Notes under the pieces: model-generated | The model's database searches: none | What the model saw: only the letters and a program-made list of their open reading frames with translations | What the model was told of the DNA's origin: nothing | In this document: piece after piece, positions 1-64,000 of the stretch | Position numbering within the stretch: position 1 is the stretch's first letter | Layout of the letters: each line of letters opens with the position of its first letter | Position numbers and translations under genes: made by a program | NCBI GenBank assembly: GCA_015234045.1 | Contig: JADFWU010000009.1 | Coordinates: 22,234-86,233 of the forward strand | Direction of reading: 5' to 3' | Source: Magnetococcales bacterium | GTDB taxonomy: Bacteria > Pseudomonadota > Magnetococcia > Magnetococcales > JADFWU01 | Length of the DNA: 64,000 nt

Positions 1-585
1 CCTTTAACAAAGGCCGTACCGTCATCACCCGCAGCCACATCACAGCCATAGAACAGGATGTCCGCATCTTCTGACAGAGCATCGCCCCAAAGTTGAATGG
101 TGTCGGCCTGGGTGTTGAGACTCTACCAAGGAGAGTGCGCCGCAACCCAGCGTGACAGAACCGGATTGGCCATGGGATAAAATGTGCAGGGCGGATAGGT
201 TGTGTTGTTCGGCAAGAATGGTGCTGATCTGTGTGACACCATCTTGATTGGCATCCAGAATTTTCACGTCAGCGCTGTCGGATAGGTCTTCGAGCAGTGT
301 CTGATAATCGGTGATGCGTGGATCAATGATGATCAGTTCACGGCTTTGATCCGGTGGTGTGTAGCTCTCAAATAACGCCATTGTTTCTTGGGCGTTTTCT
401 TGAAGTGTGCGTTCTGATGCTGGATTGGACAGTGCGTCATGCAGGCTGGGATCAGTCTAACCGGTTTGGGTGTCATCCAATCCTTCAATACCAGAGATTA
501 AGCCCGCAGCATCGTACATGATACGCGGCTCAAGGGCGAGCAGGGCGCTGTTGTTGGCGCTGTTGTCTTGGACGATTTTTTTGCT
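1..585 (-). pseudogene. Decayed DUF4347 / LEPR-motif surface protein, N-terminal part
   Basis: The minus strand encodes the N-terminal part of a protein like the intact one at 28986-32582, but it is broken. Read from 585, the frame gives an LEPRIMYDAAG motif (529-501 region), then an in-frame TAG at 457-459. It then gives a DUF4347-like stretch with LHILSHGQSG. Near 115-140 the frame shifts by one base, and the family sequence ADILFYGCDVAAGDDG resumes in another frame toward the window edge. No ATG precedes the LEPR motif before the upstream stop at 586-588. At least two disabling lesions plus the missing start make a working product unlikely. The rest of the gene lies beyond the left edge. 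It follows the TolC-like gene by about 60 bp, so the pair looks like a second copy of the export module in which the cargo gene has died. Confidence 0.8.
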
Positions 586-649
586 CTATCACTCCAGCCT
601 GACATAGCGATATCCTTTTATATAACCTTAAAGATACATAGTGTTACGA

Positions 650-2542
650 TTATCTTCCAGGCGCATATGCCGGATATGGGGCGGATAGAATTTGATAGGG
701 ATATCGACCAGGTGTCCAAATTTGCGCTGGTGCGCCGTATTGTCCAGTGGGTTGAATCATTCTAGGCGTAAGCGTTGTCGGTATCATGCGTACCGGTTGA
801 GCTGTCTGGATGATGGCGTGTGGCATGGCCATGGACGATGCGGCCAAGGAGGGCGCAGGTGTCATGGGTTCAAAAGTGGGTAGTGCTGTCTCTGGCACAG
901 AGGGATCATTCGCTGTTGTGCTGGTTTGGGTCGGTATTGCCTCTGTTTGGTTCTGTTGAGTCTGCTTATTGTCAGGCTGGGGAATCGTGGACGTGGTGCG
1001 TGTTGGATTTTCATCCAGTTTGGCCGTTTTTTCCGGGCTGGTGCCTCGGACATAATCAGCAAGTCCTTTTTGACGGATTTCAATGGCTTGTGCCAAGGCT
1101 TTGATGGTGTCACCTGTGACCTCTTCATGGGCGGGTAGCGGATCAAGGCCCAAGGAGAGATGCAACCGTCCCAGCGCTTCTTCACGTTCGGCAAAGGCGC
1201 GTTTTTTTTGAAGTGCGGCAAACAGGGCTTCTGCTCGGTTGCGTATCTGCTCCATTTCATTGGCTTTATTGGATGCGCGGACTGCTTGTGCATGTTTCAT
1301 CTTGCGTTCATGCACGCTGTTTAACTCCCACGAAACCTCGTACTCCTGATTGGAAAGGCCAAAACTTTGTAATGAGAGGTGTAACTGCGTGATGGCTGCC
1401 ATGCTCAATGCCAGTCGCCGACTGCGCGCCAGATCCTGTGACAGCTCCAAAGCCTCCACGGTTTGAGGCGTGCTGATCCATTTGAATAGATCCAGGGAGA
1501 GTTGTGCGCCAGCAGTAGCCCAAGCTTGGTTCACTAGATATTTGTTGCTGTCATAATGACCGCTAGCGCTAAACTCCAGACCGGGCAGAGCGCCCAAAAG
1601 TGCTTTACGAACCTCTAACGCGCTGATTCGTTCTTGATAATCTTCTTCGCGTAGTTCAGGTCGTTTGAGTAGTGCGATATTTTCCAGCGTTTCTACCGGA
1701 AAAGATATCAGTGTCTCATCCAGTGTTTCCTGATCATTGCCGGTTAGAAAAAAGCGCTCACCGGGTTTGACGTTCATCAATGCGGCTAATTCGCTACTGG
1801 CTAAGGTGAGTTGTTTGCGGGCCGAAAGGATCTGTTTGATGGTTTCCAGCAGTGTTTGTTGAAAGTCCAGCGCTTTCATCGGACTTTGTACGCGTTGGTG
1901 CTCCATGTTCCGGGAGCGTTGCAACGCGCTTTCAGTTTGAATCAATAGGTGGTCCAACTTGGGTAACAGACGATCAGCAGCAACAGCACGCCAATAGGCG
2001 GCGCGGACATCCTGGATGATGTTTTGTGTAGCCCGGCGGCGTTGTTCCTGAGCTATGAGAACCCGGTCAGCCTGTTGTTTGGCCTGTACATAACTGACAC
2101 CAAAATCAAGCACATTCCAAACCAGAGCCACATTGGCCACACTCTGGTGGCGCTCCTGTGACGTGGAAGGATTAAAAGAGCCTTCACTGACAGATTTGGG
2201 ATCGGTATCACGGGCAGAATATCCGCCTGATGCAGCCAACTGCGGTAACATCTCCAGTCGGGCCATATCCAGATCACCCATGGAAACGGCTTCTTCCATA
2301 CGCTTTACCCGACGATCCAGATTGTATTTCAGTGCCCGAGCCATGGCTTCAAACAGAGAAACCGGCCCCTGTATCGCTTCCTGATCGGCAAAAAGCCGAC
2401 CTGCGTCTGATTGTGCCCGATCGGAAATTTCATTCTCTGTGAGTGGAACCGGTGCCACAGAGCAGCCGGAGATCAGAAGCATGCTTGCAATGAGAAAAAA
2501 TCGATTAAATCGTGTGTTGCGTACAAAAAGTCGCTTAACCAT
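650..2542 (-). CDS. TolC-family outer-membrane efflux lipoprotein (paralogue 1)
   Basis: Predicted outer-membrane channel of the TolC/OEP family, about 630 aa. The start at 2542 is chosen because AAGG sits 8 bases before that ATG; upstream in-frame ATGs lack a ribosome site. The N-terminus is a lipoprotein signal ending in LLISGCS, so it is probably lipid-anchored in the outer membrane. Residues of about 60-480 carry the helical repeats of the family and align well with the TolC-like protein at 27374-28939, for example in the QDVRAAYWRAVAA and WNVLDFGVSY segments. The last ~150 residues are rich in Pro, Thr and Gln and end in Tyr/Pro-rich sequence; the paralogue lacks this tail, which looks disordered. 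It is followed by a dead cargo-like gene (1-585). It may still serve another exporter; its partner adaptors would lie outside the window. Confidence 0.85.
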   Translation of the reverse strand: MVKRLFVRNTRFNRFFLIASMLLISGCSVAPVPLTENEISDRAQSDAGRLFADQEAIQGPVSLFEAMARALKYNLDRRVKRMEEAVSMGDLDMARLEMLPQLAASGGYSARDTDPKSVSEGSFNPSTSQERHQSVANVALVWNVLDFGVSYVQAKQQADRVLIAQEQRRRATQNIIQDVRAAYWRAVAADRLLPKLDHLLIQTESALQRSRNMEHQRVQSPMKALDFQQTLLETIKQILSARKQLTLASSELAALMNVKPGERFFLTGNDQETLDETLISFPVETLENIALLKRPELREEDYQERISALEVRKALLGALPGLEFSASGHYDSNKYLVNQAWATAGAQLSLDLFKWISTPQTVEALELSQDLARSRRLALSMAAITQLHLSLQSFGLSNQEYEVSWELNSVHERKMKHAQAVRASNKANEMEQIRNRAEALFAALQKKRAFAEREEALGRLHLSLGLDPLPAHEEVTGDTIKALAQAIEIRQKGLADYVRGTSPEKTAKLDENPTRTTSTIPQPDNKQTQQNQTEAIPTQTSTTANDPSVPETALPTFEPMTPAPSLAASSMAMPHAIIQTAQPVRMIPTTLTPRMIQPTGQYGAPAQIWTPGRYPYQILSAPYPAYAPGR

Positions 2543-2856
2543 AGAGTTAACCTTCATGCAGAGCCGCTGTAGTATCAATCAGGATGAATTCAATAAACAT
2601 CTTAATCGTATCGGCCATCAGGGCGTTTGCCTGAGCGATTTCTCAATTATACGTGACAACAGGAAGAATCTCTTTGATTTCGTGAACCAAAGATTATAGC
2701 AATGATATGATCGTGGTTAAAAGAACATGAATGTCAACATGGCCTTGAAATGATATGCTCACCATTGTCATTGGAGCCACATAATTACGTGCAATAATGA
2801 CATGGACACGATGTTACGGTGAATCTTAACAGCCGCATTTTCTATCGGGAGCAATT

Positions 2857-4314
2857 ATGATTGCAATGCCTTGGCAGGTCCGGTTTAGATTTCATCTTTT
2901 GTCCGGTGTGGCGGTTATTTTTCTGAGCTTTTATGGTCGGGTTGTCTGTCCGTTCATCGATTCCCTATCGCTGACGCGCATCATGGTGGTGTTGGGCATC
3001 GTTAGTATCCTCCAAATTCTTATCAAAGAGCTTTTCTACTATCGTCTGCCAGGCTTTATGGCTAAGGGATCGCCAGCCAGACAAGGCTATTATGTGTCCA
3101 TTGTATCCTGGTTGGCGGCTGGTGTGCTGGCTTCGGTACTGCATGGTGTGCTCTATCCTGGTTTTCATTGGTCCAGTCATCTCAAACTGCTCACCGGTTA
3201 TTGGGGGCTGGGTGCCGGGATGTTGGCGCAACTTGAATATGTACTGCTGGAACAGCATGTCAGGAACCAGCTCGGTGTCTCTACTACTTCAGAAAAAGTC
3301 ACGGTACGGTTGATGGAAAGTTTTCTGCTGTTTACCGTTACGCCGGTGATGATGATGGTTCTGATGAGTTTTCGATTTGTATATGAAGGGTATACCGATC
3401 GTGGCGCGGCGATTGAAGTTCTGTTTCTCGGGGTGAGTTTTGTTTTGGCAGGGATGACGGTGGCCTGGTTCTATGGCCGACGGTTGCGCAAGGATTGCGA
3501 ATGTCTGCTGGAGGCGGTGGACTCTATCTCCAGTGGGCAGTTTCAAGTAGCGGTGGATGATTCACGGCCTGATGAGCTGGGACGCGTCGCTCTGGGGGTG
3601 AACGAAATGGCTAAGGGATTGGCGCAACGGGAGCGTATTCGAGATGCCTTTGGCCGCTTTGTCAATCCTGAGGTGGCAGCATCGTTTCTCAAGGCCCAGG
3701 ATGAAGGGAATGGTTTGGTTCAGCTGGGTGGACAGCGTCGCTATGTAGCGATTCTGATGTCAGATATTCGCAGTTTTACACCCTTATCCGAAAAGATGCA
3801 GCCCGAAGCACTGACCGCACTGCTCAATGGGTATTTTAGTGAAATGGTGGCCGCCATTCGCAATCATGGTGGTATGGTGGATAAGTTTATCGGTGATGCC
3901 ATCATGGCGGTGTTTGGCTTGTCGGACGATCGGAAGGATTTTCCGACTGATGCGCTGGCCGCTGCATTGGAGATGCGTGAACGATTGGTGCAGTTTAATC
4001 AAAAGCGCATTGAACAGGGGCTTGATCCTATTGAAAATGGTATTGGCATTCATGTTGGTGAGGTGGTGGCGGGCTATATCGGTAGCGCGGACCGGCTCGA
4101 GTTCACCGTTATCGGCCATGCGGTCAATATTGCGGCGCGTATTGAGGGGCAGGCTAAGTCGCCCAATCCACCGATTCTTTTCAGTGCTGAAATGGCAGAG
4201 CGGGTGCGAGGGCGTTATTCGGTTCATGGGCTGCAAGATGTTCAACTCAAAGGGGTTTCTGGTGAAACCGCATTATTCACTGTGGCGGATAGCCATAGAA
4301 TGGGCCAAGTATAA
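2857..4314 (+). CDS. Membrane-bound class III adenylate/guanylate cyclase
   Basis: Makes a cyclic nucleotide, probably cAMP, from the NTP at the inner membrane. The 485-residue protein has about six hydrophobic segments in residues 10-205, a HAMP-like linker (about 206-260) and a class III cyclase catalytic domain (about 295-475). Metal-binding aspartates are D303 (in MSDIRSF) and D347 (in FIGDAIMAVFG). K343 and T417 occupy the purine-recognition positions, and N424 and R428 (VNIAARIE) are the transition-state pair. All key residues are present, so it should be active as a homodimer. The Lys/Thr pair favours ATP over GTP; this is family knowledge and untested here. GGAG lies just upstream of the ATG. 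A likely reader of the signal in this window is the dual cyclic-nucleotide-binding protein at 45790. It converges with the next gene with a 6-base gap. Confidence 0.92.
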   Translation: MIAMPWQVRFRFHLLSGVAVIFLSFYGRVVCPFIDSLSLTRIMVVLGIVSILQILIKELFYYRLPGFMAKGSPARQGYYVSIVSWLAAGVLASVLHGVLYPGFHWSSHLKLLTGYWGLGAGMLAQLEYVLLEQHVRNQLGVSTTSEKVTVRLMESFLLFTVTPVMMMVLMSFRFVYEGYTDRGAAIEVLFLGVSFVLAGMTVAWFYGRRLRKDCECLLEAVDSISSGQFQVAVDDSRPDELGRVALGVNEMAKGLAQRERIRDAFGRFVNPEVAASFLKAQDEGNGLVQLGGQRRYVAILMSDIRSFTPLSEKMQPEALTALLNGYFSEMVAAIRNHGGMVDKFIGDAIMAVFGLSDDRKDFPTDALAAALEMRERLVQFNQKRIEQGLDPIENGIGIHVGEVVAGYIGSADRLEFTVIGHAVNIAARIEGQAKSPNPPILFSAEMAERVRGRYSVHGLQDVQLKGVSGETALFTVADSHRMGQV

Positions 4315-4320
4315 CAAAAA

Positions 4321-4776
4321 TCAGCGCTGTCGTTTAATGGCCTGAAGTGTGTTCTCCAACGTGTTGAGAAAGCGGGAACGGTCCTTTTTTTGGAAGCTTG
4401 GGTTGTTGCCAGCAATGTCGCCTGTGTCGCGTAGATGCGCGTTGAGTTCCCGCATGGAGAGTGCCATACCGATTGTTTCATCATCAAAGGGCTTGCCTGC
4501 CGGGCCGATGGCTTTTGCGCCTTTTTCCAGACAGCGTGCAGCCAAAGGAATATCAGCGGTGATGGCCACATCCTGAGCGCTGATATGTTCGACAATCCAA
4601 TCATCCGCTTTGTCCAAACCGCCTGATACCACTTCCATGGTGATCAAGGGGTCATGGGGTAGGCGCATCCACTGATTGCTGACCATGATCACAGGGAGTT
4701 TATGGCGTTGTCCAACTCGGATGATCTCCTCTTTGACCGGGCATGCATCAGCATCCACGAAAATTCTTGTCTCCAT
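4321..4776 (-). CDS. yaiI: UPF0178 family protein (YaiI/YqxD-like)
   Basis: Small conserved cytoplasmic protein of the UPF0178 (DUF188) family, about 151 aa, close to the family's usual length. The N-terminal METRIFVDADACPVK is the family hallmark, with clustered Asp residues resembling a PIN-like nuclease metal site. The central GGLDKADDWIVEHI and the ITADIPLAARCLEKG segment are also typical. Function is not established. The start at 4776 is preferred because it gives the standard family N-terminus and has GAGG about 10 bases upstream; an ATG 18 bases earlier has no ribosome site. It converges on the cyclase gene and appears monocistronic. Confidence 0.92.
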   Translation of the reverse strand: METRIFVDADACPVKEEIIRVGQRHKLPVIMVSNQWMRLPHDPLITMEVVSGGLDKADDWIVEHISAQDVAITADIPLAARCLEKGAKAIGPAGKPFDDETIGMALSMRELNAHLRDTGDIAGNNPSFQKKDRSRFLNTLENTLQAIKRQR

Positions 4777-5019
4777 CTTTGCTGATCCTCTCATTGGCTC
4801 AAAACAAGTTGTGTGTCATCACTGTGAGACGAAGGGTCTCATCTGTTTGAGACAGTTTGTTTCAAATGGGGTGAATGATACTAATACGATATCTGCATAA
4901 TTCAATCTAAATTATTATTTTTATAGCATAAAATATCAATCAATATACCGATGGCCTATCCATTGCAGACTATTATGACATCTCAATATTCTCGGGTGAC
5001 AGAATGGTGGAGAACTACA

Positions 5020-5145
5020 ATGGACATGACATCAGGCAGGGAAATAAATGGGTTTGAATTGACATCCATGATTTCGTTTGGTGCGGTGATGGAGCTTGTT
5101 GTTGTTGTTGGCCTGGCCGAACTGTTTGCCCTGTGGTTGCAATAG
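5020..5145 (+). CDS. Candidate 41-residue single-span membrane peptide
   Basis: A short frame opens with an ATG at 5020 preceded by GGAG at a 7-base spacing, a better ribosome site than the upstream in-frame ATG at 4951. The peptide has a polar N-terminal half and a hydrophobic C-terminal stretch (FGAVMELVVVVGLAELFALWL) long enough to span the membrane. I do not recognise a family. It stands alone between the UPF0178 gene, transcribed away from it, and a region of intergenic repeats. It could be a chance frame; the ribosome site and hydrophobic profile are the only support. Confidence 0.35.
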   Translation: MDMTSGREINGFELTSMISFGAVMELVVVVGLAELFALWLQ

Positions 5146-5193
5146 TTCGGTTGGTTGAGTGTGGTCGTTTTTTTATCATAATACCATAGATTC

Positions 5194-5219
5194 TAGGCGT
5201 TATGCAGTTGAATGAATTA
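5194..5219 (+). repeat. Dispersed intergenic repeat, copy 1
   Basis: The sequence TAGGCGTTATGCAGTTGAATG followed by AATTA closely matches other intergenic copies at 41005-41030, 22772-22788 (shorter) and 56811-56829 (opposite strand). All lie outside genes. The core is GCGTTACGCAGTTGAATG. It may be the end of a decayed insertion sequence or a small regulatory repeat; no function can be assigned from sequence. Confidence 0.6.
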
Positions 5220-5225
5220 TGTACC

Positions 5226-5253
5226 CGTCATTCCCACTTCCGCGAGAATGACG
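5226..5253. repeat. Short inverted repeat CGTCATTC...GAATGACG
   Basis: Eight-base perfect arms (5226-5233 and 5246-5253) flank a 12-base centre. The motif resembles the GTCATTCCC / GGGAATGAC palindromes scattered between genes in many proteobacteria. It lies 7 bases after a dispersed repeat in the 285-bp gap between the small membrane peptide and the response regulator. The rest of that gap shows nothing further except the ribosome site for the next gene. Confidence 0.5.
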
Positions 5254-5430
5254 CTGTGCTAAATGACTATAATAAGAAGATAAACCGGCACTTCTGGAAC
5301 TGATGGGACGCATATCTGGCCAATCCTTTTTCAATACAGGAACTCATGAGTAGTGTGGTGCCTCTAATTGGTAAGGAGGGATAGGAAATCGCTCCAGTAT
5401 CGAAGTTTCGTGACCAAATAGGAGACCGCC

Positions 5431-5799
5431 ATGCCCAGCGTATTGTTAATTGAAGATGACCTGGAATATTGCAAACTGATCAGTCGGATTCTGACTGATC
5501 ATGGGTATGAGGTTCAGACTGCCAATGATGGCGATAAGGGATTACAAGTTTATCGAAATCATCCAGCGGATGTGATCTTGACCGACATGATTATGCCGGA
5601 GATGGATGGTGTGGCGTTGATTCGTGCCTTGAAACATGATGATCCAAAACCGCGTATCATTGCCATGTCGGGCGGTGGGCGTCATCTGCATGCCCGTTTT
5701 AATCTTGAAATTGCAGAGACGTTAGGTGTACATGCCTGTTTGACCAAGCCTTTTTCCAAAGATGAACTTCTTTTTACACTTCAAGATATCATACACTGA
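5431..5799 (+). CDS. Single-domain response regulator (CheY-like receiver)
   Basis: A free-standing receiver of 122 aa with the complete family residue set: acidic pocket E8/D9/D10, phospho-acceptor D52 in VILTDMIMPEMDG, a Ser/Thr switch region near MSGGG, and the conserved Lys in LTKPF. It has no output domain, so it probably works as a phosphate shuttle or by binding a partner. GGAG is 6 bases before the ATG. It faces the NtrC-type activator and hybrid kinase with only 5 bases between stop codons, so it may take part in the same relay, though it is transcribed separately. Confidence 0.93.
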   Translation: MPSVLLIEDDLEYCKLISRILTDHGYEVQTANDGDKGLQVYRNHPADVILTDMIMPEMDGVALIRALKHDDPKPRIIAMSGGGRHLHARFNLEIAETLGVHACLTKPFSKDELLFTLQDIIH

Positions 5800-5804
5800 C
5801 AGAC

Positions 5805-7511
5805 CTACTGCTTATTGGTGATGCCGTATTTCTTCATTTTCCTAAAAAAAGTACTACGTGCCATGCCCAATAGCTTGGCCGCATCTTGTCGTCGCCAGTA
5901 GGTTTGTTGTAGTGCATTGCGGATGGCTTCCTTCTCAGAGATGACCGGTGTTGATGTCTGTACTGCTGTTTCGGTTGGTTCTAGACTGGACAGGAAGAAC
6001 GAAGGCAGATGATGCGACTCAATCACTGAATCGTGACATACAACAAACGCATGTTCCAATGCGTGTTCCAATTCTCGAACATTGCCCGGCCACGTGTGAT
6101 TCATGATGGTTTGGATGGCCTCTTGGGAGAGCGTACTGATTTCCCGATCGTACTTATTATTGAAATGTTGTATGAAGTGGTCCACCAACAGAGGAATATC
6201 ATCGGATCGGTTTTTCAGTGCGGGAATGTGCAATTCAACCACGTTGAGACGATAATAAAGATCCTCGCGGAACTTGCCTTGTGCAATGCGTTGTTTCAAA
6301 TTTTGATTGGTAGCAGCGATGACGCGCACATCCACGGAGATGGTTGTCGCCTCGCCAACCCGTTCAAACTGTTTTTCCTGGAGAACTCTCAGGAGGCGTA
6401 CCTGTAAATGAGTTGAGATATCACCGATCTCATCCAGAAACAGTGTGCCTTTGTCAGCCAGTTGGAAACGGCCAATCCGATCTTTCAATGCGCCTGTAAA
6501 AGCGCCTTTGACATGACCAAACAACTCGCTTTCCAACAGATTGTCGGAAAGGGCGGCACAGTTGACGCAGATCAACGGCTTGTTTTTGCGTGATCCTTGA
6601 TTATGGATTGCTTCAGCAACCAGCTCCTTACCGGTGCCGCTTTGTCCTGTTATCAATACCGTTGTTTCTACATTGGCCAGATCTTCAATTAAGTTGAAAA
6701 CATCCTGCATGGGTTGGCTTTGGCCGATAAGGCGGTGAAACTGTCGGCGGGCGTTTAATGCTTTCTCCATTGTTGCCAGTTGTGTTTGGTCAGCCACGAT
6801 CATAACAGCACCAGAAAATTCGCCTGCACCGCGAAGCAGTGGAGAAGCGGTTACTTTGACCACCTGTTCCGGGCGGCTCGAACAGTGACAGACAATATGT
6901 TGGTGAACGATCTTTTCGCGGCGGGCAAGGGCTTGTCGCACCACTGTCATGCATTGGCCCTGACAGTGTGAATCATGCGTGGTGAAGGGATGACCAACTT
7001 CCGATTGAGCAAGCTGACATAAGGCGCTGGCGGCGTGGTTAACCTCAATGAGCGTAACCGCTTCGTCCACAGTGATGATGGCATCATCCACACTATTGAA
7101 AATAGCGGTCAGATTGGCGCGTAGTTTTGACTTTTCGTCTTGCAGTGCTTTGTGTTTCAGTGCCTGCTCAATGGTGCGTAACAAGGCTTCTTTCAACACT
7201 GGTTTAGTGATGAAGTCAAACGCGCCGTATCGGATGGCTTTTTGAGCGGATTCCAGCGATGGATTGCCGGTAACCATAATAAAATAGGCGCTGAATTCAC
7301 GTTCCTGAGCTGCTTTTAGAAGATCCAGTCCAGTCTGTTTACCCAGTATGATATCACTGAGTACCAGATCAAATCGGCTATTCTCCAAGGTGAGTAGGGC
7401 TGTTTCATAGTCATCGGCACAGCTAACAGTGTGCCCCTGATTCGATAAAATACGCGCAAATAACTGTTGCATTTTACGCTCATCTTCAACAACTAGGATG
7501 GTTGCTTTCAT
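5805..7511 (-). CDS. NtrC-family sigma-54-dependent response regulator
   Basis: A 568-aa transcription activator. Residues 1-120 form a receiver with phospho-acceptor D53 (LVLSDIILG). About 130-245 is a PAS-like region containing several Cys/His residues (CQGQC and HIVCHCSS). About 265-490 is the AAA+ sigma-54 activation domain with Walker A GQSGTGKE, the sigma-54 contact loop GAFTGA and Walker B LFLDEIGDI. The last ~45 residues form a Fis-type helix-turn-helix. All activation motifs are intact, so it should open sigma-54 promoters on phosphorylation. Its ATG overlaps the stop codon of the upstream hybrid kinase (ATGA), indicating translational coupling and a cognate pair. The Cys/His-rich PAS region might bind a metal or sense redox state; that is inference. 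Targets are unknown. Confidence 0.94.
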   Translation of the reverse strand: MKATILVVEDERKMQQLFARILSNQGHTVSCADDYETALLTLENSRFDLVLSDIILGKQTGLDLLKAAQEREFSAYFIMVTGNPSLESAQKAIRYGAFDFITKPVLKEALLRTIEQALKHKALQDEKSKLRANLTAIFNSVDDAIITVDEAVTLIEVNHAASALCQLAQSEVGHPFTTHDSHCQGQCMTVVRQALARREKIVHQHIVCHCSSRPEQVVKVTASPLLRGAGEFSGAVMIVADQTQLATMEKALNARRQFHRLIGQSQPMQDVFNLIEDLANVETTVLITGQSGTGKELVAEAIHNQGSRKNKPLICVNCAALSDNLLESELFGHVKGAFTGALKDRIGRFQLADKGTLFLDEIGDISTHLQVRLLRVLQEKQFERVGEATTISVDVRVIAATNQNLKQRIAQGKFREDLYYRLNVVELHIPALKNRSDDIPLLVDHFIQHFNNKYDREISTLSQEAIQTIMNHTWPGNVRELEHALEHAFVVCHDSVIESHHLPSFFLSSLEPTETAVQTSTPVISEKEAIRNALQQTYWRRQDAAKLLGMARSTFFRKMKKYGITNKQ

Positions 7512-10500
7512 CCGGGGATTTCCTCAATAATTTCAATAAGAATTTTGGCAATTTCTTCCAACAGTAGAGGTTTGCGAAGGACTGCCCGAATGGACAACGA
7601 GTCAATAATATCTTCTGACGTGGGTGTTTTGCGCCCTGAGCAGAGTATCAATGAGAGCGTTGAATCCAATTGCCTGATGCGGGTGAATAGTTCAATCCCG
7701 GTCAGACCCGGCATGGTTTGATCAGAAATGACCACATCAAATTGTGTTCTGTGATCTTGGAAATAGCGCCAGGCTTTGCGCGGATCTGTGAAGGAAGTTA
7801 CTTGATAGCCGAGTTTTTTCAATTGCTTGGTGCCAAGCCGTGCAATACTGATTTCGTCATCTATAAATAAGATATGTAGTGGCTGGGAAGATGTCGTAAA
7901 GGTAGATGGTGTGTTATCAATGGATGTCTCCTCGTCAACTACAGGCCAGTAAACCCGAAATAGGGCACCTTTGCCTGGTTCGCTATCCACTTCAACGGCA
8001 CCACCGATATCGCTAATAATGCCGTGCACCACGGATAGACCAAGTCCCGTGCCTTTACCAACATCCTTGGTGGTGAAAAAAGGATCGAACAAGCGATCTT
8101 TAATTTCTGGAAGAATACCGGGTCCCGTATCTTTTACCGTAATCACCGCATACCAGCCGGGATTTAATTTTAAACGCGCGGCACTTTCTGGATTAAGTAA
8201 TGCGTTATCAAGTGTGATGATAAGTGTTCCACCATCTTGTTCCATGGAACTGGCAGCGTTTGTGCAGAGATTCATGATCACCTGATGTAGCCGAGTGGGA
8301 TCGCCAATCACGGTGATGTCAGGCGTATTTATGTAGCGTTCAATCTCAATGGTACTAGGCAGACTGGCCCGCATGAACTTGATGCACTCTTTGAGCACAG
8401 GAGAGACGCATATCGGTTTAAGGGTTGTTTCACTTAAGCGGCTGAATGTAAGCAACTGGGCTACTAACTCTTTGGCCCGTTTGCCGGCTTGGAATACATC
8501 CAGAAGATCCTGATGATTTTGATCTTCTTCAGGAATTGAGTCCAGTACCAGTTCGGTGTATCCCAGCATAATACCCAGAATATTGTTGAAATCATGTGAT
8601 ATGCCGCCCGCTAATGTGCCGATGGCTTCCATTTTCTGTGACTGGCGTAACTGTTGTTCCATCTCTTTTTGTGCACTGATGTCTCGATAAACAGCCACAT
8701 AGTTTTGCATGGAACCTTCAGGGTTTGTAATCGGTGAGATGCTGGCTTCTACTTCGAACAGGTCACCATTTTTCTTCCTATTGATGAAGTTGCCATGCCA
8801 AGTTTGACCTTGTGCCAGGCTGTTATACATCTGTTCAATGATTTTCTGTGGATTTTGGCTGGGTCCAAAAATATCCGCTTTTTTGCCAATGATATCGGCA
8901 TAGTCATATCCTGATATGCGGCAAAAAGCGTGATTGACGTACTGAATTTCGCCCAATGTATTGGTGATCAGTACCATGTCACCGGTTTGCTCAATAGCTG
9001 AGGCAAGGCGCCGGCTGTTCATCTGTTCACGCAGCGATGTGATACCAAATGAGATATCATTAGCAAGGTCCATCAGGAATGCGGTTTCCTGATTGTCAAA
9101 GGCATCAGTCTCTGAGGCATAAATATTGAGTACGCCAAACACTGTGTTATCGATTATAAGCGGAAGTGCAATGGATGAGTTGTAGCCACGCTTAGTAGCT
9201 TGTTTTCTCCACGGTTTGAAGGATTGACTGCTTTGGATGTTCCGTTCAATGGCAGGTTTGCCAGTACGTATAGCGATTCCCGATGGTCCCTGACCTCGTT
9301 CAATATCTGCCCATGTGATTTTTACTGTGTCCAGGTACCCTGCTTCAAAGCCAAACTGCGCCATAGGGCGCACATCTTTAGCCGAATTGTTCTCGGCAAA
9401 ACCGATCCAGGCCAGACGATAACCCGCACTTTCAACGATGAGTTGGCAGAGTGTGTCCATGAAGTGCTGTTCTTCAACAGCTTTCATTATCGCTTTGCTG
9501 GCAGCACTGAGTGCCCGTAGTGCTCGATTGGCTCTATTTAACTCTTTTACGGCATGGGTACGTTCTGTGATATCACTGGCCACCGCATAGATGGTGTTAT
9601 CTTCCGGTGTGGAAAGGGCAGACCAGGCTAACAGTCGATAGCTGTTATCTTTATGTCGGTATCGGTTCTCAAAGTAGAATGTCAGTAAGCCTTTGCTGAG
9701 TTTGGACATCTCTTCGAGCGTCTTATCCACATCATCAGGATGCACAAGTTCCAAAAATGTTGAGCCTTCCAACTCATGGGGTTGATATCCTAAAATGCCG
9801 AACCATCCTTTGTTTACTCGCAGAATTGTACCGTCCTGATGGGCGATAATGTGCAGGTTCATGGGTTGGTCAAAGAACTTGTTCAGTGTCTGCTGGGTTT
9901 GTCTGCGTTCGGTAATGTCATCCACCACTGCGATATGGTAATCGGTCTGTTGGCCGGGATGCCACGTTGGGGAAACCGTCAGAGTGACCCAGACAATGGA
10001 CTGGTCCTTCTTCAGATACCGTTTTTCCATGGTAAAGCCGCTGATTTCACCTGCCAGCAGTTTGGCCATGTGTTCCAAATCAGATTTAATGTCGTCAGGA
10101 TGGGAGATTTCTTGGAGTGTTTTGTTGGTCATTTCAGCAGGATCAAAGCCGACGATTTCACAGTAGCGTTTGTTAATCCTGACAAATTCACCTGTTTTGC
10201 TATTGATCAGTGCGACACCAACACCAGCCTGTTCAAATATGGTCTTGGACCATCGTTCCTGTTCGACAATGTCTTGAACCAGCGGATTGCCTAGAAAAAA
10301 GAATGCAATACCGCCGATGATGAGAATAAAAACACCTGTCGCGCCTGAAACCAGTCCGGCTTCAATATAGGGTGCTTGAATCGTGTCAATATCCACCTTG
10401 GCCACTACACCAAGATCCAGAATGGCCACAGGTTCATATGCCGCAAGAACCGATACACCGCGATAATCCTGAGCAACAACAGATCCCGATTGTCCATTGA

Positions 10501-11839
10501 GTGCCCGCCGCATGGGCTCAGCCCGTTTTGCATCAAACGGAATGGGCGCGGGCTGATATCGGTCCCAAGCGTGTTGACGGGTGATGAAGTTGATGTGATC
10601 ACCTGCACGACGCGCTAGAGTAAACTCTCCGATACCGTTGAATTGTGCGTGGGCTTGCTTGAAGTGCTCAATGGTGTCAGCAGTCCACTCTTCAATATGA
10701 TGGTCCTGGTGGTCTTTATTGTGGCCAGCCATAGCCTCCATGAGCCGGGCTTGGCTTTGTACTGTCTCAATCAGGCGGGTGCGTTGATCTTCAAAAGCGA
10801 CTTGGTATAACAGTGTTAATGTGATGCCAGCGGTCAGAGCGACAGCGGAAATCATGACCAGAGTCATGATCATACCACGGGCACGTAGCCGTCTTTCGGT
10901 CTGATCTGTCTTTATGCCCAACAGATAGTCTTGTACAGAACGATTTGACCGATAGGCCATCCACGCTGCGCTCAGCAACAGTACAAACAGCATCGTGCCA
11001 ACAATGGACCAAGCAATTTTGGCAAATTTATACTCAATTTTTGGAGGTCTATGCCATTTTTGATACAGATCCTGATAAAGCGGGGTTTTTAAAAAATCGG
11101 AGAGCGCGCTGTTCAGTTTGTTAAGGAGTTCGGGCGCATTTTTGCGAACGGCAATTGCACGGGATACGGTCGTGAGTGGGCTGCCGATGGGTTCAATCCG
11201 ATCATTGACCCGCATCTCTTTGGCGATGCGATGAATAACTGGATCAGGAAAAGCGATTAGATCGACGTTACCTTTGAGTAACGCTTCGAGTGTTTGTCCT
11301 GGTTCGGTAAAGGGTGTCACAGTAAGATTATCTTGTTGGCTGAGTATCTGTGACCCGATGTTGGTAGTAAGTGTACCAATACGCATGCCGGCTAGATGTT
11401 CAACACTTGTGATAGATTTGTTTTCAGCAAGTTTAAAGAGTGAGATATTGAAGGATTCCAACGGTATGGTGAAGTCCAAAAATGTTTTGCGTTGTTGGGT
11501 GATGCCCATATTGGGAATGAGATCAGCCTTACCGTTACGCAGCGCATCATTGACTTCTTGCCAAGAGTCGTAAATGGCGTAAGAAACATCCAGATTTGCC
11601 TGTTTGGCAATGGCATCCATTAGATCAATCGCAAAGCCGCTTGCGTGACCTTCTTTGGAGACCTGATATTGAGGTGGAAAGTGGCGCGGTACCGCAGCAA
11701 TAATCTTATTGTCTTGTGACGTGGCAGAGTTGTCCACATTTGCCAATGCTGGCGCGTGGATCTGGAGAAATAGTGTAACCAATACGATGGCAGCAATGCC
11801 AAACCAGGAGGTTGGCTGGGCTGTGTTGTCCATGCTCAC
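7508..11839 (-). CDS. Hybrid histidine kinase with periplasmic solute-binding domain, PAS and GAF domains
   Basis: Inner-membrane sensor kinase of about 1443 aa. In order: signal/TM segment; a type 3 solute-binding (SBP_bac_3) domain of about 220 residues; two TM segments (around ILLLLSAAWM-type sequence and LVMISAVALTAGITLTLLY); a second extracytoplasmic sensor region; another TM segment (FILIIGGIAFFFLG); two PAS domains; GAF; a third PAS; HisKA with GGISHDFNN; HATPase (ending DVGKGTGLGLSVVHG); and a C-terminal receiver with VVISDQTMPGLTG. It probably senses a small periplasmic ligand. A GTG at 11839 has AGGAG 5 bases upstream; an ATG two codons later is an alternative. Its stop overlaps the start of the sigma-54 activator, its likely output. 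The C-terminal receiver suggests internal phosphotransfer or phosphatase control. Confidence 0.92.
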   Translation of the reverse strand: MSMDNTAQPTSWFGIAAIVLVTLFLQIHAPALANVDNSATSQDNKIIAAVPRHFPPQYQVSKEGHASGFAIDLMDAIAKQANLDVSYAIYDSWQEVNDALRNGKADLIPNMGITQQRKTFLDFTIPLESFNISLFKLAENKSITSVEHLAGMRIGTLTTNIGSQILSQQDNLTVTPFTEPGQTLEALLKGNVDLIAFPDPVIHRIAKEMRVNDRIEPIGSPLTTVSRAIAVRKNAPELLNKLNSALSDFLKTPLYQDLYQKWHRPPKIEYKFAKIAWSIVGTMLFVLLLSAAWMAYRSNRSVQDYLLGIKTDQTERRLRARGMIMTLVMISAVALTAGITLTLLYQVAFEDQRTRLIETVQSQARLMEAMAGHNKDHQDHHIEEWTADTIEHFKQAHAQFNGIGEFTLARRAGDHINFITRQHAWDRYQPAPIPFDAKRAEPMRRALNGQSGSVVAQDYRGVSVLAAYEPVAILDLGVVAKVDIDTIQAPYIEAGLVSGATGVFILIIGGIAFFFLGNPLVQDIVEQERWSKTIFEQAGVGVALINSKTGEFVRINKRYCEIVGFDPAEMTNKTLQEISHPDDIKSDLEHMAKLLAGEISGFTMEKRYLKKDQSIVWVTLTVSPTWHPGQQTDYHIAVVDDITERRQTQQTLNKFFDQPMNLHIIAHQDGTILRVNKGWFGILGYQPHELEGSTFLELVHPDDVDKTLEEMSKLSKGLLTFYFENRYRHKDNSYRLLAWSALSTPEDNTIYAVASDITERTHAVKELNRANRALRALSAASKAIMKAVEEQHFMDTLCQLIVESAGYRLAWIGFAENNSAKDVRPMAQFGFEAGYLDTVKITWADIERGQGPSGIAIRTGKPAIERNIQSSQSFKPWRKQATKRGYNSSIALPLIIDNTVFGVLNIYASETDAFDNQETAFLMDLANDISFGITSLREQMNSRRLASAIEQTGDMVLITNTLGEIQYVNHAFCRISGYDYADIIGKKADIFGPSQNPQKIIEQMYNSLAQGQTWHGNFINRKKNGDLFEVEASISPITNPEGSMQNYVAVYRDISAQKEMEQQLRQSQKMEAIGTLAGGISHDFNNILGIMLGYTELVLDSIPEEDQNHQDLLDVFQAGKRAKELVAQLLTFSRLSETTLKPICVSPVLKECIKFMRASLPSTIEIERYINTPDITVIGDPTRLHQVIMNLCTNAASSMEQDGGTLIITLDNALLNPESAARLKLNPGWYAVITVKDTGPGILPEIKDRLFDPFFTTKDVGKGTGLGLSVVHGIISDIGGAVEVDSEPGKGALFRVYWPVVDEETSIDNTPSTFTTSSQPLHILFIDDEISIARLGTKQLKKLGYQVTSFTDPRKAWRYFQDHRTQFDVVISDQTMPGLTGIELFTRIRQLDSTLSLILCSGRKTPTSEDIIDSLSIRAVLRKPLLLEEIAKILIEIIEEIPG

Positions 11840-12004
11840 TTCAACTCCTATTCGAAGAATATTCAACCTGAACAGAGTATCATAGGCAGGCATAAAAAAT
11901 CGTTATAATTTCATGTGGAATAAATAGCGTAGGTCTGAGCGTATCTCTTGTTGTTCTGATAGAATAGATTTTTCAAATAGAAACATTGGATACATGGGGA
12001 TACA

Positions 12005-12238
12005 ATGACGACATCATCGAATGTGCTAAAAGGAATGAAAACCATTTTGACTCTGCTTACCGCCATGCTGTTTGGGCAGGTAGTGATGGGTATTTTGCTA
12101 TTGATAGAAGTGCCCACTGATGGTGGATTGGCAACCGGGTTGGTTCATGGCATTTTGGGGCTTGCTGTTTTCAGTGTGATAACAGCGGTTTTTGTGCTGA
12201 GTCGATTGAAAAGTGCGTTAAGCAGTCCAGCTGAATAG
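12005..12238 (+). CDS. Small two-span membrane protein, unknown
   Basis: A 77-aa protein with two hydrophobic segments (about residues 12-36 and 45-67) separated by a short polar loop, so it is probably an inner-membrane hairpin. GGGGATA precedes the ATG at normal distance. I do not recognise a family. It is transcribed away from the hybrid kinase and is followed by the large hairpin at 12269-12323. The start is plausible because no better in-frame ATG with a ribosome site is nearby. Confidence 0.6.
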   Translation: MTTSSNVLKGMKTILTLLTAMLFGQVVMGILLLIEVPTDGGLATGLVHGILGLAVFSVITAVFVLSRLKSALSSPAE

Positions 12239-12268
12239 AGTCTGATTTGATGGATTGATGTGATGTGT

Positions 12269-12323
12269 CCGTTTGAGCACTGGTTTCTCTACTTCAGTGG
12301 TAGGAAAGCCAGTGCTCAAACGG
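12269..12323. repeat. Large perfect hairpin overlapping the yqaA stop codon
   Basis: Fifteen-base perfect arms CCGTTTGAGCACTGG (12269-12283) and CCAGTGCTCAAACGG (12309-12323) pair. Pairing continues inside through TTTC/GAAA and CTAC/GTAG, leaving a loop of about 7 bases. The TGA stop of the YqaA-family gene (12316-12318) lies inside the right arm. No T-run follows on either strand, so it is not a textbook intrinsic terminator. It could stop transcription from both sides, stabilise mRNA 3' ends, or be a relic of an insertion. Confidence 0.75.
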
Positions 12324-12750
12324 TGATTTCACCAATTGCCAACAGCAGAACCGCATACCGACCCGCTTTTCCCAGAGCGGTCAGCAGTAGAAAAATCGGA
12401 AACCGAACCCGCAACAGTCCCGCAATAAAAGTGATGGGATCACCGATAATCGGCACCCAAGCCAACAGAAGTGACCATACGCCAAAGCGTTGAAACCTCT
12501 GTTGAGCACGCGCTATCTGATCGGTTGAAAAAGGAAACCAGCGCCGGTCGGCATAGCCGATGAAATAACGTCCTAAAGCCCAATTGATCACCGATCCCGC
12601 CAGATTACCCAGCGTAGCCACCAGCCAGAGCAGAGATGCAGAATACTCACCACTCAACGCCATGCCGGATACAACGATCTCAGAGGAGAGTGGTAGCAGT
12701 GTTGCCGCAAGAAAGGCACTGACAAACAGGCCGGTATAGCCATATTCCAA
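12316..12750 (-). CDS. yqaA: YqaA-family membrane protein (VTT/SNARE-associated domain)
   Basis: A 144-aa inner-membrane protein of the YqaA branch of the DedA/VTT superfamily, near full family length. It begins with a short hydrophobic segment followed by LLPLSSEIVVSGM, carries the GNLAGSVINWALGRY motif and the WVPIIGDPITFIAGLLR segment that define the group, and has about four membrane segments. The superfamily has been linked to lipid scrambling or membrane homeostasis; the role of YqaA itself is not settled. It appears monocistronic, and its stop codon is embedded in a large hairpin. Confidence 0.88.
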   Translation of the reverse strand: MEYGYTGLFVSAFLAATLLPLSSEIVVSGMALSGEYSASLLWLVATLGNLAGSVINWALGRYFIGYADRRWFPFSTDQIARAQQRFQRFGVWSLLLAWVPIIGDPITFIAGLLRVRFPIFLLLTALGKAGRYAVLLLAIGEITV

Positions 12751-12877
12751 GAAACGGCTCCTTAGGCGGTTCTGTTCCCCAGCTTACATTGTCTCATTCT
12801 ATGTGTATCCCTCTATGTCGGAAGGGTGCCAGCAGTGGGCCATGGTGGGCAGGCTGAAAAGTTTGCGACACTACCCT

Positions 12878-13351
12878 TTAGGCATCTTTGCTCTGTTCCA
12901 ATAGCTGAGAAAGGGCGCTTTTTACCGATTCGTGGGTGTATTCATCATCCGGGTGTGCTGCCTGTCCAGGTTGTTGAAAATGTGGACGTTCCTGATACTC
13001 CTGGCCCCATTTGACATCTACCTGTCGGACAAATTCATGCAGTGTTGGATCACTCTCCAACAGGGGTTGTACGATCTCCGTCAGTGCACTGAGCGGCGTG
13101 TCCAAATGGGATTCAATAATGGCTGTGCTGGCTTTGATACGGCGTTTCAAAATTGATTTCATCGCACCGGATGAATCTTTTAGATGCTGATCAACCCATT
13201 GATTCAACGCGCTGATGGCTTGATCCTGCCTGGGAATCGGTGAAGCGCCCTTAATGGCACCACCTGCTGAACGACCAATGGCGCTGGCCATGCTGAATTT
13301 CTGTTTTTCGCGCAACTCTCGTTGAATCTCATCCTCATCGTGATGGGGCAT
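12878..13351 (-). CDS. Hypothetical cytoplasmic protein, 157 aa
   Basis: I do not recognise a family. The sequence has a charged N-terminus with a His/Asp/Glu-rich start, a Gly/Ala-rich patch (IGRSAGGAIKG), and a predominantly helical remainder, with no signal peptide or membrane segment. GGAG sits 8 bases before the ATG, supporting a real gene. It lies 82 bp upstream, in transcription order downstream, of the Lys-rich 56-aa frame on the same strand, so the two could be co-transcribed. Confidence 0.65.
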   Translation of the reverse strand: MPHHDEDEIQRELREKQKFSMASAIGRSAGGAIKGASPIPRQDQAISALNQWVDQHLKDSSGAMKSILKRRIKASTAIIESHLDTPLSALTEIVQPLLESDPTLHEFVRQVDVKWGQEYQERPHFQQPGQAAHPDDEYTHESVKSALSQLLEQSKDA

Positions 13352-13430
13352 GTCACTCTCTCCATACTGGATATTCGGATTGCCGAGGCCCTAAGATCTC
13401 AGCAAAGTTTTCCTGAATGGCGCAGGCAGA

Positions 13431-13601
13431 TCAATCAAAAATATCTTCAACCTCGTCCCACATTTTTTTGAAGATGCTTTTGCTCTTCTTAGTCTGTTTT
13501 TGAGAGGGTTTTGCTTGTTTCTTAGATGATTTACCGGTTGGGTTTTTGGCAATTTTCATTGCCTGCTTCAAAATCTTCTCTTCAGTGCTCTTCTTGCCCA
13601 T
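13431..13601 (-). CDS. Small lysine-rich protein, 56 aa
   Basis: A short frame with ATG at 13601 and TGA at 13431-13433 encodes MGKKSTEEKILKQAMKIAKN, then a Lys/Ser/Gln-rich middle, then an acidic amphipathic end (MWDEVEDIFD). The strong basic-to-acidic split is unusual for random sequence. A weak AGG lies upstream. It has no membrane segment and could bind nucleic acid or a partner protein; no family is recognised. It shares strand and likely transcript with the hypothetical gene that follows. Confidence 0.55.
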   Translation of the reverse strand: MGKKSTEEKILKQAMKIAKNPTGKSSKKQAKPSQKQTKKSKSIFKKMWDEVEDIFD

Positions 13602-13814
13602 GGTATTGAACCTACTCTGATTTGAAGTGAAATTTGATGGTTAATGTTACCGTTTTTGAAATGCGTTTGGCAAATGACAACCCGGATGACCGATTATTCA
13701 GTAGGATTGTACATCCTAATGTTTATCAATAATATCATTTGCAATTCAACAAAATAAGCATACGCTTTGGCCCTATTACATATCCTCTACACCCAAGTAA
13801 GAGTACAAAGAGTT

Positions 13815-14423
13815 ATGACACATCATCACCATCCAAAACATGTATTCAATGCAGCAAAAGCGAAACGTTTGATGGATTCCAAATGGCGCATGATTGAAGA
13901 TCCGCCGGGTTTGGTCCGTCAGATGGGTATTAAAACAGGCATGCATGTAGCTGATCTCGGTTGCGGTCCGGGATTTTTTACCCAGGCGCTATTACACGCG
14001 GTTGGCTCTCAGGGGTCGGTCGTGGGTGTGGAGTTACAGCAACCGATTATTGATCTGTTTAACGAAATAAATGCAACCGCTGATAACCTTCGTATCAAAC
14101 AGGGTGATGTGGTGGATACAGGTTTGACCGAGAGTAGTCTGGATGCCGTATTTATCGCTTTTACACTACATGAGGTGAAGGTGATGGATGCCTTGGCAGA
14201 GATTAAAAGAGTCGTCAAACCAGGCGGTCTGCTGGCTGTTCTTGATTGGGGACTCCATGCATCCTGCCCGGAACGTGAAGGAAAAAAGGCTGGACCACCA
14301 GAGGATCATCGTTTGTTGCTGGAAGACCTGCGTCGTCACTTGGTTGAAGCGGGTCTGTCTGAGAAAGAACAGGGGATACGGATGGGCGGATGTCAATACT
14401 GGATTAGTGCTCTGATTGCATGA
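13815..14423 (+). CDS. Class I SAM-dependent methyltransferase
   Basis: Cytoplasmic methyltransferase of about 202 aa. Motif I (VADLGCGPGFFTQALL) and the following acidic residue in VVGVELQQ bind S-adenosylmethionine, and the DAVFIAFTLHEV and KPGGLLAVLDWG segments match the rest of the Rossmann fold. An N-terminal MTHHHHPKHVFNAAKAKRL leads into the domain. The substrate cannot be told from sequence; close relatives act on small molecules such as quinones or metals. The ATG at 13815 is preferred over a TTG upstream, though the ribosome site is weak. It is isolated from its neighbours by about 200-290 bp gaps; the 287 bp after it shows no gene. Confidence 0.88.
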   Translation: MTHHHHPKHVFNAAKAKRLMDSKWRMIEDPPGLVRQMGIKTGMHVADLGCGPGFFTQALLHAVGSQGSVVGVELQQPIIDLFNEINATADNLRIKQGDVVDTGLTESSLDAVFIAFTLHEVKVMDALAEIKRVVKPGGLLAVLDWGLHASCPEREGKKAGPPEDHRLLLEDLRRHLVEAGLSEKEQGIRMGGCQYWISALIA

Positions 14424-14710
14424 AATAAAGAAGGGTTGATAGTATGTTATGATTGGGTGTGGAGAGATATATTCAATTGTCGCTTAACTTTTCATCAAAA
14501 AATCCGTAATGAATAAAAAGTTTGCAGTTTTGTCACACTTGACGATGGCCTATTTGCTCAATGATTGTTACCATTCATTGCGATTTCGTTCTAAACGCTT
14601 TGAGATCGACTCGTACCATATTCATTCCATCGAATGACCGAAGCCTCCAGCCATTCGATGACCATGAGTGCCGTAGAACGCTGTTCATGGTAGCTGAGGC
14701 GTGAAACAGT

Positions 14711-16459
14711 ATGCCCGATAAACCCAATATATTGATTGTTGATGATCGGCAAGAGAACTTGATCGCCTTGGAATCTCTGCTGGAAGAGTGTGACGCTCAC
14801 ATTCATCGGGCACTCTCTGGTAATGAAGCGCTCACACTGATGCTGAAGCATCCGTTTGCTTTGGTTCTGCTGGATGTGCAGATGCCAGGCATGGATGGTT
14901 TTGAAGTGGCAGAACTGATGCGCGTCAATACCCAAACGCAAACCATCCCCATTATTTTTGTTACCGCAATCAGTAAAGAACAACAATATGTGTTTAAGGG
15001 CTATGAGTCCGGTGCAGTAGACTATCTGACAAAGCCTGTTGAGCCGATTGTTCTACTGAGTAAGGTACGGATTTTCATTCAACTTTGGAAACAGAACCAA
15101 GCGCTTGCAGAAGCATTGCAACAGAAGGATATCCTGGCGGAAAAACTGCGTCAGCAAGCCGAATACGATGCGTTGACCGGATTGCCTAACCGTGCACTGT
15201 TCCATGACCGCCTTAAACAAGCCGTTCTATTGTGTGAACGCAATAAAAACGTTGGTGCACTGCTTTTTATCGACCTGGATCGGTTTAAATGGGTCAACGA
15301 TACCCTGGGACACAAGGCCGGTGATCAGCTGCTAATTGATGTCTCTCAGCGCTTGTGTCACTGCGTACGCCGTACCGATACCGTTTCACGGCTCGGTGGT
15401 GATGAGTTTACCGTGGTGATCCAAAACGTGCCGCACGAATCCTTTGTGGAGATGATCTCCAGAAAAATTCTTGATGAATTGGCCAGACCCTTTCAACTGG
15501 GTAAAAAAGAGGTACAAATCTCCGGCAGTGTCGGCGTTACCATCTTTCCTCATGATTCGGTGGTTCTCGAAGATCTGCTGAAAAATGCCGATACGGCTAT
15601 GTATAAGGCCAAAGATTCTGGTCGAAATGCGTTCTGTTTCTTTACCTCCGAAATGAATGATCACGCTGTTCGGCGTATGGTTCTTGAAGAGCAGTTGCGC
15701 GTTGCTCTGGAAGAGGAAGAGTTCTGCCTGCACTATCAACCCAAGGTGGATCTGAAAACCGGTCATATCATCGGTATGGAAGCGCTGATACGTTGGGAGA
15801 GGCATGATGGCATGGTGTTTCCCGATGAGTTCATTCCATTGGCAGAAGAGATTGGTCTGATTGTTCCGTTGGGTAAATGGGTCATGAAAGCGGCCGCATT
15901 GCAGAATAAAGCCTGGCACAGTGCGGGACTGCCTTTGTTGACCATGGGCATCAATCTTTCTGCAAAACAACTCAATGATCAGGATGATTTGATCAAAACG
16001 GTCGATGACATCCTGGCGGCAACGGGTCTACCACCGGAAAGCCTTGAGTTGGAAATCACCGAAACCACGGTGATGGAAAATCTTGATGTTGGTTTGAAAA
16101 CATTACAAGCCCTGAAAGATCGCGGCATTCAAGTGAGTGTTGATGATTTTGGTACGGGCTACTCCTCCCTGGGTTCTCTGAAAAGCTTTCCTATTCAAAC
16201 ACTCAAAATCGATAAATCTTTTGTACGTGACCTCTCTCTGGACTCCGATGATGCGGCTATTGTCTCAGCTATTATTTCAATGGCTGGCAAGCTGTCGCTC
16301 AAGGTGATTGCAGAGGGCGTGGAAAACCAGGAACAGTTGGATTTTCTTAAACAGGATGGGTGTGATGCCATTCAGGGCTACTTCTTCAGTCGTCCGGTGT
16401 CTGCTCAGGCGTGTACCCAAATGCTTCAGGAAAAGAAAGCATTGGTGTTTTCCAGCTGA
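14711..16459 (+). CDS. Response regulator with GGDEF and EAL domains
   Basis: A 582-aa cytoplasmic c-di-GMP enzyme. Residues 1-125 are a receiver with phospho-acceptor D55 (LVLLDVQMPGMDG). A GGDEF domain follows, with an intact GGDEF motif near residue 230 and an RxxD product-inhibition site five residues before it (RRTD). Then comes an EAL domain with an intact EAL signature (MEALIRW, near 357), DDFGTGYSS and the catalytic-lobe Glu/Asp/Lys residues (EITET, KIDKSF, AEGVEN). Both synthesis and hydrolysis sites look functional, so phosphorylation probably sets the balance. The kinase is likely the hybrid kinase 88 bp downstream on the same strand, which would make this an operon. Confidence 0.94.
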   Translation: MPDKPNILIVDDRQENLIALESLLEECDAHIHRALSGNEALTLMLKHPFALVLLDVQMPGMDGFEVAELMRVNTQTQTIPIIFVTAISKEQQYVFKGYESGAVDYLTKPVEPIVLLSKVRIFIQLWKQNQALAEALQQKDILAEKLRQQAEYDALTGLPNRALFHDRLKQAVLLCERNKNVGALLFIDLDRFKWVNDTLGHKAGDQLLIDVSQRLCHCVRRTDTVSRLGGDEFTVVIQNVPHESFVEMISRKILDELARPFQLGKKEVQISGSVGVTIFPHDSVVLEDLLKNADTAMYKAKDSGRNAFCFFTSEMNDHAVRRMVLEEQLRVALEEEEFCLHYQPKVDLKTGHIIGMEALIRWERHDGMVFPDEFIPLAEEIGLIVPLGKWVMKAAALQNKAWHSAGLPLLTMGINLSAKQLNDQDDLIKTVDDILAATGLPPESLELEITETTVMENLDVGLKTLQALKDRGIQVSVDDFGTGYSSLGSLKSFPIQTLKIDKSFVRDLSLDSDDAAIVSAIISMAGKLSLKVIAEGVENQEQLDFLKQDGCDAIQGYFFSRPVSAQACTQMLQEKKALVFSS

Positions 16460-16547
16460 GTATCTGAGAGCCTGAATCAAGGACTCGGAGAGGCTTCGCA
16501 AGAAGTGTTCGGTTGCCACATTCCGGCTGGCTGAGTGAGGGTTCCAA

Positions 16548-19500
16548 ATGAAACAATATGGCATCAAGCATCTTTTTTCCGGCATTTCCCGTAAGGTGAT
16601 GATCTGGTTTTTGCTGATTTCACTGGTGCCTTTGTGTGTGACCAGTTGGATCAGTTATCAGAATGCCCACGAGCAGTTACTGCGTGATACCGAGCGGGCG
16701 TTAGGGGACGTGTCCGTCAGTCAGACAGAATTTATCCGCGCCTATTTTGACCGTATTGTTCGAGACTTGCAGGTGGAGTCTGGACGGCAGAGCAACACTC
16801 ATTTCCTTCAAGCTTTGGTGAGCAGTTACCAACAGAGTGAAAAACCAGCGGGTGATTTTGTCAAAGATGTTGCCTGGGCTAAGGTGGTTGAAAAATATGC
16901 TGCTGATCTTGAGTCTTTCAGAAAAATCTATGGCTATTATGATCTGTTCCTAATTGATAAAAAAGGTAATATTCTATTCACTTCTGCCCGTGAGCATGAT
17001 TTGGGCATGAATCTATTTACCAGCAGTTTATCACACACACAATTTTCCAAGACAGCCACACATGCATTGGAATCTGGTAAGCTGCTCTTCTCAGATCTGG
17101 AGTTTTATGGGCCTTCCGGTAATGTTCTGGCAGGTTTTCTCATATCGCCTTTGTTGGATGAACGCGGCGAGAAGATCGGTCTGATTGCCTTACAGCTTTC
17201 CAGTGAACAAATTCAGCATATTGTGGGTCAGGAGTCTCAGTTTGGTGTTTCGGGTCGTCGATATCTGATTGGACCGGATATGTTGTTGCGCTCGCCTGGT
17301 GCTTTGGGCAAAGCCTATCCAGTATTGCATCAAAAAGTTGAAACAAAAAACACGCGCTTGTGGGCTCAAGAGCATGTCCATAAAACAAGTGATAAATCGC
17401 CGGAAGAGGCGGAAGATATTCTGCTCTATCCTGGACCAAATGGAGAGATGGTTTTAGGCATACATGCCAATGTGAATATTGCAGGTGTTCAATGGGGCTA
17501 TTTTGCCGAGGTGGAAGCGTCGGATGCTTTGGGGGCATCTCGGGTATTGGCGGATCTGACGCTCTTTTTGATCGCTTTTACCACGATTGCAGTCATCCTC
17601 ATTGCCATACCGATTACTCGAAGCATCGTGCAGCCTATTGTAGATATCTCTTCAGCCATTGACAGTGTCAGCAAAGGTAATCTTGCAGAACGGTTGAACA
17701 TCAAACAGCGCAATGAATTTGGTGTGCTCTCAAAGGGCTTCAACCAGATGATTGCACAGCTTCAGATCTCGGATCAGTCAACCAATACCAATAACTGGTT
17801 AAGAGAGGGTGCCAAAAACCTCAATGATGAAATGCAAGGCGATTTGGCCATAGAGGATCTGGCAGGAAAAATTATCGGATTTCTCAGCCACTATCTTGGT
17901 GCTCAGATTGGCGCATTCTATGTGACCCAAGGAAAGGGTATCCGGTTGATGGGCAGTTATGCTTTTCGTACGCGCAAAGGTTTTTTCAATACCTTTGAGA
18001 TTGGTGAAGGCATGGTGGGACAGGCCGCGCTTGAAAAACAGCCTATTATCCTGACCAATCTGCCAGACGACTATATAGCCATTGGCTCCGGTCTGGGTGA
18101 AACAACGCCGCGTATGCTCATGATCATGCCGATGTTGTGGAATAACAGAGTCGTTGCTCTGCTGGAGTTTGGCACAACATACGAATTCACCGAACTCCAT
18201 CAACGCCTGCTTGAGATGGTCTCTACTTCCATTGCCACAGCCGTACAAACCGCCCTGTCACGGGATCAGACCAAAGCACTTCTGGAACAGACCCAAAATC
18301 AAGCCGAAGAGTTGCGTGTTCGTGAAGAAGAGCTCAGAGATAATAACGTCCTGTTAGAGCGTCAGGCATTGGAGCTAAAGAGTAACCAGACAGAGCTTGA
18401 AACGAGAAACGAACGGCTGCAAGTACAACAGGAAGAGCTTCGCTTGGCCAACGAAGAACTGGAGGTCAAGGCATCTGACTTGAGACGCTCGGGAACGCTG
18501 TTGGAGGAGAAAAACCAAGCATTGGAAGAGGCGCAACGGGAGCTGGAGAATCGTGCGGAGGCGTTGGCGGTTTCCAGTAAATATAAGTCTGAATTTCTTG
18601 CCAACATGTCTCATGAGTTGCGTACACCGCTTAACAGCTTGTTGATCCTTTCCAAGATATTGGCAGACGATAAGCATGGTACTCTGACAGAAAAGCAGGT
18701 GGAGTATGCCAATACCATCCATGATGCAGGCGGTGATCTGCTGACACTGATCAATGATATTCTCGATCTATCAAAAATCGAGGCTGGACGGATGGATGTG
18801 CATGTTGAACCGGTGCATTTGGATGATTTCGTTGCCGGACTCAAGAGAAAATTCGACCCGATGGCCGACAATAAACAGATCGGTTTTGAGGTAGATATCC
18901 ATCAAGCACCGTCCCTGTGGCGCAGTGATGGCCAGAAATTGGGCCAGATCATCAAAAACCTGCTCTCCAATGCCATCAAATTTACCAGTCAGGGCAAAGT
19001 ATCGTTGATCATTGGTCCGGTGCCCGCAGAGGTGTCGCTGCGCTCTACTACACTGAATAGTGAAACCGCCATCGCTTTTACGGTCAGTGATAGCGGTATT
19101 GGTATTCCAGAAGAGAAGTGCAACACGATCTTTGAAGCATTTCAACAGGCTGATGGTTCCACCAGTCGAAAATATGGTGGAACGGGATTGGGTCTGTCCA
19201 TTTCTCGTGAATTAACCCGACTTTTGGGCGGAGAGATTCATGTTGAAAGCATTGTTGGACAGGGTAGTGTGTTCCGGTTGATTATTCCGAAAGAGTTGAG
19301 CCAACCTGTTTTACACCTCTCCGAGTCTCAATCTGTTGCTGATGTGCCGCCTGTTTCAATGCGTCCAATATCAGCACCAGCACCTATATCAGAGGCTGTT
19401 ACAGCACCGGAAGATTCAATTGCCGATACAGTGAGCACTGTGCCTGATGATCGTAAGGATATAAAACCGGGTCAGCGTTCCATCCTGATCATTGAGGATG

Positions 19501-20645
19501 ATAAACGGTTTTCGGCTATTGTTGCTGATGTGGCGCGTCAACGTGGGTTCAGTGTACTGATTGCTGAAGATGGTGAGACCGGATTGCACTTTGCTGATTT
19601 CTATCAACCCAGTGGAATTATTCTGGATCTTGGCTTGCCCGGTATGGACGGTCAACAGGTGATTTCTCATCTGAAGGACAGCGCTAAAACACGCCATATC
19701 CCGGTTCATTTCATGTCAGCCCAGGATCTCTCCTTGAGTGTATTGCAAAGCGGTGCCGTTGGTTTTCTCACCAAGCCGGTGGAGATGGAAGCCATGCAGC
19801 AGGCTTTTGAACGCATCGAAGCTGTCATTGATCGGCCTGTGAAGCAGTTGTTACTTGTGGAAGATGATGCGGTTCAGGCTGATGCGCTGTGTGCGCTGAT
19901 CGGTAATGGTGATGTCAAGACCGTCATCGCGAGATCAGGCGTTGAAGCGAAAAAACTATTGGTAGAACAGTTGTTTGACTGCATCGTGCTGGATCTGGGG
20001 CTGCCGGATATTGATGGTATGGCACTGCTGGAAGATCTGCGTACCACCGATATGATGCGCCAAATTCCGGTTGTGGTTTATACAGGGCGGCAGTTGGAAC
20101 CTGCCGAGCGCGTGGCGTTAGACCGTTATGCCCAGAGCATTATCATTAAAGATGTGCGCTCACCGGAACGTTTGTTGGATGACACCGCGTTGTTTTTGCA
20201 CCGTATTGAATCTAATCTGCCTGAAGCGCAACAGCGTACTATTCGTATGTTGCACGATTCGGAATCGGTGTTTGCCGATCGCAAGGTATTGGTGGTGGAT
20301 GATGATATGCGCAACACCTTCTCTCTGTCGGCCATATTGCAAGAGAAGGGTATGGATGTGTTGACTGCCAGTAATGGTGTTGAGGCGCTGGATCAATTGG
20401 ATAAAGCGCCTGATACTGCCATTGTGTTGATGGATATCATGATGCCGGAAATGGATGGGTATGAAGCCATGGGCAAAATTCGTCAGCAGGAGCGCTTTGC
20501 ACATTTGCCGGTCATCGCGCTTACGGCCAAAGCGATGAAAGGCGATCGGGCTGAGTGTATCGAAGCGGGTGCCAGTGATTATATGGCCAAGCCGGTGAAT
20601 TCAGAAAAGCTGTTGTCCATGATGCGGGTCTGGTTGTATCGATGA
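16548..20645 (+). CDS. Hybrid histidine kinase with three receiver domains
   Basis: A 1365-aa inner-membrane sensor. In order: TM near 15-35; an extracytoplasmic sensor to about 335; TM; HAMP (about 356-408); GAF (about 425-570); a long Glu/Gln/Arg coiled coil (about 575-675); HisKA with H689 (ANMSHELRTPLNS); HATPase ending in [14 protein letters not shown]; and three receivers (about 975-1090, 1100-1215 and 1240-1360). The phospho-acceptor segments are ILDLGLPGMDG, VLDLGLPDIDG and LMDIMMPEMDG. GAGGG precedes the ATG. Multiple receivers allow phosphate storage or branching to several partners. It is translationally coupled to the CheR-type gene (ATGA overlap) and follows the GGDEF-EAL regulator, so the three probably form one signalling unit. 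Confidence 0.93.
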   Translation: MKQYGIKHLFSGISRKVMIWFLLISLVPLCVTSWISYQNAHEQLLRDTERALGDVSVSQTEFIRAYFDRIVRDLQVESGRQSNTHFLQALVSSYQQSEKPAGDFVKDVAWAKVVEKYAADLESFRKIYGYYDLFLIDKKGNILFTSAREHDLGMNLFTSSLSHTQFSKTATHALESGKLLFSDLEFYGPSGNVLAGFLISPLLDERGEKIGLIALQLSSEQIQHIVGQESQFGVSGRRYLIGPDMLLRSPGALGKAYPVLHQKVETKNTRLWAQEHVHKTSDKSPEEAEDILLYPGPNGEMVLGIHANVNIAGVQWGYFAEVEASDALGASRVLADLTLFLIAFTTIAVILIAIPITRSIVQPIVDISSAIDSVSKGNLAERLNIKQRNEFGVLSKGFNQMIAQLQISDQSTNTNNWLREGAKNLNDEMQGDLAIEDLAGKIIGFLSHYLGAQIGAFYVTQGKGIRLMGSYAFRTRKGFFNTFEIGEGMVGQAALEKQPIILTNLPDDYIAIGSGLGETTPRMLMIMPMLWNNRVVALLEFGTTYEFTELHQRLLEMVSTSIATAVQTALSRDQTKALLEQTQNQAEELRVREEELRDNNVLLERQALELKSNQTELETRNERLQVQQEELRLANEELEVKASDLRRSGTLLEEKNQALEEAQRELENRAEALAVSSKYKSEFLANMSHELRTPLNSLLILSKILADDKHGTLTEKQVEYANTIHDAGGDLLTLINDILDLSKIEAGRMDVHVEPVHLDDFVAGLKRKFDPMADNKQIGFEVDIHQAPSLWRSDGQKLGQIIKNLLSNAIKFTSQGKVSLIIGPVPAEVSLRSTTLNSETAIAFTVSDSGIGIPEEKCNTIFEAFQQADGSTSRKYGGTGLGLSISRELTRLLGGEIHVESIVGQGSVFRLIIPKELSQPVLHLSESQSVADVPPVSMRPISAPAPISEAVTAPEDSIADTVSTVPDDRKDIKPGQRSILIIEDDKRFSAIVADVARQRGFSVLIAEDGETGLHFADFYQPSGIILDLGLPGMDGQQVISHLKDSAKTRHIPVHFMSAQDLSLSVLQSGAVGFLTKPVEMEAMQQAFERIEAVIDRPVKQLLLVEDDAVQADALCALIGNGDVKTVIARSGVEAKKLLVEQLFDCIVLDLGLPDIDGMALLEDLRTTDMMRQIPVVVYTGRQLEPAERVALDRYAQSIIIKDVRSPERLLDDTALFLHRIESNLPEAQQRTIRMLHDSESVFADRKVLVVDDDMRNTFSLSAILQEKGMDVLTASNGVEALDQLDKAPDTAIVLMDIMMPEMDGYEAMGKIRQQERFAHLPVIALTAKAMKGDRAECIEAGASDYMAKPVNSEKLLSMMRVWLYR

Positions 20646-21466
20646 ACGAACAGGAGATCGAAGCGCTGGAAATTCGCTTTCTCCTGGAAGTGCTACATCT
20701 ACGCCATGGCTATGATTTTCGCAACTATTCGAAAGATTCCATTAGAAGAAGGCTACGGCGACGGCTGAAGCTGGATGGTTTGGACTCCATTTCCCAACTT
20801 CAGCATCATGTGCTTCATGATGTTGATGTCGCAGAAAATGTGCTGCGCGATCTCTCTATTACTGTAACGGAAATGTTCCGAGATCCAGCCTTTTATCTGG
20901 CAATACGCAAGACAGTATTGCCTCAGTTGACGCGCTATCCCCACTTTAAAGTCTGGCATGCCGGATGTGCTACCGGAGAAGAGGCGTACTCCATGGCCAT
21001 CATGTTGGCAGAGGCAGCGCTGTTGGATCGGTGTCATATCTATGCCACGGATTTCAATAATGTAGCGCTGAATAGGGCGAAAGAGGGTATCATTTCCCTG
21101 ACTCAGATGCGTATCAACAGTGCCAATTATCAGGCCGCAGGCGGAACGGGTTCTCTCTCTGACTATGTGCATGCCAACTATGATGGTGCGGTTATGGATC
21201 GTGCCTTGAAGCGCACTATGGTGTTTGCCCACCACAATCTCGCCACTGACACGCTGTTTGGTGAAATGCAGATGATCGTCTGCCGCAATGTATTGATCTA
21301 TTTTGATACGGATCTACAGGAAAAAGTGCTGACCCTGTTTGCTGAAAGTTTGTCTGACGGTGGATTCCTCTGCCTTGGCAGTCATGAAACCCTTATGTTG
21401 AGCCGTTTAGCCAAGCGATTTGAACCGGTGGTTGCCGATCAGCGGATCTATCAGAAAGTGGCATAG
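20642..21466 (+). CDS. CheR-family protein methyltransferase
   Basis: A 274-aa protein-glutamate methyltransferase of the CheR family. It has the small N-terminal helical domain (to about residue 75, with the Arg-rich SIRRRLRRRLKL) and the SAM-binding domain with VWHAGCATGEEAYSMAI, the IYATDFN segment, and MIVCRNVLIYFD near the active site, all typical. No chemoreceptor or CheB gene lies beside it. Coupled translation with the three-receiver kinase suggests it belongs to a kinase-linked system rather than a classical chemotaxis cluster. Its target could be a receptor elsewhere or the kinase's own helical region, which is an inference. A possible terminator follows. Confidence 0.92.
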   Translation: MNEQEIEALEIRFLLEVLHLRHGYDFRNYSKDSIRRRLRRRLKLDGLDSISQLQHHVLHDVDVAENVLRDLSITVTEMFRDPAFYLAIRKTVLPQLTRYPHFKVWHAGCATGEEAYSMAIMLAEAALLDRCHIYATDFNNVALNRAKEGIISLTQMRINSANYQAAGGTGSLSDYVHANYDGAVMDRALKRTMVFAHHNLATDTLFGEMQMIVCRNVLIYFDTDLQEKVLTLFAESLSDGGFLCLGSHETLMLSRLAKRFEPVVADQRIYQKVA

Positions 21467-21541
21467 TTGGGAAAACTGAGAGTGCTACGGACACAGTATA
21501 ATATGCTGGTTATGGACCATCGGTTGTTACTGCTTTCCGGT

Positions 21542-21575
21542 GTGGCTCAATCTGGCGGAGCCACTTCTTTTATTT
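21542..21575 (+). terminator. Possible intrinsic terminator of the kinase-cheR unit
   Basis: Arms GTGGCTC (21542-21548) and GAGCCAC (21558-21564) form a 7-bp stem with a 9-base loop, followed by the T-rich run TTCTTTTATTT. This matches a rho-independent terminator for the plus-strand genes. It overlaps the last codons of the convergent diguanylate cyclase gene. Confidence 0.55.
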
Positions 21576-22749
21576 CTGCACTTGGCGTTTCATCACTATT
21601 CTCTTGTGCTTTCTCTGTTGATTGAAGCAGGTGAAGGTTCATTTCATGATCACAGGCCCAATAACCTGGATTTTTCTTGGATTTGGCCTTGGCGGCATAC
21701 ATCCGCTTATCCGCAGCTTTGACCAGATCATCAGAAGAGATAAAGTCACCTGGACCTGACTGGTGCATACCAAGGCTGAATGAGACAGTATAATCTCCCA
21801 CTTTGGCATCAAAGCACTTGACCAGACGTTGGCACACTTCCAGTGCTTGGATACTGGATGAGCCTGGCAGAATGATGCAAAACTCATCTCCACCATACCG
21901 GCAACTGGAATCCACATCCCGAACAGTAGACAGTAAACATTCGCCAACATGGGCTAATATCTGGTCACCCACCTTGTGGCCATGAGTATCATTGAGCAGT
22001 TTGAAGCCATTGAGGTCAAAATAGACCAGGGTAAGCACTTCGCTACGCCGTTTTCCGAGGGCTAAGTCATTGCGTAGATGGTCGTAGAAAGCGCGTTGGT
22101 TGAGCAGTCCGGTTAAACCATCCTGGCGGGATAGATCTTTCAGTTCCTGAGTACGGCGGGCTACGGTCTGTTCAAGCTCTTCGGCATAGGCTTCCAACTC
22201 CAGTTGAGCGGCTTCTACTTCAGCCAGAAGCGCACCAGTATAGGTCTCAAAAATGAAGTGAACATCAAACATCAATACCTTAAATAAACTGATTTTCCGA
22301 GCCTCTGATTCAAGGCGGGAACACTTGTTATCTCGACACTGATTCTCGAGCAGTCCGTTTAAGATCGCCAATAAACGGTAGACGGCGGACATATAGAGCG
22401 AGGGCGGCACACCGATGCGTTTATGTATCTTACCAACCCGCAGTCGGGTGTTAACATAGAGGGCATCATAAACGCCGCTAAACAGTTCCTGGATATAGCC
22501 ACGCAATGAGCGTTTGAGGCGGAATAACGTTTCAGAATCACCAACAACCAACTGGATTTCAGGATATTGCAATAGCTGTTCGTAGAAGCGCTCAATGATC
22601 AAATCAAGATTGTCATCAATGAATGTTTTAGAGGCTAACATATTGTTCTGATCTTCGCTTGTAATGCCAAACAGTTGTTTGCGGCCAGCAATACGCCGGT
22701 CGGTAAGCTTGAGCTGTTCCGCTAAGGACTGTGTGGTAAGCTGAGTCAT
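21547..22749 (-). CDS. Globin-coupled sensor diguanylate cyclase
   Basis: A cytoplasmic enzyme of about 400 aa making c-di-GMP. Residues of about 15-165 match the globin-coupled sensor fold, with the proximal heme ligand probably H109 in VGKIHKRIGVPPSLYM. A helical linker follows, with AEVEAAQLELEAYAEELEQ, then a GGDEF domain with intact CRYGGDEFCIILPG and an RxxD inhibition site (RDVD) five residues upstream of GGDEF. The likely signal is oxygen or another diatomic gas. The ATG at 22749 is preferred over a TTG five codons earlier. It stands alone, convergent with cheR. The 220-bp region upstream holds two repeats. Confidence 0.92.
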   Translation of the reverse strand: MTQLTTQSLAEQLKLTDRRIAGRKQLFGITSEDQNNMLASKTFIDDNLDLIIERFYEQLLQYPEIQLVVGDSETLFRLKRSLRGYIQELFSGVYDALYVNTRLRVGKIHKRIGVPPSLYMSAVYRLLAILNGLLENQCRDNKCSRLESEARKISLFKVLMFDVHFIFETYTGALLAEVEAAQLELEAYAEELEQTVARRTQELKDLSRQDGLTGLLNQRAFYDHLRNDLALGKRRSEVLTLVYFDLNGFKLLNDTHGHKVGDQILAHVGECLLSTVRDVDSSCRYGGDEFCIILPGSSSIQALEVCQRLVKCFDAKVGDYTVSFSLGMHQSGPGDFISSDDLVKAADKRMYAAKAKSKKNPGYWACDHEMNLHLLQSTEKAQENSDETPSAEIKEVAPPD

Positions 22750-22771
22750 AATCTTTTCTTTCAATTAAGGA

Positions 22772-22788
22772 TAGGCGTTACGCAGTTG
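22772..22788 (+). repeat. Dispersed intergenic repeat, copy 2 (short)
   Basis: TAGGCGTTACGCAGTTG matches the core of the repeats at 5194, 41005 and 56811 but diverges after this point. It lies just upstream of the diguanylate cyclase gene, so it could fall in its leader or promoter. Confidence 0.5.
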
Positions 22789-22850
22789 TCGGTTATAGGG
22801 GGTTCGTCTAAAATTGGAACAGTCAACCGTTCCAGCCCTGGTGATTTTTT

Positions 22851-22954
22851 GCTTTGATGATCTGCTTCGCATATCAAAAGCGGCGCAAAAACATTACCAG
22901 GGCTTTCACTCAAGTTGTGATTTATTGTCTAATTTCGGATCGAAATCACTATAC
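22851..22954 (+). repeat. 104-bp dispersed repeat, copy 1
   Basis: This 104-bp block matches 48410-48513 in the same orientation with about seven mismatches. Upstream sequence GCCCTGGTGATTTTTTGC forms an imperfect inverted repeat with an internal GCGCAAAAACATTACCAGGGC, so this copy can fold into a long hairpin. It sits in the gap between the diguanylate cyclase and the M50 protease genes. No open frame is evident; it is probably a non-coding mobile relic. Confidence 0.7.
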
Positions 22955-22984
22955 ATTTTCAAATTTTAGATTGGAATGGTTATA

Positions 22985-25090
22985 TTAAAAATATAATTCT
23001 CGTAATGTCATCATACGTAGTCGATCCAAAAAGAGTCCAACCAGACTAACAGCCCGCCCTTGAATCACCACAGTGCCACGTGTGAGTTGCTGGGTACTCA
23101 GATGATCGTGCAGTGCAATCTCCACTGTATAAAAACCACCTACCGTGGTCAAAGTGTCATCTGGTCCTGATTGGGTAGGAATAGGACCACCATACAGAGA
23201 GGATAACACAGGATCGGGTAACGTAAGGGAAGGTATTGAAGAGAGGGATAAGATTTTGCCCTTCAATCGTGTGCCAACGCCGCTTTCCGGGTGGAATTGT
23301 GCGGGTTGGTTGATGGCTAGAAGCGGTAAGTCGTTGTCTTCAACCAGTGCTGATAACCGCGCAGCGGATGTGTTGACCAGTAGAAACAGTGGCTGTTCGG
23401 TGGCCATCCATAACCCAGGGCGTAATCCGGGGTCTGCTTCAATCACATTTCCGCTAAAGGGGGCGAAAAGGGTTAAGGTGGCTTGTTGATCTAATAAGCC
23501 ATCCAGAATGGTCTGTTCCTGGGCGATTTTTTGTTCAATGGTCAGGCGTTCCCGCGTGCCGATCAGTGTGGAGAGCGCTTGTTCATGCAGGTGTTGCAGA
23601 ATCTCCAGTCGTCCGCGTGATTGGAGAATTGATGCGGCTAAATCCGGGTCTGAGAAGTGGGCCAGTACAGCCCCTTTTTCGATACTGCCTTGTTCGGCAG
23701 TTTGAAAAAATTCCAACTGGGCCGGGCGAGGTGGATGAATCCATTGACGGTGCAGCGGTGTGATTACAGCAGGCAGATGCACATCATGGGAAAAAGGCCA
23801 TACCAGCCAAACCACTACAGCGAGCATGAATGGCAGTCGCCACCAAAAACCCGGTGAGGTGATGAGCATATGACGGCGTTGCCACCACACTTTTAATTCA
23901 CGCATGACAGGTGCCACGATCAATAGCGTTAAAGAAATAACAAACAGTGCCACTCCGGCAATCTTGGCCAACCAATGATAAACCATCACCGAAAGTCCGG
24001 CATAGATGATTGTCCGCACCATCCAGGTCAACCAGCCAAACAGGGCGAGACTGGTTTGCCAATGGGTGGGCAGTTGTTCCGGTGCAGGCGTTGACCAACC
24101 GAGCAGAGCACGGCGCAGCAGCCAGCGGCCAAAGGCAGAGGCTCTGGTGTGCAGGTTGGTAACACCGGTGAGATCCGATAGGATATGGTAGCCATCAAAG
24201 CGCATGAACGGATTAAGATTGATCAGAAGCGTTGCCAACCAGCTACCCAATGCCAGCATCAGACAGAGATCTCGACTCAGACCATCCGGCAGTATCAACC
24301 AGCCCCAACTGGCCAGCAGTGCCAGCCAGGATTCCGCTACCACACCGCCTAAAGCCACCTGTAACCGCGCCCAACGGTTGGCAAGTCGCCAGCTGTCCGT
24401 TACATCGGTAAACGCCAAAGGTAGCCCCATGGCAAATGCAACGCCCATGCTTGGCACCACACAGCCGGTACGCTTTGCCGCCAGGGCATGCCCCATTTCA
24501 TGGATGATTTTGGAGAAAACTACCGTCACGGAAAATGCAATCATGCCAGAAAAGGTGAAAAAACGCGGCACAGTGGTGATCAGTTCCGCACCATTGTGAA
24601 CCATTATTAATCCGGTCACTGTGCCGAGAAGCAATAGAATTTTGAGTGACAGAGGTGAAAACAGGCCGCCAAACAGCGGTAAGAGTGTCGTGGTGAGCCG
24701 ATCCGGGTTGAAAAGAGGTACGCGAATAAAAAACAGCTTGGACAGTTGAGACGAGAAGGGGCGTGTGGCTCGGCTGGCCTTTTGGGCGTTGGTGCTGTTT
24801 TTTAATAGATTGTTTCGATCCAATAACTGGATCAGATTATCCAGATCGTTACTGTGTATGTGGTGAAAGCCGTCTTGTTTTACTTGATCCAATACCGCAG
24901 AGCGCAGGCCGGTTTTCCAGTAGGAGAGCAGATGGCCAGCCAAAGCGGTAATCTGTAGAAAACGGTGGCCCATGGGATCGTGGATCAGTCCGATCTGTTC
25001 ACCGCCAACCGTGTCACGCCAGCCGAGAAAGCGGATCTCTTGGCGCAGTGGTGGTAATTGATCCTCTTTTTGCCCAGAGTTTCCGGTCAT
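22985..25090 (-). CDS. M50 metalloprotease-like membrane protein fused to HlyD-type arm
   Basis: A 701-aa inner-membrane protein. Residues of about 20-98 resemble a small PqqD/RRE-like winged helix. The M50 (site-2 protease) region follows, with zinc motif HEMGH (H197, E198, H201) in a membrane segment and the distal ligand D299 in NPFMRFDGYH. More TM segments run to about 440, then an HlyD-like periplasmic arm with a coiled hairpin and two half-lipoyl segments (TLFAPFSGNVIEADPG). It is the last of five same-strand genes: surface protein, TolC, adaptor, GAF-adaptor, M50. It may form the inner-membrane base of an export channel, with or without proteolysis. All zinc ligands are present. No ATPase gene lies nearby. 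Confidence 0.88.
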   Translation of the reverse strand: MTGNSGQKEDQLPPLRQEIRFLGWRDTVGGEQIGLIHDPMGHRFLQITALAGHLLSYWKTGLRSAVLDQVKQDGFHHIHSNDLDNLIQLLDRNNLLKNSTNAQKASRATRPFSSQLSKLFFIRVPLFNPDRLTTTLLPLFGGLFSPLSLKILLLLGTVTGLIMVHNGAELITTVPRFFTFSGMIAFSVTVVFSKIIHEMGHALAAKRTGCVVPSMGVAFAMGLPLAFTDVTDSWRLANRWARLQVALGGVVAESWLALLASWGWLILPDGLSRDLCLMLALGSWLATLLINLNPFMRFDGYHILSDLTGVTNLHTRASAFGRWLLRRALLGWSTPAPEQLPTHWQTSLALFGWLTWMVRTIIYAGLSVMVYHWLAKIAGVALFVISLTLLIVAPVMRELKVWWQRRHMLITSPGFWWRLPFMLAVVVWLVWPFSHDVHLPAVITPLHRQWIHPPRPAQLEFFQTAEQGSIEKGAVLAHFSDPDLAASILQSRGRLEILQHLHEQALSTLIGTRERLTIEQKIAQEQTILDGLLDQQATLTLFAPFSGNVIEADPGLRPGLWMATEQPLFLLVNTSAARLSALVEDNDLPLLAINQPAQFHPESGVGTRLKGKILSLSSIPSLTLPDPVLSSLYGGPIPTQSGPDDTLTTVGGFYTVEIALHDHLSTQQLTRGTVVIQGRAVSLVGLFLDRLRMMTLRELYF

Positions 25091-25105
25091 GGTGTGGGTG
25101 CCTCT

Positions 25106-26437
25106 CTACCAGCCGATAAACTGGCGTAGTGTTACCCAAGGACGGCGGAATAGGTAGAACCACAGCCGTACCGGTTCACCGGAAATCCGCGCTGTACCAC
25201 GCGCGCCGATTGGTAGATCATGCGCCTGTTGGTCTATAACGGCCCGATGCCGGTAGGCGGCTTGTCCGGTTGATGTGGCATGTGCTTCCAATCCGCGTTG
25301 AGTCAGTCGAGCGGTGCGGGCGTGGGTTGGGTCCATGTCGGCAAAAAATCGCACTTCGGCCTGATAGTCTACTGGTACCATTTGCTCAACGGGAATCTCC
25401 ACCTCAAGGCGGGTTTTGGTGGGATCTGCCAAGCTCATTAAACGTTGACCGATTGCCACCGGTCGTCCTTCCCAGCCATAACGATCATCGAAGAAAACGA
25501 CACCGGATTCGGTAGCATATAGCTGATGAAGATCCAGGCGTTTTTGTGCATGTTCTACGGCCTGTCGTCTGAGGGCGACTTTTTTTTGCCAAATTACCTG
25601 TCGATCTTTACTGGAGAGATCTTCATAGGCCTGGAAACGCAGCTGTTCAAGCTCTGCCTGTGCCACATCCAGGGCTTTGTTGGCTTGATCCCGCTCTGCC
25701 TGACGTTCGGACGGATCAAAAGTAACCAGCAGTGTGCCCGTTTCTACCTGTTGATAAGGGTGTACATGAAATTGGCGTACCACGCCTTGAAAGGGTGCAG
25801 CAATAATGATGGGCGCTTCCGGCACGATCTCTGCCGTACCAACAGCGGTGAGCGGTAGTTTGATCAGGATAAGTGCCGCGATTGACAGGCCGATCACCGG
25901 CCAACGATAAGAACGTTTAGGCCACCAGCGCGGACGATGGAGTAAAGCGTCCAGGGCATGGCCATAACAGCCTGATACTGTTTCTGCCAGCATCAATTCA
26001 CGTTTCTGCCAAGGGTGTTCCCGCAGCAGAAGCAATGCGCCCAGCGGTTTTTTATTGCGATTGAGCAGTGGAATCCAAACGCCCTGAGTAGGTACAACCC
26101 TATCGGTTAACGGACTATCCGCAGTGGACAGGATGACCGTTTTGATTGTGTTGTCTGAATCGGTGCTACACCAGGGTTTAGCCTGTTCAGTCAGCCATCG
26201 GGTCAGGGGTGCTTCAGGCACCACATGAGGCAGATCACTCACCGCCCATGGTGTGAGCTTTTTGCCTTGAATCCGCCAAAGAATGGCCATCTCATGGTCA
26301 TGAACGCGACGGCTTGCAGTGGTGATATGGTGCGTGAGTTCCGGGACATGCCGAATGGCGCGGATCTCTTGTTCCAGCACCAGCGCGGTGGAGAGTTGCA
26401 CCAAGCGCGGGTCTATATTGTTATCGGTATCACTCAT
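25106..26437 (-). CDS. HlyD-family adaptor with N-terminal GAF-like domain
   Basis: A 443-aa membrane-fusion protein. Residues of about 20-160 look like a cytoplasmic GAF domain (AILWRIQGKKLTPWAV, then GVWIPLLNRNKKPLGALLLL). One TM segment (about 180-198) is followed by a periplasmic lipoyl/coiled-coil/beta-barrel arm (IIAAPFQGVVRQFHVHPYQQ, then TESGVVFFDDRYGWEGRPV). Ordinary HlyD proteins have only a short cytoplasmic N-terminus, so the GAF-like part is unusual and may gate export by a cytoplasmic ligand; this is inference. Its start overlaps the stop of the preceding adaptor (ATGA), and the M50 gene begins 15 bp later, so the three are one operon. Confidence 0.88.
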   Translation of the reverse strand: MSDTDNNIDPRLVQLSTALVLEQEIRAIRHVPELTHHITTASRRVHDHEMAILWRIQGKKLTPWAVSDLPHVVPEAPLTRWLTEQAKPWCSTDSDNTIKTVILSTADSPLTDRVVPTQGVWIPLLNRNKKPLGALLLLREHPWQKRELMLAETVSGCYGHALDALLHRPRWWPKRSYRWPVIGLSIAALILIKLPLTAVGTAEIVPEAPIIIAAPFQGVVRQFHVHPYQQVETGTLLVTFDPSERQAERDQANKALDVAQAELEQLRFQAYEDLSSKDRQVIWQKKVALRRQAVEHAQKRLDLHQLYATESGVVFFDDRYGWEGRPVAIGQRLMSLADPTKTRLEVEIPVEQMVPVDYQAEVRFFADMDPTHARTARLTQRGLEAHATSTGQAAYRHRAVIDQQAHDLPIGARGTARISGEPVRLWFYLFRRPWVTLRQFIGW

Positions 26438-27180
26438 GGTGTGGCTTGATCGGCAAACCGGATTGTACCGCCGAGACCTGGTCTCAGGATCGGACTGTTT
26501 TTGTCCAACATACCGCGAATGGCTACGGTCTGGCTGGACGGATCAACAGCAAGACCGGTGCGAATGATATGGCCGGGTAGTGGTTTTCCGTTCTGGGCTG
26601 GGGAGTGAAAGGTGAATCGGACACCCGGTTTGATCCATGTGAGCCAATGTGTCGGCGCTATAATCACAACTTCAAACTGTGTGTCATCAACCACATGCAA
26701 CAGTGGCGAATGAATATCCACGCTCTCATGGGGTTTGATAAATCGACTGATAACGACACCGGAAAAGGGGGCATGCACAGTACATCGGCGGGTTTTTGCT
26801 TTGGCCAGAGCCACACGTGCTTCACTCTCTGCCCGATCCGCTTCTGCAATGGATAGCTCAATTTTGCCAGCGGAGCCCAATTGATCAAGATGCTGAATAT
26901 GCTTTTGTTTGACCTTCGCCGCATGGGATTGAACAACGGCGATCTGTTGTTCTGCGCGTTGTAGATCACAGGCAAACCTGACCAACAGATCCCCTTTGGA
27001 AAACCGCTCACCCTCTTGTCGGGTCATGCGTGTAATGTGTCCAGCCATTTCAGAGGAGAGTACAGCCTCTTGGGCCGCTTCAATAATGCCTTTGGCAGTG
27101 CGCTCATTGGCCAATAGAGCGGCTGGAGTGATGAGATAAACCGCAACGAGAATGATGATTAGATGGGCTGGTTGATGCAT
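26434..27180 (-). CDS. Periplasmic adaptor (HlyD/AcrA-like), short
   Basis: About 248 aa. A signal peptide (hydrophobic LIIILVAVYLITPAALLA) precedes the mature part, which has a lipoyl half (SSEMAGHITRMTRQEGERFSKG), a coiled-coil hairpin and the second half (VHAPFSGVVISRFIKPHE), then a beta-barrel. It is shorter than typical adaptors and has no TM anchor, so it is periplasmic or weakly membrane-bound. It is probably one part of the bridge between the M50/GAF-HlyD inner-membrane proteins and the TolC channel. A GTG three codons upstream is an alternative start. The 193-bp gap before it, after the TolC gene, could hold a secondary promoter. Confidence 0.82.
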   Translation of the reverse strand: MHQPAHLIIILVAVYLITPAALLANERTAKGIIEAAQEAVLSSEMAGHITRMTRQEGERFSKGDLLVRFACDLQRAEQQIAVVQSHAAKVKQKHIQHLDQLGSAGKIELSIAEADRAESEARVALAKAKTRRCTVHAPFSGVVISRFIKPHESVDIHSPLLHVVDDTQFEVVIIAPTHWLTWIKPGVRFTFHSPAQNGKPLPGHIIRTGLAVDPSSQTVAIRGMLDKNSPILRPGLGGTIRFADQATP

Positions 27181-27373
27181 GTGTAACACTCGGATATATT
27201 TGCGGTGTTTGTCAATATGAAGGCACCATTATAACACCATTTTGGTAGGCGTAACGATAGGATGCTTTCCGTTATGGCGAACAGACATCTTCTCTACCCA
27301 ATCGGGGAACGATGACAGCATTGGTAACAGAGTTGAGGAAATGGGACGGTAATTTGGTTGGGTGATGTGCCCC

Positions 27374-28939
27374 TTACATCCAATACTTGAACGCCCTCAA
27401 AAATACATTGGATGATACCGGCCTGACACCCTGTGTATTTGATTTTCTTTTTGCTTCAAACAGACCGCTCTTGTTCATCAATTGGTGATTGTTCCAGTTG
27501 AGCAGGCGGACCATGTTTTCAACAGTGGCCGGTTCTGGCAGTTCATCCAGCATGCTTTCACCGGAAGAGAAGATTAACCGGCCCAAGGCGTTTTGCACCT
27601 GGCCATATTGATCATCCATTTTCAGGTGTGACAGGATGGCATTCATCTCCAGCTGTAATGACTCCATATCGCCAAAATTTTCTGATTCGGCGCGGGCCTG
27701 TTGGTGATTGAGGATTTTGTTGTTGACCGCGCTTAGTTGGCTTACCGTGGTGAAGCGCTTGCGGGCTTCTTCGTAGTCCAGATAGGCCACATTGACCTGG
27801 GCCAGAATGGCCATGGCCAGGGTTTGGTAGCGCAAAGCGCCTAATTCCGCTTTCATCTCCGCCAATTCCAGATCATCCCATCCGCCGATGAAATTGAGTA
27901 GATTCCAAGAGAGTTTGACACCGGCACTGTTCCAATAGTTGTGCATGAGAAAGTGATTGCTGGTGACGTTGCCGGACATGTTCAACTCAAGGCCGGGCAG
28001 CATGCGCGCTTGGGCTTTGCGGATCTCATCAGCGGAAATGCGCTGATTATAGGCCTCTTCCATCAGTTCTGGACGTTTTTGGAGTGCTCTATCTTCAAGT
28101 TGTTCTCGGGCAATGACCAGCTCTGGTGGAATGTCCATGGGCTTGTCGGGTATGGCCACTTGATAATTCAGTCCAAGAGGCAGGTTCATCAACTTGGCCA
28201 GCTCCAGTTTGGCACCGAGCAGATTGTGACGGATGTCCTGTAACTGGAGCAATTTGTTGTAGAGATCCCGTTTGTAGGTGAGGATTTTTTTCGGTACATC
28301 CAGGCGTGCGCTTTCAATGAGATCCGCAGTGGCCATGGTTTTATGGACCCGCGTCATAATCTCTTCAACACGTGAGAGCAAGCGCTGCGCGGAAACCGCA
28401 CGCCAGTAGGCATCGCGGACATCCTGCATCAGACGGTGTAAAATGCGTTTGCGTCGCTCTTTGGCGATCATCTCTTGATCTGCCATCTGACGGGCGGTGA
28501 AGTAGCTGACACCCAAATCCAGCATATTCCAGGTAAAGCGCAGATCACCGTTGCGTTGGGTGCGGTCATTGGATGTTGTGTAGTCGGTGGACTCTTCGCC
28601 AGTGGTAAGCGATTTACTCACCGAAGCCATGGTGTTGTCACGTGTGGCCACTGAACCATCGACAATGACCTGTGGCAGCAACTTCCAGATACTGGCACCC
28701 ACGCGATTGTGTGCCATCTCCTCTTCTACCATCTTGACACGGGATTCGAAATTATAGAGTAGGGCGCGTGCCATGGCATGATGCATGGTGATGGGCGCGG
28801 TTACCGCTTCTTGACCATCGGTGGCGGATTTGGCTTGCTCAAACAGCTCAATGCGCTCTTCCGGTGTGAGTGGCTTAGGGGTTATCGAACACCCACTCAT
28901 CAAACCAGCCAGAATCATCAACGAAATAAATTTCTTCAT
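27374..28939 (-). CDS. TolC-family outer-membrane lipoprotein (paralogue 2)
   Basis: A 521-aa outer-membrane channel component. The lipoprotein signal ends in LAGLMSGCS. The body carries two helical OEP repeats and aligns along its length with the paralogue at 650-2542 (shared QDVRDAYWRAVSAQRLL and FTWNMLDLGVSYF segments) but lacks that protein's Pro/Thr-rich tail. It lies 46 bp after the surface-protein gene on the same strand and ahead of the two adaptors and M50 protein. It is therefore the likely outer-membrane exit for the exported protein. Confidence 0.9.
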   Translation of the reverse strand: MKKFISLMILAGLMSGCSITPKPLTPEERIELFEQAKSATDGQEAVTAPITMHHAMARALLYNFESRVKMVEEEMAHNRVGASIWKLLPQVIVDGSVATRDNTMASVSKSLTTGEESTDYTTSNDRTQRNGDLRFTWNMLDLGVSYFTARQMADQEMIAKERRKRILHRLMQDVRDAYWRAVSAQRLLSRVEEIMTRVHKTMATADLIESARLDVPKKILTYKRDLYNKLLQLQDIRHNLLGAKLELAKLMNLPLGLNYQVAIPDKPMDIPPELVIAREQLEDRALQKRPELMEEAYNQRISADEIRKAQARMLPGLELNMSGNVTSNHFLMHNYWNSAGVKLSWNLLNFIGGWDDLELAEMKAELGALRYQTLAMAILAQVNVAYLDYEEARKRFTTVSQLSAVNNKILNHQQARAESENFGDMESLQLEMNAILSHLKMDDQYGQVQNALGRLIFSSGESMLDELPEPATVENMVRLLNWNNHQLMNKSGLFEAKRKSNTQGVRPVSSNVFLRAFKYWM

Positions 28940-28985
28940 GGTGCCAACTCCATAGATCCGAAACAGGATCTCAGATCTGTGTCAT

Positions 28986-31900
28986 TCAATCGGTAATCAA
29001 TCCAGCTATGCGTGCTTGACGGGCTTGTGATGCTTCGGCCAGCTGATCGGAAACCGGTGTCAAAAGCGTGTCCGGCGTAATCGTCTCACCCTCTTGTTGA
29101 GTGATCATAGTGTCAAGAAAACGGTCCAACCATGTGTCCGCATCATTTGTTGGTTCACTCTGTTTTGGTGCGTTAACAGGTGTATTTTCTTGATTTTCCT
29201 TGGATTCTTTAGCGTCAAGTGCTTTGTCTTGTTTTTTGTCGGGGTCTTCGTTGCTACTCTGTTCAGGCTCAGAGATGATTTTCTTGATCGGTGCGGCTTT
29301 GTCTGACTCATCAGCCGGTGCCACTTCAACCACAACCGCCACCTCGCGGCCATTGCCGCTTTTGATCTTCAGCAATACCTTGTAGGTTTTGTCATCGTTG
29401 CTTGGACGTTCGCCAGAAGTTTTCAGTAATCCTTCGCCTTCGTTCTCAATCTTCATCCAGAAGGGCAGACCCGATTGAATGGAGATCTGCACCGGATCAC
29501 CACCGGCATCTTTTGCTTTGAGGGTAAAACTCTGGGTCTCGGTTGAACCGGCATCGTCAGAGGCAGTGTTAGAAGCAGCTGTTGTGCTGGAAGTGGATGT
29601 GCTGGCTGTCGTGTTGCTGTTGGTCGTGCTGGCGCTGGCGACCTGTATTTGGAACATGTCCGCGCTTTGTGAACTGGCTGTGCTACCGGAGAAAACCAGA
29701 ACGACAGGCAGTGGTTCAGTATCACTATCCACACCGGACAAGGGGGGTTGCAGACCGGATGTTAATTCCAAAATATCGGGTGGTGTGAGCGCTGGAATGA
29801 TGCTCAATACAACCGGTATTTCCTGATTGCCATCAATCGGCGGAGTGGACACTGGATTGGAAACAGACGATATCTCAGTGCTTACCGGTTCAAACACATC
29901 ATTGACTGTAATGGTCAGTGTTTGGGTGTCAAAAGCGCCGGTGGGATCAGAGACCATCACCTCCAGCACATAGACATTGTCACTGTCCTGATCCAGAGGC
30001 AGTTCCCAATTGGGTGCGGTAATGAATGACAGCAATTGAGAGGTAGGATCAAGATTGAACAGATCGGCATCCGGTCCACCGGTAATTTCATAGGTGAGCG
30101 GATCATCATCAATATCAACAGCGGTCAGTGTCGTGACTGTTTTGGTCGGCTCATCAATGGAAACGGCGACACTGGTACCACCGCCGTTATTGGTTAAATC
30201 CGGTGCGCTGTTACTGCCGGTCACTGTAAGGGATACTTCAGCAGTGTTGGATAGGCCGCCTTCTCCATCGGTAACGGTAAAAGAGACCGTGCGTACTGTC
30301 TCTTCACCGCCGATGATATTGCCGGTCTGATAGGTGATACGACCGATCAGCGCGGACACCGCTTCCTGGCTGGCGTTTTCATTGAGTGTGATCAGCAGAT
30401 CATCACCACCTGTGCCGCCACTCATGGTGCCAATGGCTGTACCGCCATAGCGCACTTCATTATCCGTTCGTCCGATTTCGCCGCTGTTATCCCCTTGTGA
30501 TTCAACCGAGAACGTATCGTATATCGTGCCTGTCGCACCGCCGGAGATAGTGAGAACACCGGTGTTGAATTCCGGGCTGTCCACATCCGATACCGAAGCG
30601 GCAGTGGATTGATCCAGAATCACCGCTGTATCGGCGGTATCGTGGTTCAGAGTGTCGCCATCCAGATCATGGATAATGGGCGGATCATTCACCTCTTGAA
30701 CGGAGATGGTAGAGGTCACCTTGATTGCGTCGGACAGGCCATCATTGACCCGAATTTCGAACAGGCGAACTTGATCTATGGTTGGTGCCTGAGAGTTGTT
30801 TTTATAGCTGATTGTACGTAGGAGTGTTTGGACATCATCCCGGCTCATGGTGCCGCCAGAACCATCTCTGACAACCAGTTTCTGATCCGTGGCTGAAACA
30901 TCCACTTGAAGGGATAATCCATTAGCCGTAACCATGGTTGAGGCATCGGTATCCAATGGAAAATCACCATCGCCCACAACGATGACTTCATCACTGCCAT
31001 CGGGAAGGGAATCGTAGCTGATGGTGAAAGTGCTCAATGTGGAACCAACAGCGCCCAGATAATCCAGATCGTCAATGGTGGCATCGCTGTCGGCCAGGGT
31101 AGCCGGATCACCATCTTCAATGAAGGTGTTGGTGATGTTGCCGTCACCTGCACCGCCCAAGCTGTTATCCGGGTCAAGATCCAGCTCTGGGGCGGTGAAA
31201 ATCGTGGTGGGATCGGTGTAACTTACGGGACTGAAATAGAGTGAAAAATAGCGAAATAAGCCATTGGAGTTGAGTACACCGCTGCGATAGGTGAGTGATT
31301 CGGTATCTTGATAACGCACGGTCAACATGTGCGTGGTGTCATCCAGAGAAAGGGATTCACCGACTGCATCAACGGCTTCAATAGGTGAAATGCGCCCAGG
31401 GATTTCATGCGTAAGTGCGGTATTGTCTTCCAGTGTGTATTCGGTGAACTGGTCGAAGGCCACATATTCCCGTTGACCACTGGAGCCATCCACATCAATG
31501 GATGTGGCAATGAATTGTTCGGCAAGGTGTGTTGGTGTATCAGTATCTGCCAGGACAAAGGTGATGGTGAACTCTATCCAGGAATCTTCGGCACCATCTC
31601 CGCCGATCACCTTGGGTTGAAATGCATTGGCAAATCCGCCGGAAGAAAAGTCCAAAGCGGCCAGTGATGCGCCATTGGCGATTTCATCAATGGATACCAG
31701 CGCATCATATCCGGTTGTGACATCGTCAAAACGGTACACGGCACCCTGTTCGAGGTCTGTCCCTGAAATCAGTGTGTGACCGTCAAAATTGAGATCAACC
31801 TCACCTGAGATCTGATTTGTACCACTACCTACAGCGGTATCAGCCAATAGATATTGGTAGGTGGTCAATGCCTGAATAGCGCTATTGGACAAGGGCGTAA

Positions 31901-32582
31901 CATCACCGGTCTTCTGTTCCAAATCCCAGTCACCATCCTGTGCTGCATTGCCTGTGGCATCCACTGAAGCGGCTACATCAGCGCCGGTGAGATGGGCAAG
32001 GGTCTCCACAAAGGTGATACCGGTGTCACCTTTTGCCACATCACACCCATAGAGAAGAATGTCCGCGTCATTGTTCAGGCTGTTTTGCCATTGGATCAAC
32101 GCCGCTGACGCATGATTCAAAGCGGTGCTATCAATGTGTTGACCACCCAGCGTGAGCACGCCCGGTGCACCATGAGAAACAATGTGAATTTGATCAAATG
32201 GTTCGGATTCAACCAATTGATTGGCAATATCTTCAAGAGGTGTAATACTGTTTGGTAGAATGATGACGTGCGTGTCCGGTGAGAAGCGTTGAGTCAGGCT
32301 GTCAGTATCGCTTACCGAGGCATCAATGATCAGTAATTGGCGGTTTGATTGTGTTTCTGTCTCGGTGATGCCTGCCAGTGTGGTAATACGCTCAGTGATT
32401 TCATTCGTGTGTTGGCTGTTTTCCAGGGTGTCAAAATCTGTTTCAGACGCATCACTCTCGCTGATATCCGTATCAATGAACAGATCAGCCACCAGACTCA
32501 AGGCACCATCGAACATCAAACGCGGCTCAAGAGGCGTAATCTGTATGCTTTTTCCAGCTGGATGGTTGGAATGGGTCATCAC
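28986..32582 (-). CDS. Large surface protein: LEPR motif, DUF4347, cadherin-like repeats
   Basis: A 1198-aa probable cell-surface or secreted protein. The N-terminus has no Sec signal but carries the LEPRLMFDGA motif (residues 18-27) seen in families of giant exported proteins. DUF4347 follows (about 82-245), with HIVSHGAPG (H137) and DILLYGCDVAKGD (C180), a spacing like a clan CD His/Cys pair. The middle is cadherin/beta-sandwich repeats (for example DIDDDPLTYEITGG and VLEVMVSDPTGAFD). A Ser/Thr-rich linker, another Ig-like fold and an acidic tail complete it. No RTX nonapeptides are visible, arguing against a classical type I substrate. The start is GTG at 32582 or ATG at 32579. It heads the five-gene export locus and is probably its cargo. 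Confidence 0.88.
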   Translation of the reverse strand: MMTHSNHPAGKSIQITPLEPRLMFDGALSLVADLFIDTDISESDASETDFDTLENSQHTNEITERITTLAGITETETQSNRQLLIIDASVSDTDSLTQRFSPDTHVIILPNSITPLEDIANQLVESEPFDQIHIVSHGAPGVLTLGGQHIDSTALNHASAALIQWQNSLNNDADILLYGCDVAKGDTGITFVETLAHLTGADVAASVDATGNAAQDGDWDLEQKTGDVTPLSNSAIQALTTYQYLLADTAVGSGTNQISGEVDLNFDGHTLISGTDLEQGAVYRFDDVTTGYDALVSIDEIANGASLAALDFSSGGFANAFQPKVIGGDGAEDSWIEFTITFVLADTDTPTHLAEQFIATSIDVDGSSGQREYVAFDQFTEYTLEDNTALTHEIPGRISPIEAVDAVGESLSLDDTTHMLTVRYQDTESLTYRSGVLNSNGLFRYFSLYFSPVSYTDPTTIFTAPELDLDPDNSLGGAGDGNITNTFIEDGDPATLADSDATIDDLDYLGAVGSTLSTFTISYDSLPDGSDEVIVVGDGDFPLDTDASTMVTANGLSLQVDVSATDQKLVVRDGSGGTMSRDDVQTLLRTISYKNNSQAPTIDQVRLFEIRVNDGLSDAIKVTSTISVQEVNDPPIIHDLDGDTLNHDTADTAVILDQSTAASVSDVDSPEFNTGVLTISGGATGTIYDTFSVESQGDNSGEIGRTDNEVRYGGTAIGTMSGGTGGDDLLITLNENASQEAVSALIGRITYQTGNIIGGEETVRTVSFTVTDGEGGLSNTAEVSLTVTGSNSAPDLTNNGGGTSVAVSIDEPTKTVTTLTAVDIDDDPLTYEITGGPDADLFNLDPTSQLLSFITAPNWELPLDQDSDNVYVLEVMVSDPTGAFDTQTLTITVNDVFEPVSTEISSVSNPVSTPPIDGNQEIPVVLSIIPALTPPDILELTSGLQPPLSGVDSDTEPLPVVLVFSGSTASSQSADMFQIQVASASTTNSNTTASTSTSSTTAASNTASDDAGSTETQSFTLKAKDAGGDPVQISIQSGLPFWMKIENEGEGLLKTSGERPSNDDKTYKVLLKIKSGNGREVAVVVEVAPADESDKAAPIKKIISEPEQSSNEDPDKKQDKALDAKESKENQENTPVNAPKQSEPTNDADTWLDRFLDTMITQQEGETITPDTLLTPVSDQLAEASQARQARIAGLITD

Positions 32583-32850
32583 GAGTGTCCCTGTTAATAC
32601 TTGTATGTTCTCAACAATACGCCCAAATCATTCTTTATGCATCGACAAAGTTGATGGATTGATAAAGGATTTTCTTCAAAAAAATTTCATGTCACAATGT
32701 GGCAAAACTGGCAAAGCAGAAAAATCAATATATTTATAACAATATGATATGTTTAAAAGTATAGCGCTTTCTATATATGAAGTCACTGTACATTCAGAAC
32801 AATAATGTGTCATGCCGACGACCTGATGTGAAACACGGTTTCCAGCTTGG
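32583..32850. promoter_or_regulatory. AT-rich divergent intergenic region
   Basis: This 268-bp gap separates the surface-protein operon (leftward) from the giant kinase (rightward). It is clearly more AT-rich than its surroundings, especially 32690-32790, as expected for a divergent promoter region. I could not pick out a convincing sigma-70 or sigma-54 site by eye. Shared control of the two transcripts is possible. Confidence 0.4.
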
Positions 32851-35800
32851 ATGATTGATATGTTAAACGCAAATAGAGTCCGTTTTTATTCATTGATATC
32901 GGTTTTTTTGCTGATTTTGACGTTATTCACGCATGGATTCAGCACGGTCCAAGCGCAAACGGTAGCGCCACAAAAGGCCGACCCTGTTCGGGTTGCCTAT
33001 TGTCTTGACTGTGTTCCTTTCCACTTCCAGGATGGTCAAGGCAAACCAGCCGGTTTGATTATTGATCTATGGAATCTCTTTTCGCAAAAAACCGGCCAGC
33101 CAGTTATTTTTACGCCTTATACCTGGGATGAGACCCTGAAAAAAGTCGCCAGTGGTGAGGCGGATGCCCATGCCGGGCTATTCTTCAATGAAACACGGGA
33201 TAAGTTTCTGGATTATGGGCACTCCCTGAGCCGTACCAGTACTCATGTGTTTCTTTATAAAGCGTTGCCGATTATTTCTGAATTAACCGAAGTCTCTGCC
33301 TATCGGGTCGGTGTGCTCAGTGGAGATTATGTTGAAGGCTTTTTGAAACGGACGTTGCCACCAGAGACCGTGGTGTCCTATCCCAGTTATGAGGCGATTG
33401 TTACGGCTTTGAAATCCGGTCAGTTGCGTGCTTTTGCAGCGGATACACCCACCGGTATCTATCATCTGAAACAGGCGAATCTTCTGCCTGATTTCACCAT
33501 CAGGCCGTCTCAGTTGCTCTATGCCAATGATTGGTTTGTTGCGGTAACAGAAGGTCATTATCAACTTCTGGATCGTCTCAATACGGGATTTGGTCGCATT
33601 TCCAAGGATGAGCGATTACAGATTACCCGCAAATGGACCGCTCGGGGTGATGAAAAAGCCCTGATTATCGCCATGGATCGGGATTATCCGCCACTGACTA
33701 AAATGACCTCTTTTGGTGAGCCTGCCGGGCTATTGGTGGATTTTTGGCGGGCGTGGGCCAAAAAAACCGGCCATGAAGTGCGGTTTCGGATGAGCAATTG
33801 GGCAGACACCATTAAGGCCATGCAGAATGGTGAAGCGGATATTCACTCTGGGCTATTTCTGAATAAGGAACGTCTGGCATTCCTTGAGTATTCAAAACCA
33901 ATCTATCAGATCAATTCCAGCTTTTATTATCGCCGGGACAGTAAGCTACCCGATGATCCAAACCTGTTTGGTCAGCGCCGTATTTCGGTGATGTCAGGCA
34001 GTTATCAGGAAAGCATGCTGCGTCAGAACTATCCCAACCTCAATATTATTTCGTTGCCCTCCTGGCAGATGGTTTTGGAGGTGTTGAAAGAGGCGAAGGT
34101 GGATGCTGCCATCGGTGAAGATCTGACCATGGAAGTGTTGTTAGGCGAACTGGGCTGGAGTGGCGATATTCTCGCTAACCCTGCGCCGCTGTTGTCCAAT
34201 GTGGTTTATGGTGCGGTGCGCAAGGGTGATCACGCATTGTTGGCAAAACTCAACAGTGGGCAGGATGCTTTGAGCCTGAATGAAAAAGCCGCTATGGAGC
34301 GGGTTTGGGTTAGAAATCCGCAACGGCGTGTCTTTGAGGAGAGTGAATCAGTCCGCTCAGGGAAAGCGAAACTCACCATGGAAGAACGGGCTTGGCTGGA
34401 GGCACATCCTGATCTTCGTCTTGGTATTGATCCGGCTTGGCCGCCTTATGATTATTTGGATATGCGAGGAGATCATGCTGGGTTTGCAGCGGATATTCTG
34501 GCTAAAATTAGAAGCAACCTGGGAATAAGTATGGCATTGCAGCCGATCAGTTCCTGGAGTCAGACTTTGGAAGGGGCCAAACAGAGAAATATTGATGTGA
34601 TTTCACTCTGTACGCCAACACTCAAGAGATCAAAATATCTGCTGTTTTCCGATCCCGTTATTACCGTGCCTTGGGTGATTGCAACCCGTCGAGGGTATGA
34701 GTCGCCTCAAGGCGTGAGTTCTTTGCAGGGGAAGCGGGTTTTGGTGGCTGAAGGGTATTCTGTCATTGATGAATTGGCCAAGGTGTTTCCCGATCTGGTC
34801 TACGCCGAAGCGGCAACCGCCTTGGATGCACTGAGAAAGGTGTCATTGGGTCAAGCGGATGCCTATATCGGCTATTTGGGTGCTATCAATCATCTGATTC
34901 AGACAGAAGGACTCTATAATTTGCACGTAGCAGGGCCAACGGGTTTTTCTGCCAAGGAGTTGTCCATCTGTTTGCGGTCAGATTGGCCCGAGTTGTTGAC
35001 CATCATCAACAAGGGACTGGGCACGCTTTCCCGAATGGAGATTCAGGAGATTGCCAACCGATGGGTCTCGGCAGAACAAAGCATGCTCGCTTCGGACTCA
35101 ATAGAACATGTCATCCTATCTGTTGAAGAGCAGCAATGGTTAGCACAACATCCAGAAGTCCGCATTGCTTTTGATGCCAACTTTGGGCCTTATAGTCGCG
35201 CCGTTCCAGAGGCGGGTTTTGCAGGTTATGCCGTTGATGTCGCCCATTTGATTTCTAATAAGACCGGCATAAAATTCACCTATCATCCTGATGGACAATG
35301 GCAAACTCTATATGAAGCGGCTCAACGTCGTGAAGTGGATGTGGTCGCAGAAATGGTGCCGCAGGAGGCGCAGAAAGCGTGGTTTTCTTTTACTGAACCG
35401 TACATTTTTCTCTCCACCTATCTGTTCACCAAAAACAGTGATACACGCATTGAATCACGCGATGATATCGCAGGCATGCGTGTGGCGATGGTTGAGGGGC
35501 ACGCCTATAATGGTGAGATTCTTAAAGCACATCCAGATATTGCCCCTGTTTATGTCAAGACAATTCTGGAAGCTCTGACAACACTTCGTGCAGGTCACGC
35601 GGATGTTTTTGTTGCAGATATTGACGTTGCTAATTATATAAAAAATAAACACGCCATGAATGATCTGCATGCGGCAGTGTTGTGGCAGCAGAACGTGGGC
35701 AACAAGGCTTTTGGTGTGCGTAAGGATTGGCCAGAGCTGGTATCTATTCTAAACAAGGGACTGACAGCCATTTCCAAAAAGGAGTGGTCCACGCTACGCA

Positions 35801-38800
35801 ACAAATGGATCACCTCTCAATCGGCGCATAATTCCACAGATACATATCAAAATCAAAAGATAACCGACCAAGATGATAAAGAGCGTCTTATCGGTCATGA
35901 AAACAAACTGACCTGGATTATCATCAGTGTCATTGTTTTATTTGTTCTGTTGCTGGTGGCAGTGGTAATACTGCCTCGGATTGTTTCTGATGACGTATTA
36001 GCCAACCATTTTGGCTCGAAGAAATTCCGTGTAATAGCACTGGCTGGGACCAGTTTGATGGTTGTGTTAGTGCTTTTGCTGGTTTGGTATACCATTGCTC
36101 AGAATAAAAAAGTGGTGTTGGATTCAATACAAGCTGAACTGAGCGTTGTTCTGCAAGGCACAATGGAGCGGCATGATCTCTGGATCACTGAGCATCTGAA
36201 TCTGTTAACGCAGTTAGGCCGAGACCATGAACTGGTCGAAATTACCAAGCAGCTGTTGGTTGTTAAACCAGAAGTCACAGCACTGATGATATCCAAACCT
36301 TTGGCAGATGTGCGTGCATTTGTTGCCAAGCGAGAGAGAGAGTTTGGCAAAATTGGATTTTTCATCATCAGTCCAGACCATATCAGCATTGCTTCACAAC
36401 GGGATAGCAACTTAGGCAGTCAGAATCTCATCTCTGAACAACGGCCCGACCTGTTAAATAAAGTTTTTGCAGGTCATTCGCTATTTATTCCGCCCATTCA
36501 TTCTGATGTCACCCTGGAAAAAGGACAGAAGAAAAAACCGCTCACCATGTTCTTTGCCGTACCTATTCGTGATGTGGATGGCAGTGTGCTTGCGGTCTTG
36601 ACACAGAGGCTGATGCCCAAAGAGCAAATGTCCCAGATCATGCATAGTGGTCGAATTGGCCGTACTGGTGAAACATATATTATCGATTTAGAGGGAAGAA
36701 TTGTCACAGAGAGTCGATTCGTTGAGCAGCTCTATGAGATTGATTTGTTAGATCGCAATAGCAAAGAATCACAGATGTTAGAGGCACGTAATCCCGGAAA
36801 AAGCTTGTTGACTGGTTATCGACCCAATCAAGCGCCCTCAGAGCGTCCCTTTACCAAAATGGCGCAGGACATTTTTCGCATAGCCGAAGAGATGGCACAA
36901 CAGGAACATGGACGTTTGCACAGTGATATGGTCGTTGATATGACAGGATATCGGGATTATCGCGGTACACAGGTGTTCGGTGCCTGGATGTGGGAGCCGC
37001 ATCTCGGTCTCGGAATAGCCACTGAAATTGATGTGGAAGAAGCGCTGGGTGGTTACTACAGTGTGCGTCAGAATGTGTTGATTATCACCGGTGTTACGCT
37101 GTTTCTCTCCATCATGTCAATTCTGTTGACCGTTATGCTGGGTGAGCGAGCCACTCGGATCATGCGCCGGACTCAAGCAGAGTTGGAAGGGCATGTGGAA
37201 GAGAGAACACACGCCCTGCAAGAGAGTCAAGAACGCCAGGAATTGGCGCTCAAAGGCGGTGAACTGGGCTTTTGGGATGTGGATTTTCCCGCAGGTGTTA
37301 CAGTGGTGAATGAGCGTTATGCGCACATATTCGGTTTTTCCATGGCCCATCTGGAGAAGAATCGTGATGACTGGATCAAACGCCTACATCCTGACGACAG
37401 GGACCGTGTGTTGTCGATTGGTCATCGCTATCGCAACGGCGAGGAGTCCACTTACGAGGTGGAGTATCGCGTCATAAAGCCAGATGGCAATATCTCCTGG
37501 GTCGTCTCCAAAGGTGCCACGATGGCTTGGGATGACGAGGGTAAGGCCCAACGGATGGTGGGCACGGTTCAGGATATTACTGCCCGTAAAACAATGGAAT
37601 CAGAGCTGGCCAAGAGCCAGGAACAACTGCAAGCCATCATGGATAACTCGCCTGCGCTAATCTATGCCAAGGATCTGGATGGGCGCTATTTTCTGGTCAA
37701 TAAACAGTGGTCTGAAGTCCTGAATCTGGATGCTGATGCGGTATTGAATCGAACGGATTTTGAAATCTTTCCTGATGATCTGGCGCAACGGTTTGTCGAG
37801 AATGATCGTGACGTTTTGGAACAGGGTAAACCCATGCAGATGGAGGAAGTTGCCCAGCAAAAAGATGGTCAGCACACCTATATTTCTTATAAATTCCCAT
37901 TGTTGGATCAGGAAGGCAAACCCTATGCAGTGTGTGGTGTTTCTCAGGATGTAACCGAGTTGAAGGCGCAGACAGCCGCATTGATGCAGGAGCGTTCCTT
38001 GCTCACTTCTCTGATCAATTCATTACCGGATGTGGTGTTTTTCAAAAACCGTAAGAGCATCTATCTGGGCTGTAATAAAGCGTTTGAAGAGTTGGTTGGC
38101 AAGCCTCAGGAATCCTTTATACAGAAGGATGATTTTGCTGTTTTTCCAGAGAAAGTTGCCCGTTTGTTCCGTGATAATGATATCGAAATGTTGAACACAG
38201 GTGTTGCCAAAACCAATGAAGAGTGGGTGAGATATCCTGATGGTCGCAAAGTGCTGTTGGATACCATTAAGACACCGTTCTACTCGCCGGAAGGAGAGAT
38301 GCTTGGCATCATCGGTGTGTCACGGGATATTACCGAACGTAAGGTAATGGAAGAGCGGTTGGATATGGCACTCAAAGGCGCGAACGCCGGTCTTTGGGAT
38401 TGGTCCGCTGCAACTGGTGAGCTGTTCACCAGTGATATTTGGGCCACCATGTTGGGGTATACGCCTGAAGCGTTGGATGAAAAATTTGGCCAGAAATTTG
38501 AGCGTTGGGCTGCTCTGATCCATCCAGACGATCTCGACCATGCTTTGGAAGAGGTGCAACGCCATATCGATGGTGAAGTCGAGATCTACAAAACAGAGTT
38601 TCGCATGCGTACGGCGGATGGAAAGTGGAAATGGATTCTTGATATCGGTCGGGCATCAGAGCGGGATGATGAAGGCAAAGGAACCCGAATCGTGGGCGTT
38701 CATCTTGATATTGATGATGCCAAGATCATGGAAATTGAGATCCTGAAGGCCAAGGAAGCGGCGGAAGAGGCCACCAAAGCCAAGTCCGATTTCCTGGCCA

Positions 38801-40992
38801 ATATGAGCCATGAAATTCGCACGCCGATGAATGCCATCATCGGCATGAGCCATCTGGCATTACAGACTGAATTGAGCCGTAAGCAAAAGGATTATATCGA
38901 TAAAATCCACAATGCAGCCAATGCGTTGCTTGGTATCATCAACGATATTCTCGACTTCTCCAAAATCGAAGCCGGCAAGATGGATATGGAAGCCACATCA
39001 TTCCGATTGAGTGATGTGTTGGATAATCTGGCCAATCTGATTACCGTAAAGGTCAGAGAAAAAGGGCTTGAGTTGCTGACCGCCTTTGACGGCACTGCAC
39101 CGGACGGCTTGATTGGTGATCCACTCCGTTTGGGTCAGATTCTAATCAATCTTGCCAACAATGCGGTGAAGTTTACCGAGGAAGGTGAGATCGTGGTTCG
39201 GGTTGATCCTGAGGAGATTCAAGGCGATAACGTGCGTTTGCGTTTTACAGTCTCTGATACCGGTATTGGAATGACTGAAGAGCAGGTGGGTCGCCTGTTC
39301 CAGTCATTCAGTCAGGCGGATGCCTCTACAACGCGCAAATATGGCGGTACCGGGCTGGGTCTGACCATCAGTAAACGGCTTACCGAGATGATGGATGGTG
39401 AAATCTGGGTGGAGAGCACGCTGGGTGTGGGGAGTCGCTTTATCTTTACCGCGAATTTTGGCATTTCCGATGAAATGCCGTCAGCCTGTCCGGTGCCTGC
39501 GCCAGACGTGCGCGGTTTGCATGTGCTGGTGGTGGATGACAGCCCAATTGCTCGGGAAATTTTGCAACAGCTCGGTCAAAGTCTCTCTTTTGAGATGGTG
39601 CTTGCGTCCAGTGGTGCTGAAGCGTTGGAGATGGTTCAGGCACAGGATAAAAGACTCAATCCCTTTAAATTGGTGTTGATGGATTGGAAAATGCCGATAA
39701 TGGATGGTGTTGAAACCATTCGCAGAATTCAGGAAATTAGCCTGAATAGACCACCTAAAATAGTGATGGTTACCGCCAATGATCGGGATGATTTGATGGC
39801 CAGACTGGGTGATGTGGTTGTGGATGGCACTTTGACCAAACCGGTATCCAGTTCAACGCTATTGGATGCGGCTATGGTTGCTTTGGGCTATGACGTTGAA
39901 CACAGTTCTGATGAATCCGGTGATACACTGGGTCTTGAGTTGGTTCAGGGCATTCGTGGGGCGCGGATTCTCCTTGTGGAGGATAATGAAGTCAATCAAC
40001 AGGTGGCTACTGAGTTGCTTGAAATGGCTCAATTGGTTGTCACAATTGCCGAAAATGGTCAGCTCGCTGTAGATCGTATCAAAAATGACAGTTTCGATGC
40101 CGTGTTGATGGATATGCAGATGCCGGTTATGGACGGCTATACCGCCTCGCGTGAGATCCGCAAAGATCCAAGTCTCAATGAGATGGCGATCATTGCGATG
40201 ACCGCCAATGCCATGGCTGGAGATCGGGAAAAATGTCTGGATGCAGGCATGAACGATCATGTGGCCAAGCCCATTGATCCAAAAGAGATGTTCGCGGCGT
40301 TGGCCCGTTGGATCAAGCCTGGTGAACGTGCGGTTCCACAAGCGTTGCTGGCCAAGCAGGCTGCATCCATGGGCAGAGATGAACAGGAAACACTGGACCT
40401 TCCTGGTTTTGATTTGAAGTCTGCGCTGGCGCGAATGGGTGGTAATGTCAAAGCCTACCGAAAGACGTTGAAAAAAGTATTGGACGCTGAAACGGATGCC
40501 ATGCAACGGCTGGAGAACAGTTTGGCTGTTGGTGACACTGAAACCGCCGTGCGTATTGCCCATACCTTAAAAGGGGTGTTTGGAAACGTTGGTGCAACGG
40601 CTCTACAATTGATTGCTGGTGAATTAGAGGCCGCTCTTAAAGCGTCAGAGGCACAGCCTGAAGCATTGATGCAACAAACCGCTGTACAACTCAATGAAAC
40701 GCTGGCAATTATTGCCGCTGCACTTGATGGCGATCGTAAAGCAACGGCATCGGACAGTGCTGATAATGATTCTTCTGGATCTTTGGATATCAGTGCAGAT
40801 CTTCAATCCATTGCTGAACAGATTGACGCGTATGATTCGACATCAGAAGATTCTGTGGAAGATCTATTGGAAAAGGTGACCGACCCTGCAATTAAGGCTT
40901 CTCTTAATCAGCTGAAAGGCCATCTTGGAAACTATGATTTTGATGCCGCTACAGAGGTGTTGACGGAATTGATTGAAGCGCAGAAGAAATAA
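32851..40992 (+). CDS. Giant hybrid histidine kinase with four tandem solute-binding domains
   Basis: A 2713-aa inner-membrane sensor of BvgS-like design. A signal/TM segment is followed by four type 3 solute-binding domains starting near residues 46, 268, 521 and 768. Next come TM segments near 1021-1043 and 1061-1083, a large extracytoplasmic Cache-like region to about 1400, and TM near 1410-1433. Four PAS domains (about 1460-1965) precede HisKA with H1987 ([13 protein letters not shown]) and HATPase ([14 protein letters not shown]). Two receivers follow with phospho-acceptors D2278 and D2421, then a C-terminal Hpt domain with H2571 (HTLKG). The full His-Asp-His relay is present. An HD-GYP regulator follows after 70 bp and is a likely output. 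Four tandem ligand domains exceed the usual two of BvgS. Confidence 0.93.
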
Positions 40993-41004
40993 GGTACACT
41001 TATA

Positions 41005-41030
41005 TAGGTGTTACGCAGTTGAATGAATTT
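41005..41030 (+). repeat. Dispersed intergenic repeat, copy 3
   Basis: TAGGTGTTACGCAGTTGAATG followed by AATTT matches copy 1 at 5194 almost base for base. It occupies much of the 70-bp gap between the giant kinase and the HD-GYP regulator, so any read-through transcript would include it. Confidence 0.6.
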
Positions 41031-41062
41031 TACAGGTTAAGCGTGCAGTTAAGGAGAGGGTA

Positions 41063-42187
41063 ATGCGTCAGAAAGCTGAAAAACCGATCGTTCTTGCTGT
41101 AGATGACACGCCGGCCAACATTGATGTGGTCAAAGGTGTTTTGTCACAAACCTATCTGGTTCAGGCAGCAGTGAATGGCAAAATGGCTCTGAAGGTTATA
41201 GAACGCAAAAAACCTGATTTGATTCTGTTGGATATCATGATGCCGGATATGGACGGTTATCAGGTGTGCCAACAACTCAAAAGCAGTGACGAAACACGTG
41301 ATATTCCAGTGATTTTCCTCACTGCCAAAGCGGAAGTGGAAGATGAGGCCAAAGGGCTCGGTTTGGGTGCGGTGGATTATATCACCAAGCCAATCAGTCC
41401 AGCGATTCTTAAGGAGCGGATTAAAACGCATCTGGCCCTGAAAATCGCCCGGGATCAGTTGAAACGTCAAAATGAACTGCTGGAAGAGCGGGTGCTGGAG
41501 CGTACCCAACAGTTGGACGAGTTGCAGGATGTTGCCATGGTGGCCATGGGCTCTTTGGCTGAAGCGCGAGATCCTGAGACCGGCAACCATATTCGACGCA
41601 CTCAGTATTATGTGAAACTGCTGGCAGAGAAGTTGAAAAATCATCCAAAATACAGCGCGTTTCTCACACCCAGTAATATCACCTCACTGTTCAAATCCGC
41701 ACCTCTGCATGATATCGGCAAAGTGGGCGTACCAGACCATATTCTACTCAAGCCCGGCAAGCTGACCGATGAAGAGTTTGTCGAAATGAAGAAACACGCC
41801 CAATATGGACGAGATGCCATGGTCGCTGCTGAAAAGACCATGACGCGGGCGGATAATTTCTTGATCTTTGCCAAACAGATTGCCTATACCCATCACGAAA
41901 AATGGGATGGTTCCGGCTATCCAGAACAGCTGAAAGGGGAGGATATTCCCATTGCAGCCCGTTTGATGGCCATTGCCGATGTCTATGATGCCTTGATCAG
42001 TCGTCGGGTGTATAAACCACCATTCCCCCATGAAAAAGCGGTGGCCATCATCACCGAGGGCCGAGGCAGTCACTTTGACCCGGATATGGTGGACGCTTTT
42101 TTGGAGATTTCAGAGGATTTCTTTGCTATTGCTCAACAATATGCTGATTCAGAAGAGGATGTGAAGGCGAAAGCGGGTATTAAGTGA
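41063..42187 (+). CDS. Response regulator with HD-GYP domain (c-di-GMP phosphodiesterase)
   Basis: A 374-aa cytoplasmic protein. The N-terminal receiver has phospho-acceptor D57 (LILLDIMMPDMDG) and an acidic pocket at D14/D15. A helical linker leads to an HD-GYP domain with HDIGKVGVPDHILLKPG and HHEKWDGSGYPEQLKGE, both intact, so it should hydrolyse c-di-GMP to GMP/pGpG with a metal centre. GGAGAGGG lies just before the ATG. It follows the giant kinase on the same strand and is its most likely phosphorylation target. It converges with the HD-domain gene on the other strand 31 bp away. Confidence 0.93.
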   Translation: MRQKAEKPIVLAVDDTPANIDVVKGVLSQTYLVQAAVNGKMALKVIERKKPDLILLDIMMPDMDGYQVCQQLKSSDETRDIPVIFLTAKAEVEDEAKGLGLGAVDYITKPISPAILKERIKTHLALKIARDQLKRQNELLEERVLERTQQLDELQDVAMVAMGSLAEARDPETGNHIRRTQYYVKLLAEKLKNHPKYSAFLTPSNITSLFKSAPLHDIGKVGVPDHILLKPGKLTDEEFVEMKKHAQYGRDAMVAAEKTMTRADNFLIFAKQIAYTHHEKWDGSGYPEQLKGEDIPIAARLMAIADVYDALISRRVYKPPFPHEKAVAIITEGRGSHFDPDMVDAFLEISEDFFAIAQQYADSEEDVKAKAGIK

Positions 42188-42218
42188 TGAAATGCGTTTC
42201 AATGTATCTGTAATACAG

Positions 42219-44201
42219 TTAGACGCTCCAATGTGCGCCCTGAGCAACAGTGCTGAGATCTGGCAAGGCGATCAGGTCGGTAAAGTCCAACTCCACCACG
42301 CCGATTTGATTGATCAACAAGTCTTGAATGGGTGTGAGACGACCAGCTTCATTGAGCTTTTGAAGCGTTTCGAGATCATCACCTTCACGAAGAATCATGA
42401 AACGGGCATGGGTCTCATCAATCTCTTCCATCACTTGAATGTCGTAGAAAATCTTGCGCACAGGATCAATGCCACACTTGGAAAGATTGGCCTGGGGAAT
42501 GTTGATACCCTTTTTAATCAACCAATCCATGGGGATACCGCTTTTTACTGTGCGGACATGGTTTAAAAATCCCGCTTGATCCAGTTGACTGTCGGTAACA
42601 CCGAGTTTTTTGAGGTCTTCAGCCGTCAATCGTTTTTCATTGCCCGGTAGGGTGATGGTGAGTTGCTTGAGCGGATGGATGTTCAGCCGTTTCAGTTTCT
42701 CTTCATTAATGGGCACGCTGCGTTGTTGTAAACGGGCGGGCGAGATGCCGCCTTTTTTGCGGATCAGTTCAATATCAAAAGCACGGGTTTTGGCATGGCC
42801 CATTAAGCCCGATTTCTCCAGATCCTCTACAGTGAGCCAGAGTCGTTTGGCATCCAGTTGAAGCACTTGCCGTTCTTGAATTACCCGATTTTTAATGGGA
42901 GCAACGCCGGCTGCCTGACAGGCAGATTCAGACAGATCCATATTGATGCGTTTGTTTTTATTGATCTGTTCCAATACACGAATCGTCAAACCACCACGGC
43001 GGCGGATACGCTCCATATCCATGCCGACATTAGAGAGCACTGAGAGATATCCCAATTTTTCCAGGTCGTAATAAGTCAGCATCGGTGTAGGCTTAATCGC
43101 CTTGGCTCTCATGGGTTTAAAAACCCGTTTTTCCTTCTCCCTTGGCAAGGCAAATCGACGCCCTTCGGGTAGGAGATTGGGATGCTGACGCATATAAACC
43201 TGGTGCCATGCCTCATAGTGTCTGGGATTGAAATGTCCCATTTTGGCATCGGAATTCATGATCACCAGCACTTTGAAAGCGTCCAGTTCCCGTTTATATG
43301 AACGGGACTCTTCCAATGCGGAAACCATGTCCGCCAAGGAAGATGCCTGGATGATGTCCAGGTGATCCGGGCTTACTTCTGAAACGACCTTGGCAATGTC
43401 AATCTTAAGATTTTTTAGGATATAGTCTTTGTGTAGCGTCAGGCCGCCATACCCTTTGCCGGCAACGGATGCATACCATTCATGATGCAGCAGAGCGGTG
43501 AGCATGGGCAGGCTGGGTGTTTGTCCACGCCGATGCAGCAGAATTGCACCAAACAGCGGGTGGTGTTGAATCTCTTTCCATTGTTGGGCACTGAGCCGTC
43601 CAGGCCAATCCAATGTTTCAAGTTTGACTTTGGTCTTGCCCACGTCATGACTTAATGCGGCGAGAGCGCCTTTGACGATTTTATTGTCATCCCAACCCAG
43701 TTCACGGCCAATGGCCATGAGAATAAAACCAGAGATCAGGCTATGACGGGCGGTGCTGTCATGGTGTTGCGTCAGGCCCACCAGTTTTTCGGTGGCATTG
43801 GCAGAGAACAGGCTCTCGATATCGTCGAGATTATCCCGAATCATCCGCTCCAGGTCTTGCATGTCCTGCTGACGTTGAAACTGTTCGCCCACGTCTTCAA
43901 TATTGCCAAGGGCATTCTGAACGATTGCATCAATCGTCTCGAACATTTTGTCCATATGATCCGCCGTTTTGGCGATGGACTTTTCCTGAACTGATTCTGC
44001 AAAAACTGTGGTAATACCGCGTGCTGCAAGCTGTTTGATGAGTTGGGCGGTGAGCAGCGTATAACGCGGAACCAGAATCGCATCGGAACCAGAAGGCATT
44101 TTAATATGGGCGGAAAGCCGCATATTCTGCAAAAGCGCAGGATCGGAGAGTTTATATTCTCCCTCTGCCAATGCTTCATTGGTTGCGACATCATCAGGCA
44201 T
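42219..44201 (-). CDS. HD-domain (HD-GYP-like) protein with C-terminal triple repeat
   Basis: A 660-aa cytoplasmic protein. The middle (about 150-300) is an HD phosphohydrolase domain with LSHDVGKTKVK and HHEWYASVAGKGYGG. The latter corresponds to the GYP region of HD-GYP enzymes but is altered (no Asp-Gly pair, and Gly instead of Pro), so activity on c-di-GMP is uncertain. From about 375 to 610 there are three degenerate units of about 70-80 residues. They start LTYYDLEKLG, LTVEDLEKSG and LTAEDLKKLG, continue with a basic-Gly-Gly segment (IRRRGGL, IRKKGGI, LIKKGIN) and end near GVAPIK, NIHPLK and GIDPVR. I do not know this repeat. It lies 284 bp after the PilZ gene on the same strand; that gap shows nothing clear. 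Confidence 0.85.
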   Translation of the reverse strand: MPDDVATNEALAEGEYKLSDPALLQNMRLSAHIKMPSGSDAILVPRYTLLTAQLIKQLAARGITTVFAESVQEKSIAKTADHMDKMFETIDAIVQNALGNIEDVGEQFQRQQDMQDLERMIRDNLDDIESLFSANATEKLVGLTQHHDSTARHSLISGFILMAIGRELGWDDNKIVKGALAALSHDVGKTKVKLETLDWPGRLSAQQWKEIQHHPLFGAILLHRRGQTPSLPMLTALLHHEWYASVAGKGYGGLTLHKDYILKNLKIDIAKVVSEVSPDHLDIIQASSLADMVSALEESRSYKRELDAFKVLVIMNSDAKMGHFNPRHYEAWHQVYMRQHPNLLPEGRRFALPREKEKRVFKPMRAKAIKPTPMLTYYDLEKLGYLSVLSNVGMDMERIRRRGGLTIRVLEQINKNKRINMDLSESACQAAGVAPIKNRVIQERQVLQLDAKRLWLTVEDLEKSGLMGHAKTRAFDIELIRKKGGISPARLQQRSVPINEEKLKRLNIHPLKQLTITLPGNEKRLTAEDLKKLGVTDSQLDQAGFLNHVRTVKSGIPMDWLIKKGINIPQANLSKCGIDPVRKIFYDIQVMEEIDETHARFMILREGDDLETLQKLNEAGRLTPIQDLLINQIGVVELDFTDLIALPDLSTVAQGAHWSV

Positions 44202-44485
44202 GTTGGACCCTTTGGGCTGAATTCTGTTAGAATCTGCTTACCGATATGTTTTTACTTATTAAAAGCGCCTTAAACACACCCTTGGTCAGATTCAGCTTCT
44301 CAATGCAGAGCACCAAGATAATCTATTCCAAGCCAGGATGCCATATAATGTTAGGTTGGAAGAATGGACAAACAAAAAAATAATCCAATCGCCCATAAAT
44401 ACATGCGTTGAAATATTGGTATGAAAAATTCAAATATGACAAATGTCTAACGGTGAGTAGACGGACTCCGGTTTGACCGCTGCCT

Positions 44486-45541
44486 TTAGGCAATAAGCCA
44501 GTGCCATAAGCCAAACGAGGAGATACCTAATCCTAGCAGACTCCATGCCATGCCGGACTGACTATCCTCTTGCCGGGAAACGATACCATGGGCCAGGCAG
44601 GAGAGCGCGAGCAGAAGGAATCCCCAGCCAAGACTTGGTAAACGCATGGCCAACCATGATACACCCAGCAGTGCCAATATATTGCGCAGAGTGCTCCAGG
44701 CGGGTAGGGCAGGCAGTAGCATGCCAGCGGACATCGGCATGGTTTTTGGGTCAATTTCATCCAATTTTTCAAAGTGTATGCCCGACACGTCCGGCCAGTC
44801 ATCAGAGTTACGAAACAGACGCTGGCGCCGTTTTAAATGGGCGCGTTGTAGTGTGGTGACAAACGCCTCAATATCTTGGCCTTCTTTGGCGGTTTGAGGT
44901 TGGAATCGAGCGTGATAGAGGTCTGAATCGCCCGCTTTGGAGATACGTACGATCTTGGCCTGACTCCAAAGCTCACAACTGTAATGTGTGGTTACCAGAC
45001 GAAAATCCACAACACCATTCAACGCCAGTGAGGCGGCTTCCTGTTCAAAAATAAAAGAGAGCCCTCCGCAACTGATATCCTGAACATGAATATCTTCCAT
45101 AATCCCTGACGGACGTACCATCTCCACCTGTAGTGCCAGGTAGGGACCATTTGGAATTCGAATCCAGTTGCGTTTCTGCGGACTCAGTGACACCCGTTTT
45201 GGAAATTTCAGGCACAGAATTTCATTGTTGAGGATTTTAATAAAGCGCGAATGCAGGGTCGCTACAGAGTCATTGGAGATAAAGTGCAGTACCACATGTG
45301 ATGCAGAGCGAATGTGAATATTGCCAATGGGCGGATCAAGACTACTAATGCAGACATATAGATGGTGCTCCTTGTTGGCACTCATCTTAAAATGGGAAAA
45401 ATAGTCCAGAAGATGGTTTGCCAGCTCCACACGAATTTCTGAATCAGCTTTCTGACCGGATATGATCAGATCCAGGATTTTTTTTGGATTATGCAGGACA
45501 GTGGTAGAAGTCCGATTTGACGGGTTGTCTGAGTTGGTCAT
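44486..45541 (-). CDS. YcgR-like PilZ-domain c-di-GMP receptor with C-terminal membrane segments
   Basis: A 351-aa protein. Residues of about 20-120 resemble the YcgR N-terminal (flagellar brake) domain. A PilZ domain follows with both c-di-GMP binding motifs: RxxxR (R124 and R128 in RNWIR) and DxSxxG (D155, S157, G160). After a basic linker (about 235-245), two hydrophobic segments near 290-345 anchor it in the membrane, which YcgR lacks. It should read the c-di-GMP made or destroyed by the neighbouring enzymes, with motility control as the family's usual role. It is divergent from the hemerythrin fusion gene, with a 248-bp shared upstream region. Confidence 0.88.
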   Translation of the reverse strand: MTNSDNPSNRTSTTVLHNPKKILDLIISGQKADSEIRVELANHLLDYFSHFKMSANKEHHLYVCISSLDPPIGNIHIRSASHVVLHFISNDSVATLHSRFIKILNNEILCLKFPKRVSLSPQKRNWIRIPNGPYLALQVEMVRPSGIMEDIHVQDISCGGLSFIFEQEAASLALNGVVDFRLVTTHYSCELWSQAKIVRISKAGDSDLYHARFQPQTAKEGQDIEAFVTTLQRAHLKRRQRLFRNSDDWPDVSGIHFEKLDEIDPKTMPMSAGMLLPALPAWSTLRNILALLGVSWLAMRLPSLGWGFLLLALSCLAHGIVSRQEDSQSGMAWSLLGLGISSFGLWHWLIA

Positions 45542-45789
45542 AAGGGTGATTTCTTATCCTGATATGTCCTGTTTTTCATGATAGGGAAGCGAATTGTTTA
45601 TTCAACGATTTTGCGTTTATTGTTGTGACTTTCGTGTTAAAATCAAGGCACTCATACAATTATATCACAGCATTATGAAAAAGATAACAATCATCACCGC
45701 TTGAATCTTTTGGGACGGTCAGTTATTGATCAAAGGTTTTGTTGTGTGTGGCCGATGAGCATGCGCTCGAATGTTTGGAGTGAGACGTT

Positions 45790-48408
45790 ATGTCTGAAAA
45801 AGTCATTAAAATTCGTGTAGCGTCTGGTCTTTATTGGGTAGAAGTGCCTGATGCTGATCTTCGGATTCAATGTGGCTGTCCGATGGATAGTGTCAAGCAC
45901 TTGATGAAGCGGGGTTTGATCGTTGAAACCGAAAAGGACGGCGTGCCCTGTGAGACCGGGCCGAATGCGATTTTACTCTCAGATATGATGTTGCAAAACG
46001 GTGAATTTGCCAATTTGGGCGAATTTCCGGTATTGCAGATGCTTTATAAACAGGGCCTTATCCTACCAAACCATCCCAACAATACTGGCCAAAAACCGTT
46101 GCTCATTGGCTTGGCGGAACAGGTCAATGCTCAGATGCAGTACATCTATCGAGGCAACTATGGTCTGGTCTCCAAAGAGGAGATCATGGAGACCGGTGTT
46201 GATGCCGAAACAGCCGAAGAGATGATGCGCTTGAAACTGCGCTTTGCCTTTGGTGCCATACGGCCTTCACAGGATCTGTTGGACTCTTGTGTGGTGGGTG
46301 AAGAGGATGTAGAGATTCGCAACGGTGTGGTCATTCGCCGTGTTTTGCCCAACATGTTTGAAATTGAGTACAACGGCGATAAAGTGCGCGTTGATCTCAC
46401 ATTGGCTGCTGATGAAAAATTTGAGTCCGCTTATCCTTTGGGATTTCAGCATATGCCCCGTGAATATTTCGGCGTTATTCACTCCGGGGATGGTGATGGT
46501 TGGGATGTGAATCGGCCCAGTATGTCCAGTATCCTGATGTTTCAGGGTAAAATGTATCTCATTGATGCTGGACCGAATCTGATAGCCAATCTTTCTGCAT
46601 TGGGTATTGGTGTCGAGGAAATTGCGGGTGTATTCCACACCCATGCACATGATGATCATTTTGCCGGTATTACCACATTGATGCGATCCGGCCATAAGGT
46701 AACATATTACGCAACGCCACTGGTCCGCGCGACGGTAGAGAAAAAAGTGGCTGCACTGCTCTCCACTGAAGAGGAACAGTTCAAAGCGTTTTTTGACGTT
46801 GTGGATCTTGAGGCAGAGATCTGGAATGATATTGATGGGTTGGAGGTGAAGCCCATCAATTCACCGCACCCTTTGGAGACCACGGTATTTGTGTTTCGTA
46901 CGCTTTGGGACGATGGCTATAAAAGCTACGCCCACTTTGCCGATATCGTAGCCTTGGACGTACTCAAGGGCATGGTGGTGGATGATCCTACCGTACCGGG
47001 TGTCAGTCAAGCCTATTATGATCGTATTCAAGCGGCCTATTTGATGCCGGTAGATCTGAAAAAACTGGATGTAGGCGGTGGCATGATCCACGGTATGGCC
47101 AAGGATTTTGAAAGCGATACTTCTGAACGTATTGTGCTATCCCATATGGCCCGGCCTTTGACACCTGAGGAGAAGGAGATCGGCTCCAGTGCGTCTCATG
47201 GCATGACTGATATCATTATCTCTGGTCAGTCGGATTTTGCCCGGCGTACTGCTTTTTCATTTATTCGCAGTGCTCTGCCCAACGTACCGCTTCACCATTT
47301 GAGGATTCTGCTTAACAGTCCAGTGGTTGATTTCAATCCCGGTGTAATCCTGATGAAACGGGGCGAGATACCGGAATATATCCATCTCATTTTGACCGGT
47401 GCAGTGGAGAAGATTCGTACTCGAGAGAATTTGTACTCTCGTGTTTCCTGTGGTGCGATGATTGGTGAGTTGTCGGGTTTGTTTAACACGCCATCCAAAT
47501 CAACCTTTACCACGGCGTGTTTTGTACGGGCCTTGAAAATTCCTTTGCCGCTTTATAAGTCGTTGGTTGAGCGGAATAATGTTAAGGATCACATTGAAAA
47601 AACCATTGAGTATCGGAGTTTCTTGGAGTCCACCTGCCTGTTTAGCGAAGGTGTGCCTTATCCGGTTTTGGCGCGGATTGTTGATGCCATCAAGGTGCGT
47701 CGATTTGAGAAGGGTGCGCCCATCTCTTGTAAGGATCTGACCTTGTTAAATCTGATTAAATCCGGTCGGATTGAGCGTTCAGCCAGTGGTGAGCCTGTTG
47801 ATGTTTTGGAGTCCAAAGGATTCTTTGGTGAAGAGGGCGCGGTATTCAATACGCCCTGTCTGTTCCGTCTGGAAGCGATGGAGACGGTGGAAACCTATCA
47901 AATCCCCGGTGAGCTGCTAAAAGAAATTCCCATCGTGCGCTGGAAATTGATGGAAGCCTATCTCAAACGGGCCATGCAGGTTGTTCATTCAAGCAGTGGA
48001 GAAGGGTTTCGTTGGAATACGGCTTTCAATATCCAGATTTTAGAGATGGATACCCACCATAAAAAGCTTCTGGAGATCGCTAACGCCATCATGGAGATTA
48101 TGCGGTTGGAAGAGGAGAACCGCAGTGATCTGGATAAAGCCTTTGATGCGCTATTGGACTACACCCGCTATCACTTCAGCGCGGAAGAGAAGTTAATGCA
48201 GCGCTATGAATATCCAGAATTAAAACATCACCAGAAAAAGCACCGTAAGTTGGTAGAGAATGTTCTGAACTATCGGGATGAGATCAATGTCAGTGAAGAT
48301 CTCAGTAAAATTGATTTCCAGGGTTTCTTCACCGACTGGTTGATCAAACACATCCTCAGCGAAGATCGCAAATATGCAGCATTTTTGCACTCTAAGGGGA
48401 TTTATTAG
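45790..48408 (+). CDS. Metallo-beta-lactamase / dual cyclic-nucleotide-binding / hemerythrin fusion
   Basis: An 872-aa cytoplasmic fusion protein. The first ~210 residues are unassigned. A metallo-beta-lactamase domain follows with metal motif HTHAHDDH near residue 283 and further conserved His/Asp. Two cyclic-nucleotide-binding domains lie at about 505-610 (EYIHLILTGAVEKI, AMIGELSGLF) and 615-725. The C-terminal ~125 residues form a bacteriohemerythrin domain with the di-iron signature (ILEMDTHHKKLL, YHFSAEEKLM, HHQKKH, HILSEDRKY). The arrangement suggests an oxygen- or NO-responsive metal hydrolase or oxidase gated by cyclic nucleotide. The catalytic motifs look intact. The cyclase at 2857 may supply the ligand. 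Its stop is 1 base before a dispersed repeat. Confidence 0.9.
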   Translation: MSEKVIKIRVASGLYWVEVPDADLRIQCGCPMDSVKHLMKRGLIVETEKDGVPCETGPNAILLSDMMLQNGEFANLGEFPVLQMLYKQGLILPNHPNNTGQKPLLIGLAEQVNAQMQYIYRGNYGLVSKEEIMETGVDAETAEEMMRLKLRFAFGAIRPSQDLLDSCVVGEEDVEIRNGVVIRRVLPNMFEIEYNGDKVRVDLTLAADEKFESAYPLGFQHMPREYFGVIHSGDGDGWDVNRPSMSSILMFQGKMYLIDAGPNLIANLSALGIGVEEIAGVFHTHAHDDHFAGITTLMRSGHKVTYYATPLVRATVEKKVAALLSTEEEQFKAFFDVVDLEAEIWNDIDGLEVKPINSPHPLETTVFVFRTLWDDGYKSYAHFADIVALDVLKGMVVDDPTVPGVSQAYYDRIQAAYLMPVDLKKLDVGGGMIHGMAKDFESDTSERIVLSHMARPLTPEEKEIGSSASHGMTDIIISGQSDFARRTAFSFIRSALPNVPLHHLRILLNSPVVDFNPGVILMKRGEIPEYIHLILTGAVEKIRTRENLYSRVSCGAMIGELSGLFNTPSKSTFTTACFVRALKIPLPLYKSLVERNNVKDHIEKTIEYRSFLESTCLFSEGVPYPVLARIVDAIKVRRFEKGAPISCKDLTLLNLIKSGRIERSASGEPVDVLESKGFFGEEGAVFNTPCLFRLEAMETVETYQIPGELLKEIPIVRWKLMEAYLKRAMQVVHSSSGEGFRWNTAFNIQILEMDTHHKKLLEIANAIMEIMRLEEENRSDLDKAFDALLDYTRYHFSAEEKLMQRYEYPELKHHQKKHRKLVENVLNYRDEINVSEDLSKIDFQGFFTDWLIKHILSEDRKYAAFLHSKGIY

Positions 48409-48409
48409 T

Positions 48410-48513
48410 GCTCTGATGATCTGCTTCGCATATCAAAAGCGGCGCAAAAACATCACCAGGGCTTCCACTCAGGTTGTGATTTATTGTCAAATTTTGGATC
48501 GAAATGACTATAC
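48410..48513 (+). repeat. 104-bp dispersed repeat, copy 2
   Basis: About 93% identical by eye to 22851-22954. It begins immediately after the TAG stop of the hemerythrin fusion and lacks the left hairpin arm seen beside copy 1. Together with the MITE-like element at 48578-48734 it fills the 335-bp gap before the next gene; no open frame or promoter is evident in the remainder. Confidence 0.7.
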
Positions 48514-48577
48514 TATTGTCGTTTCTTGAAATTGCAAATAGTGCAAGATGTTCTACAGACTTCCTTGTCTGCATTAA

Positions 48578-48734
48578 GGGACACGGAAAAAATTAATCAT
48601 CCCATTCACTGGTCTCTTGATCCGTCCACTGCGTTCCAGAAAGGGTTACGTGCAATAAGCACGCGCCCCTTTCTGCGCCTTGCTGACGAATCAATATCCT
48701 GCGCGACTGGGATGATTAATTTTTTCCGTGGCCC
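48578..48734 (+). mobile_element. MITE-like palindromic element, family 1, copy 1
   Basis: A 157-bp non-coding element with terminal inverted repeats of about 27 bp beginning GGGACACGGAAAAAATTAAT and ending in the complement with CCGTGGCCC. TAA flanks both ends (48575-48577 and 48735-48737), consistent with a 3-bp target duplication. The copy at 58129-58285 has identical length and about 94% identity in the opposite orientation. The ends and duplication suit mobilisation in trans by an IS5-like transposase, but no transposase gene is in the window. It lies 9 bases beyond the stop codon of the lipoprotein gene at 48744. Confidence 0.8.
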
Positions 48735-48743
48735 TAACATGTG

Positions 48744-49241
48744 TCAATCCATCACATCAAATTCAAACACAAAACCCGCTTTCACATCCATCCCAGGTGG
48801 TGCAACGCGGATCAGCCAGCTGTATTCAGTTTCAACGATTTGTTCTGTTGAGATGGGTTTGGATTTGGCACCGGTAGAAGCGGGTTGATTTTCTGGTAAT
48901 ATGGCTTGAAAAACCGCGACAGCACTCTCCAAACCGACTTGAGCTTGGGTGGTGAGTGGTTGTGACCAGAGGGGTTTTATCTCCTGTTCCCAGCGTTTTT
49001 TATCGGTGTCTCTGGTATCCCAGACCCAAAGTCGTTTTTCACATATAAGCTCAGCTTTGATGGTATCACCCAGTTCTACGCCATCAGGAAAAGAGACCTG
49101 AAAGTTCGCAGTTTGGCCCACGATGGCTGGTGTGTTTTCCATTTGGACATCGCCATATTGCAGGCGTTGAATCCATTCGCAGGAAACCATGGTGATCAGG
49201 ATAATCGTAAAAATACCCAGCAAAGAGACGCGCTTTGACAT
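48744..49241 (-). CDS. Hypothetical exported protein, probable lipoprotein
   Basis: A 165-aa protein of unknown family. The N-terminus (MSKRVSLLGIFTIILITMVS) is a signal sequence ending at a Cys in a lipobox-like MVSC, so the mature protein is probably lipid-anchored; the -3 Met is atypical. The rest is beta-rich, for example ANFQVSFPDGVELGDTIKAE. No catalytic motif is seen. It is divergent from the zinc-ribbon-like gene, and its stop lies next to a MITE-like element. Confidence 0.65.
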   Translation of the reverse strand: MSKRVSLLGIFTIILITMVSCEWIQRLQYGDVQMENTPAIVGQTANFQVSFPDGVELGDTIKAELICEKRLWVWDTRDTDKKRWEQEIKPLWSQPLTTQAQVGLESAVAVFQAILPENQPASTGAKSKPISTEQIVETEYSWLIRVAPPGMDVKAGFVFEFDVMD

Positions 49242-49322
49242 GTGGCTTTACCTGTGACTGAATAGAGGAAGAACGCTTTAATAGTGACCAATTGAACGCA
49301 AAAAAACAAATAATAGCTGACC

Positions 49323-49559
49323 ATGTTGACAATAAAATGTGCAGGTTGCAGGCGTAAGTTATGGAAATATTTCAAAATTGGCAAAGGGGAGGTGCTGCGT
49401 TGCCATAAGGAGCGGATCAAACGGATGTACGATGTGGATGAACGAGATGGGAAGCTGTTTTGTTTGTGTGGTAAGCCGATTGGTATTGATAAAGGCCGCC
49501 ACTTTAGCATGATATCCAAGGCGTTTACCTACTCCGGCACCAAGGATACAAAGAGATAG
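49323..49559 (+). CDS. Small zinc-ribbon-like protein
   Basis: A 78-aa basic protein with IKCAGCRRKLWKY near the start and LFCLCGKPIG in the middle. The Cys spacing (CxxC, then CxC, with a third Cys between) suits a zinc ribbon. No signal or membrane segment is present. The ribosome site is weak. It might bind RNA, DNA or a protein partner; no named family recognised. It is followed by the hairpin at 49593-49621. Confidence 0.65.
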   Translation: MLTIKCAGCRRKLWKYFKIGKGEVLRCHKERIKRMYDVDERDGKLFCLCGKPIGIDKGRHFSMISKAFTYSGTKDTKR

Positions 49560-49592
49560 TTCTTTAGAGCAGCGGGTCGCCCTGTATGACTC

Positions 49593-49621
49593 TCTGGAAA
49601 GGGCGCATGTCCCTTTCCAGA
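49593..49621. terminator. Bidirectional terminator-like hairpin
   Basis: An 11-bp perfect stem, TCTGGAAAGGG (49593-49603) and CCCTTTCCAGA (49611-49621), with a 7-base loop between two convergent genes. No strong T-run follows on either side, so efficiency is uncertain. Confidence 0.6.
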
Positions 49622-49640
49622 TCTGTCACACGGTTGTTTG

Positions 49641-50330
49641 CTAGAACATATATCTCAGCGCCGCATAGGCTTCATGCATGCCATATTCACCGACAATGTT
49701 ACCACCACTGGGAGAAACACCCGCATCCCAATCGCCTAAGTAAACAAACCGATACCCAGCATCAAGCACAAACGGCTCAAAGAGTTCGAATGTCGCACCA
49801 GCACCCGCAGTCCATGAAAATTCAGTAAGCGTCTTACCAGAGAAATTCTCAACCGCATCAGAAGCCGCCTGATACTGTTTGGCCGCCGTTTCATTGCGGG
49901 AAACACCAATACCAGCACTGATATAAGGATCAATCAGCGGAATTGGCATGGGAATATCAATATAGCCGATCAACATATAGGTGGCTGAGTCGATGGAAGG
50001 TAGTTGATCGGTCGTGGTGCCGCCGAAGTCATATGTCTGTTCAAAATCAACATTATCACGGAAGGTGGCTTCCAACTCGACACGAATCGGCAAAATAGGC
50101 ATTTCAACGCCCACTGCAATACCGATAAAAGGTGCATAATCAAGATCATCTGAATCAAGAAAACTGTCACTGCTGGGATGAAACAGATCAACCGTAAACT
50201 GATGCGCCAAAGAGTAGCCGCCTTTGATGCCAATATATGGCCCCCAATCTTCAGCCATCACGTCAGTAGCCGCCAAAGAGAACAGCGCGGTGATGCCCAG
50301 CGCAACAGAGTGTTTAAAAGACAGAGCCAT
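49641..50330 (-). CDS. Outer-membrane beta-barrel protein (OmpA/OmpW-like)
   Basis: A 229-aa outer-membrane protein. A Sec signal (hydrophobic VALGITALFSLAATDVMA) is followed by alternating-residue strands starting WGPYIGIKGGYSLA, a typical small porin-like or opacity-type barrel. It ends in YAALRYMF with the terminal Phe recognised by the BAM machinery. AAGGGG lies 8-9 bases before the ATG. The specific function is unknown; the fold is shared by OmpW and surface-antigen families. Confidence 0.85.
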   Translation of the reverse strand: MALSFKHSVALGITALFSLAATDVMAEDWGPYIGIKGGYSLAHQFTVDLFHPSSDSFLDSDDLDYAPFIGIAVGVEMPILPIRVELEATFRDNVDFEQTYDFGGTTTDQLPSIDSATYMLIGYIDIPMPIPLIDPYISAGIGVSRNETAAKQYQAASDAVENFSGKTLTEFSWTAGAGATFELFEPFVLDAGYRFVYLGDWDAGVSPSGGNIVGEYGMHEAYAALRYMF

Positions 50331-50413
50331 CAGTTTTTCCCCTTCAGATTGATCATATTAAAAATTGCCCATCTAATGTACTGATGTCAGCCCAAATAAT
50401 CAATATGCAATAC

Positions 50414-50710
50414 TCAGAGTAGTGCCATGTCCAGCATGATCTGTTGAATATCTCGGGCCAGATCGTATTTTTTGTCGTATGACAAATCAGGATCTTTGAG
50501 CGTTTTTAGGTCATTTTGGACCTTTGTATAGTGATCCAAAAAGGCCTGTTCATCCGGGTTTCTCTGATCAAGTGGAATCTGTTTGATCTCTTCAAAGCGC
50601 TCCTCCAACTCACCCAGCGCATCAAGCAGACCATCCATAATTCTGTCGTGAAACGCTTCTACTTCCTGTCCAGCCGGACACGCATCAAAAGTTTCATCCT
50701 GTGAAGACAT
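50414..50710 (-). CDS. Hypothetical acidic helical protein, 98 aa
   Basis: A short cytoplasmic protein, strongly acidic and almost entirely helical in appearance (GLLDALGELEERFEEI, then DLARDIQQIMLDMALL at the end). AGGAG lies 7 bases before the ATG. No family recognised. It might pair with another protein through a coiled coil. It lies between the outer-membrane barrel gene and a MITE-like element on the same strand as glutamate dehydrogenase. Confidence 0.7.
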   Translation of the reverse strand: MSSQDETFDACPAGQEVEAFHDRIMDGLLDALGELEERFEEIKQIPLDQRNPDEQAFLDHYTKVQNDLKTLKDPDLSYDKKYDLARDIQQIMLDMALL

Positions 50711-50795
50711 GGTAAGACTCCTAAACTGTGAATATGAATCTCACCAGTCATGATAATCTTCATTATCGTCAGTTGATATGGACCACACGCCCTGG

Positions 50796-50933
50796 GCCCT
50801 GTTGACATTCACCATCTTTCGGCCCCTGGCGGCGTTAAATCCGCCTCAAAATGCTCACGTACTACAAGTACGCTCCGCTTTTTCGTTGGATTTGCCTTGC
50901 CAGGAACCGAAATCTGGCGAATGTCAACACGCC
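50796..50933. mobile_element. MITE-like palindromic element, family 2, copy 1
   Basis: A 138-bp non-coding palindromic element. Its ends, CCTGTTGACATTC (left) and GAATGTCAACACGCCC (right), form inverted repeats, with further internal arms around GTACTACAAGTAC. The copy at 57987-58125 is nearly identical in inverted orientation. The right edge directly abuts the TAG stop codon of the glutamate dehydrogenase gene at 50934. Exact edges and target duplication are unclear for this copy. Confidence 0.75.
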
Positions 50934-53861
50934 CTAGCTCATGCCCAGCTCCAGAGAGGAACGCACGCCACCGCGTTGAAGCAGGGCGATCACTTCATTT
51001 TGATCAACAGGTGTACCCTGTTGTAGTGCGGTGATCAGTTTGGAAACCCGTTGTTCCTGGCGCAGATAGTTGATGGCCAGATCCGCCAGATCAGAACCAT
51101 CCAGATCTTGAAGGAAGGTCAGTCCTTCATGGTAGATGATCCGAGTAGCCAGATTGGAAGCGATGATCCACCGCATGTAGGCGGCAGGCATTTTATCCAG
51201 ACCATGATCACCGATTTCGGCATAGAGCGTTGATGGTAAATGCTCTTTGACTAAATTACGCAGCAAAGCGTCTTCTTTCAGAGAAGAGAGAACAGACTCA
51301 ATCACACCGGCTGTTTTGTTGATCACCTCACTGATATGTACACTCAACGCAGGTAACAGACTGGATGGACGGCGGCGATATTCACGGAACAGCAGTTCAG
51401 ATTCGCGCCGGGCAAGATGGCGTAGACGGTCCAATACCTCAGCGACAAACGGCTCTTTGATCTCAATAAATCGTTTCTGATCCAGCAACATGGCTGCCGT
51501 GATTTCATAACTGCTACAGATAACGCCTGCCTTGTTGGCCGAGCTGTCTTTGACAATTAGCACGGAAGTCTCTATGGATAGCCGTTGTCGGGCCTGTTCG
51601 GTGATGAACAGGTTGGCACCTTCAACAATGACTTTGGCAGAGGCGGATTTGTCGTCCGTCAAAAAATGGTGCCAGTTATCCGCGTGGATGGTGGATGGCC
51701 GACCACCACAAGGTACGAAAGCATCGGCAATCAGGCGATTATGCAACGTATTACGCAAGGCAATGGATGCGTCACTCTCCAAGCCGTTGACCTGGCCGTC
51801 AGGGCCTAACGCAGCGGGATTGAAATCGGCAATGCCTCTGCTCTCGTCTACGAGGCGCAGGAGTTCGGTATGGTCCAAGCCATCGGGATCTTCTGCGCTG
51901 CCTGTGCCATCGGCAATGCCGATGATTACAGCGTTTTCGCCATATTCCCGATGCAGAATACGGATCTCATTGCCTGCTACATCGCCATCAGGACCACCGG
52001 TTATTTTGAGAGTGAAGCGTTGTTGACGCGGGTTGATACCCACTTCCAACAGTGCCATCTCAAGAAAGACATTTACACCTTCACTGGTAACACCATATTC
52101 CTTGTGATTGATGCCTGTCTCCGGCTTCGAACTCATGAACGTATCCGCCATGGGATAGCCGCGTTTTCTAGCACGCTCTACCAACCAGACAATCAAATCA
52201 TCGGTCATGTTCTCATCAGGGCCAAAGAACAGCAGTTCTTTATGAGACAGACGGTCAATAGCGGGATTGAGTGCCGGCGAGTCTGGCAAAAGTAGATCCA
52301 TCATGCCATCACCAAACGCTTTGACAGACCGTGCGACCAAAGCTTCCGGTTCCAGAAGTATGACCGCTTTGGAGCCGCCTTCCGGGATATCTTTGTTTTT
52401 CAATTGCTGGGCAGAGGCGAGACCAAATACTTCATCATAGTGGCGATTGCTCTCAATGGTGTGGTGTTCATCATTGTTGGTGATTACCACACGCACACCA
52501 CCTCGGGCGATATCACGAAAACGGACATGGAAACCGTTAAATCCACGACCATGAACAAAATAGATACCGAATGGTGTTGTCTCCGCACCATCAGCGCTAT
52601 CCCGGCTCATAAATGCTGGATCAAGCCGGATAGCCAATGAATAACGAGACATCATGCCCACATTGGAACGCACTGTTGATCCGACTGCATCAAGATGCGT
52701 CATCAAAATACGTTGGATATCTTCGCTCATCTCCTCGGTTTGTATCGCAGTACTCAGGCTGTGCAATGTGTCAATAAACGTCTCTTCTGCCATAGGCGTG
52801 TCGATGGCAAACCGAGCCATGAACAGTGTTGTCAGCCGGTCAATCAGGCGTGGGTGTTTCAGTGTTTCGGTTAGGATACGGTTTCTGGCATAGGTGAATG
52901 GATTGATGCGCGAAAGGCGCTGATGGGTCAGATCGCACAGTGCCAACAAGAGCTCCGATTGCGCCAATGTTGAGATGGTGCCGGTGATAAACAGGTTAAG
53001 GGCGCGTTTGTCGATCCATTTGATCTGTCGAAGATCTCTGATTAAATGAGCGCTATTGTCCGTTTTAGATGCCGATTCAGGGCGCACATCAAAGGTGAAA
53101 AAGGTGACCGTGTCCGCATCAGGTCCATGCATTTGATCAAGAACCGCTTGCCGAATATCCATGTTCAATGCGCCCAGATAGGCGGCGATTCTTTCGAAGA
53201 GCAGGCGGGAATCCACATTGCCAGCCGCAATGGTCAAACGCCGTAAACCGGCCTCAACAGGCGTATCATCCACCATGACATCATCACTGCCATACACCTG
53301 TTGATAGAGTGTCCAGTGGGTTAATAAACGGCTGGATGAGATGGTGTTCAGATAGTCCACTGTCGCGTGTTGCAACAGGTTTTTGATCCCTTCGCGCGTG
53401 GACTCTGCTCCATCAACCTTTGAGAGCAGTTGATCACGCCGCGCTGTATGGGCGCTGTTGGATGGGTCAAAATAGTCGGCTTTGGAGAAGTGGAACACGT
53501 CCACAACCAACGAGCCATCCAGTGCGGAATAGACTTGAGCTGACCGAAGTGGCCGATCAGTTGGTAATTTTTTGAGCAGATCAACCAACAGTCCGGGCCG
53601 ATCTTCTTCGCCGAGATAGGTCCAGGTAGAGCCACGGGCATTGTAGAGGGTCAGCGATAATGGTGTTTCATTGCTTTGTGAGGCCAGTAGTGCTGTGAGA
53701 TGCTCCATGCGGGTCTGGATATCATTTTCACGAAAATACGCCTCCGGCATTACGCGATGAAACCAGGGCATAACCTCACGGACCGAGGCGGTCAATGACT
53801 CAATAAGGCGATCTCCAAGGGCGCTCTCTTCAGACTTTGCCGCTTCAGTTTGTTGATTCAT
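50934..53861 (-). CDS. NAD-dependent glutamate dehydrogenase, large (about 115 kDa) class
   Basis: Cytoplasmic enzyme of about 975 aa that oxidatively deaminates glutamate to 2-oxoglutarate with NAD+, feeding carbon into the TCA cycle. An N-terminal regulatory region (about 1-430) precedes the catalytic core with GGVRVVITNN, IPEGGSKAVILLEPEA (catalytic-lysine region), TGGPDGDVAGNEIR in the nucleotide-binding domain, and NLFITEQARQRLS. The length fits the 115-kDa class rather than the hexameric (about 450 aa) or 180-kDa classes. The ATG at 53861 is preferred over one 12 codons earlier because AAGGAA lies upstream, although somewhat far. Its stop touches a MITE-like element. Confidence 0.9.
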   Translation of the reverse strand: MNQQTEAAKSEESALGDRLIESLTASVREVMPWFHRVMPEAYFRENDIQTRMEHLTALLASQSNETPLSLTLYNARGSTWTYLGEEDRPGLLVDLLKKLPTDRPLRSAQVYSALDGSLVVDVFHFSKADYFDPSNSAHTARRDQLLSKVDGAESTREGIKNLLQHATVDYLNTISSSRLLTHWTLYQQVYGSDDVMVDDTPVEAGLRRLTIAAGNVDSRLLFERIAAYLGALNMDIRQAVLDQMHGPDADTVTFFTFDVRPESASKTDNSAHLIRDLRQIKWIDKRALNLFITGTISTLAQSELLLALCDLTHQRLSRINPFTYARNRILTETLKHPRLIDRLTTLFMARFAIDTPMAEETFIDTLHSLSTAIQTEEMSEDIQRILMTHLDAVGSTVRSNVGMMSRYSLAIRLDPAFMSRDSADGAETTPFGIYFVHGRGFNGFHVRFRDIARGGVRVVITNNDEHHTIESNRHYDEVFGLASAQQLKNKDIPEGGSKAVILLEPEALVARSVKAFGDGMMDLLLPDSPALNPAIDRLSHKELLFFGPDENMTDDLIVWLVERARKRGYPMADTFMSSKPETGINHKEYGVTSEGVNVFLEMALLEVGINPRQQRFTLKITGGPDGDVAGNEIRILHREYGENAVIIGIADGTGSAEDPDGLDHTELLRLVDESRGIADFNPAALGPDGQVNGLESDASIALRNTLHNRLIADAFVPCGGRPSTIHADNWHHFLTDDKSASAKVIVEGANLFITEQARQRLSIETSVLIVKDSSANKAGVICSSYEITAAMLLDQKRFIEIKEPFVAEVLDRLRHLARRESELLFREYRRRPSSLLPALSVHISEVINKTAGVIESVLSSLKEDALLRNLVKEHLPSTLYAEIGDHGLDKMPAAYMRWIIASNLATRIIYHEGLTFLQDLDGSDLADLAINYLRQEQRVSKLITALQQGTPVDQNEVIALLQRGGVRSSLELGMS

Positions 53862-54030
53862 GGTTATGCTATTTCCTTTATCACGATTGCTTGGCATGAT
53901 CGAAATGATGAAAATTATATCACACAGTCAGACATGATTATTTTTTAGGCATGTGTAGCCAATTAATTAATCAGATCAGTAAAAAATTGATGTGATAAAG
54001 CACAGTGAGCAAAGAGTGAACCACACAGGA

Positions 54031-56598
54031 TTATCTTCTTTTGTAATTCTTTGTTCGTGCCGTTGCAGTGGCGGTCCATGGATCGTCTGGCCAGTGGTGT
54101 TTAGGATAGCGTCCGCGCAGTTCTTTACAGATCTCCGGCCAGGTGCGCTGCCAGAAACTCCGCAAATCAGTGGTGACCTGAACAGGTCGGCGGGCAGGAT
54201 TGAGTAGGTGAAGTGTGAGCGGAATGCGTCCGCCGCAGATGCGCGGGGTTTCGGCCAGTCCAAAAAGCTCTTGCATCCGAACAGCCAGAAACGGCGGTTG
54301 ATCTGTGGTGTAGGTCAACTTTGGGCGAGAGCCGCTCGGTATTTTTAAATGGGTTGGCGCTTCTTTATCCAGTTGTTGTTGCTCAGACCATGAAAGCTGA
54401 TCTTTCAGTAGAGGAAACAGATCAATTTTTTCAATCTGTTCACGCCGGGTTACGCTGTCAAGATAAGGGCCTAACCAGTGAGATAGTGTATTTAACAAGG
54501 TGTCATCAGAGAGATCTGGCCAGTGTTGCTCAGGCAGTGCGTTTCGCATCAAAATGACACGGGCTTGAAAGGTGCGTGCCTTGTCGCTCCAGTTGAGACC
54601 ATTGATACCCATGGATTGGATACCCTCAATCAGTGCGGCACGGACCAACTCAGGATCAGGCCTGTGTAGTGGCTTTTCGGACAGTTCCAGTGCGGCGAAT
54701 TTTTCCACCAATCTGGTGATCACACGACTATGACGACTGTCCCAGCGGACATCCTCGATCTTATGAATCTGATCTGAAAAAGCGCTTCTCAGATCCGATT
54801 CATGTAGTGATGCGGCCAGATAGATCTGCCCTTCCGCCTGACCGGCATCCAGTTCTGCAACGGTAAGGAGTGGATTGGCGAGTAGTGGATCACTTTCATG
54901 CAGTCGGGCACCACGACCGTTAGCGAGCAGATAGCGATTGTGCTGGCCAGGACGTTGAAGGGCTATGCGGTCAGGAAACGCAGCCGCCAGCAGTTGGCCA
55001 GGAATACCCTGTGGCATGACATTTTTATTGATGCGTGCCAGGCGTTGAAACTGATTGGCACTGCGATTGATTCGGGCACAGAGGGTTGGATCACCACCAC
55101 TGGCGCGGACTGACCGCGCACCTTTGGTGCGAAAAAGCGTCAATAGTCCAAGGCGATCCCCAATATCAGCGGAGTGACCGCGTGCCGTGATGGGACTGCG
55201 TTCAGTCAGTAGTGCTGCCAGATCACAGGCCAGTTTTTTCTCACCACTGCTTTTCGCCCAAAGAATCATATGCGCCAAACGTGGATGAACCGGCAATTCA
55301 GCCATCTTTTTACCTTGATCCGTAACGCGCCCATGACCATCCAGAGCGTGAAGGTGTTGCAACATCTCGCGCGCTGTTTGAACCGCCGCTGTTGGCGGCT
55401 GGTCCAACCAGGAAAGCATGCTGACATCCTGCACACCCCACACCGCCAGTTCCAAAATCAAAGAGGTGAGATCAGCCTCGCTGATCTCCGGTGGCGTGGT
55501 GGCTTGAAGTCCGCTTTGCATCTGTTTGGTCCACAGACGGTAACAGCTACCAGGTGCAGTACGGCCAACCCGTCCGGCCCGCTGTTCGGCAGAAGCTTTG
55601 GATATACGCATGGTCTCCAGCCGAGTCAGGCCCGTGGCTGGATGAAATTTGGGGCGACGACAGAAACCAGCATCAACAATGATGGAAATATCTGGAATGG
55701 TCAGACTGGTTTCAGCAATATCTGTAGCCAAAATGATACGGCGAATCGATGTGGTTTTTGGACGAATCGCACGGTCTTGATCCGCTTTGGAGAGGTTGCC
55801 ATAAAGCGGAAACAGGTCGATATCCGAGCCATAGGTTTGTCGAAGTAGTGCCTCAGTCGCGCGAATCTCACCAGCACCTGGCAAAAAGGTGAGAATATCG
55901 CCCTGTTCGGTCTGTAGAATGCCATTTAAGGCGGATACCGTGGTTTCAGCAATGCGTTGACGCGGTTGATGATCCAAATAATGGACTGCAACCGGATAAC
56001 ATTTGCCCTCAGCAGTTAAAACCGGTGCCTGATGCATCAATTGGGCAAGCGTGTCGGTTTGTAGTGTTGCCGACATCACCAAAATACGCAGATCCTCACG
56101 CAGTGCCAGCAGATCCAGACAGAGCGCCAGACCTAAATCCGCATGCAAAGAGCGTTCATGAAACTCATCAAAGATGACCAATCCGATACCAGAGAGTTCA
56201 GGATCTTTCTGCAACCGCCGGGTAAGAATCCCTTCAGTAACCACTTCGATTCTGGTGTTGGCAGAGATCTTCCGGTCAAAACGGACCTGATAGCCCACCT
56301 GTCCACCGACTTCATCATCAATCAGTTCAGACATTCGAACCGCCGCCGCACGGGTTGCCAATCGGCGCGGTTCAAGCATCAGAATCTTTTGATTTTCAAG
56401 CCAGGACTGTTGAATCAATGCCAACGGCACCAGCGTGGTTTTTCCCGAGCCAGGCGGTGCCGTTAGAATTGCGGTGGAATGGTCTGTCAGTGTGGCACCG
56501 ATTTGGTCTAAAATCGGCACAATCGGAAAATCTGGAAAAGGTTTGTCCGATTTATCCAAGCCCATCATGGTGTATGTATGCTGATATTTTTCTGTCAT
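54031..56598 (-). CDS. hrpB: ATP-dependent helicase HrpB
   Basis: A cytoplasmic DEAH-type RNA helicase of 855 aa, the usual HrpB length. Motifs seen: Walker A TAPPGSGKTTLVPLAL; DEFH in VIFDEFHERSLHADLGL; SAT in VMSATL; the ILTFLPGAGEIR segment; and the AETSLTIPDI and AGRVGRTAPGSCYRLW motifs. The C-terminal RYPKHHWPDDPW is typical of HrpB. Its cellular role is poorly defined in the family; it is generally dispensable. It stands alone, 169 bp from glutamate dehydrogenase on the same strand. Confidence 0.95.
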   Translation of the reverse strand: MTEKYQHTYTMMGLDKSDKPFPDFPIVPILDQIGATLTDHSTAILTAPPGSGKTTLVPLALIQQSWLENQKILMLEPRRLATRAAAVRMSELIDDEVGGQVGYQVRFDRKISANTRIEVVTEGILTRRLQKDPELSGIGLVIFDEFHERSLHADLGLALCLDLLALREDLRILVMSATLQTDTLAQLMHQAPVLTAEGKCYPVAVHYLDHQPRQRIAETTVSALNGILQTEQGDILTFLPGAGEIRATEALLRQTYGSDIDLFPLYGNLSKADQDRAIRPKTTSIRRIILATDIAETSLTIPDISIIVDAGFCRRPKFHPATGLTRLETMRISKASAEQRAGRVGRTAPGSCYRLWTKQMQSGLQATTPPEISEADLTSLILELAVWGVQDVSMLSWLDQPPTAAVQTAREMLQHLHALDGHGRVTDQGKKMAELPVHPRLAHMILWAKSSGEKKLACDLAALLTERSPITARGHSADIGDRLGLLTLFRTKGARSVRASGGDPTLCARINRSANQFQRLARINKNVMPQGIPGQLLAAAFPDRIALQRPGQHNRYLLANGRGARLHESDPLLANPLLTVAELDAGQAEGQIYLAASLHESDLRSAFSDQIHKIEDVRWDSRHSRVITRLVEKFAALELSEKPLHRPDPELVRAALIEGIQSMGINGLNWSDKARTFQARVILMRNALPEQHWPDLSDDTLLNTLSHWLGPYLDSVTRREQIEKIDLFPLLKDQLSWSEQQQLDKEAPTHLKIPSGSRPKLTYTTDQPPFLAVRMQELFGLAETPRICGGRIPLTLHLLNPARRPVQVTTDLRSFWQRTWPEICKELRGRYPKHHWPDDPWTATATARTKNYKRR

Positions 56599-56810
56599 TG
56601 TGTGATTTGACCTGAAAAGTGCGTCATATCACACACTTTATGATAAAACTGTCTTGTAACATTGTGATTTATTTGCTTATCTTGCTTGGAATGAATAATG
56701 TAGAAAAATATGGAGCACTGTTCATTCAGAAGTGTAACATGTAACACGCATTCATAATGGTTACGAGTTACGAGCTTATCGGTTGAAACAGGCTTCAAAG
56801 CGTAAACCGT

Positions 56811-56829
56811 CATTCAACTGCGTAACGCT
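56811..56829 (-). repeat. Dispersed intergenic repeat, copy 4
   Basis: On the minus strand this reads AGCGTTACGCAGTTGAATG, matching copies at 5194 and 41005. It lies about 40 bp upstream of the ribosome site of the copper-chaperone gene, in the 278-bp gap from hrpB, which otherwise shows no gene. Confidence 0.5.
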
Positions 56830-56876
56830 TAACGATAACTCATTCACCACCAAATCTCAGCATAGGAGTGATATGT

Positions 56877-57926
56877 ATGGCCCAGCTACGGTCAATTAAC
56901 AAACTGTTTTTTGTTCTGATTATTGGCTTGATTCCATTGTTTGGCTGTCAAACAACACAGACGGACTCCGCGCACCAAAGCGACATGGTAGGCACGGATA
57001 AAGTGAGCGTGCATATGCCTTGGGCGCGGGCAACACCCGGTCATGCGCGTGCCGGTGCGGCATTTATGGTGCTGGATAATCCGACTGCTACGGCGGATCG
57101 TCTGGTTGCGGCTTATGCTGGTGTCTCTAAAACCGTTGAGCTGCATACCCATATTCAAGAAGGGGCAGTGATGCGGATGCGCCAAGTGCCGCATATTGAT
57201 CTCCCTGCTGGAGAAAAGGTGGAACTGCGTCCTGGTGGATTGCACATCATGTTCATCGGTCTGAATGCACCGCTGTCTGAAGGGGAAAGATTTCCTTTGA
57301 CGCTGGAATTTTCCCAGGCTGGCAAAATCGACGTTGAGGTGCATGTCAAAGGGGCAGGCTCAGATCATTCCGGCATGATGCGCGGCAAACCTGCATGTCA
57401 TGGCCAAATGGATGGTAAGGGCATGCATCAAGGGATGCATCATGGACATATGATGCAGAGTGCAAAGCCATGTGATTGTCCTAAGATGGATGGCAAGCCC
57501 TGTAATTGTCCTAAGATGGATGGCAAGCCCTGTGATTGTCCGAAGATGGATGGCAAGCCCTGTGATTGTCCGAAGATGGATGGCAAGCCCTGTGATTGTC
57601 CGAAGATGGATGGCAAGCCCTGTAATTGTCCTAAGATGGATGGCAAGCCCTGTAATTGCCCTAAGATGGATGGCAAGCCCTGTAATTGCCCTAAGATAGA
57701 TGGCAAGCCATGTGATTGTGTCAAGATGAATAATGGTAAGCCGTGTGATTGCCCTAAGATGGACGGCAAGTCCTGTAATTGTCCTAAGATAGATGGCAAG
57801 CCATGCGATTGTGCCAAGATGAATAATGGTAAGCCGTGTGATTGTATGAAAAACAGCATGAAAGGTATGCATGGCAAAAAGGGCATGCATGGTGGACATG
57901 GTCATCATGGGCATTCAATGCACTGA
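56877..57926 (+). CDS. PCuAC-type copper-chaperone lipoprotein with 13-unit Cys repeat
   Basis: A predicted periplasmic lipoprotein of 349 aa. The signal ends in PLFGC (C24). The PCuAC (DUF461) domain (about 40-160) carries the family's copper-ligand pattern, including VELHTH, MRMRQVPH and GGLHIMFIG. From residue 199, 13 units of about 10 residues based on CDCPKMDGKP run to about residue 325, giving 26 Cys as CxC pairs. A His/Met/Gly tail follows. Such a tail should bind many Cu(I) ions, so it may store or buffer copper; this is inference. The ATG at 56877 has AGGAG 8 bases upstream. The SCO1-like gene follows on the same strand past two MITE-like elements, suggesting copper delivery to a cuproenzyme such as cytochrome oxidase. 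Confidence 0.9.
   Translation: MAQLRSINKLFFVLIIGLIPLFGCQTTQTDSAHQSDMVGTDKVSVHMPWARATPGHARAGAAFMVLDNPTATADRLVAAYAGVSKTVELHTHIQEGAVMRMRQVPHIDLPAGEKVELRPGGLHIMFIGLNAPLSEGERFPLTLEFSQAGKIDVEVHVKGAGSDHSGMMRGKPACHGQMDGKGMHQGMHHGHMMQSAKPCDCPKMDGKPCNCPKMDGKPCDCPKMDGKPCDCPKMDGKPCDCPKMDGKPCNCPKMDGKPCNCPKMDGKPCNCPKIDGKPCDCVKMNNGKPCDCPKMDGKSCNCPKIDGKPCDCAKMNNGKPCDCMKNSMKGMHGKKGMHGGHGHHGHSMH
57471..57848 (+). repeat. In-frame 30-bp tandem repeat encoding CxC units
   Basis: The DNA is a tandem array of a unit close to TGTGATTGTCCTAAGATGGA followed by TGGCAAGCCC. Most copies are nearly identical; three later units have a 33-bp variant (MNNGKP), and later copies diverge more. It lies entirely within the copper-lipoprotein gene and probably expands or contracts by slippage or recombination. 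It is not a CRISPR array: there are no unique spacers. Confidence 0.9.
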
Positions 57927-57986
57927 TCGTTTGATAGAACGCTTTATACTGTTTGCATCACCAAGGGCACCTCTGTAAGTGCGTTA

Positions 57987-58125
57987 GGGCGTGTTGACAT
58001 TCGCCAGATTTCGGTTCCTGGCAAGGCAAATCCAACGAAAAAGCGGAGCGTACTTGTAGTACGTGAGCATTTTGAGGCGGATTTAACGCCGCCAGGGGCC
58101 GAAAGATGGTGAATGTCAACAGGGT
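57987..58125. mobile_element. MITE-like palindromic element, family 2, copy 2
   Basis: A 139-bp copy of the element at 50796-50933, inverted relative to it. Ends GGGCGTGTTGACATTC and GAATGTCAACAGGGT form inverted repeats, with TTA on both sides (57984-57986 and 58126-58128) consistent with a 3-bp target duplication. It is separated from a family 1 element by three bases. With that element it occupies the 390-bp gap between the copper lipoprotein and SCO1-like genes, so any operon would read through both hairpins. Confidence 0.75.
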
Positions 58126-58128
58126 TTA

Positions 58129-58285
58129 GGGCCACGGAAAAAATTAATCATCCCAGTCGCGCAGGATATTGATTCGTCCGCAAGGCGCAGAAAGGGGCGC
58201 GTGCTTGTTGCACGTAACCCTTTCTGGAACGCAGTAAACGGATCAAGAGACCAGTAAATGGGATGATTAATTTTTTTCGTGGCCC
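58129..58285 (-). mobile_element. MITE-like palindromic element, family 1, copy 2
   Basis: A 157-bp inverted copy of 48578-48734, with ends GGGCCACGG and CGTGGCCC and about 94% identity by eye. TTA precedes it and TTG follows, an imperfect target duplication. It lies beside the family 2 element and 31 bp before the chosen start of the SCO1-like gene. An upstream ATG inside it (58263) is in frame with that gene but probably not used. Confidence 0.8.
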
Positions 58286-58316
58286 TTGGAGGTGCCCAAG
58301 TATTAGGAATTGGGTT

Positions 58317-58922
58317 ATGACACGAAAACAGAGTAGGGTAACGGGTCGGCATTGGTTGGTTGTTGCTTTGATGCTTAGTTGGTTTTTGCCGTATGCCGTG
58401 CCAATGCATGCTGCGTCACTGGAACCCATGCCGCTCAAAGGTGATTTTTCCTTAGTAGATGAAACTGGTCGCAAGGTAAGTTTGGCAGACTATCGTGGTT
58501 CAATGCTGCTGGTCTATTTTGGCTACACGTATTGTCCTGATGTGTGTCCAACGAATTTGGGTATCATTGCCCAGGCGTTGGATATGCTGCCAAAGGCCGT
58601 TACAGATAACATTCAGCCTCTATTGATCACCGTTGATCCAGGTCGGGATCTGTTGGTGCATCTCAAGGAGTACACCAAGGCGTTTCATTCAAGCATGATG
58701 GGTCTGTCTGGATCAGAGCAGGCTATTGCTCAGGCGGCCAAGCTGTTTGGTGTTTACTATGCCAAAGTTGAGACTGATCCCGAAGAGCCGGATAGTTACT
58801 TGATGGATCATTCAGCCAGTACTTATTTTCTCAATGAACAAGGTGAAATCGTGGATATATTCGACCATGCACTACCGGCTGAACAGATGGTTGAAAGGAT
58901 CTTGAAATGGGTCAATCGGTGA
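58317..58922 (+). CDS. SCO1/SenC-family copper chaperone
   Basis: A thioredoxin-fold protein of 201 aa, membrane-anchored or periplasmic via an N-terminal hydrophobic segment (about 12-33). The copper-binding CPDVC (C73 and C77) and the distal His (H165 in MDHSAST) are all present, so it should bind copper and act in assembly of the CuA centre of cytochrome oxidase or in thiol redox. The ATG at 58317 has AGGA upstream and avoids the in-frame ATG at 58263, which lies inside a MITE-like element. It overlaps the next gene, indicating co-translation. Confidence 0.93.
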   Translation: MTRKQSRVTGRHWLVVALMLSWFLPYAVPMHAASLEPMPLKGDFSLVDETGRKVSLADYRGSMLLVYFGYTYCPDVCPTNLGIIAQALDMLPKAVTDNIQPLLITVDPGRDLLVHLKEYTKAFHSSMMGLSGSEQAIAQAAKLFGVYYAKVETDPEEPDSYLMDHSASTYFLNEQGEIVDIFDHALPAEQMVERILKWVNR

Positions 58923-59419
58923 TGGCGATTCATGACATTTCAGGTCAATGGAACCGCCTTCATTTAGCCAAATGGTGGCGTTTTTTTGTGCTGGTTATTG
59001 CGTTGAGCGTGTTGCCTCTGCCGCTTTCTGCTCAAGAGGTTGATATTGTTGAGCAGACGGCACAGAAAGTTTATGAGCAGTATGCCCATGCGTTGATTCG
59101 GGGTCAGTTTGATCGGGCGCGTACACTGTCAACTGGTGAAGCGTATGCCTTGGTTGATAAAAAACAGCGCTTGGTAGAAAAGGGCGAGGACACCATTTCA
59201 AATGTCGTTGAAGCACAATTGCTGGTCAACGGTGCCAAGGTATCCAAAAGTCAAACACGTGTCGCATTTCGGGCACTGTTTATCGTTGATACAAAAAGCC
59301 CGGTAGGTGATGACTATATTGCCCCGGATTTACACCGACAGTCAGCCATTGTGGCCCTGGATAAATCGGACTGGAAGGTGATAAAATTTGAGGACAGTTT
59401 AGAAAAGTGCTGTCTATAA
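58907..59419 (+). CDS. Hypothetical exported protein coupled to SCO1-like gene
   Basis: A 170-aa protein with an N-terminal signal (FFVLVIALSVLPLPLSAQ) and a mature part of helices then beta strands, ending in EKCCL. It resembles small NTF2-like periplasmic proteins in outline, but I do not recognise the family. The start at 58907 has AAGGA 7 bases upstream; an alternative ATG at 58922 overlaps the SCO1 stop (TGATG). The overlap implies translational coupling, so a role in copper handling or oxidase assembly is a reasonable inference. It converges with the RND gene 13 bp away. Confidence 0.7.
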   Translation: MGQSVMAIHDISGQWNRLHLAKWWRFFVLVIALSVLPLPLSAQEVDIVEQTAQKVYEQYAHALIRGQFDRARTLSTGEAYALVDKKQRLVEKGEDTISNVVEAQLLVNGAKVSKSQTRVAFRALFIVDTKSPVGDDYIAPDLHRQSAIVALDKSDWKVIKFEDSLEKCCL

Positions 59420-59432
59420 TATCCTGTTTTGG

Positions 59433-62400
59433 TTAACTGTTTTTTTGTCTGACCAACAGTGAAAACAGTGTCGGTGCCAAAACCAGTGTCAATATCGTAC
59501 TCAACAGTAACCCGCCAATGATGACGCTGCCCATGCCCCGGTAAAGCTCAGATCCTGCGCCGGGAAACAGCACCAGCGGTAATAGTCCGCACACCGATGT
59601 GAATGTAGACATGAAGATCGGTCGAATCCGAATTCGCACCGAGGCAACAACAGCGTCATTTACCGTCATTTTTTCATCCCGCATAAAGTGCAGTGCCTGA
59701 TGCACAATCAGGATTGCGTTATTCACTACCACACCGATCAAAACGACAAACCCCAACATGGTCAATACATCCATCGGTTGAAAATGGAATATATTCAATA
59801 CGGTGAGGCCAATGACACCGCCTGCGGCTGCCAAAGGCACTGTTGCAATAATGACCAAGGGGTAGAGAAACGATTCAAACAGCGCCGCCATCAGCAAGAA
59901 GGTGATAGACAACGCCAGTAGAAATTGATTGCCCATCGCCTGTTTAGCCAACAGGAGTTGATCCGCCCCTTCGGAGAGTGCCAACGTGGTCATAGGCGGT
60001 AAGCCTTGGGCAATGGTGGGTGAGATCAATTCATTCTGAATTTTATCAACCGCACTTTCCATTGCCATATCTTTAGGCGGATTAATGCGCAGAATGACTG
60101 CTCGACGCCGATCCACATGTTGAATCTCAACCGGTCCGGCAGTGGGTGTAAGTTGTGCCACAGTGGATACGGGAATGATGGCGTTGTTTCGCGTGGACAG
60201 GGGTAGGGTGCCGATATCCTGGATATGCTGTAATGGTCCGGTTTCACCTTGAATTACCAAGTCCATTTGACGACCGTTGATGATCAGTTCATCCACTTTC
60301 AAACCATCGGTTAACGCTTGAACGGCTTGTCCGATCTCCAAAGCTGAAAGGCCATTCTCACGTGCTCGTTGGCGATTTGGGATTAAATGGACCTCAGGGT
60401 TGCCCAGTTCCAGTCCGGGAATGGGGCGCACCTGTGCGCCGGGTAGAATGCCCTTTACCGTGCCAAACAGTTGTCGTGCCAAATCGGTGGTGGTCTCAAG
60501 ATCTGCACCGGTAATCGTCAGGTCCAAAGAGCGGCCAGCACCCAATCCACGAGAAAACAGACTCCGTTGATTGACAATACCGATTGTGCCCGGAAGATTG
60601 GCGATTGGATGGCGAATAATGGGCAGCAGTTCTCCAACCCGCTCCGGCTCGGAAGCCGCGCCACCCATGAAGGCAATGGCACCTCGTGCGGCAAAGAAAA
60701 AGTGTCGGATTAATGGGGGTTGGTCGGGATGCTCGGGATCTTTCTGCCAATGGGGCATCAACTCTTTTTCAACCCCGCCTGCCATACGCGCCATCTCTTC
60801 CAGGTTGTAGCCCGGTGGCGGAATCAGCATGGCAAAGATGAGATTGCGGTTGCCGCTGGGAAGATATTCGGCCGGTGGAATTAGGTTTAATGTCAACCAG
60901 ATGCCGCCGACGACCAACGATATGACCACCATCAAACGCCGCAACAGGGACCGGTTGATTCCTTTTGTCAGGCCAACCAGCAGACGCACAAACAGACCAT
61001 CTTTTAAATTATCTTGAACAACCGATGCGGTACTTTTGGAGCCACGCCCCATCAGTCGAACGCTCATGGTTGGGATGACCGTGGTGGAGACGATCAATGA
61101 AAGCATCACTGCCGCACTCAACGCCACCGCAATATCACCAAACAGCTGCGCTGCTTCAATCTGTAATGTCAAAATGGGCAAAAATACGGCAACCGTAGTG
61201 ATGGTTGAGATTAAAATCGCGCCCCAAACCTGTTGTGTGCCATGTAAAGCAGCCTGTTTGACCGTTTGGCCGTTTTGACGTAATCGAACAATATTTTCCA
61301 ACACCACAATGGCCGGATCTACCACCATGCCCACGGAAAATGCCAAGCCTGCCAAGGAGATTACATTCACCGTACGTCCCAAACCATACATGGCCAAGAA
61401 GGCACCGATTACTGAGATGGGAATGGCCAATGCAATGATAACGGTTGGTGAAAAAGAGCGTAAAAACAGCAATAACACACCCATGGCCAACAAAGCACCG
61501 ATGAGCAGATTATTACGAACCAGATCCAAAGCCGCGTGAATATAGTCGGTTTGATCATACAGAACCGTTAAATACAGGCCGCGCGGCTTCAAAACGGTTT
61601 CATTCAATGTGTTAACAGTTTCATGAACCTGGTTCATAATCTCCAGAACATTGGCACCCTGTTCACGTACGGCATTGAGCACCAATGCAGGCCGACCATT
61701 GCCGCGCACTGTGACGGTGGCATCCTGAAAGCCAAAATCCACGCTGGCAATATCCGCAACAGTGATCGGACCAGATGGATCAGACCGAACCACCACTGTT
61801 TTTACATCGTCAGGATTACGAAAACGTCCGGTAGAGCGGATCAGGTAGCGCCGTTTGCCCTCATCCAATTGACCGGCGGAGATGTCGGCATTTTCACGCC
61901 GTAATGCCTGCGCCAGATCGGAAATTGTGATCCCACGTGCGGCCAGTCGTGCTGAATCCACCGTAACGCGCAACTCACGCTTACGCCCGCCGTAAATATT
62001 GGTGCCAGCCACGCCGGGGATGGATTCCATGGCGGGTTGAACGCTGTCTTCAACAAAATCCAACTGATTGTAAACCGGTCGGCTATCCTCAGGGTCGAGG
62101 TGTTGAATACGCATCCAGGTGATGGGAGAGCTATCGCTATCTGCTGATTTAAGGGTGGGGCGAAACGAATCATCAGGATAGTCACGGATTTTCTGTAATC
62201 GGTTGGAAACCAGCACCATGGCTGAATCCATATCCGTACCCAACTGAAATTCAAGTTTGATGCGCACACGACCCAGACTGGAACTGGAATTGATTTTCTC
62301 CAGCCCCGGCAGAGATTTCAACACCTCTTCCTGTGGAATGGTCAGTTCATTCTCAACCTCCATAGGGGCGGCACCGGGCCAGCGTGTCTCAACCGTAATT

Positions 62401-62531
62401 ACTGGTTTACGTACATCCGGTGTCAGCTGTACAGGAATGCGGGCAAAGGCCAAGAGACCAAACATCAGCAACAGCAATACACCAACCGCAACCGCAACAG
62501 GTCGTTCGATGGAAAATCGGACCGGACTCAC
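59433..62531 (-). CDS. RND-family efflux permease (HAE1/AcrB-like)
   Basis: An inner-membrane proton-driven exporter of 1032 aa, normal RND length, with 12 TM segments and two large periplasmic loops. TM4 carries GMVVDPAIVVLENI: the first Asp of the proton relay is present, while the position that is often Asp or Asn is Pro. The usual signatures are visible: N-terminal FSIERPVAVAVGVLLLLMFG, GALLAMGVLLLFLRS, and VVLIGVVVNNAILIVH in the second half. The GTG start overlaps the stop of the upstream adaptor (GTGA), so the two form an operon. No outer-membrane factor is encoded beside it; a TolC elsewhere would be needed. The substrate is unknown; proximity to copper genes does not by itself indicate metals. 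Confidence 0.93.
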   Translation of the reverse strand: MSPVRFSIERPVAVAVGVLLLLMFGLLAFARIPVQLTPDVRKPVITVETRWPGAAPMEVENELTIPQEEVLKSLPGLEKINSSSSLGRVRIKLEFQLGTDMDSAMVLVSNRLQKIRDYPDDSFRPTLKSADSDSSPITWMRIQHLDPEDSRPVYNQLDFVEDSVQPAMESIPGVAGTNIYGGRKRELRVTVDSARLAARGITISDLAQALRRENADISAGQLDEGKRRYLIRSTGRFRNPDDVKTVVVRSDPSGPITVADIASVDFGFQDATVTVRGNGRPALVLNAVREQGANVLEIMNQVHETVNTLNETVLKPRGLYLTVLYDQTDYIHAALDLVRNNLLIGALLAMGVLLLFLRSFSPTVIIALAIPISVIGAFLAMYGLGRTVNVISLAGLAFSVGMVVDPAIVVLENIVRLRQNGQTVKQAALHGTQQVWGAILISTITTVAVFLPILTLQIEAAQLFGDIAVALSAAVMLSLIVSTTVIPTMSVRLMGRGSKSTASVVQDNLKDGLFVRLLVGLTKGINRSLLRRLMVVISLVVGGIWLTLNLIPPAEYLPSGNRNLIFAMLIPPPGYNLEEMARMAGGVEKELMPHWQKDPEHPDQPPLIRHFFFAARGAIAFMGGAASEPERVGELLPIIRHPIANLPGTIGIVNQRSLFSRGLGAGRSLDLTITGADLETTTDLARQLFGTVKGILPGAQVRPIPGLELGNPEVHLIPNRQRARENGLSALEIGQAVQALTDGLKVDELIINGRQMDLVIQGETGPLQHIQDIGTLPLSTRNNAIIPVSTVAQLTPTAGPVEIQHVDRRRAVILRINPPKDMAMESAVDKIQNELISPTIAQGLPPMTTLALSEGADQLLLAKQAMGNQFLLALSITFLLMAALFESFLYPLVIIATVPLAAAGGVIGLTVLNIFHFQPMDVLTMLGFVVLIGVVVNNAILIVHQALHFMRDEKMTVNDAVVASVRIRIRPIFMSTFTSVCGLLPLVLFPGAGSELYRGMGSVIIGGLLLSTILTLVLAPTLFSLLVRQKNS

Positions 62532-63697
62532 GGGGTGCTCTCCTGGTTGGCATCAATCCGAACTTTTTGATTGGGCAATAACCGTTCATTGCCCTTGATG
62601 ACCACCTGCATGCCCGGTTCCAGTCCCGATTGGATACGGAACCATGTTTTGTATGCTTTGCCAAGTGTCACAGGTTTCATGGTGACGCTATCGCCTTCAA
62701 GTACGAAGACCCGTGGATTGTTACCGCTCATCAACACGGCATCCTTATCCACCAATAGCGCAGGTTCTGGATCGGAAATCGGTACATTCACCCGAATCTC
62801 ATTGCCTGCAATCAGTCTCTGATCTGGTGTGTTGATGGTCCAAAATACCTGCCGATTCCGGCTGTTTAAATCCACATCGGGCAGTACGGCCCGAGAGGTC
62901 AATAAAAGCGTTGATTGATCGCCTTGCAGTGTTGCTTCAGCCGTCACGCCCTCTTTTAACCACTGGGCATAATGGGCGGGAATCGGAGTGGTCACTTCCA
63001 GCGCGGTAGGATTCATCAGAATTACCACTGGATCGCCCCGATCCAGCCATGCACCCGGTGCGGTTAAACGCTCAATCACCACACCGTCAAACGGTGCTAT
63101 GACGGTGTGATTGTCCCGGTTGAAGTGACTCTGGTTGATACGTGCCTTAACCTGAGCTACTTCAGCATGTTGGATTGCTAATGCCGCTTCACTCTCGGTT
63201 AATTGGCGCTTGGAAACCGAATGAGAAACGGCTAACTTTCGATCCCGTGCCAGATCTTTCTGTGCTTTATCCAATCGTGCCCGTGATTCAGCCAATTCCG
63301 CTTTTAAAATAGCCAACGTATGATCAATACTGTCCTGATCAATCTCAATCAGCGTACTGCCTGCGTTAACCCGATCACCTGGCTCTACCGAGACCCGAGC
63401 CACTAACCCGGCAACCTGCGTTGCCACAGTGGCACGTAGACGGCTATGCACCTGACCCACCACGTTGAGTGTTGGTATGACTGCTTGTTGAAGCACGGGT
63501 GTTACAGTCACCAATGGTGGCGGGCGTTTGTCGCCCTTTTCCTTGGCTTCGAGTACATCGGAATGCACCATGCTGAGACAGAGCAGAAAAAAAACACAAA
63601 GTCGCAAGCCTCTGTGAAGTAATGGCGGATTATGGAGCACTGTGTCGATCCATTTGGAGGGAAGATAAAAAGGGTGTATATCTGTTCTCATGGTCAT
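62528..63697 (-). CDS. RND periplasmic adaptor (AcrA/HlyD-like)
   Basis: A membrane-fusion protein of 389 aa for the RND permease that follows. The hydrophobic LRLCVFFLLCLSMVHS acts as signal or anchor. The mature part has a lipoyl half (VATQVAGLVARVSVEPGDRV), a coiled-coil hairpin, the second half (VIAPFDGVVIERLTAPGAWL) and a beta-barrel/membrane-proximal domain. It is coupled by a 4-base overlap with the permease. The start is uncertain because the ribosome site is weak; an internal Met at residue 3 is an alternative. Confidence 0.9.
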   Translation of the reverse strand: MTMRTDIHPFYLPSKWIDTVLHNPPLLHRGLRLCVFFLLCLSMVHSDVLEAKEKGDKRPPPLVTVTPVLQQAVIPTLNVVGQVHSRLRATVATQVAGLVARVSVEPGDRVNAGSTLIEIDQDSIDHTLAILKAELAESRARLDKAQKDLARDRKLAVSHSVSKRQLTESEAALAIQHAEVAQVKARINQSHFNRDNHTVIAPFDGVVIERLTAPGAWLDRGDPVVILMNPTALEVTTPIPAHYAQWLKEGVTAEATLQGDQSTLLLTSRAVLPDVDLNSRNRQVFWTINTPDQRLIAGNEIRVNVPISDPEPALLVDKDAVLMSGNNPRVFVLEGDSVTMKPVTLGKAYKTWFRIQSGLEPGMQVVIKGNERLLPNQKVRIDANQESTP

Positions 63698-63869
63698 GAA
63701 AGGAAGAAGCCTTGCTCTGTTTTCCGAGTAGTGAAAATCGCCAGGCGACTTTCTCTGGAATATGGGGTAACCTGCTTGTAAGGCAGGATAGAAAAAATTT
63801 ATTGATTCATTACATGGTACAGAGTCCCATCATACAACCATATGACGGGCAAACAAATGGTTATGATTT

Positions 63870-64000
63870 ATGCGGGATCAGAAAAAACAGTCTGTATTGG
63901 TTGTAGATGATACGCCGGAAAATATTGATATCCTGGGTTATCTGCTCCGTGGAGAGTATACCGTCAGGCCAGCGATCAACGGCCAACGGGCGCTGGCTAT
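63870..64000 (+). CDS. Response regulator receiver, partial (cut by window edge)
   Basis: The frame from ATG 63870 encodes a receiver N-terminus with VLVVDDTPENIDILGYLLRG, the acidic pocket Asp pair visible; the phospho-acceptor and any output domain lie beyond the edge. It resembles the start of the HD-GYP regulator at 41063 (VLAVDDTPANIDVVKGVL), so it may be a paralogue. The ribosome site is weak. It is transcribed away from the RND operon. Confidence 0.8.
   Translation, partial: MRDQKKQSVLVVDDTPENIDILGYLLRGEYTVRPAINGQRALA

Follow-up and report, generated by a model that had tools for sequence, protein, structure and literature searches.

How giant surface proteins that carry an N-terminal LEPR motif leave the cell is the question raised by a cluster of five genes in the genome of a Magnetococcales bacterium. 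LEPR-motif giant surface proteins are frequent among environmental bacteria; the literature searched revealed no transport route for LEPR-XLL/DUF4347 giant proteins. We analysed a 64,000-nucleotide stretch of contig JADFWU010000009.1 (the window), in which a first-pass annotation had reported five same-strand genes with short gaps or overlaps. The open reading frames (ORFs) at positions 22985-32582 bear out this layout; all five are co-oriented on the minus strand and tightly packed in the order cargo, TolC, short HlyD, GAF-HlyD, and M50-HlyD (Table 1), with successive spacings of a 46 bp gap, a 184 bp gap, a 4-bp overlap, and a 15 bp gap. The cluster had also been described as ABC-less, and it does indeed contain no ABC exporter. 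We infer that these genes probably encode a self-contained, TolC-dependent protein secretion system that operates without an ABC exporter.

Table 1. Features of the five-gene cluster, with positions in the window.
Feature	Position	Strand	Basis
Cargo candidate, 1198 aa, DUF4347/cadherin-like	28986..32582	-	Pfam DUF4347 2e-50; translation
LEPRLMFDGA motif, cargo residues 18-27, proposed recognition leader	32502..32531	-	Motif count
TolC-family outer-membrane channel, lipoprotein, 521 aa	27374..28939	-	Pfam OEP 9.3e-23; lipobox LMSGC
Short HlyD-type periplasmic adaptor, signal peptide, 251 aa	26434..27189	-	Pfam HlyD_3, HlyD_D23; TIGR01730
GAF-HlyD, 443 aa	25106..26437	-	HlyD_3 9.8e-10; GAF in relatives; AlphaFold model
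PqqD-like + M50 + HlyD fusion, 701 aa, proposed inner-membrane core	22985..25090	-	Pfam; model
PqqD-like N-terminal domain, residues 12-98 of M50 fusion	24797..25057	-	Model; profile match to class B
HEMGH zinc-protease motif, residues 197-201 of M50 fusion	24488..24502	-	Conservation in relatives
Periplasmic HlyD-like arm, M50 fusion residues 433-690	23021..23794	-	Foldseek/VIA matches

Three of the cluster's proteins carry HlyD domains. The gene product previously called a short adaptor is more exactly an HlyD-type periplasmic adaptor bearing a signal peptide, with Pfam matches to HlyD_3 (3.3e-15) and HlyD_D23 (2.4e-15) and a TIGR01730 match over the cut-off; its neighbor had been correctly identified as a TolC-like lipoprotein. 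For the GAF-HlyD adaptor, the HlyD assignment stands, while the GAF domain does not reach significance in the window protein; it is significant in 6 of 41 relatives, and relatives from a sister class of systems (class B, as opposed to class A, to which the window cluster belongs) reach 2.6e-23 and 4.1e-10. For this protein (AlphaFold model, pLDDT 90.7), a GAF-like domain in the cytosol, a single membrane helix, and a periplasmic adaptor are predicted, and solely adaptors were among the Foldseek matches listed for it. The TolC-docking motif RxxxLxxxxxx(S/T) was not enriched in the adaptors (5/66, 9/78, and 10/83), which counts against an exporter. As the HlyD and TolC families predominate among efflux pumps and the adaptor folds match MacA/MexA, the cluster could also be envisaged as a multidrug or metal efflux assembly of an ordinary kind that lies beside a surface protein by chance; we rejected this explanation as extremely improbable given that the cluster lacks an RND, MFS, or ABC pump, that PqqD-like and protease features are conserved, and that the association with the cargo is strong.

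The last gene had been described as encoding an M50 protease fused to an HlyD-like arm; both parts were detected by Pfam (M50, 1.4e-8; HlyD_3, 5.4e-7), but a third part, an N-terminal PqqD-like domain, had been overlooked. With regard to the protease, site-2 (M50) protease residues are intact, as H197, E198, H201, and D299 are invariant in 80 of 80 relatives, with D299, the partner of HEMGH, located in NPFMRFDGY (an NxxPxxxxDG-type motif). In searches with the whole predicted structure (pLDDT 85), Foldseek and VIA returned the HlyD arm alone, with matches to MacA (Z 16.2), MexA, and EmrA, and barely probed the M50 and PqqD parts. The assignment of the N-terminus as PqqD-like is indirect, through class B and the model: the domain shows a beta3-alpha3 arrangement in the model, the class A N-terminus matches the class B N-terminus in a profile comparison (97%), and 11 of 27 class B M50 proteins match Pfam PqqD (best 1.4e-7); one class B member lies above the gathering score (24.1 vs 23.4). 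The window M50 protein itself gave no direct Pfam PqqD match, nor did its N-terminal profile retrieve any PDB sequence.

The M50 part also matches the daptide intramembrane metalloprotease model NF041824 at 8.1e-41, and PqqD-like domains are typical of RiPP enzymes; the cluster might hence be read as one for RiPP-like peptide maturation and export (cf. daptide, epipeptide), with the large protein as a bystander. We rejected this reading as highly improbable, since the conserved neighbor is a giant repeat protein rather than a small precursor and no RiPP modifying enzymes were found in the class B operons examined. While the window protein shares a homologous M50 membrane protease core and the PqqD/RRE logic of leader recognition with the daptide and YydH-LiaK RiPP metalloproteases (NF041824, NF058609), it falls far below the equivalog cut-offs (140.4 vs 300 bits) and belongs to a system with an additional HlyD arm and a large protein, not a peptide, as its client.

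A conserved set of the families encoded by the cluster co-occurs across phyla and on plasmids, as the first-pass annotation had predicted; the absence of co-occurrence that it had named as a refutation is rejected. Many Pseudomonadota, Nitrospirota, and members of other groups carry the module, and the five-gene unit, with the cargo gene first, is present on plasmids of E. coli, Citrobacter, and Kosakonia as well as on E. coli chromosomes; it is a mobile module that travels on plasmids as a unit. Two harmless laboratory strains also have it, namely Cupriavidus metallidurans CH34 (on a megaplasmid, at around 2.14-2.16 Mb) and Magnetospirillum gryphiswaldense MSR-1 (on plasmid pMSR-1). Among 78 M50-HlyD loci, picked by M50 similarity alone, 75 have a GAF-HlyD gene nearby, 59 a short HlyD gene, 49 a TolC gene, and 46 a DUF4347/LEPR cargo gene, and many of the remaining loci end at a contig edge or have other repeat proteins of 1-3 thousand amino acids. 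Recurrence of this gene set in dozens of unrelated genomes places it far beyond chance. Outside the host's order, DUF4347 was detected in 36 of 40 genomes with a class A M50-HlyD as compared to 23 of 327 genomes without one (odds ratio 119, Fisher p 1e-29); in 27 of these 40 genomes, M50-HlyD and DUF4347 are located within 20 kb. The earlier proposal that the first gene encodes the cargo is supported, with the DUF4347/LEPR protein as the most likely client. DUF4347 proteins can also exist without M50-HlyD, which went undetected in 19 of the 86 genomes with DUF4347, and three DUF4347/LEPR proteins of the host genome are not beside any cluster; both observations count against an exporter function.

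The cargo candidate had been annotated as a cadherin-like LEPR/DUF4347 protein; the DUF4347 domain and the LEPR motif are present, but the cadherin repeat (5.7e-6) is just below the cut-off and no LEPR-XLL match was obtained in an NCBIfam search, where short weak matches are lost to the HMMER filters. Of 53 DUF4347 cargos whose 5' end could be read, 50 carry an N-terminal LE(P/S/E)R-x-(L/M)FD(G/A)A motif; it also occurs in 7 of 1143 ORFs of other kinds, each of which encodes a large or partial LEPR protein beside an M50-HlyD system. No evident Sec signal peptide was found in the cargos; within their first 80 residues, hydropathy peaked at a median of 1.25 vs 2.06 in the signal-bearing short HlyD proteins, with the window cargo, at 1.79, being not clear-cut. 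A loose (L/F/V)xxQ(L/M) motif near the C-terminus, which is not a known type I secretion system (T1SS) signal, occurs in 12 of 20 cargos vs 44 of 1162 other ORFs. Although this enrichment is real, the motif is too loose to be assigned as a secretion signal and is missing from the Nitrospira cargos, several of which may have wrong reading frames in this region.

No T1SS-type ABC was found in the operons of the 78 related loci; a single run-on ABC match among them represents a stand-alone 286-aa ABC subunit encoded upstream. The possibility that an ABC exporter encoded elsewhere exports the cargo, as considered in the first-pass annotation, is partly borne out in that an LssB-type ABC over the model cut-off, with its own TolC nearby, is encoded in the host genome (at C30). 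LapA-like giant adhesins are clients of LapB-type T1SS, and a canonical type I ABC exporter of this type could likewise export the cargo, with the M50-HlyD cluster serving as a processing or anchoring accessory. We consider this quite unlikely, as DUF4347 is only weakly associated with LssB-type ABCs over the cut-off (odds ratio 2.4, vs 119 for M50-HlyD) and as the cluster encodes a TolC and three adaptors of its own and is plasmid-mobile as a unit. Furthermore, outside the host's order, class A M50-HlyD and DUF4347 occur together in 36 genomes, of which 10 showed no TIGR03375 match at E <= 1e-110, a test that is not exhaustive as PrtD-type ABCs could fall under this threshold, and an E. coli plasmid record with the module, in a search of the plasmid alone, showed no LssB-class ABC. 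The proposed TolC-dependent secretion system would resemble type I secretion (HlyB/HlyD/TolC; LapB/LapC/LapE for giant adhesins) in its HlyD-type adaptors, its TolC channel, and its presumed clients, very large Ca-binding-type repeat proteins. It differs in lacking an ABC exporter in the window cluster, in having three different adaptors, one fused to M50 and PqqD-like domains and one to GAF, and in having clients with a common N-terminal motif, not only a C-terminal one.

A class B cluster, which includes a gene for a SecA-like ATPase, is present in the host genome at C108. SecA-like paralogs adjoin a class B M50-HlyD in 37 of 38 cases, with the exception located at a contig end, and four alphaproteobacterial plasmids carry genes for EPRxLLSA/EPRVLLNA giant proteins, DUF3467, a GAF- or HlyD-adaptor, PqqD-M50-HlyD, and the SecA-like protein. 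Class B cargos carry the LEPR-XLL form of the motif (LEPRxLLSA), and one is annotated as LEPR-XLL; the clients of the two classes show EPRxLLSA (class B) and LEPRxMFDGA (class A) in the same place, and a motif that gave its name to an NCBI annotation is here tied to M50-HlyD systems. All 21 SecA-like proteins (21/21) retain the SecA_DEAD and preprotein-binding domains and all 21 (21/21) lack the wing/scaffold domain, which makes a standard interaction with SecYEG uncertain. The window cluster encodes no SecA-like ATPase, and this lack of an ATPase of its own in class A counts against an exporter.

The proximity of the SecA-like gene to class B M50-HlyD and the conservation of its SecA_DEAD and preprotein-binding domains are consistent with export in two steps, with passage across the inner membrane via housekeeping Sec (class A) or the SecA-like motor (class B) and with HlyD/TolC and M50 performing periplasm-to-outside transfer or signal removal. 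RseP, a site-2 protease reported to clear signal peptides (PMC8144685), also fits such a division of labor. The low N-terminal hydropathy of the cargos, which have no evident Sec signal peptide, and the consistent absence of the wing/scaffold domain nevertheless make two-step export unlikely. Class B resembles accessory Sec (SecA2) in devoting a second SecA-like ATPase to large surface proteins, but is found in Gram-negative bacteria, is joined to HlyD/TolC and M50, and shows neither a detectable SecA wing/scaffold domain nor a SecY2 gene in the loci examined.

In the TolC-dependent pathway that we favor, the cargo would be synthesized in the cytosol, bearing a LEPR-type leader at its N-terminus. 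PqqD/RRE domains bind peptides, and by analogy the PqqD-like domain of the M50 fusion may bind the leader on the cytosolic side; the M50 core could then remove or trim the leader and/or gate entry to the conduit. Judging from their families, the HlyD arms of the M50 fusion, GAF-HlyD, and short HlyD may assemble into a mixed ring of adaptors and open the TolC lipoprotein, and the GAF domain may regulate the system. The M50 protein had been proposed to replace or modify the energy or gating step; a role as energy step is not supported, as its conserved features are those of a protease and of leader binding and a SecA-like ATPase is encoded beside the class B M50 fusion. This arrangement points to a motor distinct from the M50 protein, and the SecA-like ATPase would be the likely motor of class B. 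Class A may instead depend on proton motive force, a borrowed motor (e.g., housekeeping SecA), or cargo folding on the outside as a ratchet. We tentatively suggest that this could represent a new kind of secretion system, in which a PqqD-M50-HlyD core sends proteins with N-terminal LEPR leaders to TolC; one class would rely on a SecA-like motor, and that of the window has no ATPase dedicated to it.

If correct, this would define a pathway that depends on TolC but dispenses with an ABC exporter, that joins PqqD-type leader recognition and intramembrane proteolysis to secretion of proteins of 1,000-12,000 residues, and that has, in one class, recruited a SecA-like motor. A literature search that left out subscription papers and preprints turned up no account of the M50-HlyD/LEPR module, which is weak evidence for novelty; the annotation "HlyD family periplasmic adaptor" conceals the membrane protease. 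The exit of LEPR-XLL/DUF4347 proteins from the cell becomes a question for gene deletion, and the module provides a sequence-based search signature for client proteins. Finally, visual inspection indicates that some class B loci also encode a protein resembling filamentous haemagglutinin together with a probable transporter of the POTRA type, a pair that is reminiscent of two-partner secretion (FhaB/FhaC-like); these genes, which are absent from the window, are additional to the HlyD/M50/SecA-like core.

The cluster in the window is best read as a TolC-dependent protein secretion system that would export its cargo without an ABC exporter. The analysis verified, at 22985-32582 on the minus strand, all five genes that the first-pass annotation had placed together on one strand, and their spacing (46 and 184 bp between genes, then an overlap of 4 bp, then 15 bp) suggests that they form a single predicted operon; the product previously called a short adaptor is present and could be defined further as an HlyD adaptor. 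The protoglobin-GGDEF gene that borders the cluster is of the oxygen-sensing diguanylate cyclase type and may regulate surface display. Elsewhere in the window, a second TolC-family gene of the same subfamily is followed by a short DUF4347 stretch broken across two reading frames; the two represent either a relic of another module copy or a truncated client (i.e., presumed exported protein).

Coordinates of the cluster and of related features (C-numbers, contigs of the window's own genome; L-numbers, individual DNA stretches with their own coordinates)
Feature	Location	Strand	Remark
DUF4347/cadherin-like protein, 1198 aa	window cluster	minus	cargo
TolC-family lipoprotein	window cluster	minus	
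Short HlyD adaptor	window cluster	minus	signal peptide
HlyD protein, 443 aa	window cluster	minus	GAF-like cytosolic part
M50-HlyD fusion, 701 aa	window cluster	minus	
Sensor kinase, 2713 aa	window, from 32851	opposite to cluster	upstream neighbour
Protoglobin-GGDEF gene	window 21547-22764	minus	directly downstream of M50-HlyD gene
Cargo C-terminal motif region	window 28986-29105		example
TolC-family gene, 642 aa	window 650-2578	minus	
Split DUF4347 stretch	C117 22173-22569 (L032 4274-4615)		
Tail-collar/GNAT/sulfotransferase sets	L038 5092-9233; L093 12121-14784		near LEPR/DUF4347 proteins; window's genome and Pseudomonas
SecA-like ATPase, 672 aa	L034 2498-4516		overlapped by C108 M50-HlyD gene
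DUF3467 gene, about 100 aa	L242 7770-8051; also L240, L244, L245		alphaproteobacterial class B loci
ELWxxDGT-repeat protein, 493 aa	L160 6535-8013		plasmid pMSR-1
WNADGSGSW-repeat protein	L036 14785-18000		C106

The M50-HlyD fusion consists of three parts. Residues 12-98 are modeled with a beta3-alpha3 fold (AlphaFold, mean pLDDT 85) and, as a profile, match the N-terminus of a divergent sister type (class B; the window type is class A) with 97% probability; in addition, 11 of 27 class B proteins match Pfam PqqD (best 1.4e-7, one above the gathering score) and several relatives bear the NCBI name "PqqD family peptide modification chaperone". Based on these data, a PqqD-like domain of the leader-binding type is well supported for the M50-HlyD family and indirectly supported for the window protein itself. 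In the central M50 core, HExxH and the distal Asp are unchanged in 80/80 relatives, which argues for a working protease. The nearest model to this core is the daptide intramembrane metalloprotease, an identity ruled out by that model's cut-off, far below which the score falls. The C-terminal HlyD arm resembles MacA (Z 16.2 over 217 residues).

Relatives gathered on M50 similarity alone provided 78 usable loci, in Gamma- and Alphaproteobacteria, Nitrospirota, Desulfobacterota, and others. GAF-HlyD was found nearby in 75 of these loci, short HlyD in 59, TolC in 49, and a DUF4347/LEPR protein, within the flanking DNA examined, in 46; the families of the export system initially proposed thus recur together across genomes. 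The description of the cluster as ABC-less also held, and across the 78 loci no operon includes a T1SS-type ABC; the one ABC gene reached by running on along the same strand encodes a stand-alone 286-aa subunit and lies farther upstream. The five-gene unit, cargo first, is carried by Escherichia coli, Citrobacter, and Kosakonia plasmids and, beside transposase remnants, by a few E. coli chromosomes (the M50 gene was matched in 24 of 5,426 complete E. coli genomes); its movement as a single block is evidence of joint function of its components. A search of an E. coli plasmid for an LssB-class ABC (i.e., type I exporter) returned only two weak nucleotide-binding-domain matches.

Among 397 genomes of the phylum scored for DUF4347, M50-HlyD, and LssB-type ABC, DUF4347 was present, outside the window's order, in 36/40 genomes with class A M50-HlyD versus 23/327 without (odds ratio 119; p 1e-29, which is not a clean probability because the genomes are related). 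The odds ratio for DUF4347 and LssB over the cut-off was 2.4, and the contrast between these two odds ratios is independent of genome kinship. DUF4347 and class A M50-HlyD lie at most 20 kb apart in 27 of the 40 genomes, and ten genomes carry both with no TIGR03375 match at 1e-110, a threshold below which PrtD-like exporters could fall.

A leader motif, LExR-x-(hydrophobic)2-(D/S)-(A/G/P), occurs near the N-terminus of 50 of the 53 DUF4347 cargos whose start could be read, the other three having near variants (LEQRIAFDA, LERRIAFDA, and LEPRIAFDA), versus 7 of 1,143 other ORFs of those loci, all seven of which are LEPR proteins, large or partial, encoded next to M50-HlyD systems; this motif is thus a predicted mark of the system's clients, with or without DUF4347. 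A strong Sec signal was not seen in the cargos (median hydropathy maximum 1.25 versus 2.06 in short HlyDs; 1.79 in the window cargo). A loose C-terminal motif, (L/F/V)xxQ(L/M), was found in 12/20 cargos versus 44/1162 other ORFs and is absent from Nitrospira cargos. On Magnetospirillum gryphiswaldense plasmid pMSR-1, which carries the module, the cargo position is occupied by an ELWxxDGT-repeat protein, as annotated without LEPR and with a QL-type motif at its end.

The window's genome encodes five M50-HlyD genes, including a class B gene on C108 that overlaps the genome's second SecA gene. By hand count, 37 of 38 such SecA-like paralogs adjoin class B M50-HlyD (61 relatives), the exception being at a contig end; in these proteins the ATPase domain and the preprotein-binding domain are retained, and a wing/scaffold domain, as present in housekeeping SecA, was detected in 0/21. 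The association extends past the order: on plasmids of Pseudosulfitobacter, Pontibrevibacter, Mesorhizobium, and Methylosinus, a gene for a giant protein (8.8-12.7 thousand residues, beginning with EPRVLLSA, EPRLLLSA, or EPRVLLNA, and in one case named LEPR-XLL by NCBI) precedes DUF3467, one or more adaptors, PqqD-M50-HlyD, and the SecA-like gene. In both classes, LEPR-type leaders therefore accompany M50-HlyD, and the class B motor is probably a separate, SecA-like protein. Class A does not, as a rule, borrow this motor, since several order-mates (e.g., G016, G020, and G022) have class A with housekeeping SecA only. Alphaproteobacterial class B loci conserve a DUF3467 gene that separates the cargo gene from those of the adaptors. 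Some class B loci (L212, L213, L219, L222, and L224) also have a filamentous-haemagglutinin-like protein and a probable POTRA-type outer-membrane partner beside the HlyD, SecA-like, and M50-HlyD genes.

In the proposed mechanism, the PqqD-like domain would bind the LEPR leader, the M50 core would process this leader or act as a gate, and three adaptors plus TolC would form the conduit; candidate class A motors are housekeeping SecA, the proton motive force, or a folding ratchet. The module may work like a T1SS; by definition it is not one, since the defining ABC exporter was sought in the window cluster and not found. Searches of a library of open-access papers found no description of the module, which is read here as a form of HlyD/TolC secretion with a substantial chance of deserving its own class.

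Three DUF4347/LEPR proteins of the window's genome (on C25, C28, and C83) are located away from M50 genes. The C25 protein is preceded by three phage-tail-collar proteins, a GNAT acetyltransferase, and a sulfotransferase; in Pseudomonas, accessory genes of similar kinds separate M50-HlyD from the cargo, which suggests that unlinked clients use the M50-HlyD system in trans. Three "tail fiber" genes follow M50-HlyD in Kosakonia. A large repeat protein on C106 (repeats, e.g., WNADGSGSW) is a possible client; LEPR was unseen, the protein start lying outside the stretch examined. It sits beside the fifth M50-HlyD cluster, which includes an 882-aa GAF-HlyD and TolC.

Follow-up and report, generated by a model that had tools for sequence, protein, structure and literature searches.

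A PCuAC copper-chaperone lipoprotein with a tail of thirteen CxC pairs encoded next to SCO1 in a Magnetococcales bacterium

The gene and its cluster

The gene described here encodes a 349-aa lipoprotein of the PCuAC family with a tail of CxC repeats, and it is the first of a three-gene cluster in the window, that is, in the whole 64-kb stretch of DNA that was analysed (Table 1). Its start is the ATG at 56877, with AGGAG at 56864-56868 and an overlapping GTG at 56868, and its stop codon occupies 57924-57926. The match to PF04314 scores 129.5 bits against a curated cut-off of 29.4 and covers the profile in full (positions 1-109), and the copper-site motif H-X10-M-X21-H-X-M is intact between H90 and M125. 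With these matches and the predicted lipobox, the PCuAC lipoprotein proposed by the first-pass annotation is borne out. By its domain the protein is a PCuAC family member. There are 28 Cys in total, namely the lipobox Cys24, one in the linker (within ACHG) and 26 in the array. The same annotation had placed a His/Met tail after the array, which is correct for the C-terminus (ending in HGHHGHSMH) but incomplete, as a His/Met-rich stretch also precedes the array.

Table 1. Features of the PCuAC gene and its cluster (window coordinates)
Feature	Position	Strand	Basis
Whole gene, 349-aa PCuAC lipoprotein with CxC-repeat tail	56877..57926	+	ORF and ribosome-binding site by sequence; PF04314
Signal peptide, lipobox LFG-C, predicted lipidated Cys24	56877..56948	+	Sequence
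PCuAC domain, residues 45-153	57009..57335	+	Pfam E 6.2e-38, copper-site motif, PDB relatives
His/Met-rich linker including unit-like segment MRGKPACHGQMDGK	57336..57464	+	Alignment to CxC unit
Array, 13 CxC pairs (26 Cys), consensus unit KPC[D/N]CPKMDG	57465..57845	+	TRF and sequence
His/Met-rich C-terminus MKNSMKGMHGKKGMHGGHGHHGHSMH, resembling ends of tail-less orthologues	57846..57923	+	Sequence comparison
SCO1/SenC	58317..58922	+	Pfam PF02630 E 4.9e-43; synteny
D170, exported-looking 170-aa protein, third cluster gene	58907..59419	+	Conserved in cluster

The open reading frame of SCO1 is listed from 58263, the ATG at 58317 being the likelier start. The third gene product, D170, has no family match in Pfam or NCBIfam and shares 24-34% identity with its Magnetococcales relatives; it may be a copper factor or an oxidase-assembly factor that has escaped recognition. 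Seven other members of the order (L002-L006, L008 and L009) share the arrangement PCuAC-SCO1-D170, and in L007 the contig breaks off. In the genome, a 3.65-Mb draft assembly of 117 contigs which is 93% complete and has the window on contig 117, a single PCuAC and one COX2 were found, the latter with CuA ligands CVEFCGTRHSYM. PCuAC and Sco proteins work jointly in CuA assembly in the bacteria studied (PMC9145763; PMC7558416). Because of this cooperation, the SCO1 cluster and the CuA-type COX2, the basic role of the gene is likely to be the supply of copper to the oxidase during its assembly, as judged from its family, its SCO1 neighbour and the COX2.

The region 59433-63697, read in the opposite direction to the copper cluster (minus strand), holds an RND efflux permease gene (ACR_tran) and, upstream of it, an ORF resembling a membrane-fusion protein.

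The CxC array

Exactly 13 CxC motifs with 26 Cys are counted from 57471 to 57845, in 30-bp units and two 33-bp units, and so the thirteen-unit tail that had been annotated stands. TRF detects it as one array with a period of 30, 12.5 copies and 85% matches; it is the sole tandem array that the program reports in the 64 kb and is far beyond chance. All Cys of the array are in CxC pairs, with none lost across the 13 units, and the reading frame is kept throughout. The spacer had been given as PKMDGKP, which is exact in seven of the 12 intervals; the other five carry close variants (PKIDGKP twice, and PKMDGKS, VKMNNGKP and AKMNNGKP once each). The whole tail of 153 aa is Lys-rich and contains no F, W or Y, and with its 26 paired Cys it upholds the resemblance to a copper metallothionein. 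Two antisense open frames (57360-57914 and 57440-57886, minus strand) span the array; such frames are expected where a repeat period is divisible by three, and they should not be read as genes.

The proposal that the tail expanded recently in tandem is supported: complete 30-bp units share 24-30 of 30 bases (units 3-5 are the same, as are units 2 and 6) and the longest exact direct repeat reaches 81 bp. The unit pairs 8-9 and 11-12 have a common pattern, KIDG and then CDC[V/A]KMNNG, which suggests the duplication of several units at once. The alignment score of the linker segment MRGKPACHGQMDGK with the unit MDGKPCNCPKMDGK, a comparison picked post hoc, was reached by none of 2000 shuffles, and at the DNA level the match of this segment to the unit did not reach significance (84 of 1000 codon shuffles). 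The position of the array between the domain and a His/Met end of the ancestral type, beside this Cys-poor look-alike of the unit, suggests local amplification. A short unit inside the His/Met extension that is common in PCuAC proteins was probably amplified in frame to give the array.

Relative to the consensus unit there are 11 synonymous and 12 nonsynonymous differences, i.e. 0.20 versus 0.044 per site, a roughly 4-5-fold synonymous excess. All 12 nonsynonymous differences spare Cys and Lys, and five of them reflect the switch between D and N inside the CxC pair. The excess suggests constraint, a signal that is only indicative because the units share recent ancestry.

Cysteine tails among relatives

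The nearest orthologues, 47-63% identical where they align, have short His/Met tails without a Cys array, and none of the seven orthologues sharing the PCuAC-SCO1-D170 cluster has one. The CxC tail was not found elsewhere in the order (48 genomes) or in 397 sampled Pseudomonadota genomes. Two scans of genome collections, one for the full protein and one for its tail, gave no relative; these scans need an exact short peptide match, so that distant variants could escape them. Weak tail matches in seven other genomes (E 1e-5 to 8e-8) were rejected as low-complexity or out-of-frame repeats without CxC arrays, and a tblastn search of plasmids gave PCuAC-domain matches only, none reaching 80% of the query.

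At least four Cys after the domain are present in 5 of 108 distinct PCuAC proteins, a sample biased to long reading frames; these are the present protein and four from the Magnetococcales genus g8. The g8 proteins (L025, L040, L041 and L043) have long Met/His/Cys-rich tails with 4-10 Cys, and three of them contain CxC pairs, for example HCTCMKNGMCKHGNKDGSCGCKKDGSCACMK, L043 being the one with none; the tail of L040 runs into an N gap of its assembly. They belong to a different PCuAC clade (split support 100/99) and are positioned after SCO1, and in three of the four genomes (G007, G022 and G027) a type-A PCuAC without a Cys tail is also present. Cys tails on PCuAC thus appear to have arisen at least twice within Magnetococcales, independently. 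When the present tail was compared with the four g8 tails, 3, 11, 34 and 98 of 500 shuffles reached the observed scores, which points to a mainly compositional similarity. When the L025 tail was used as a query across the phylum, no additional CxC relative came up. A PCuAC-metallothionein fusion was not met in word searches of open-access papers, and no close precedent for a PCuAC carrier fused to a putative copper store was found among the 108 related proteins or in the literature searched.

Comparison with known systems

Among the nearest known systems are Bradyrhizobium PcuC, Neisseria AccA and Rhodobacter PccA, exported proteins with the same domain and H-X10-M-X21-H-X-M site, a Sco partner and a His/Met-rich C-terminus. 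Their tails are short and without Cys arrays, whereas in the present protein 13 CxC pairs are inserted ahead of the His/Met end. The g8 proteins are likewise PCuACs beside SCO1 with Cys-containing tails and K-x-DGK-like spacers, but they differ in clade, in the smaller number of Cys, in their irregularity and long Met-rich segments, and in having SCO1 upstream.

Yeast CUP1, the Neurospora metallothionein and mycobacterial MymT resemble the present tail in being Cys-rich and Lys-rich, with CxC pairs and without aromatics. They are, however, small, free-standing and mostly cytosolic proteins, while this tail, with its regular and wider spacing of 7-8 residues, is part of a 349-aa exported lipoprotein. 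In Pfam searches up to E 10, in NCBIfam and in the PDB it matched no metallothionein family, and its weak matches to Extensin_1 and MIC2 look compositional, so that descent from a metallothionein was rejected; the tail looks home-grown. Csp1 and Csp3 are likewise rich in Cys, which are proposed to take up numerous Cu(I), but Csp proteins are pre-folded four-helix bundles (PMC7558416) and there is no sign of such a fold in the tail. Bufferins, MNIO-modified copper-binding RiPPs, are exported Cys-rich copper buffers as well, but they need the MNIO enzyme, for which a PF05114 search gave no match in the 93%-complete genome (a control search was positive in 2 of 14 genomes). RiPP modification of the tail was therefore discarded, and modified thiols are not expected.

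Proposed function and competing explanations

With a probability of about 0.5, the protein is a PCuAC chaperone, anchored by a lipid in the periplasm, that helps to assemble cytochrome oxidase and has acquired, within the one polypeptide, a thiolate store resembling a metallothionein. According to this proposal the chaperone, with SCO1 and probably D170, would serve oxidase assembly in the periplasm, and the 13 CxC pairs would bind Cu(I). The capacity would be about 13 if each pair held one linear Cu(I), and up to about 18 at ratios like those of yeast CUP1. The tethered pool of Cu(I) could buffer periplasmic copper and protect against its excess, and it could reload the neighbouring Met/His site, which would hand copper to SCO1 and CuA. 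This explanation is preferred because the PCuAC domain has its motif intact, in a cluster conserved in seven relatives and a genome with a CuA-type COX2 and a single PCuAC; because every one of the 26 Cys belongs to a CxC pair and none was lost, in a tail free of aromatics where synonymous differences per site exceed nonsynonymous ones; because apparently independent Cys-rich tails sit on another PCuAC clade of the order; and because ordinary PCuAC tails bind copper in some members (PMC13006917).

The role of disordered metal-binding tails on copper chaperones is disputed, one PCuAC needing its tail in vitro and another not needing it in cells: the Bradyrhizobium tail binds Cu(II) and is essential in vitro, while gonococcal AccA can do without its own in cells (PMC13006917). 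The latter finding counts against the store proposed here, as does the absence of copper coordination by the PcuC tail in a structure (PMC12860648). The same direction is indicated by simple pattern searches, in which no copper-regulator boxes were found upstream of the PCuAC gene, and by the oxidising nature of the periplasm, because of which the tail thiols may be present as disulfides.

It is rather unlikely that the tail is a detoxification sink only, sequestering excess Cu(I) (or Ag, Cd or Hg) and exchanging nothing with the chaperone site. Its Cys-rich, metallothionein-like CxC composition would suit such a role and the permease gene of the RND type adjoins the cluster, but the tail is fused to a chaperone inside a cluster of the oxidase-assembly type with SCO1, and no resistance genes were identified in that cluster. 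A low probability is given to the idea that the CxC pairs serve as a dithiol reductant instead of storing metal, so that the Cys of SCO1 or CuA are still reduced when the metal is inserted. CxC pairs can form disulfides, which would fit this chemistry. The cysteines of CuA and Sco need to be reduced for metal insertion (PMC7558416), which also speaks for the reductant; nevertheless there is no thioredoxin-type fold to steer the reaction, 13 copies are hard to account for by a redox role, and the array is carried by a copper protein amid His/Met stretches of copper-ligand type.

Two further explanations concern the array as such. A neutral or transient product of slippage, in which a disordered tail grew through expansion of a short repeat that has little function, would agree with the occurrence of near-identical units in a single genome and with their absence from orthologues, and yet it is improbable, given that 0 of 26 Cys were lost despite synonymous changes, that the frame was always kept and that Cys-rich tails recur on another PCuAC clade. 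Misassembly of the array or of its length is unlikely and is assigned only a very slight probability: a single draft of 117 contigs, the 81-bp exact repeat and the N gap within the Cys tail of L040 could be taken to favour it, but the units bear distinct variants, the 30- and 33-bp units are in frame, and the array is followed by an orthologue-like His/Met end and a stop. The exact number of units rests on the one draft assembly.

More generally, it may tentatively be proposed that a copper carrier and a Cu(I) store were combined on a single chain, with an expandable CxC array tuning capacity by repeat number, and that this solution was reached more than once in Magnetococcales. If the chaperone-and-store explanation is right, the protein would show a metallothionein-like module arising from scratch by amplification of a short unit, and it leads one to ask how a store made of thiols can operate in an oxidising periplasm. 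The orthologues offer a natural experiment, in which one protein has a potentially high-capacity thiolate array and its relatives have His/Met tails.

Sequences around the gene

Promoter and terminator scans around the gene gave signals near chance level, and an Rfam search for an RNA element gave nothing credible. The interval between the PCuAC gene and SCO1 is occupied by two dispersed families of near-palindromic repeats, of about 140 and 165 bp (57984-58124 and 58125-58289), with further copies in the window at 50797-50936 and 48576-48737. Both families taken together, in both orientations, match about 75 places in the genome with up to 100% identity. Long hairpins are predicted for these repeats, which look like elements of the MITE/REP type and may separate the transcription of SCO1 from that of the PCuAC gene.
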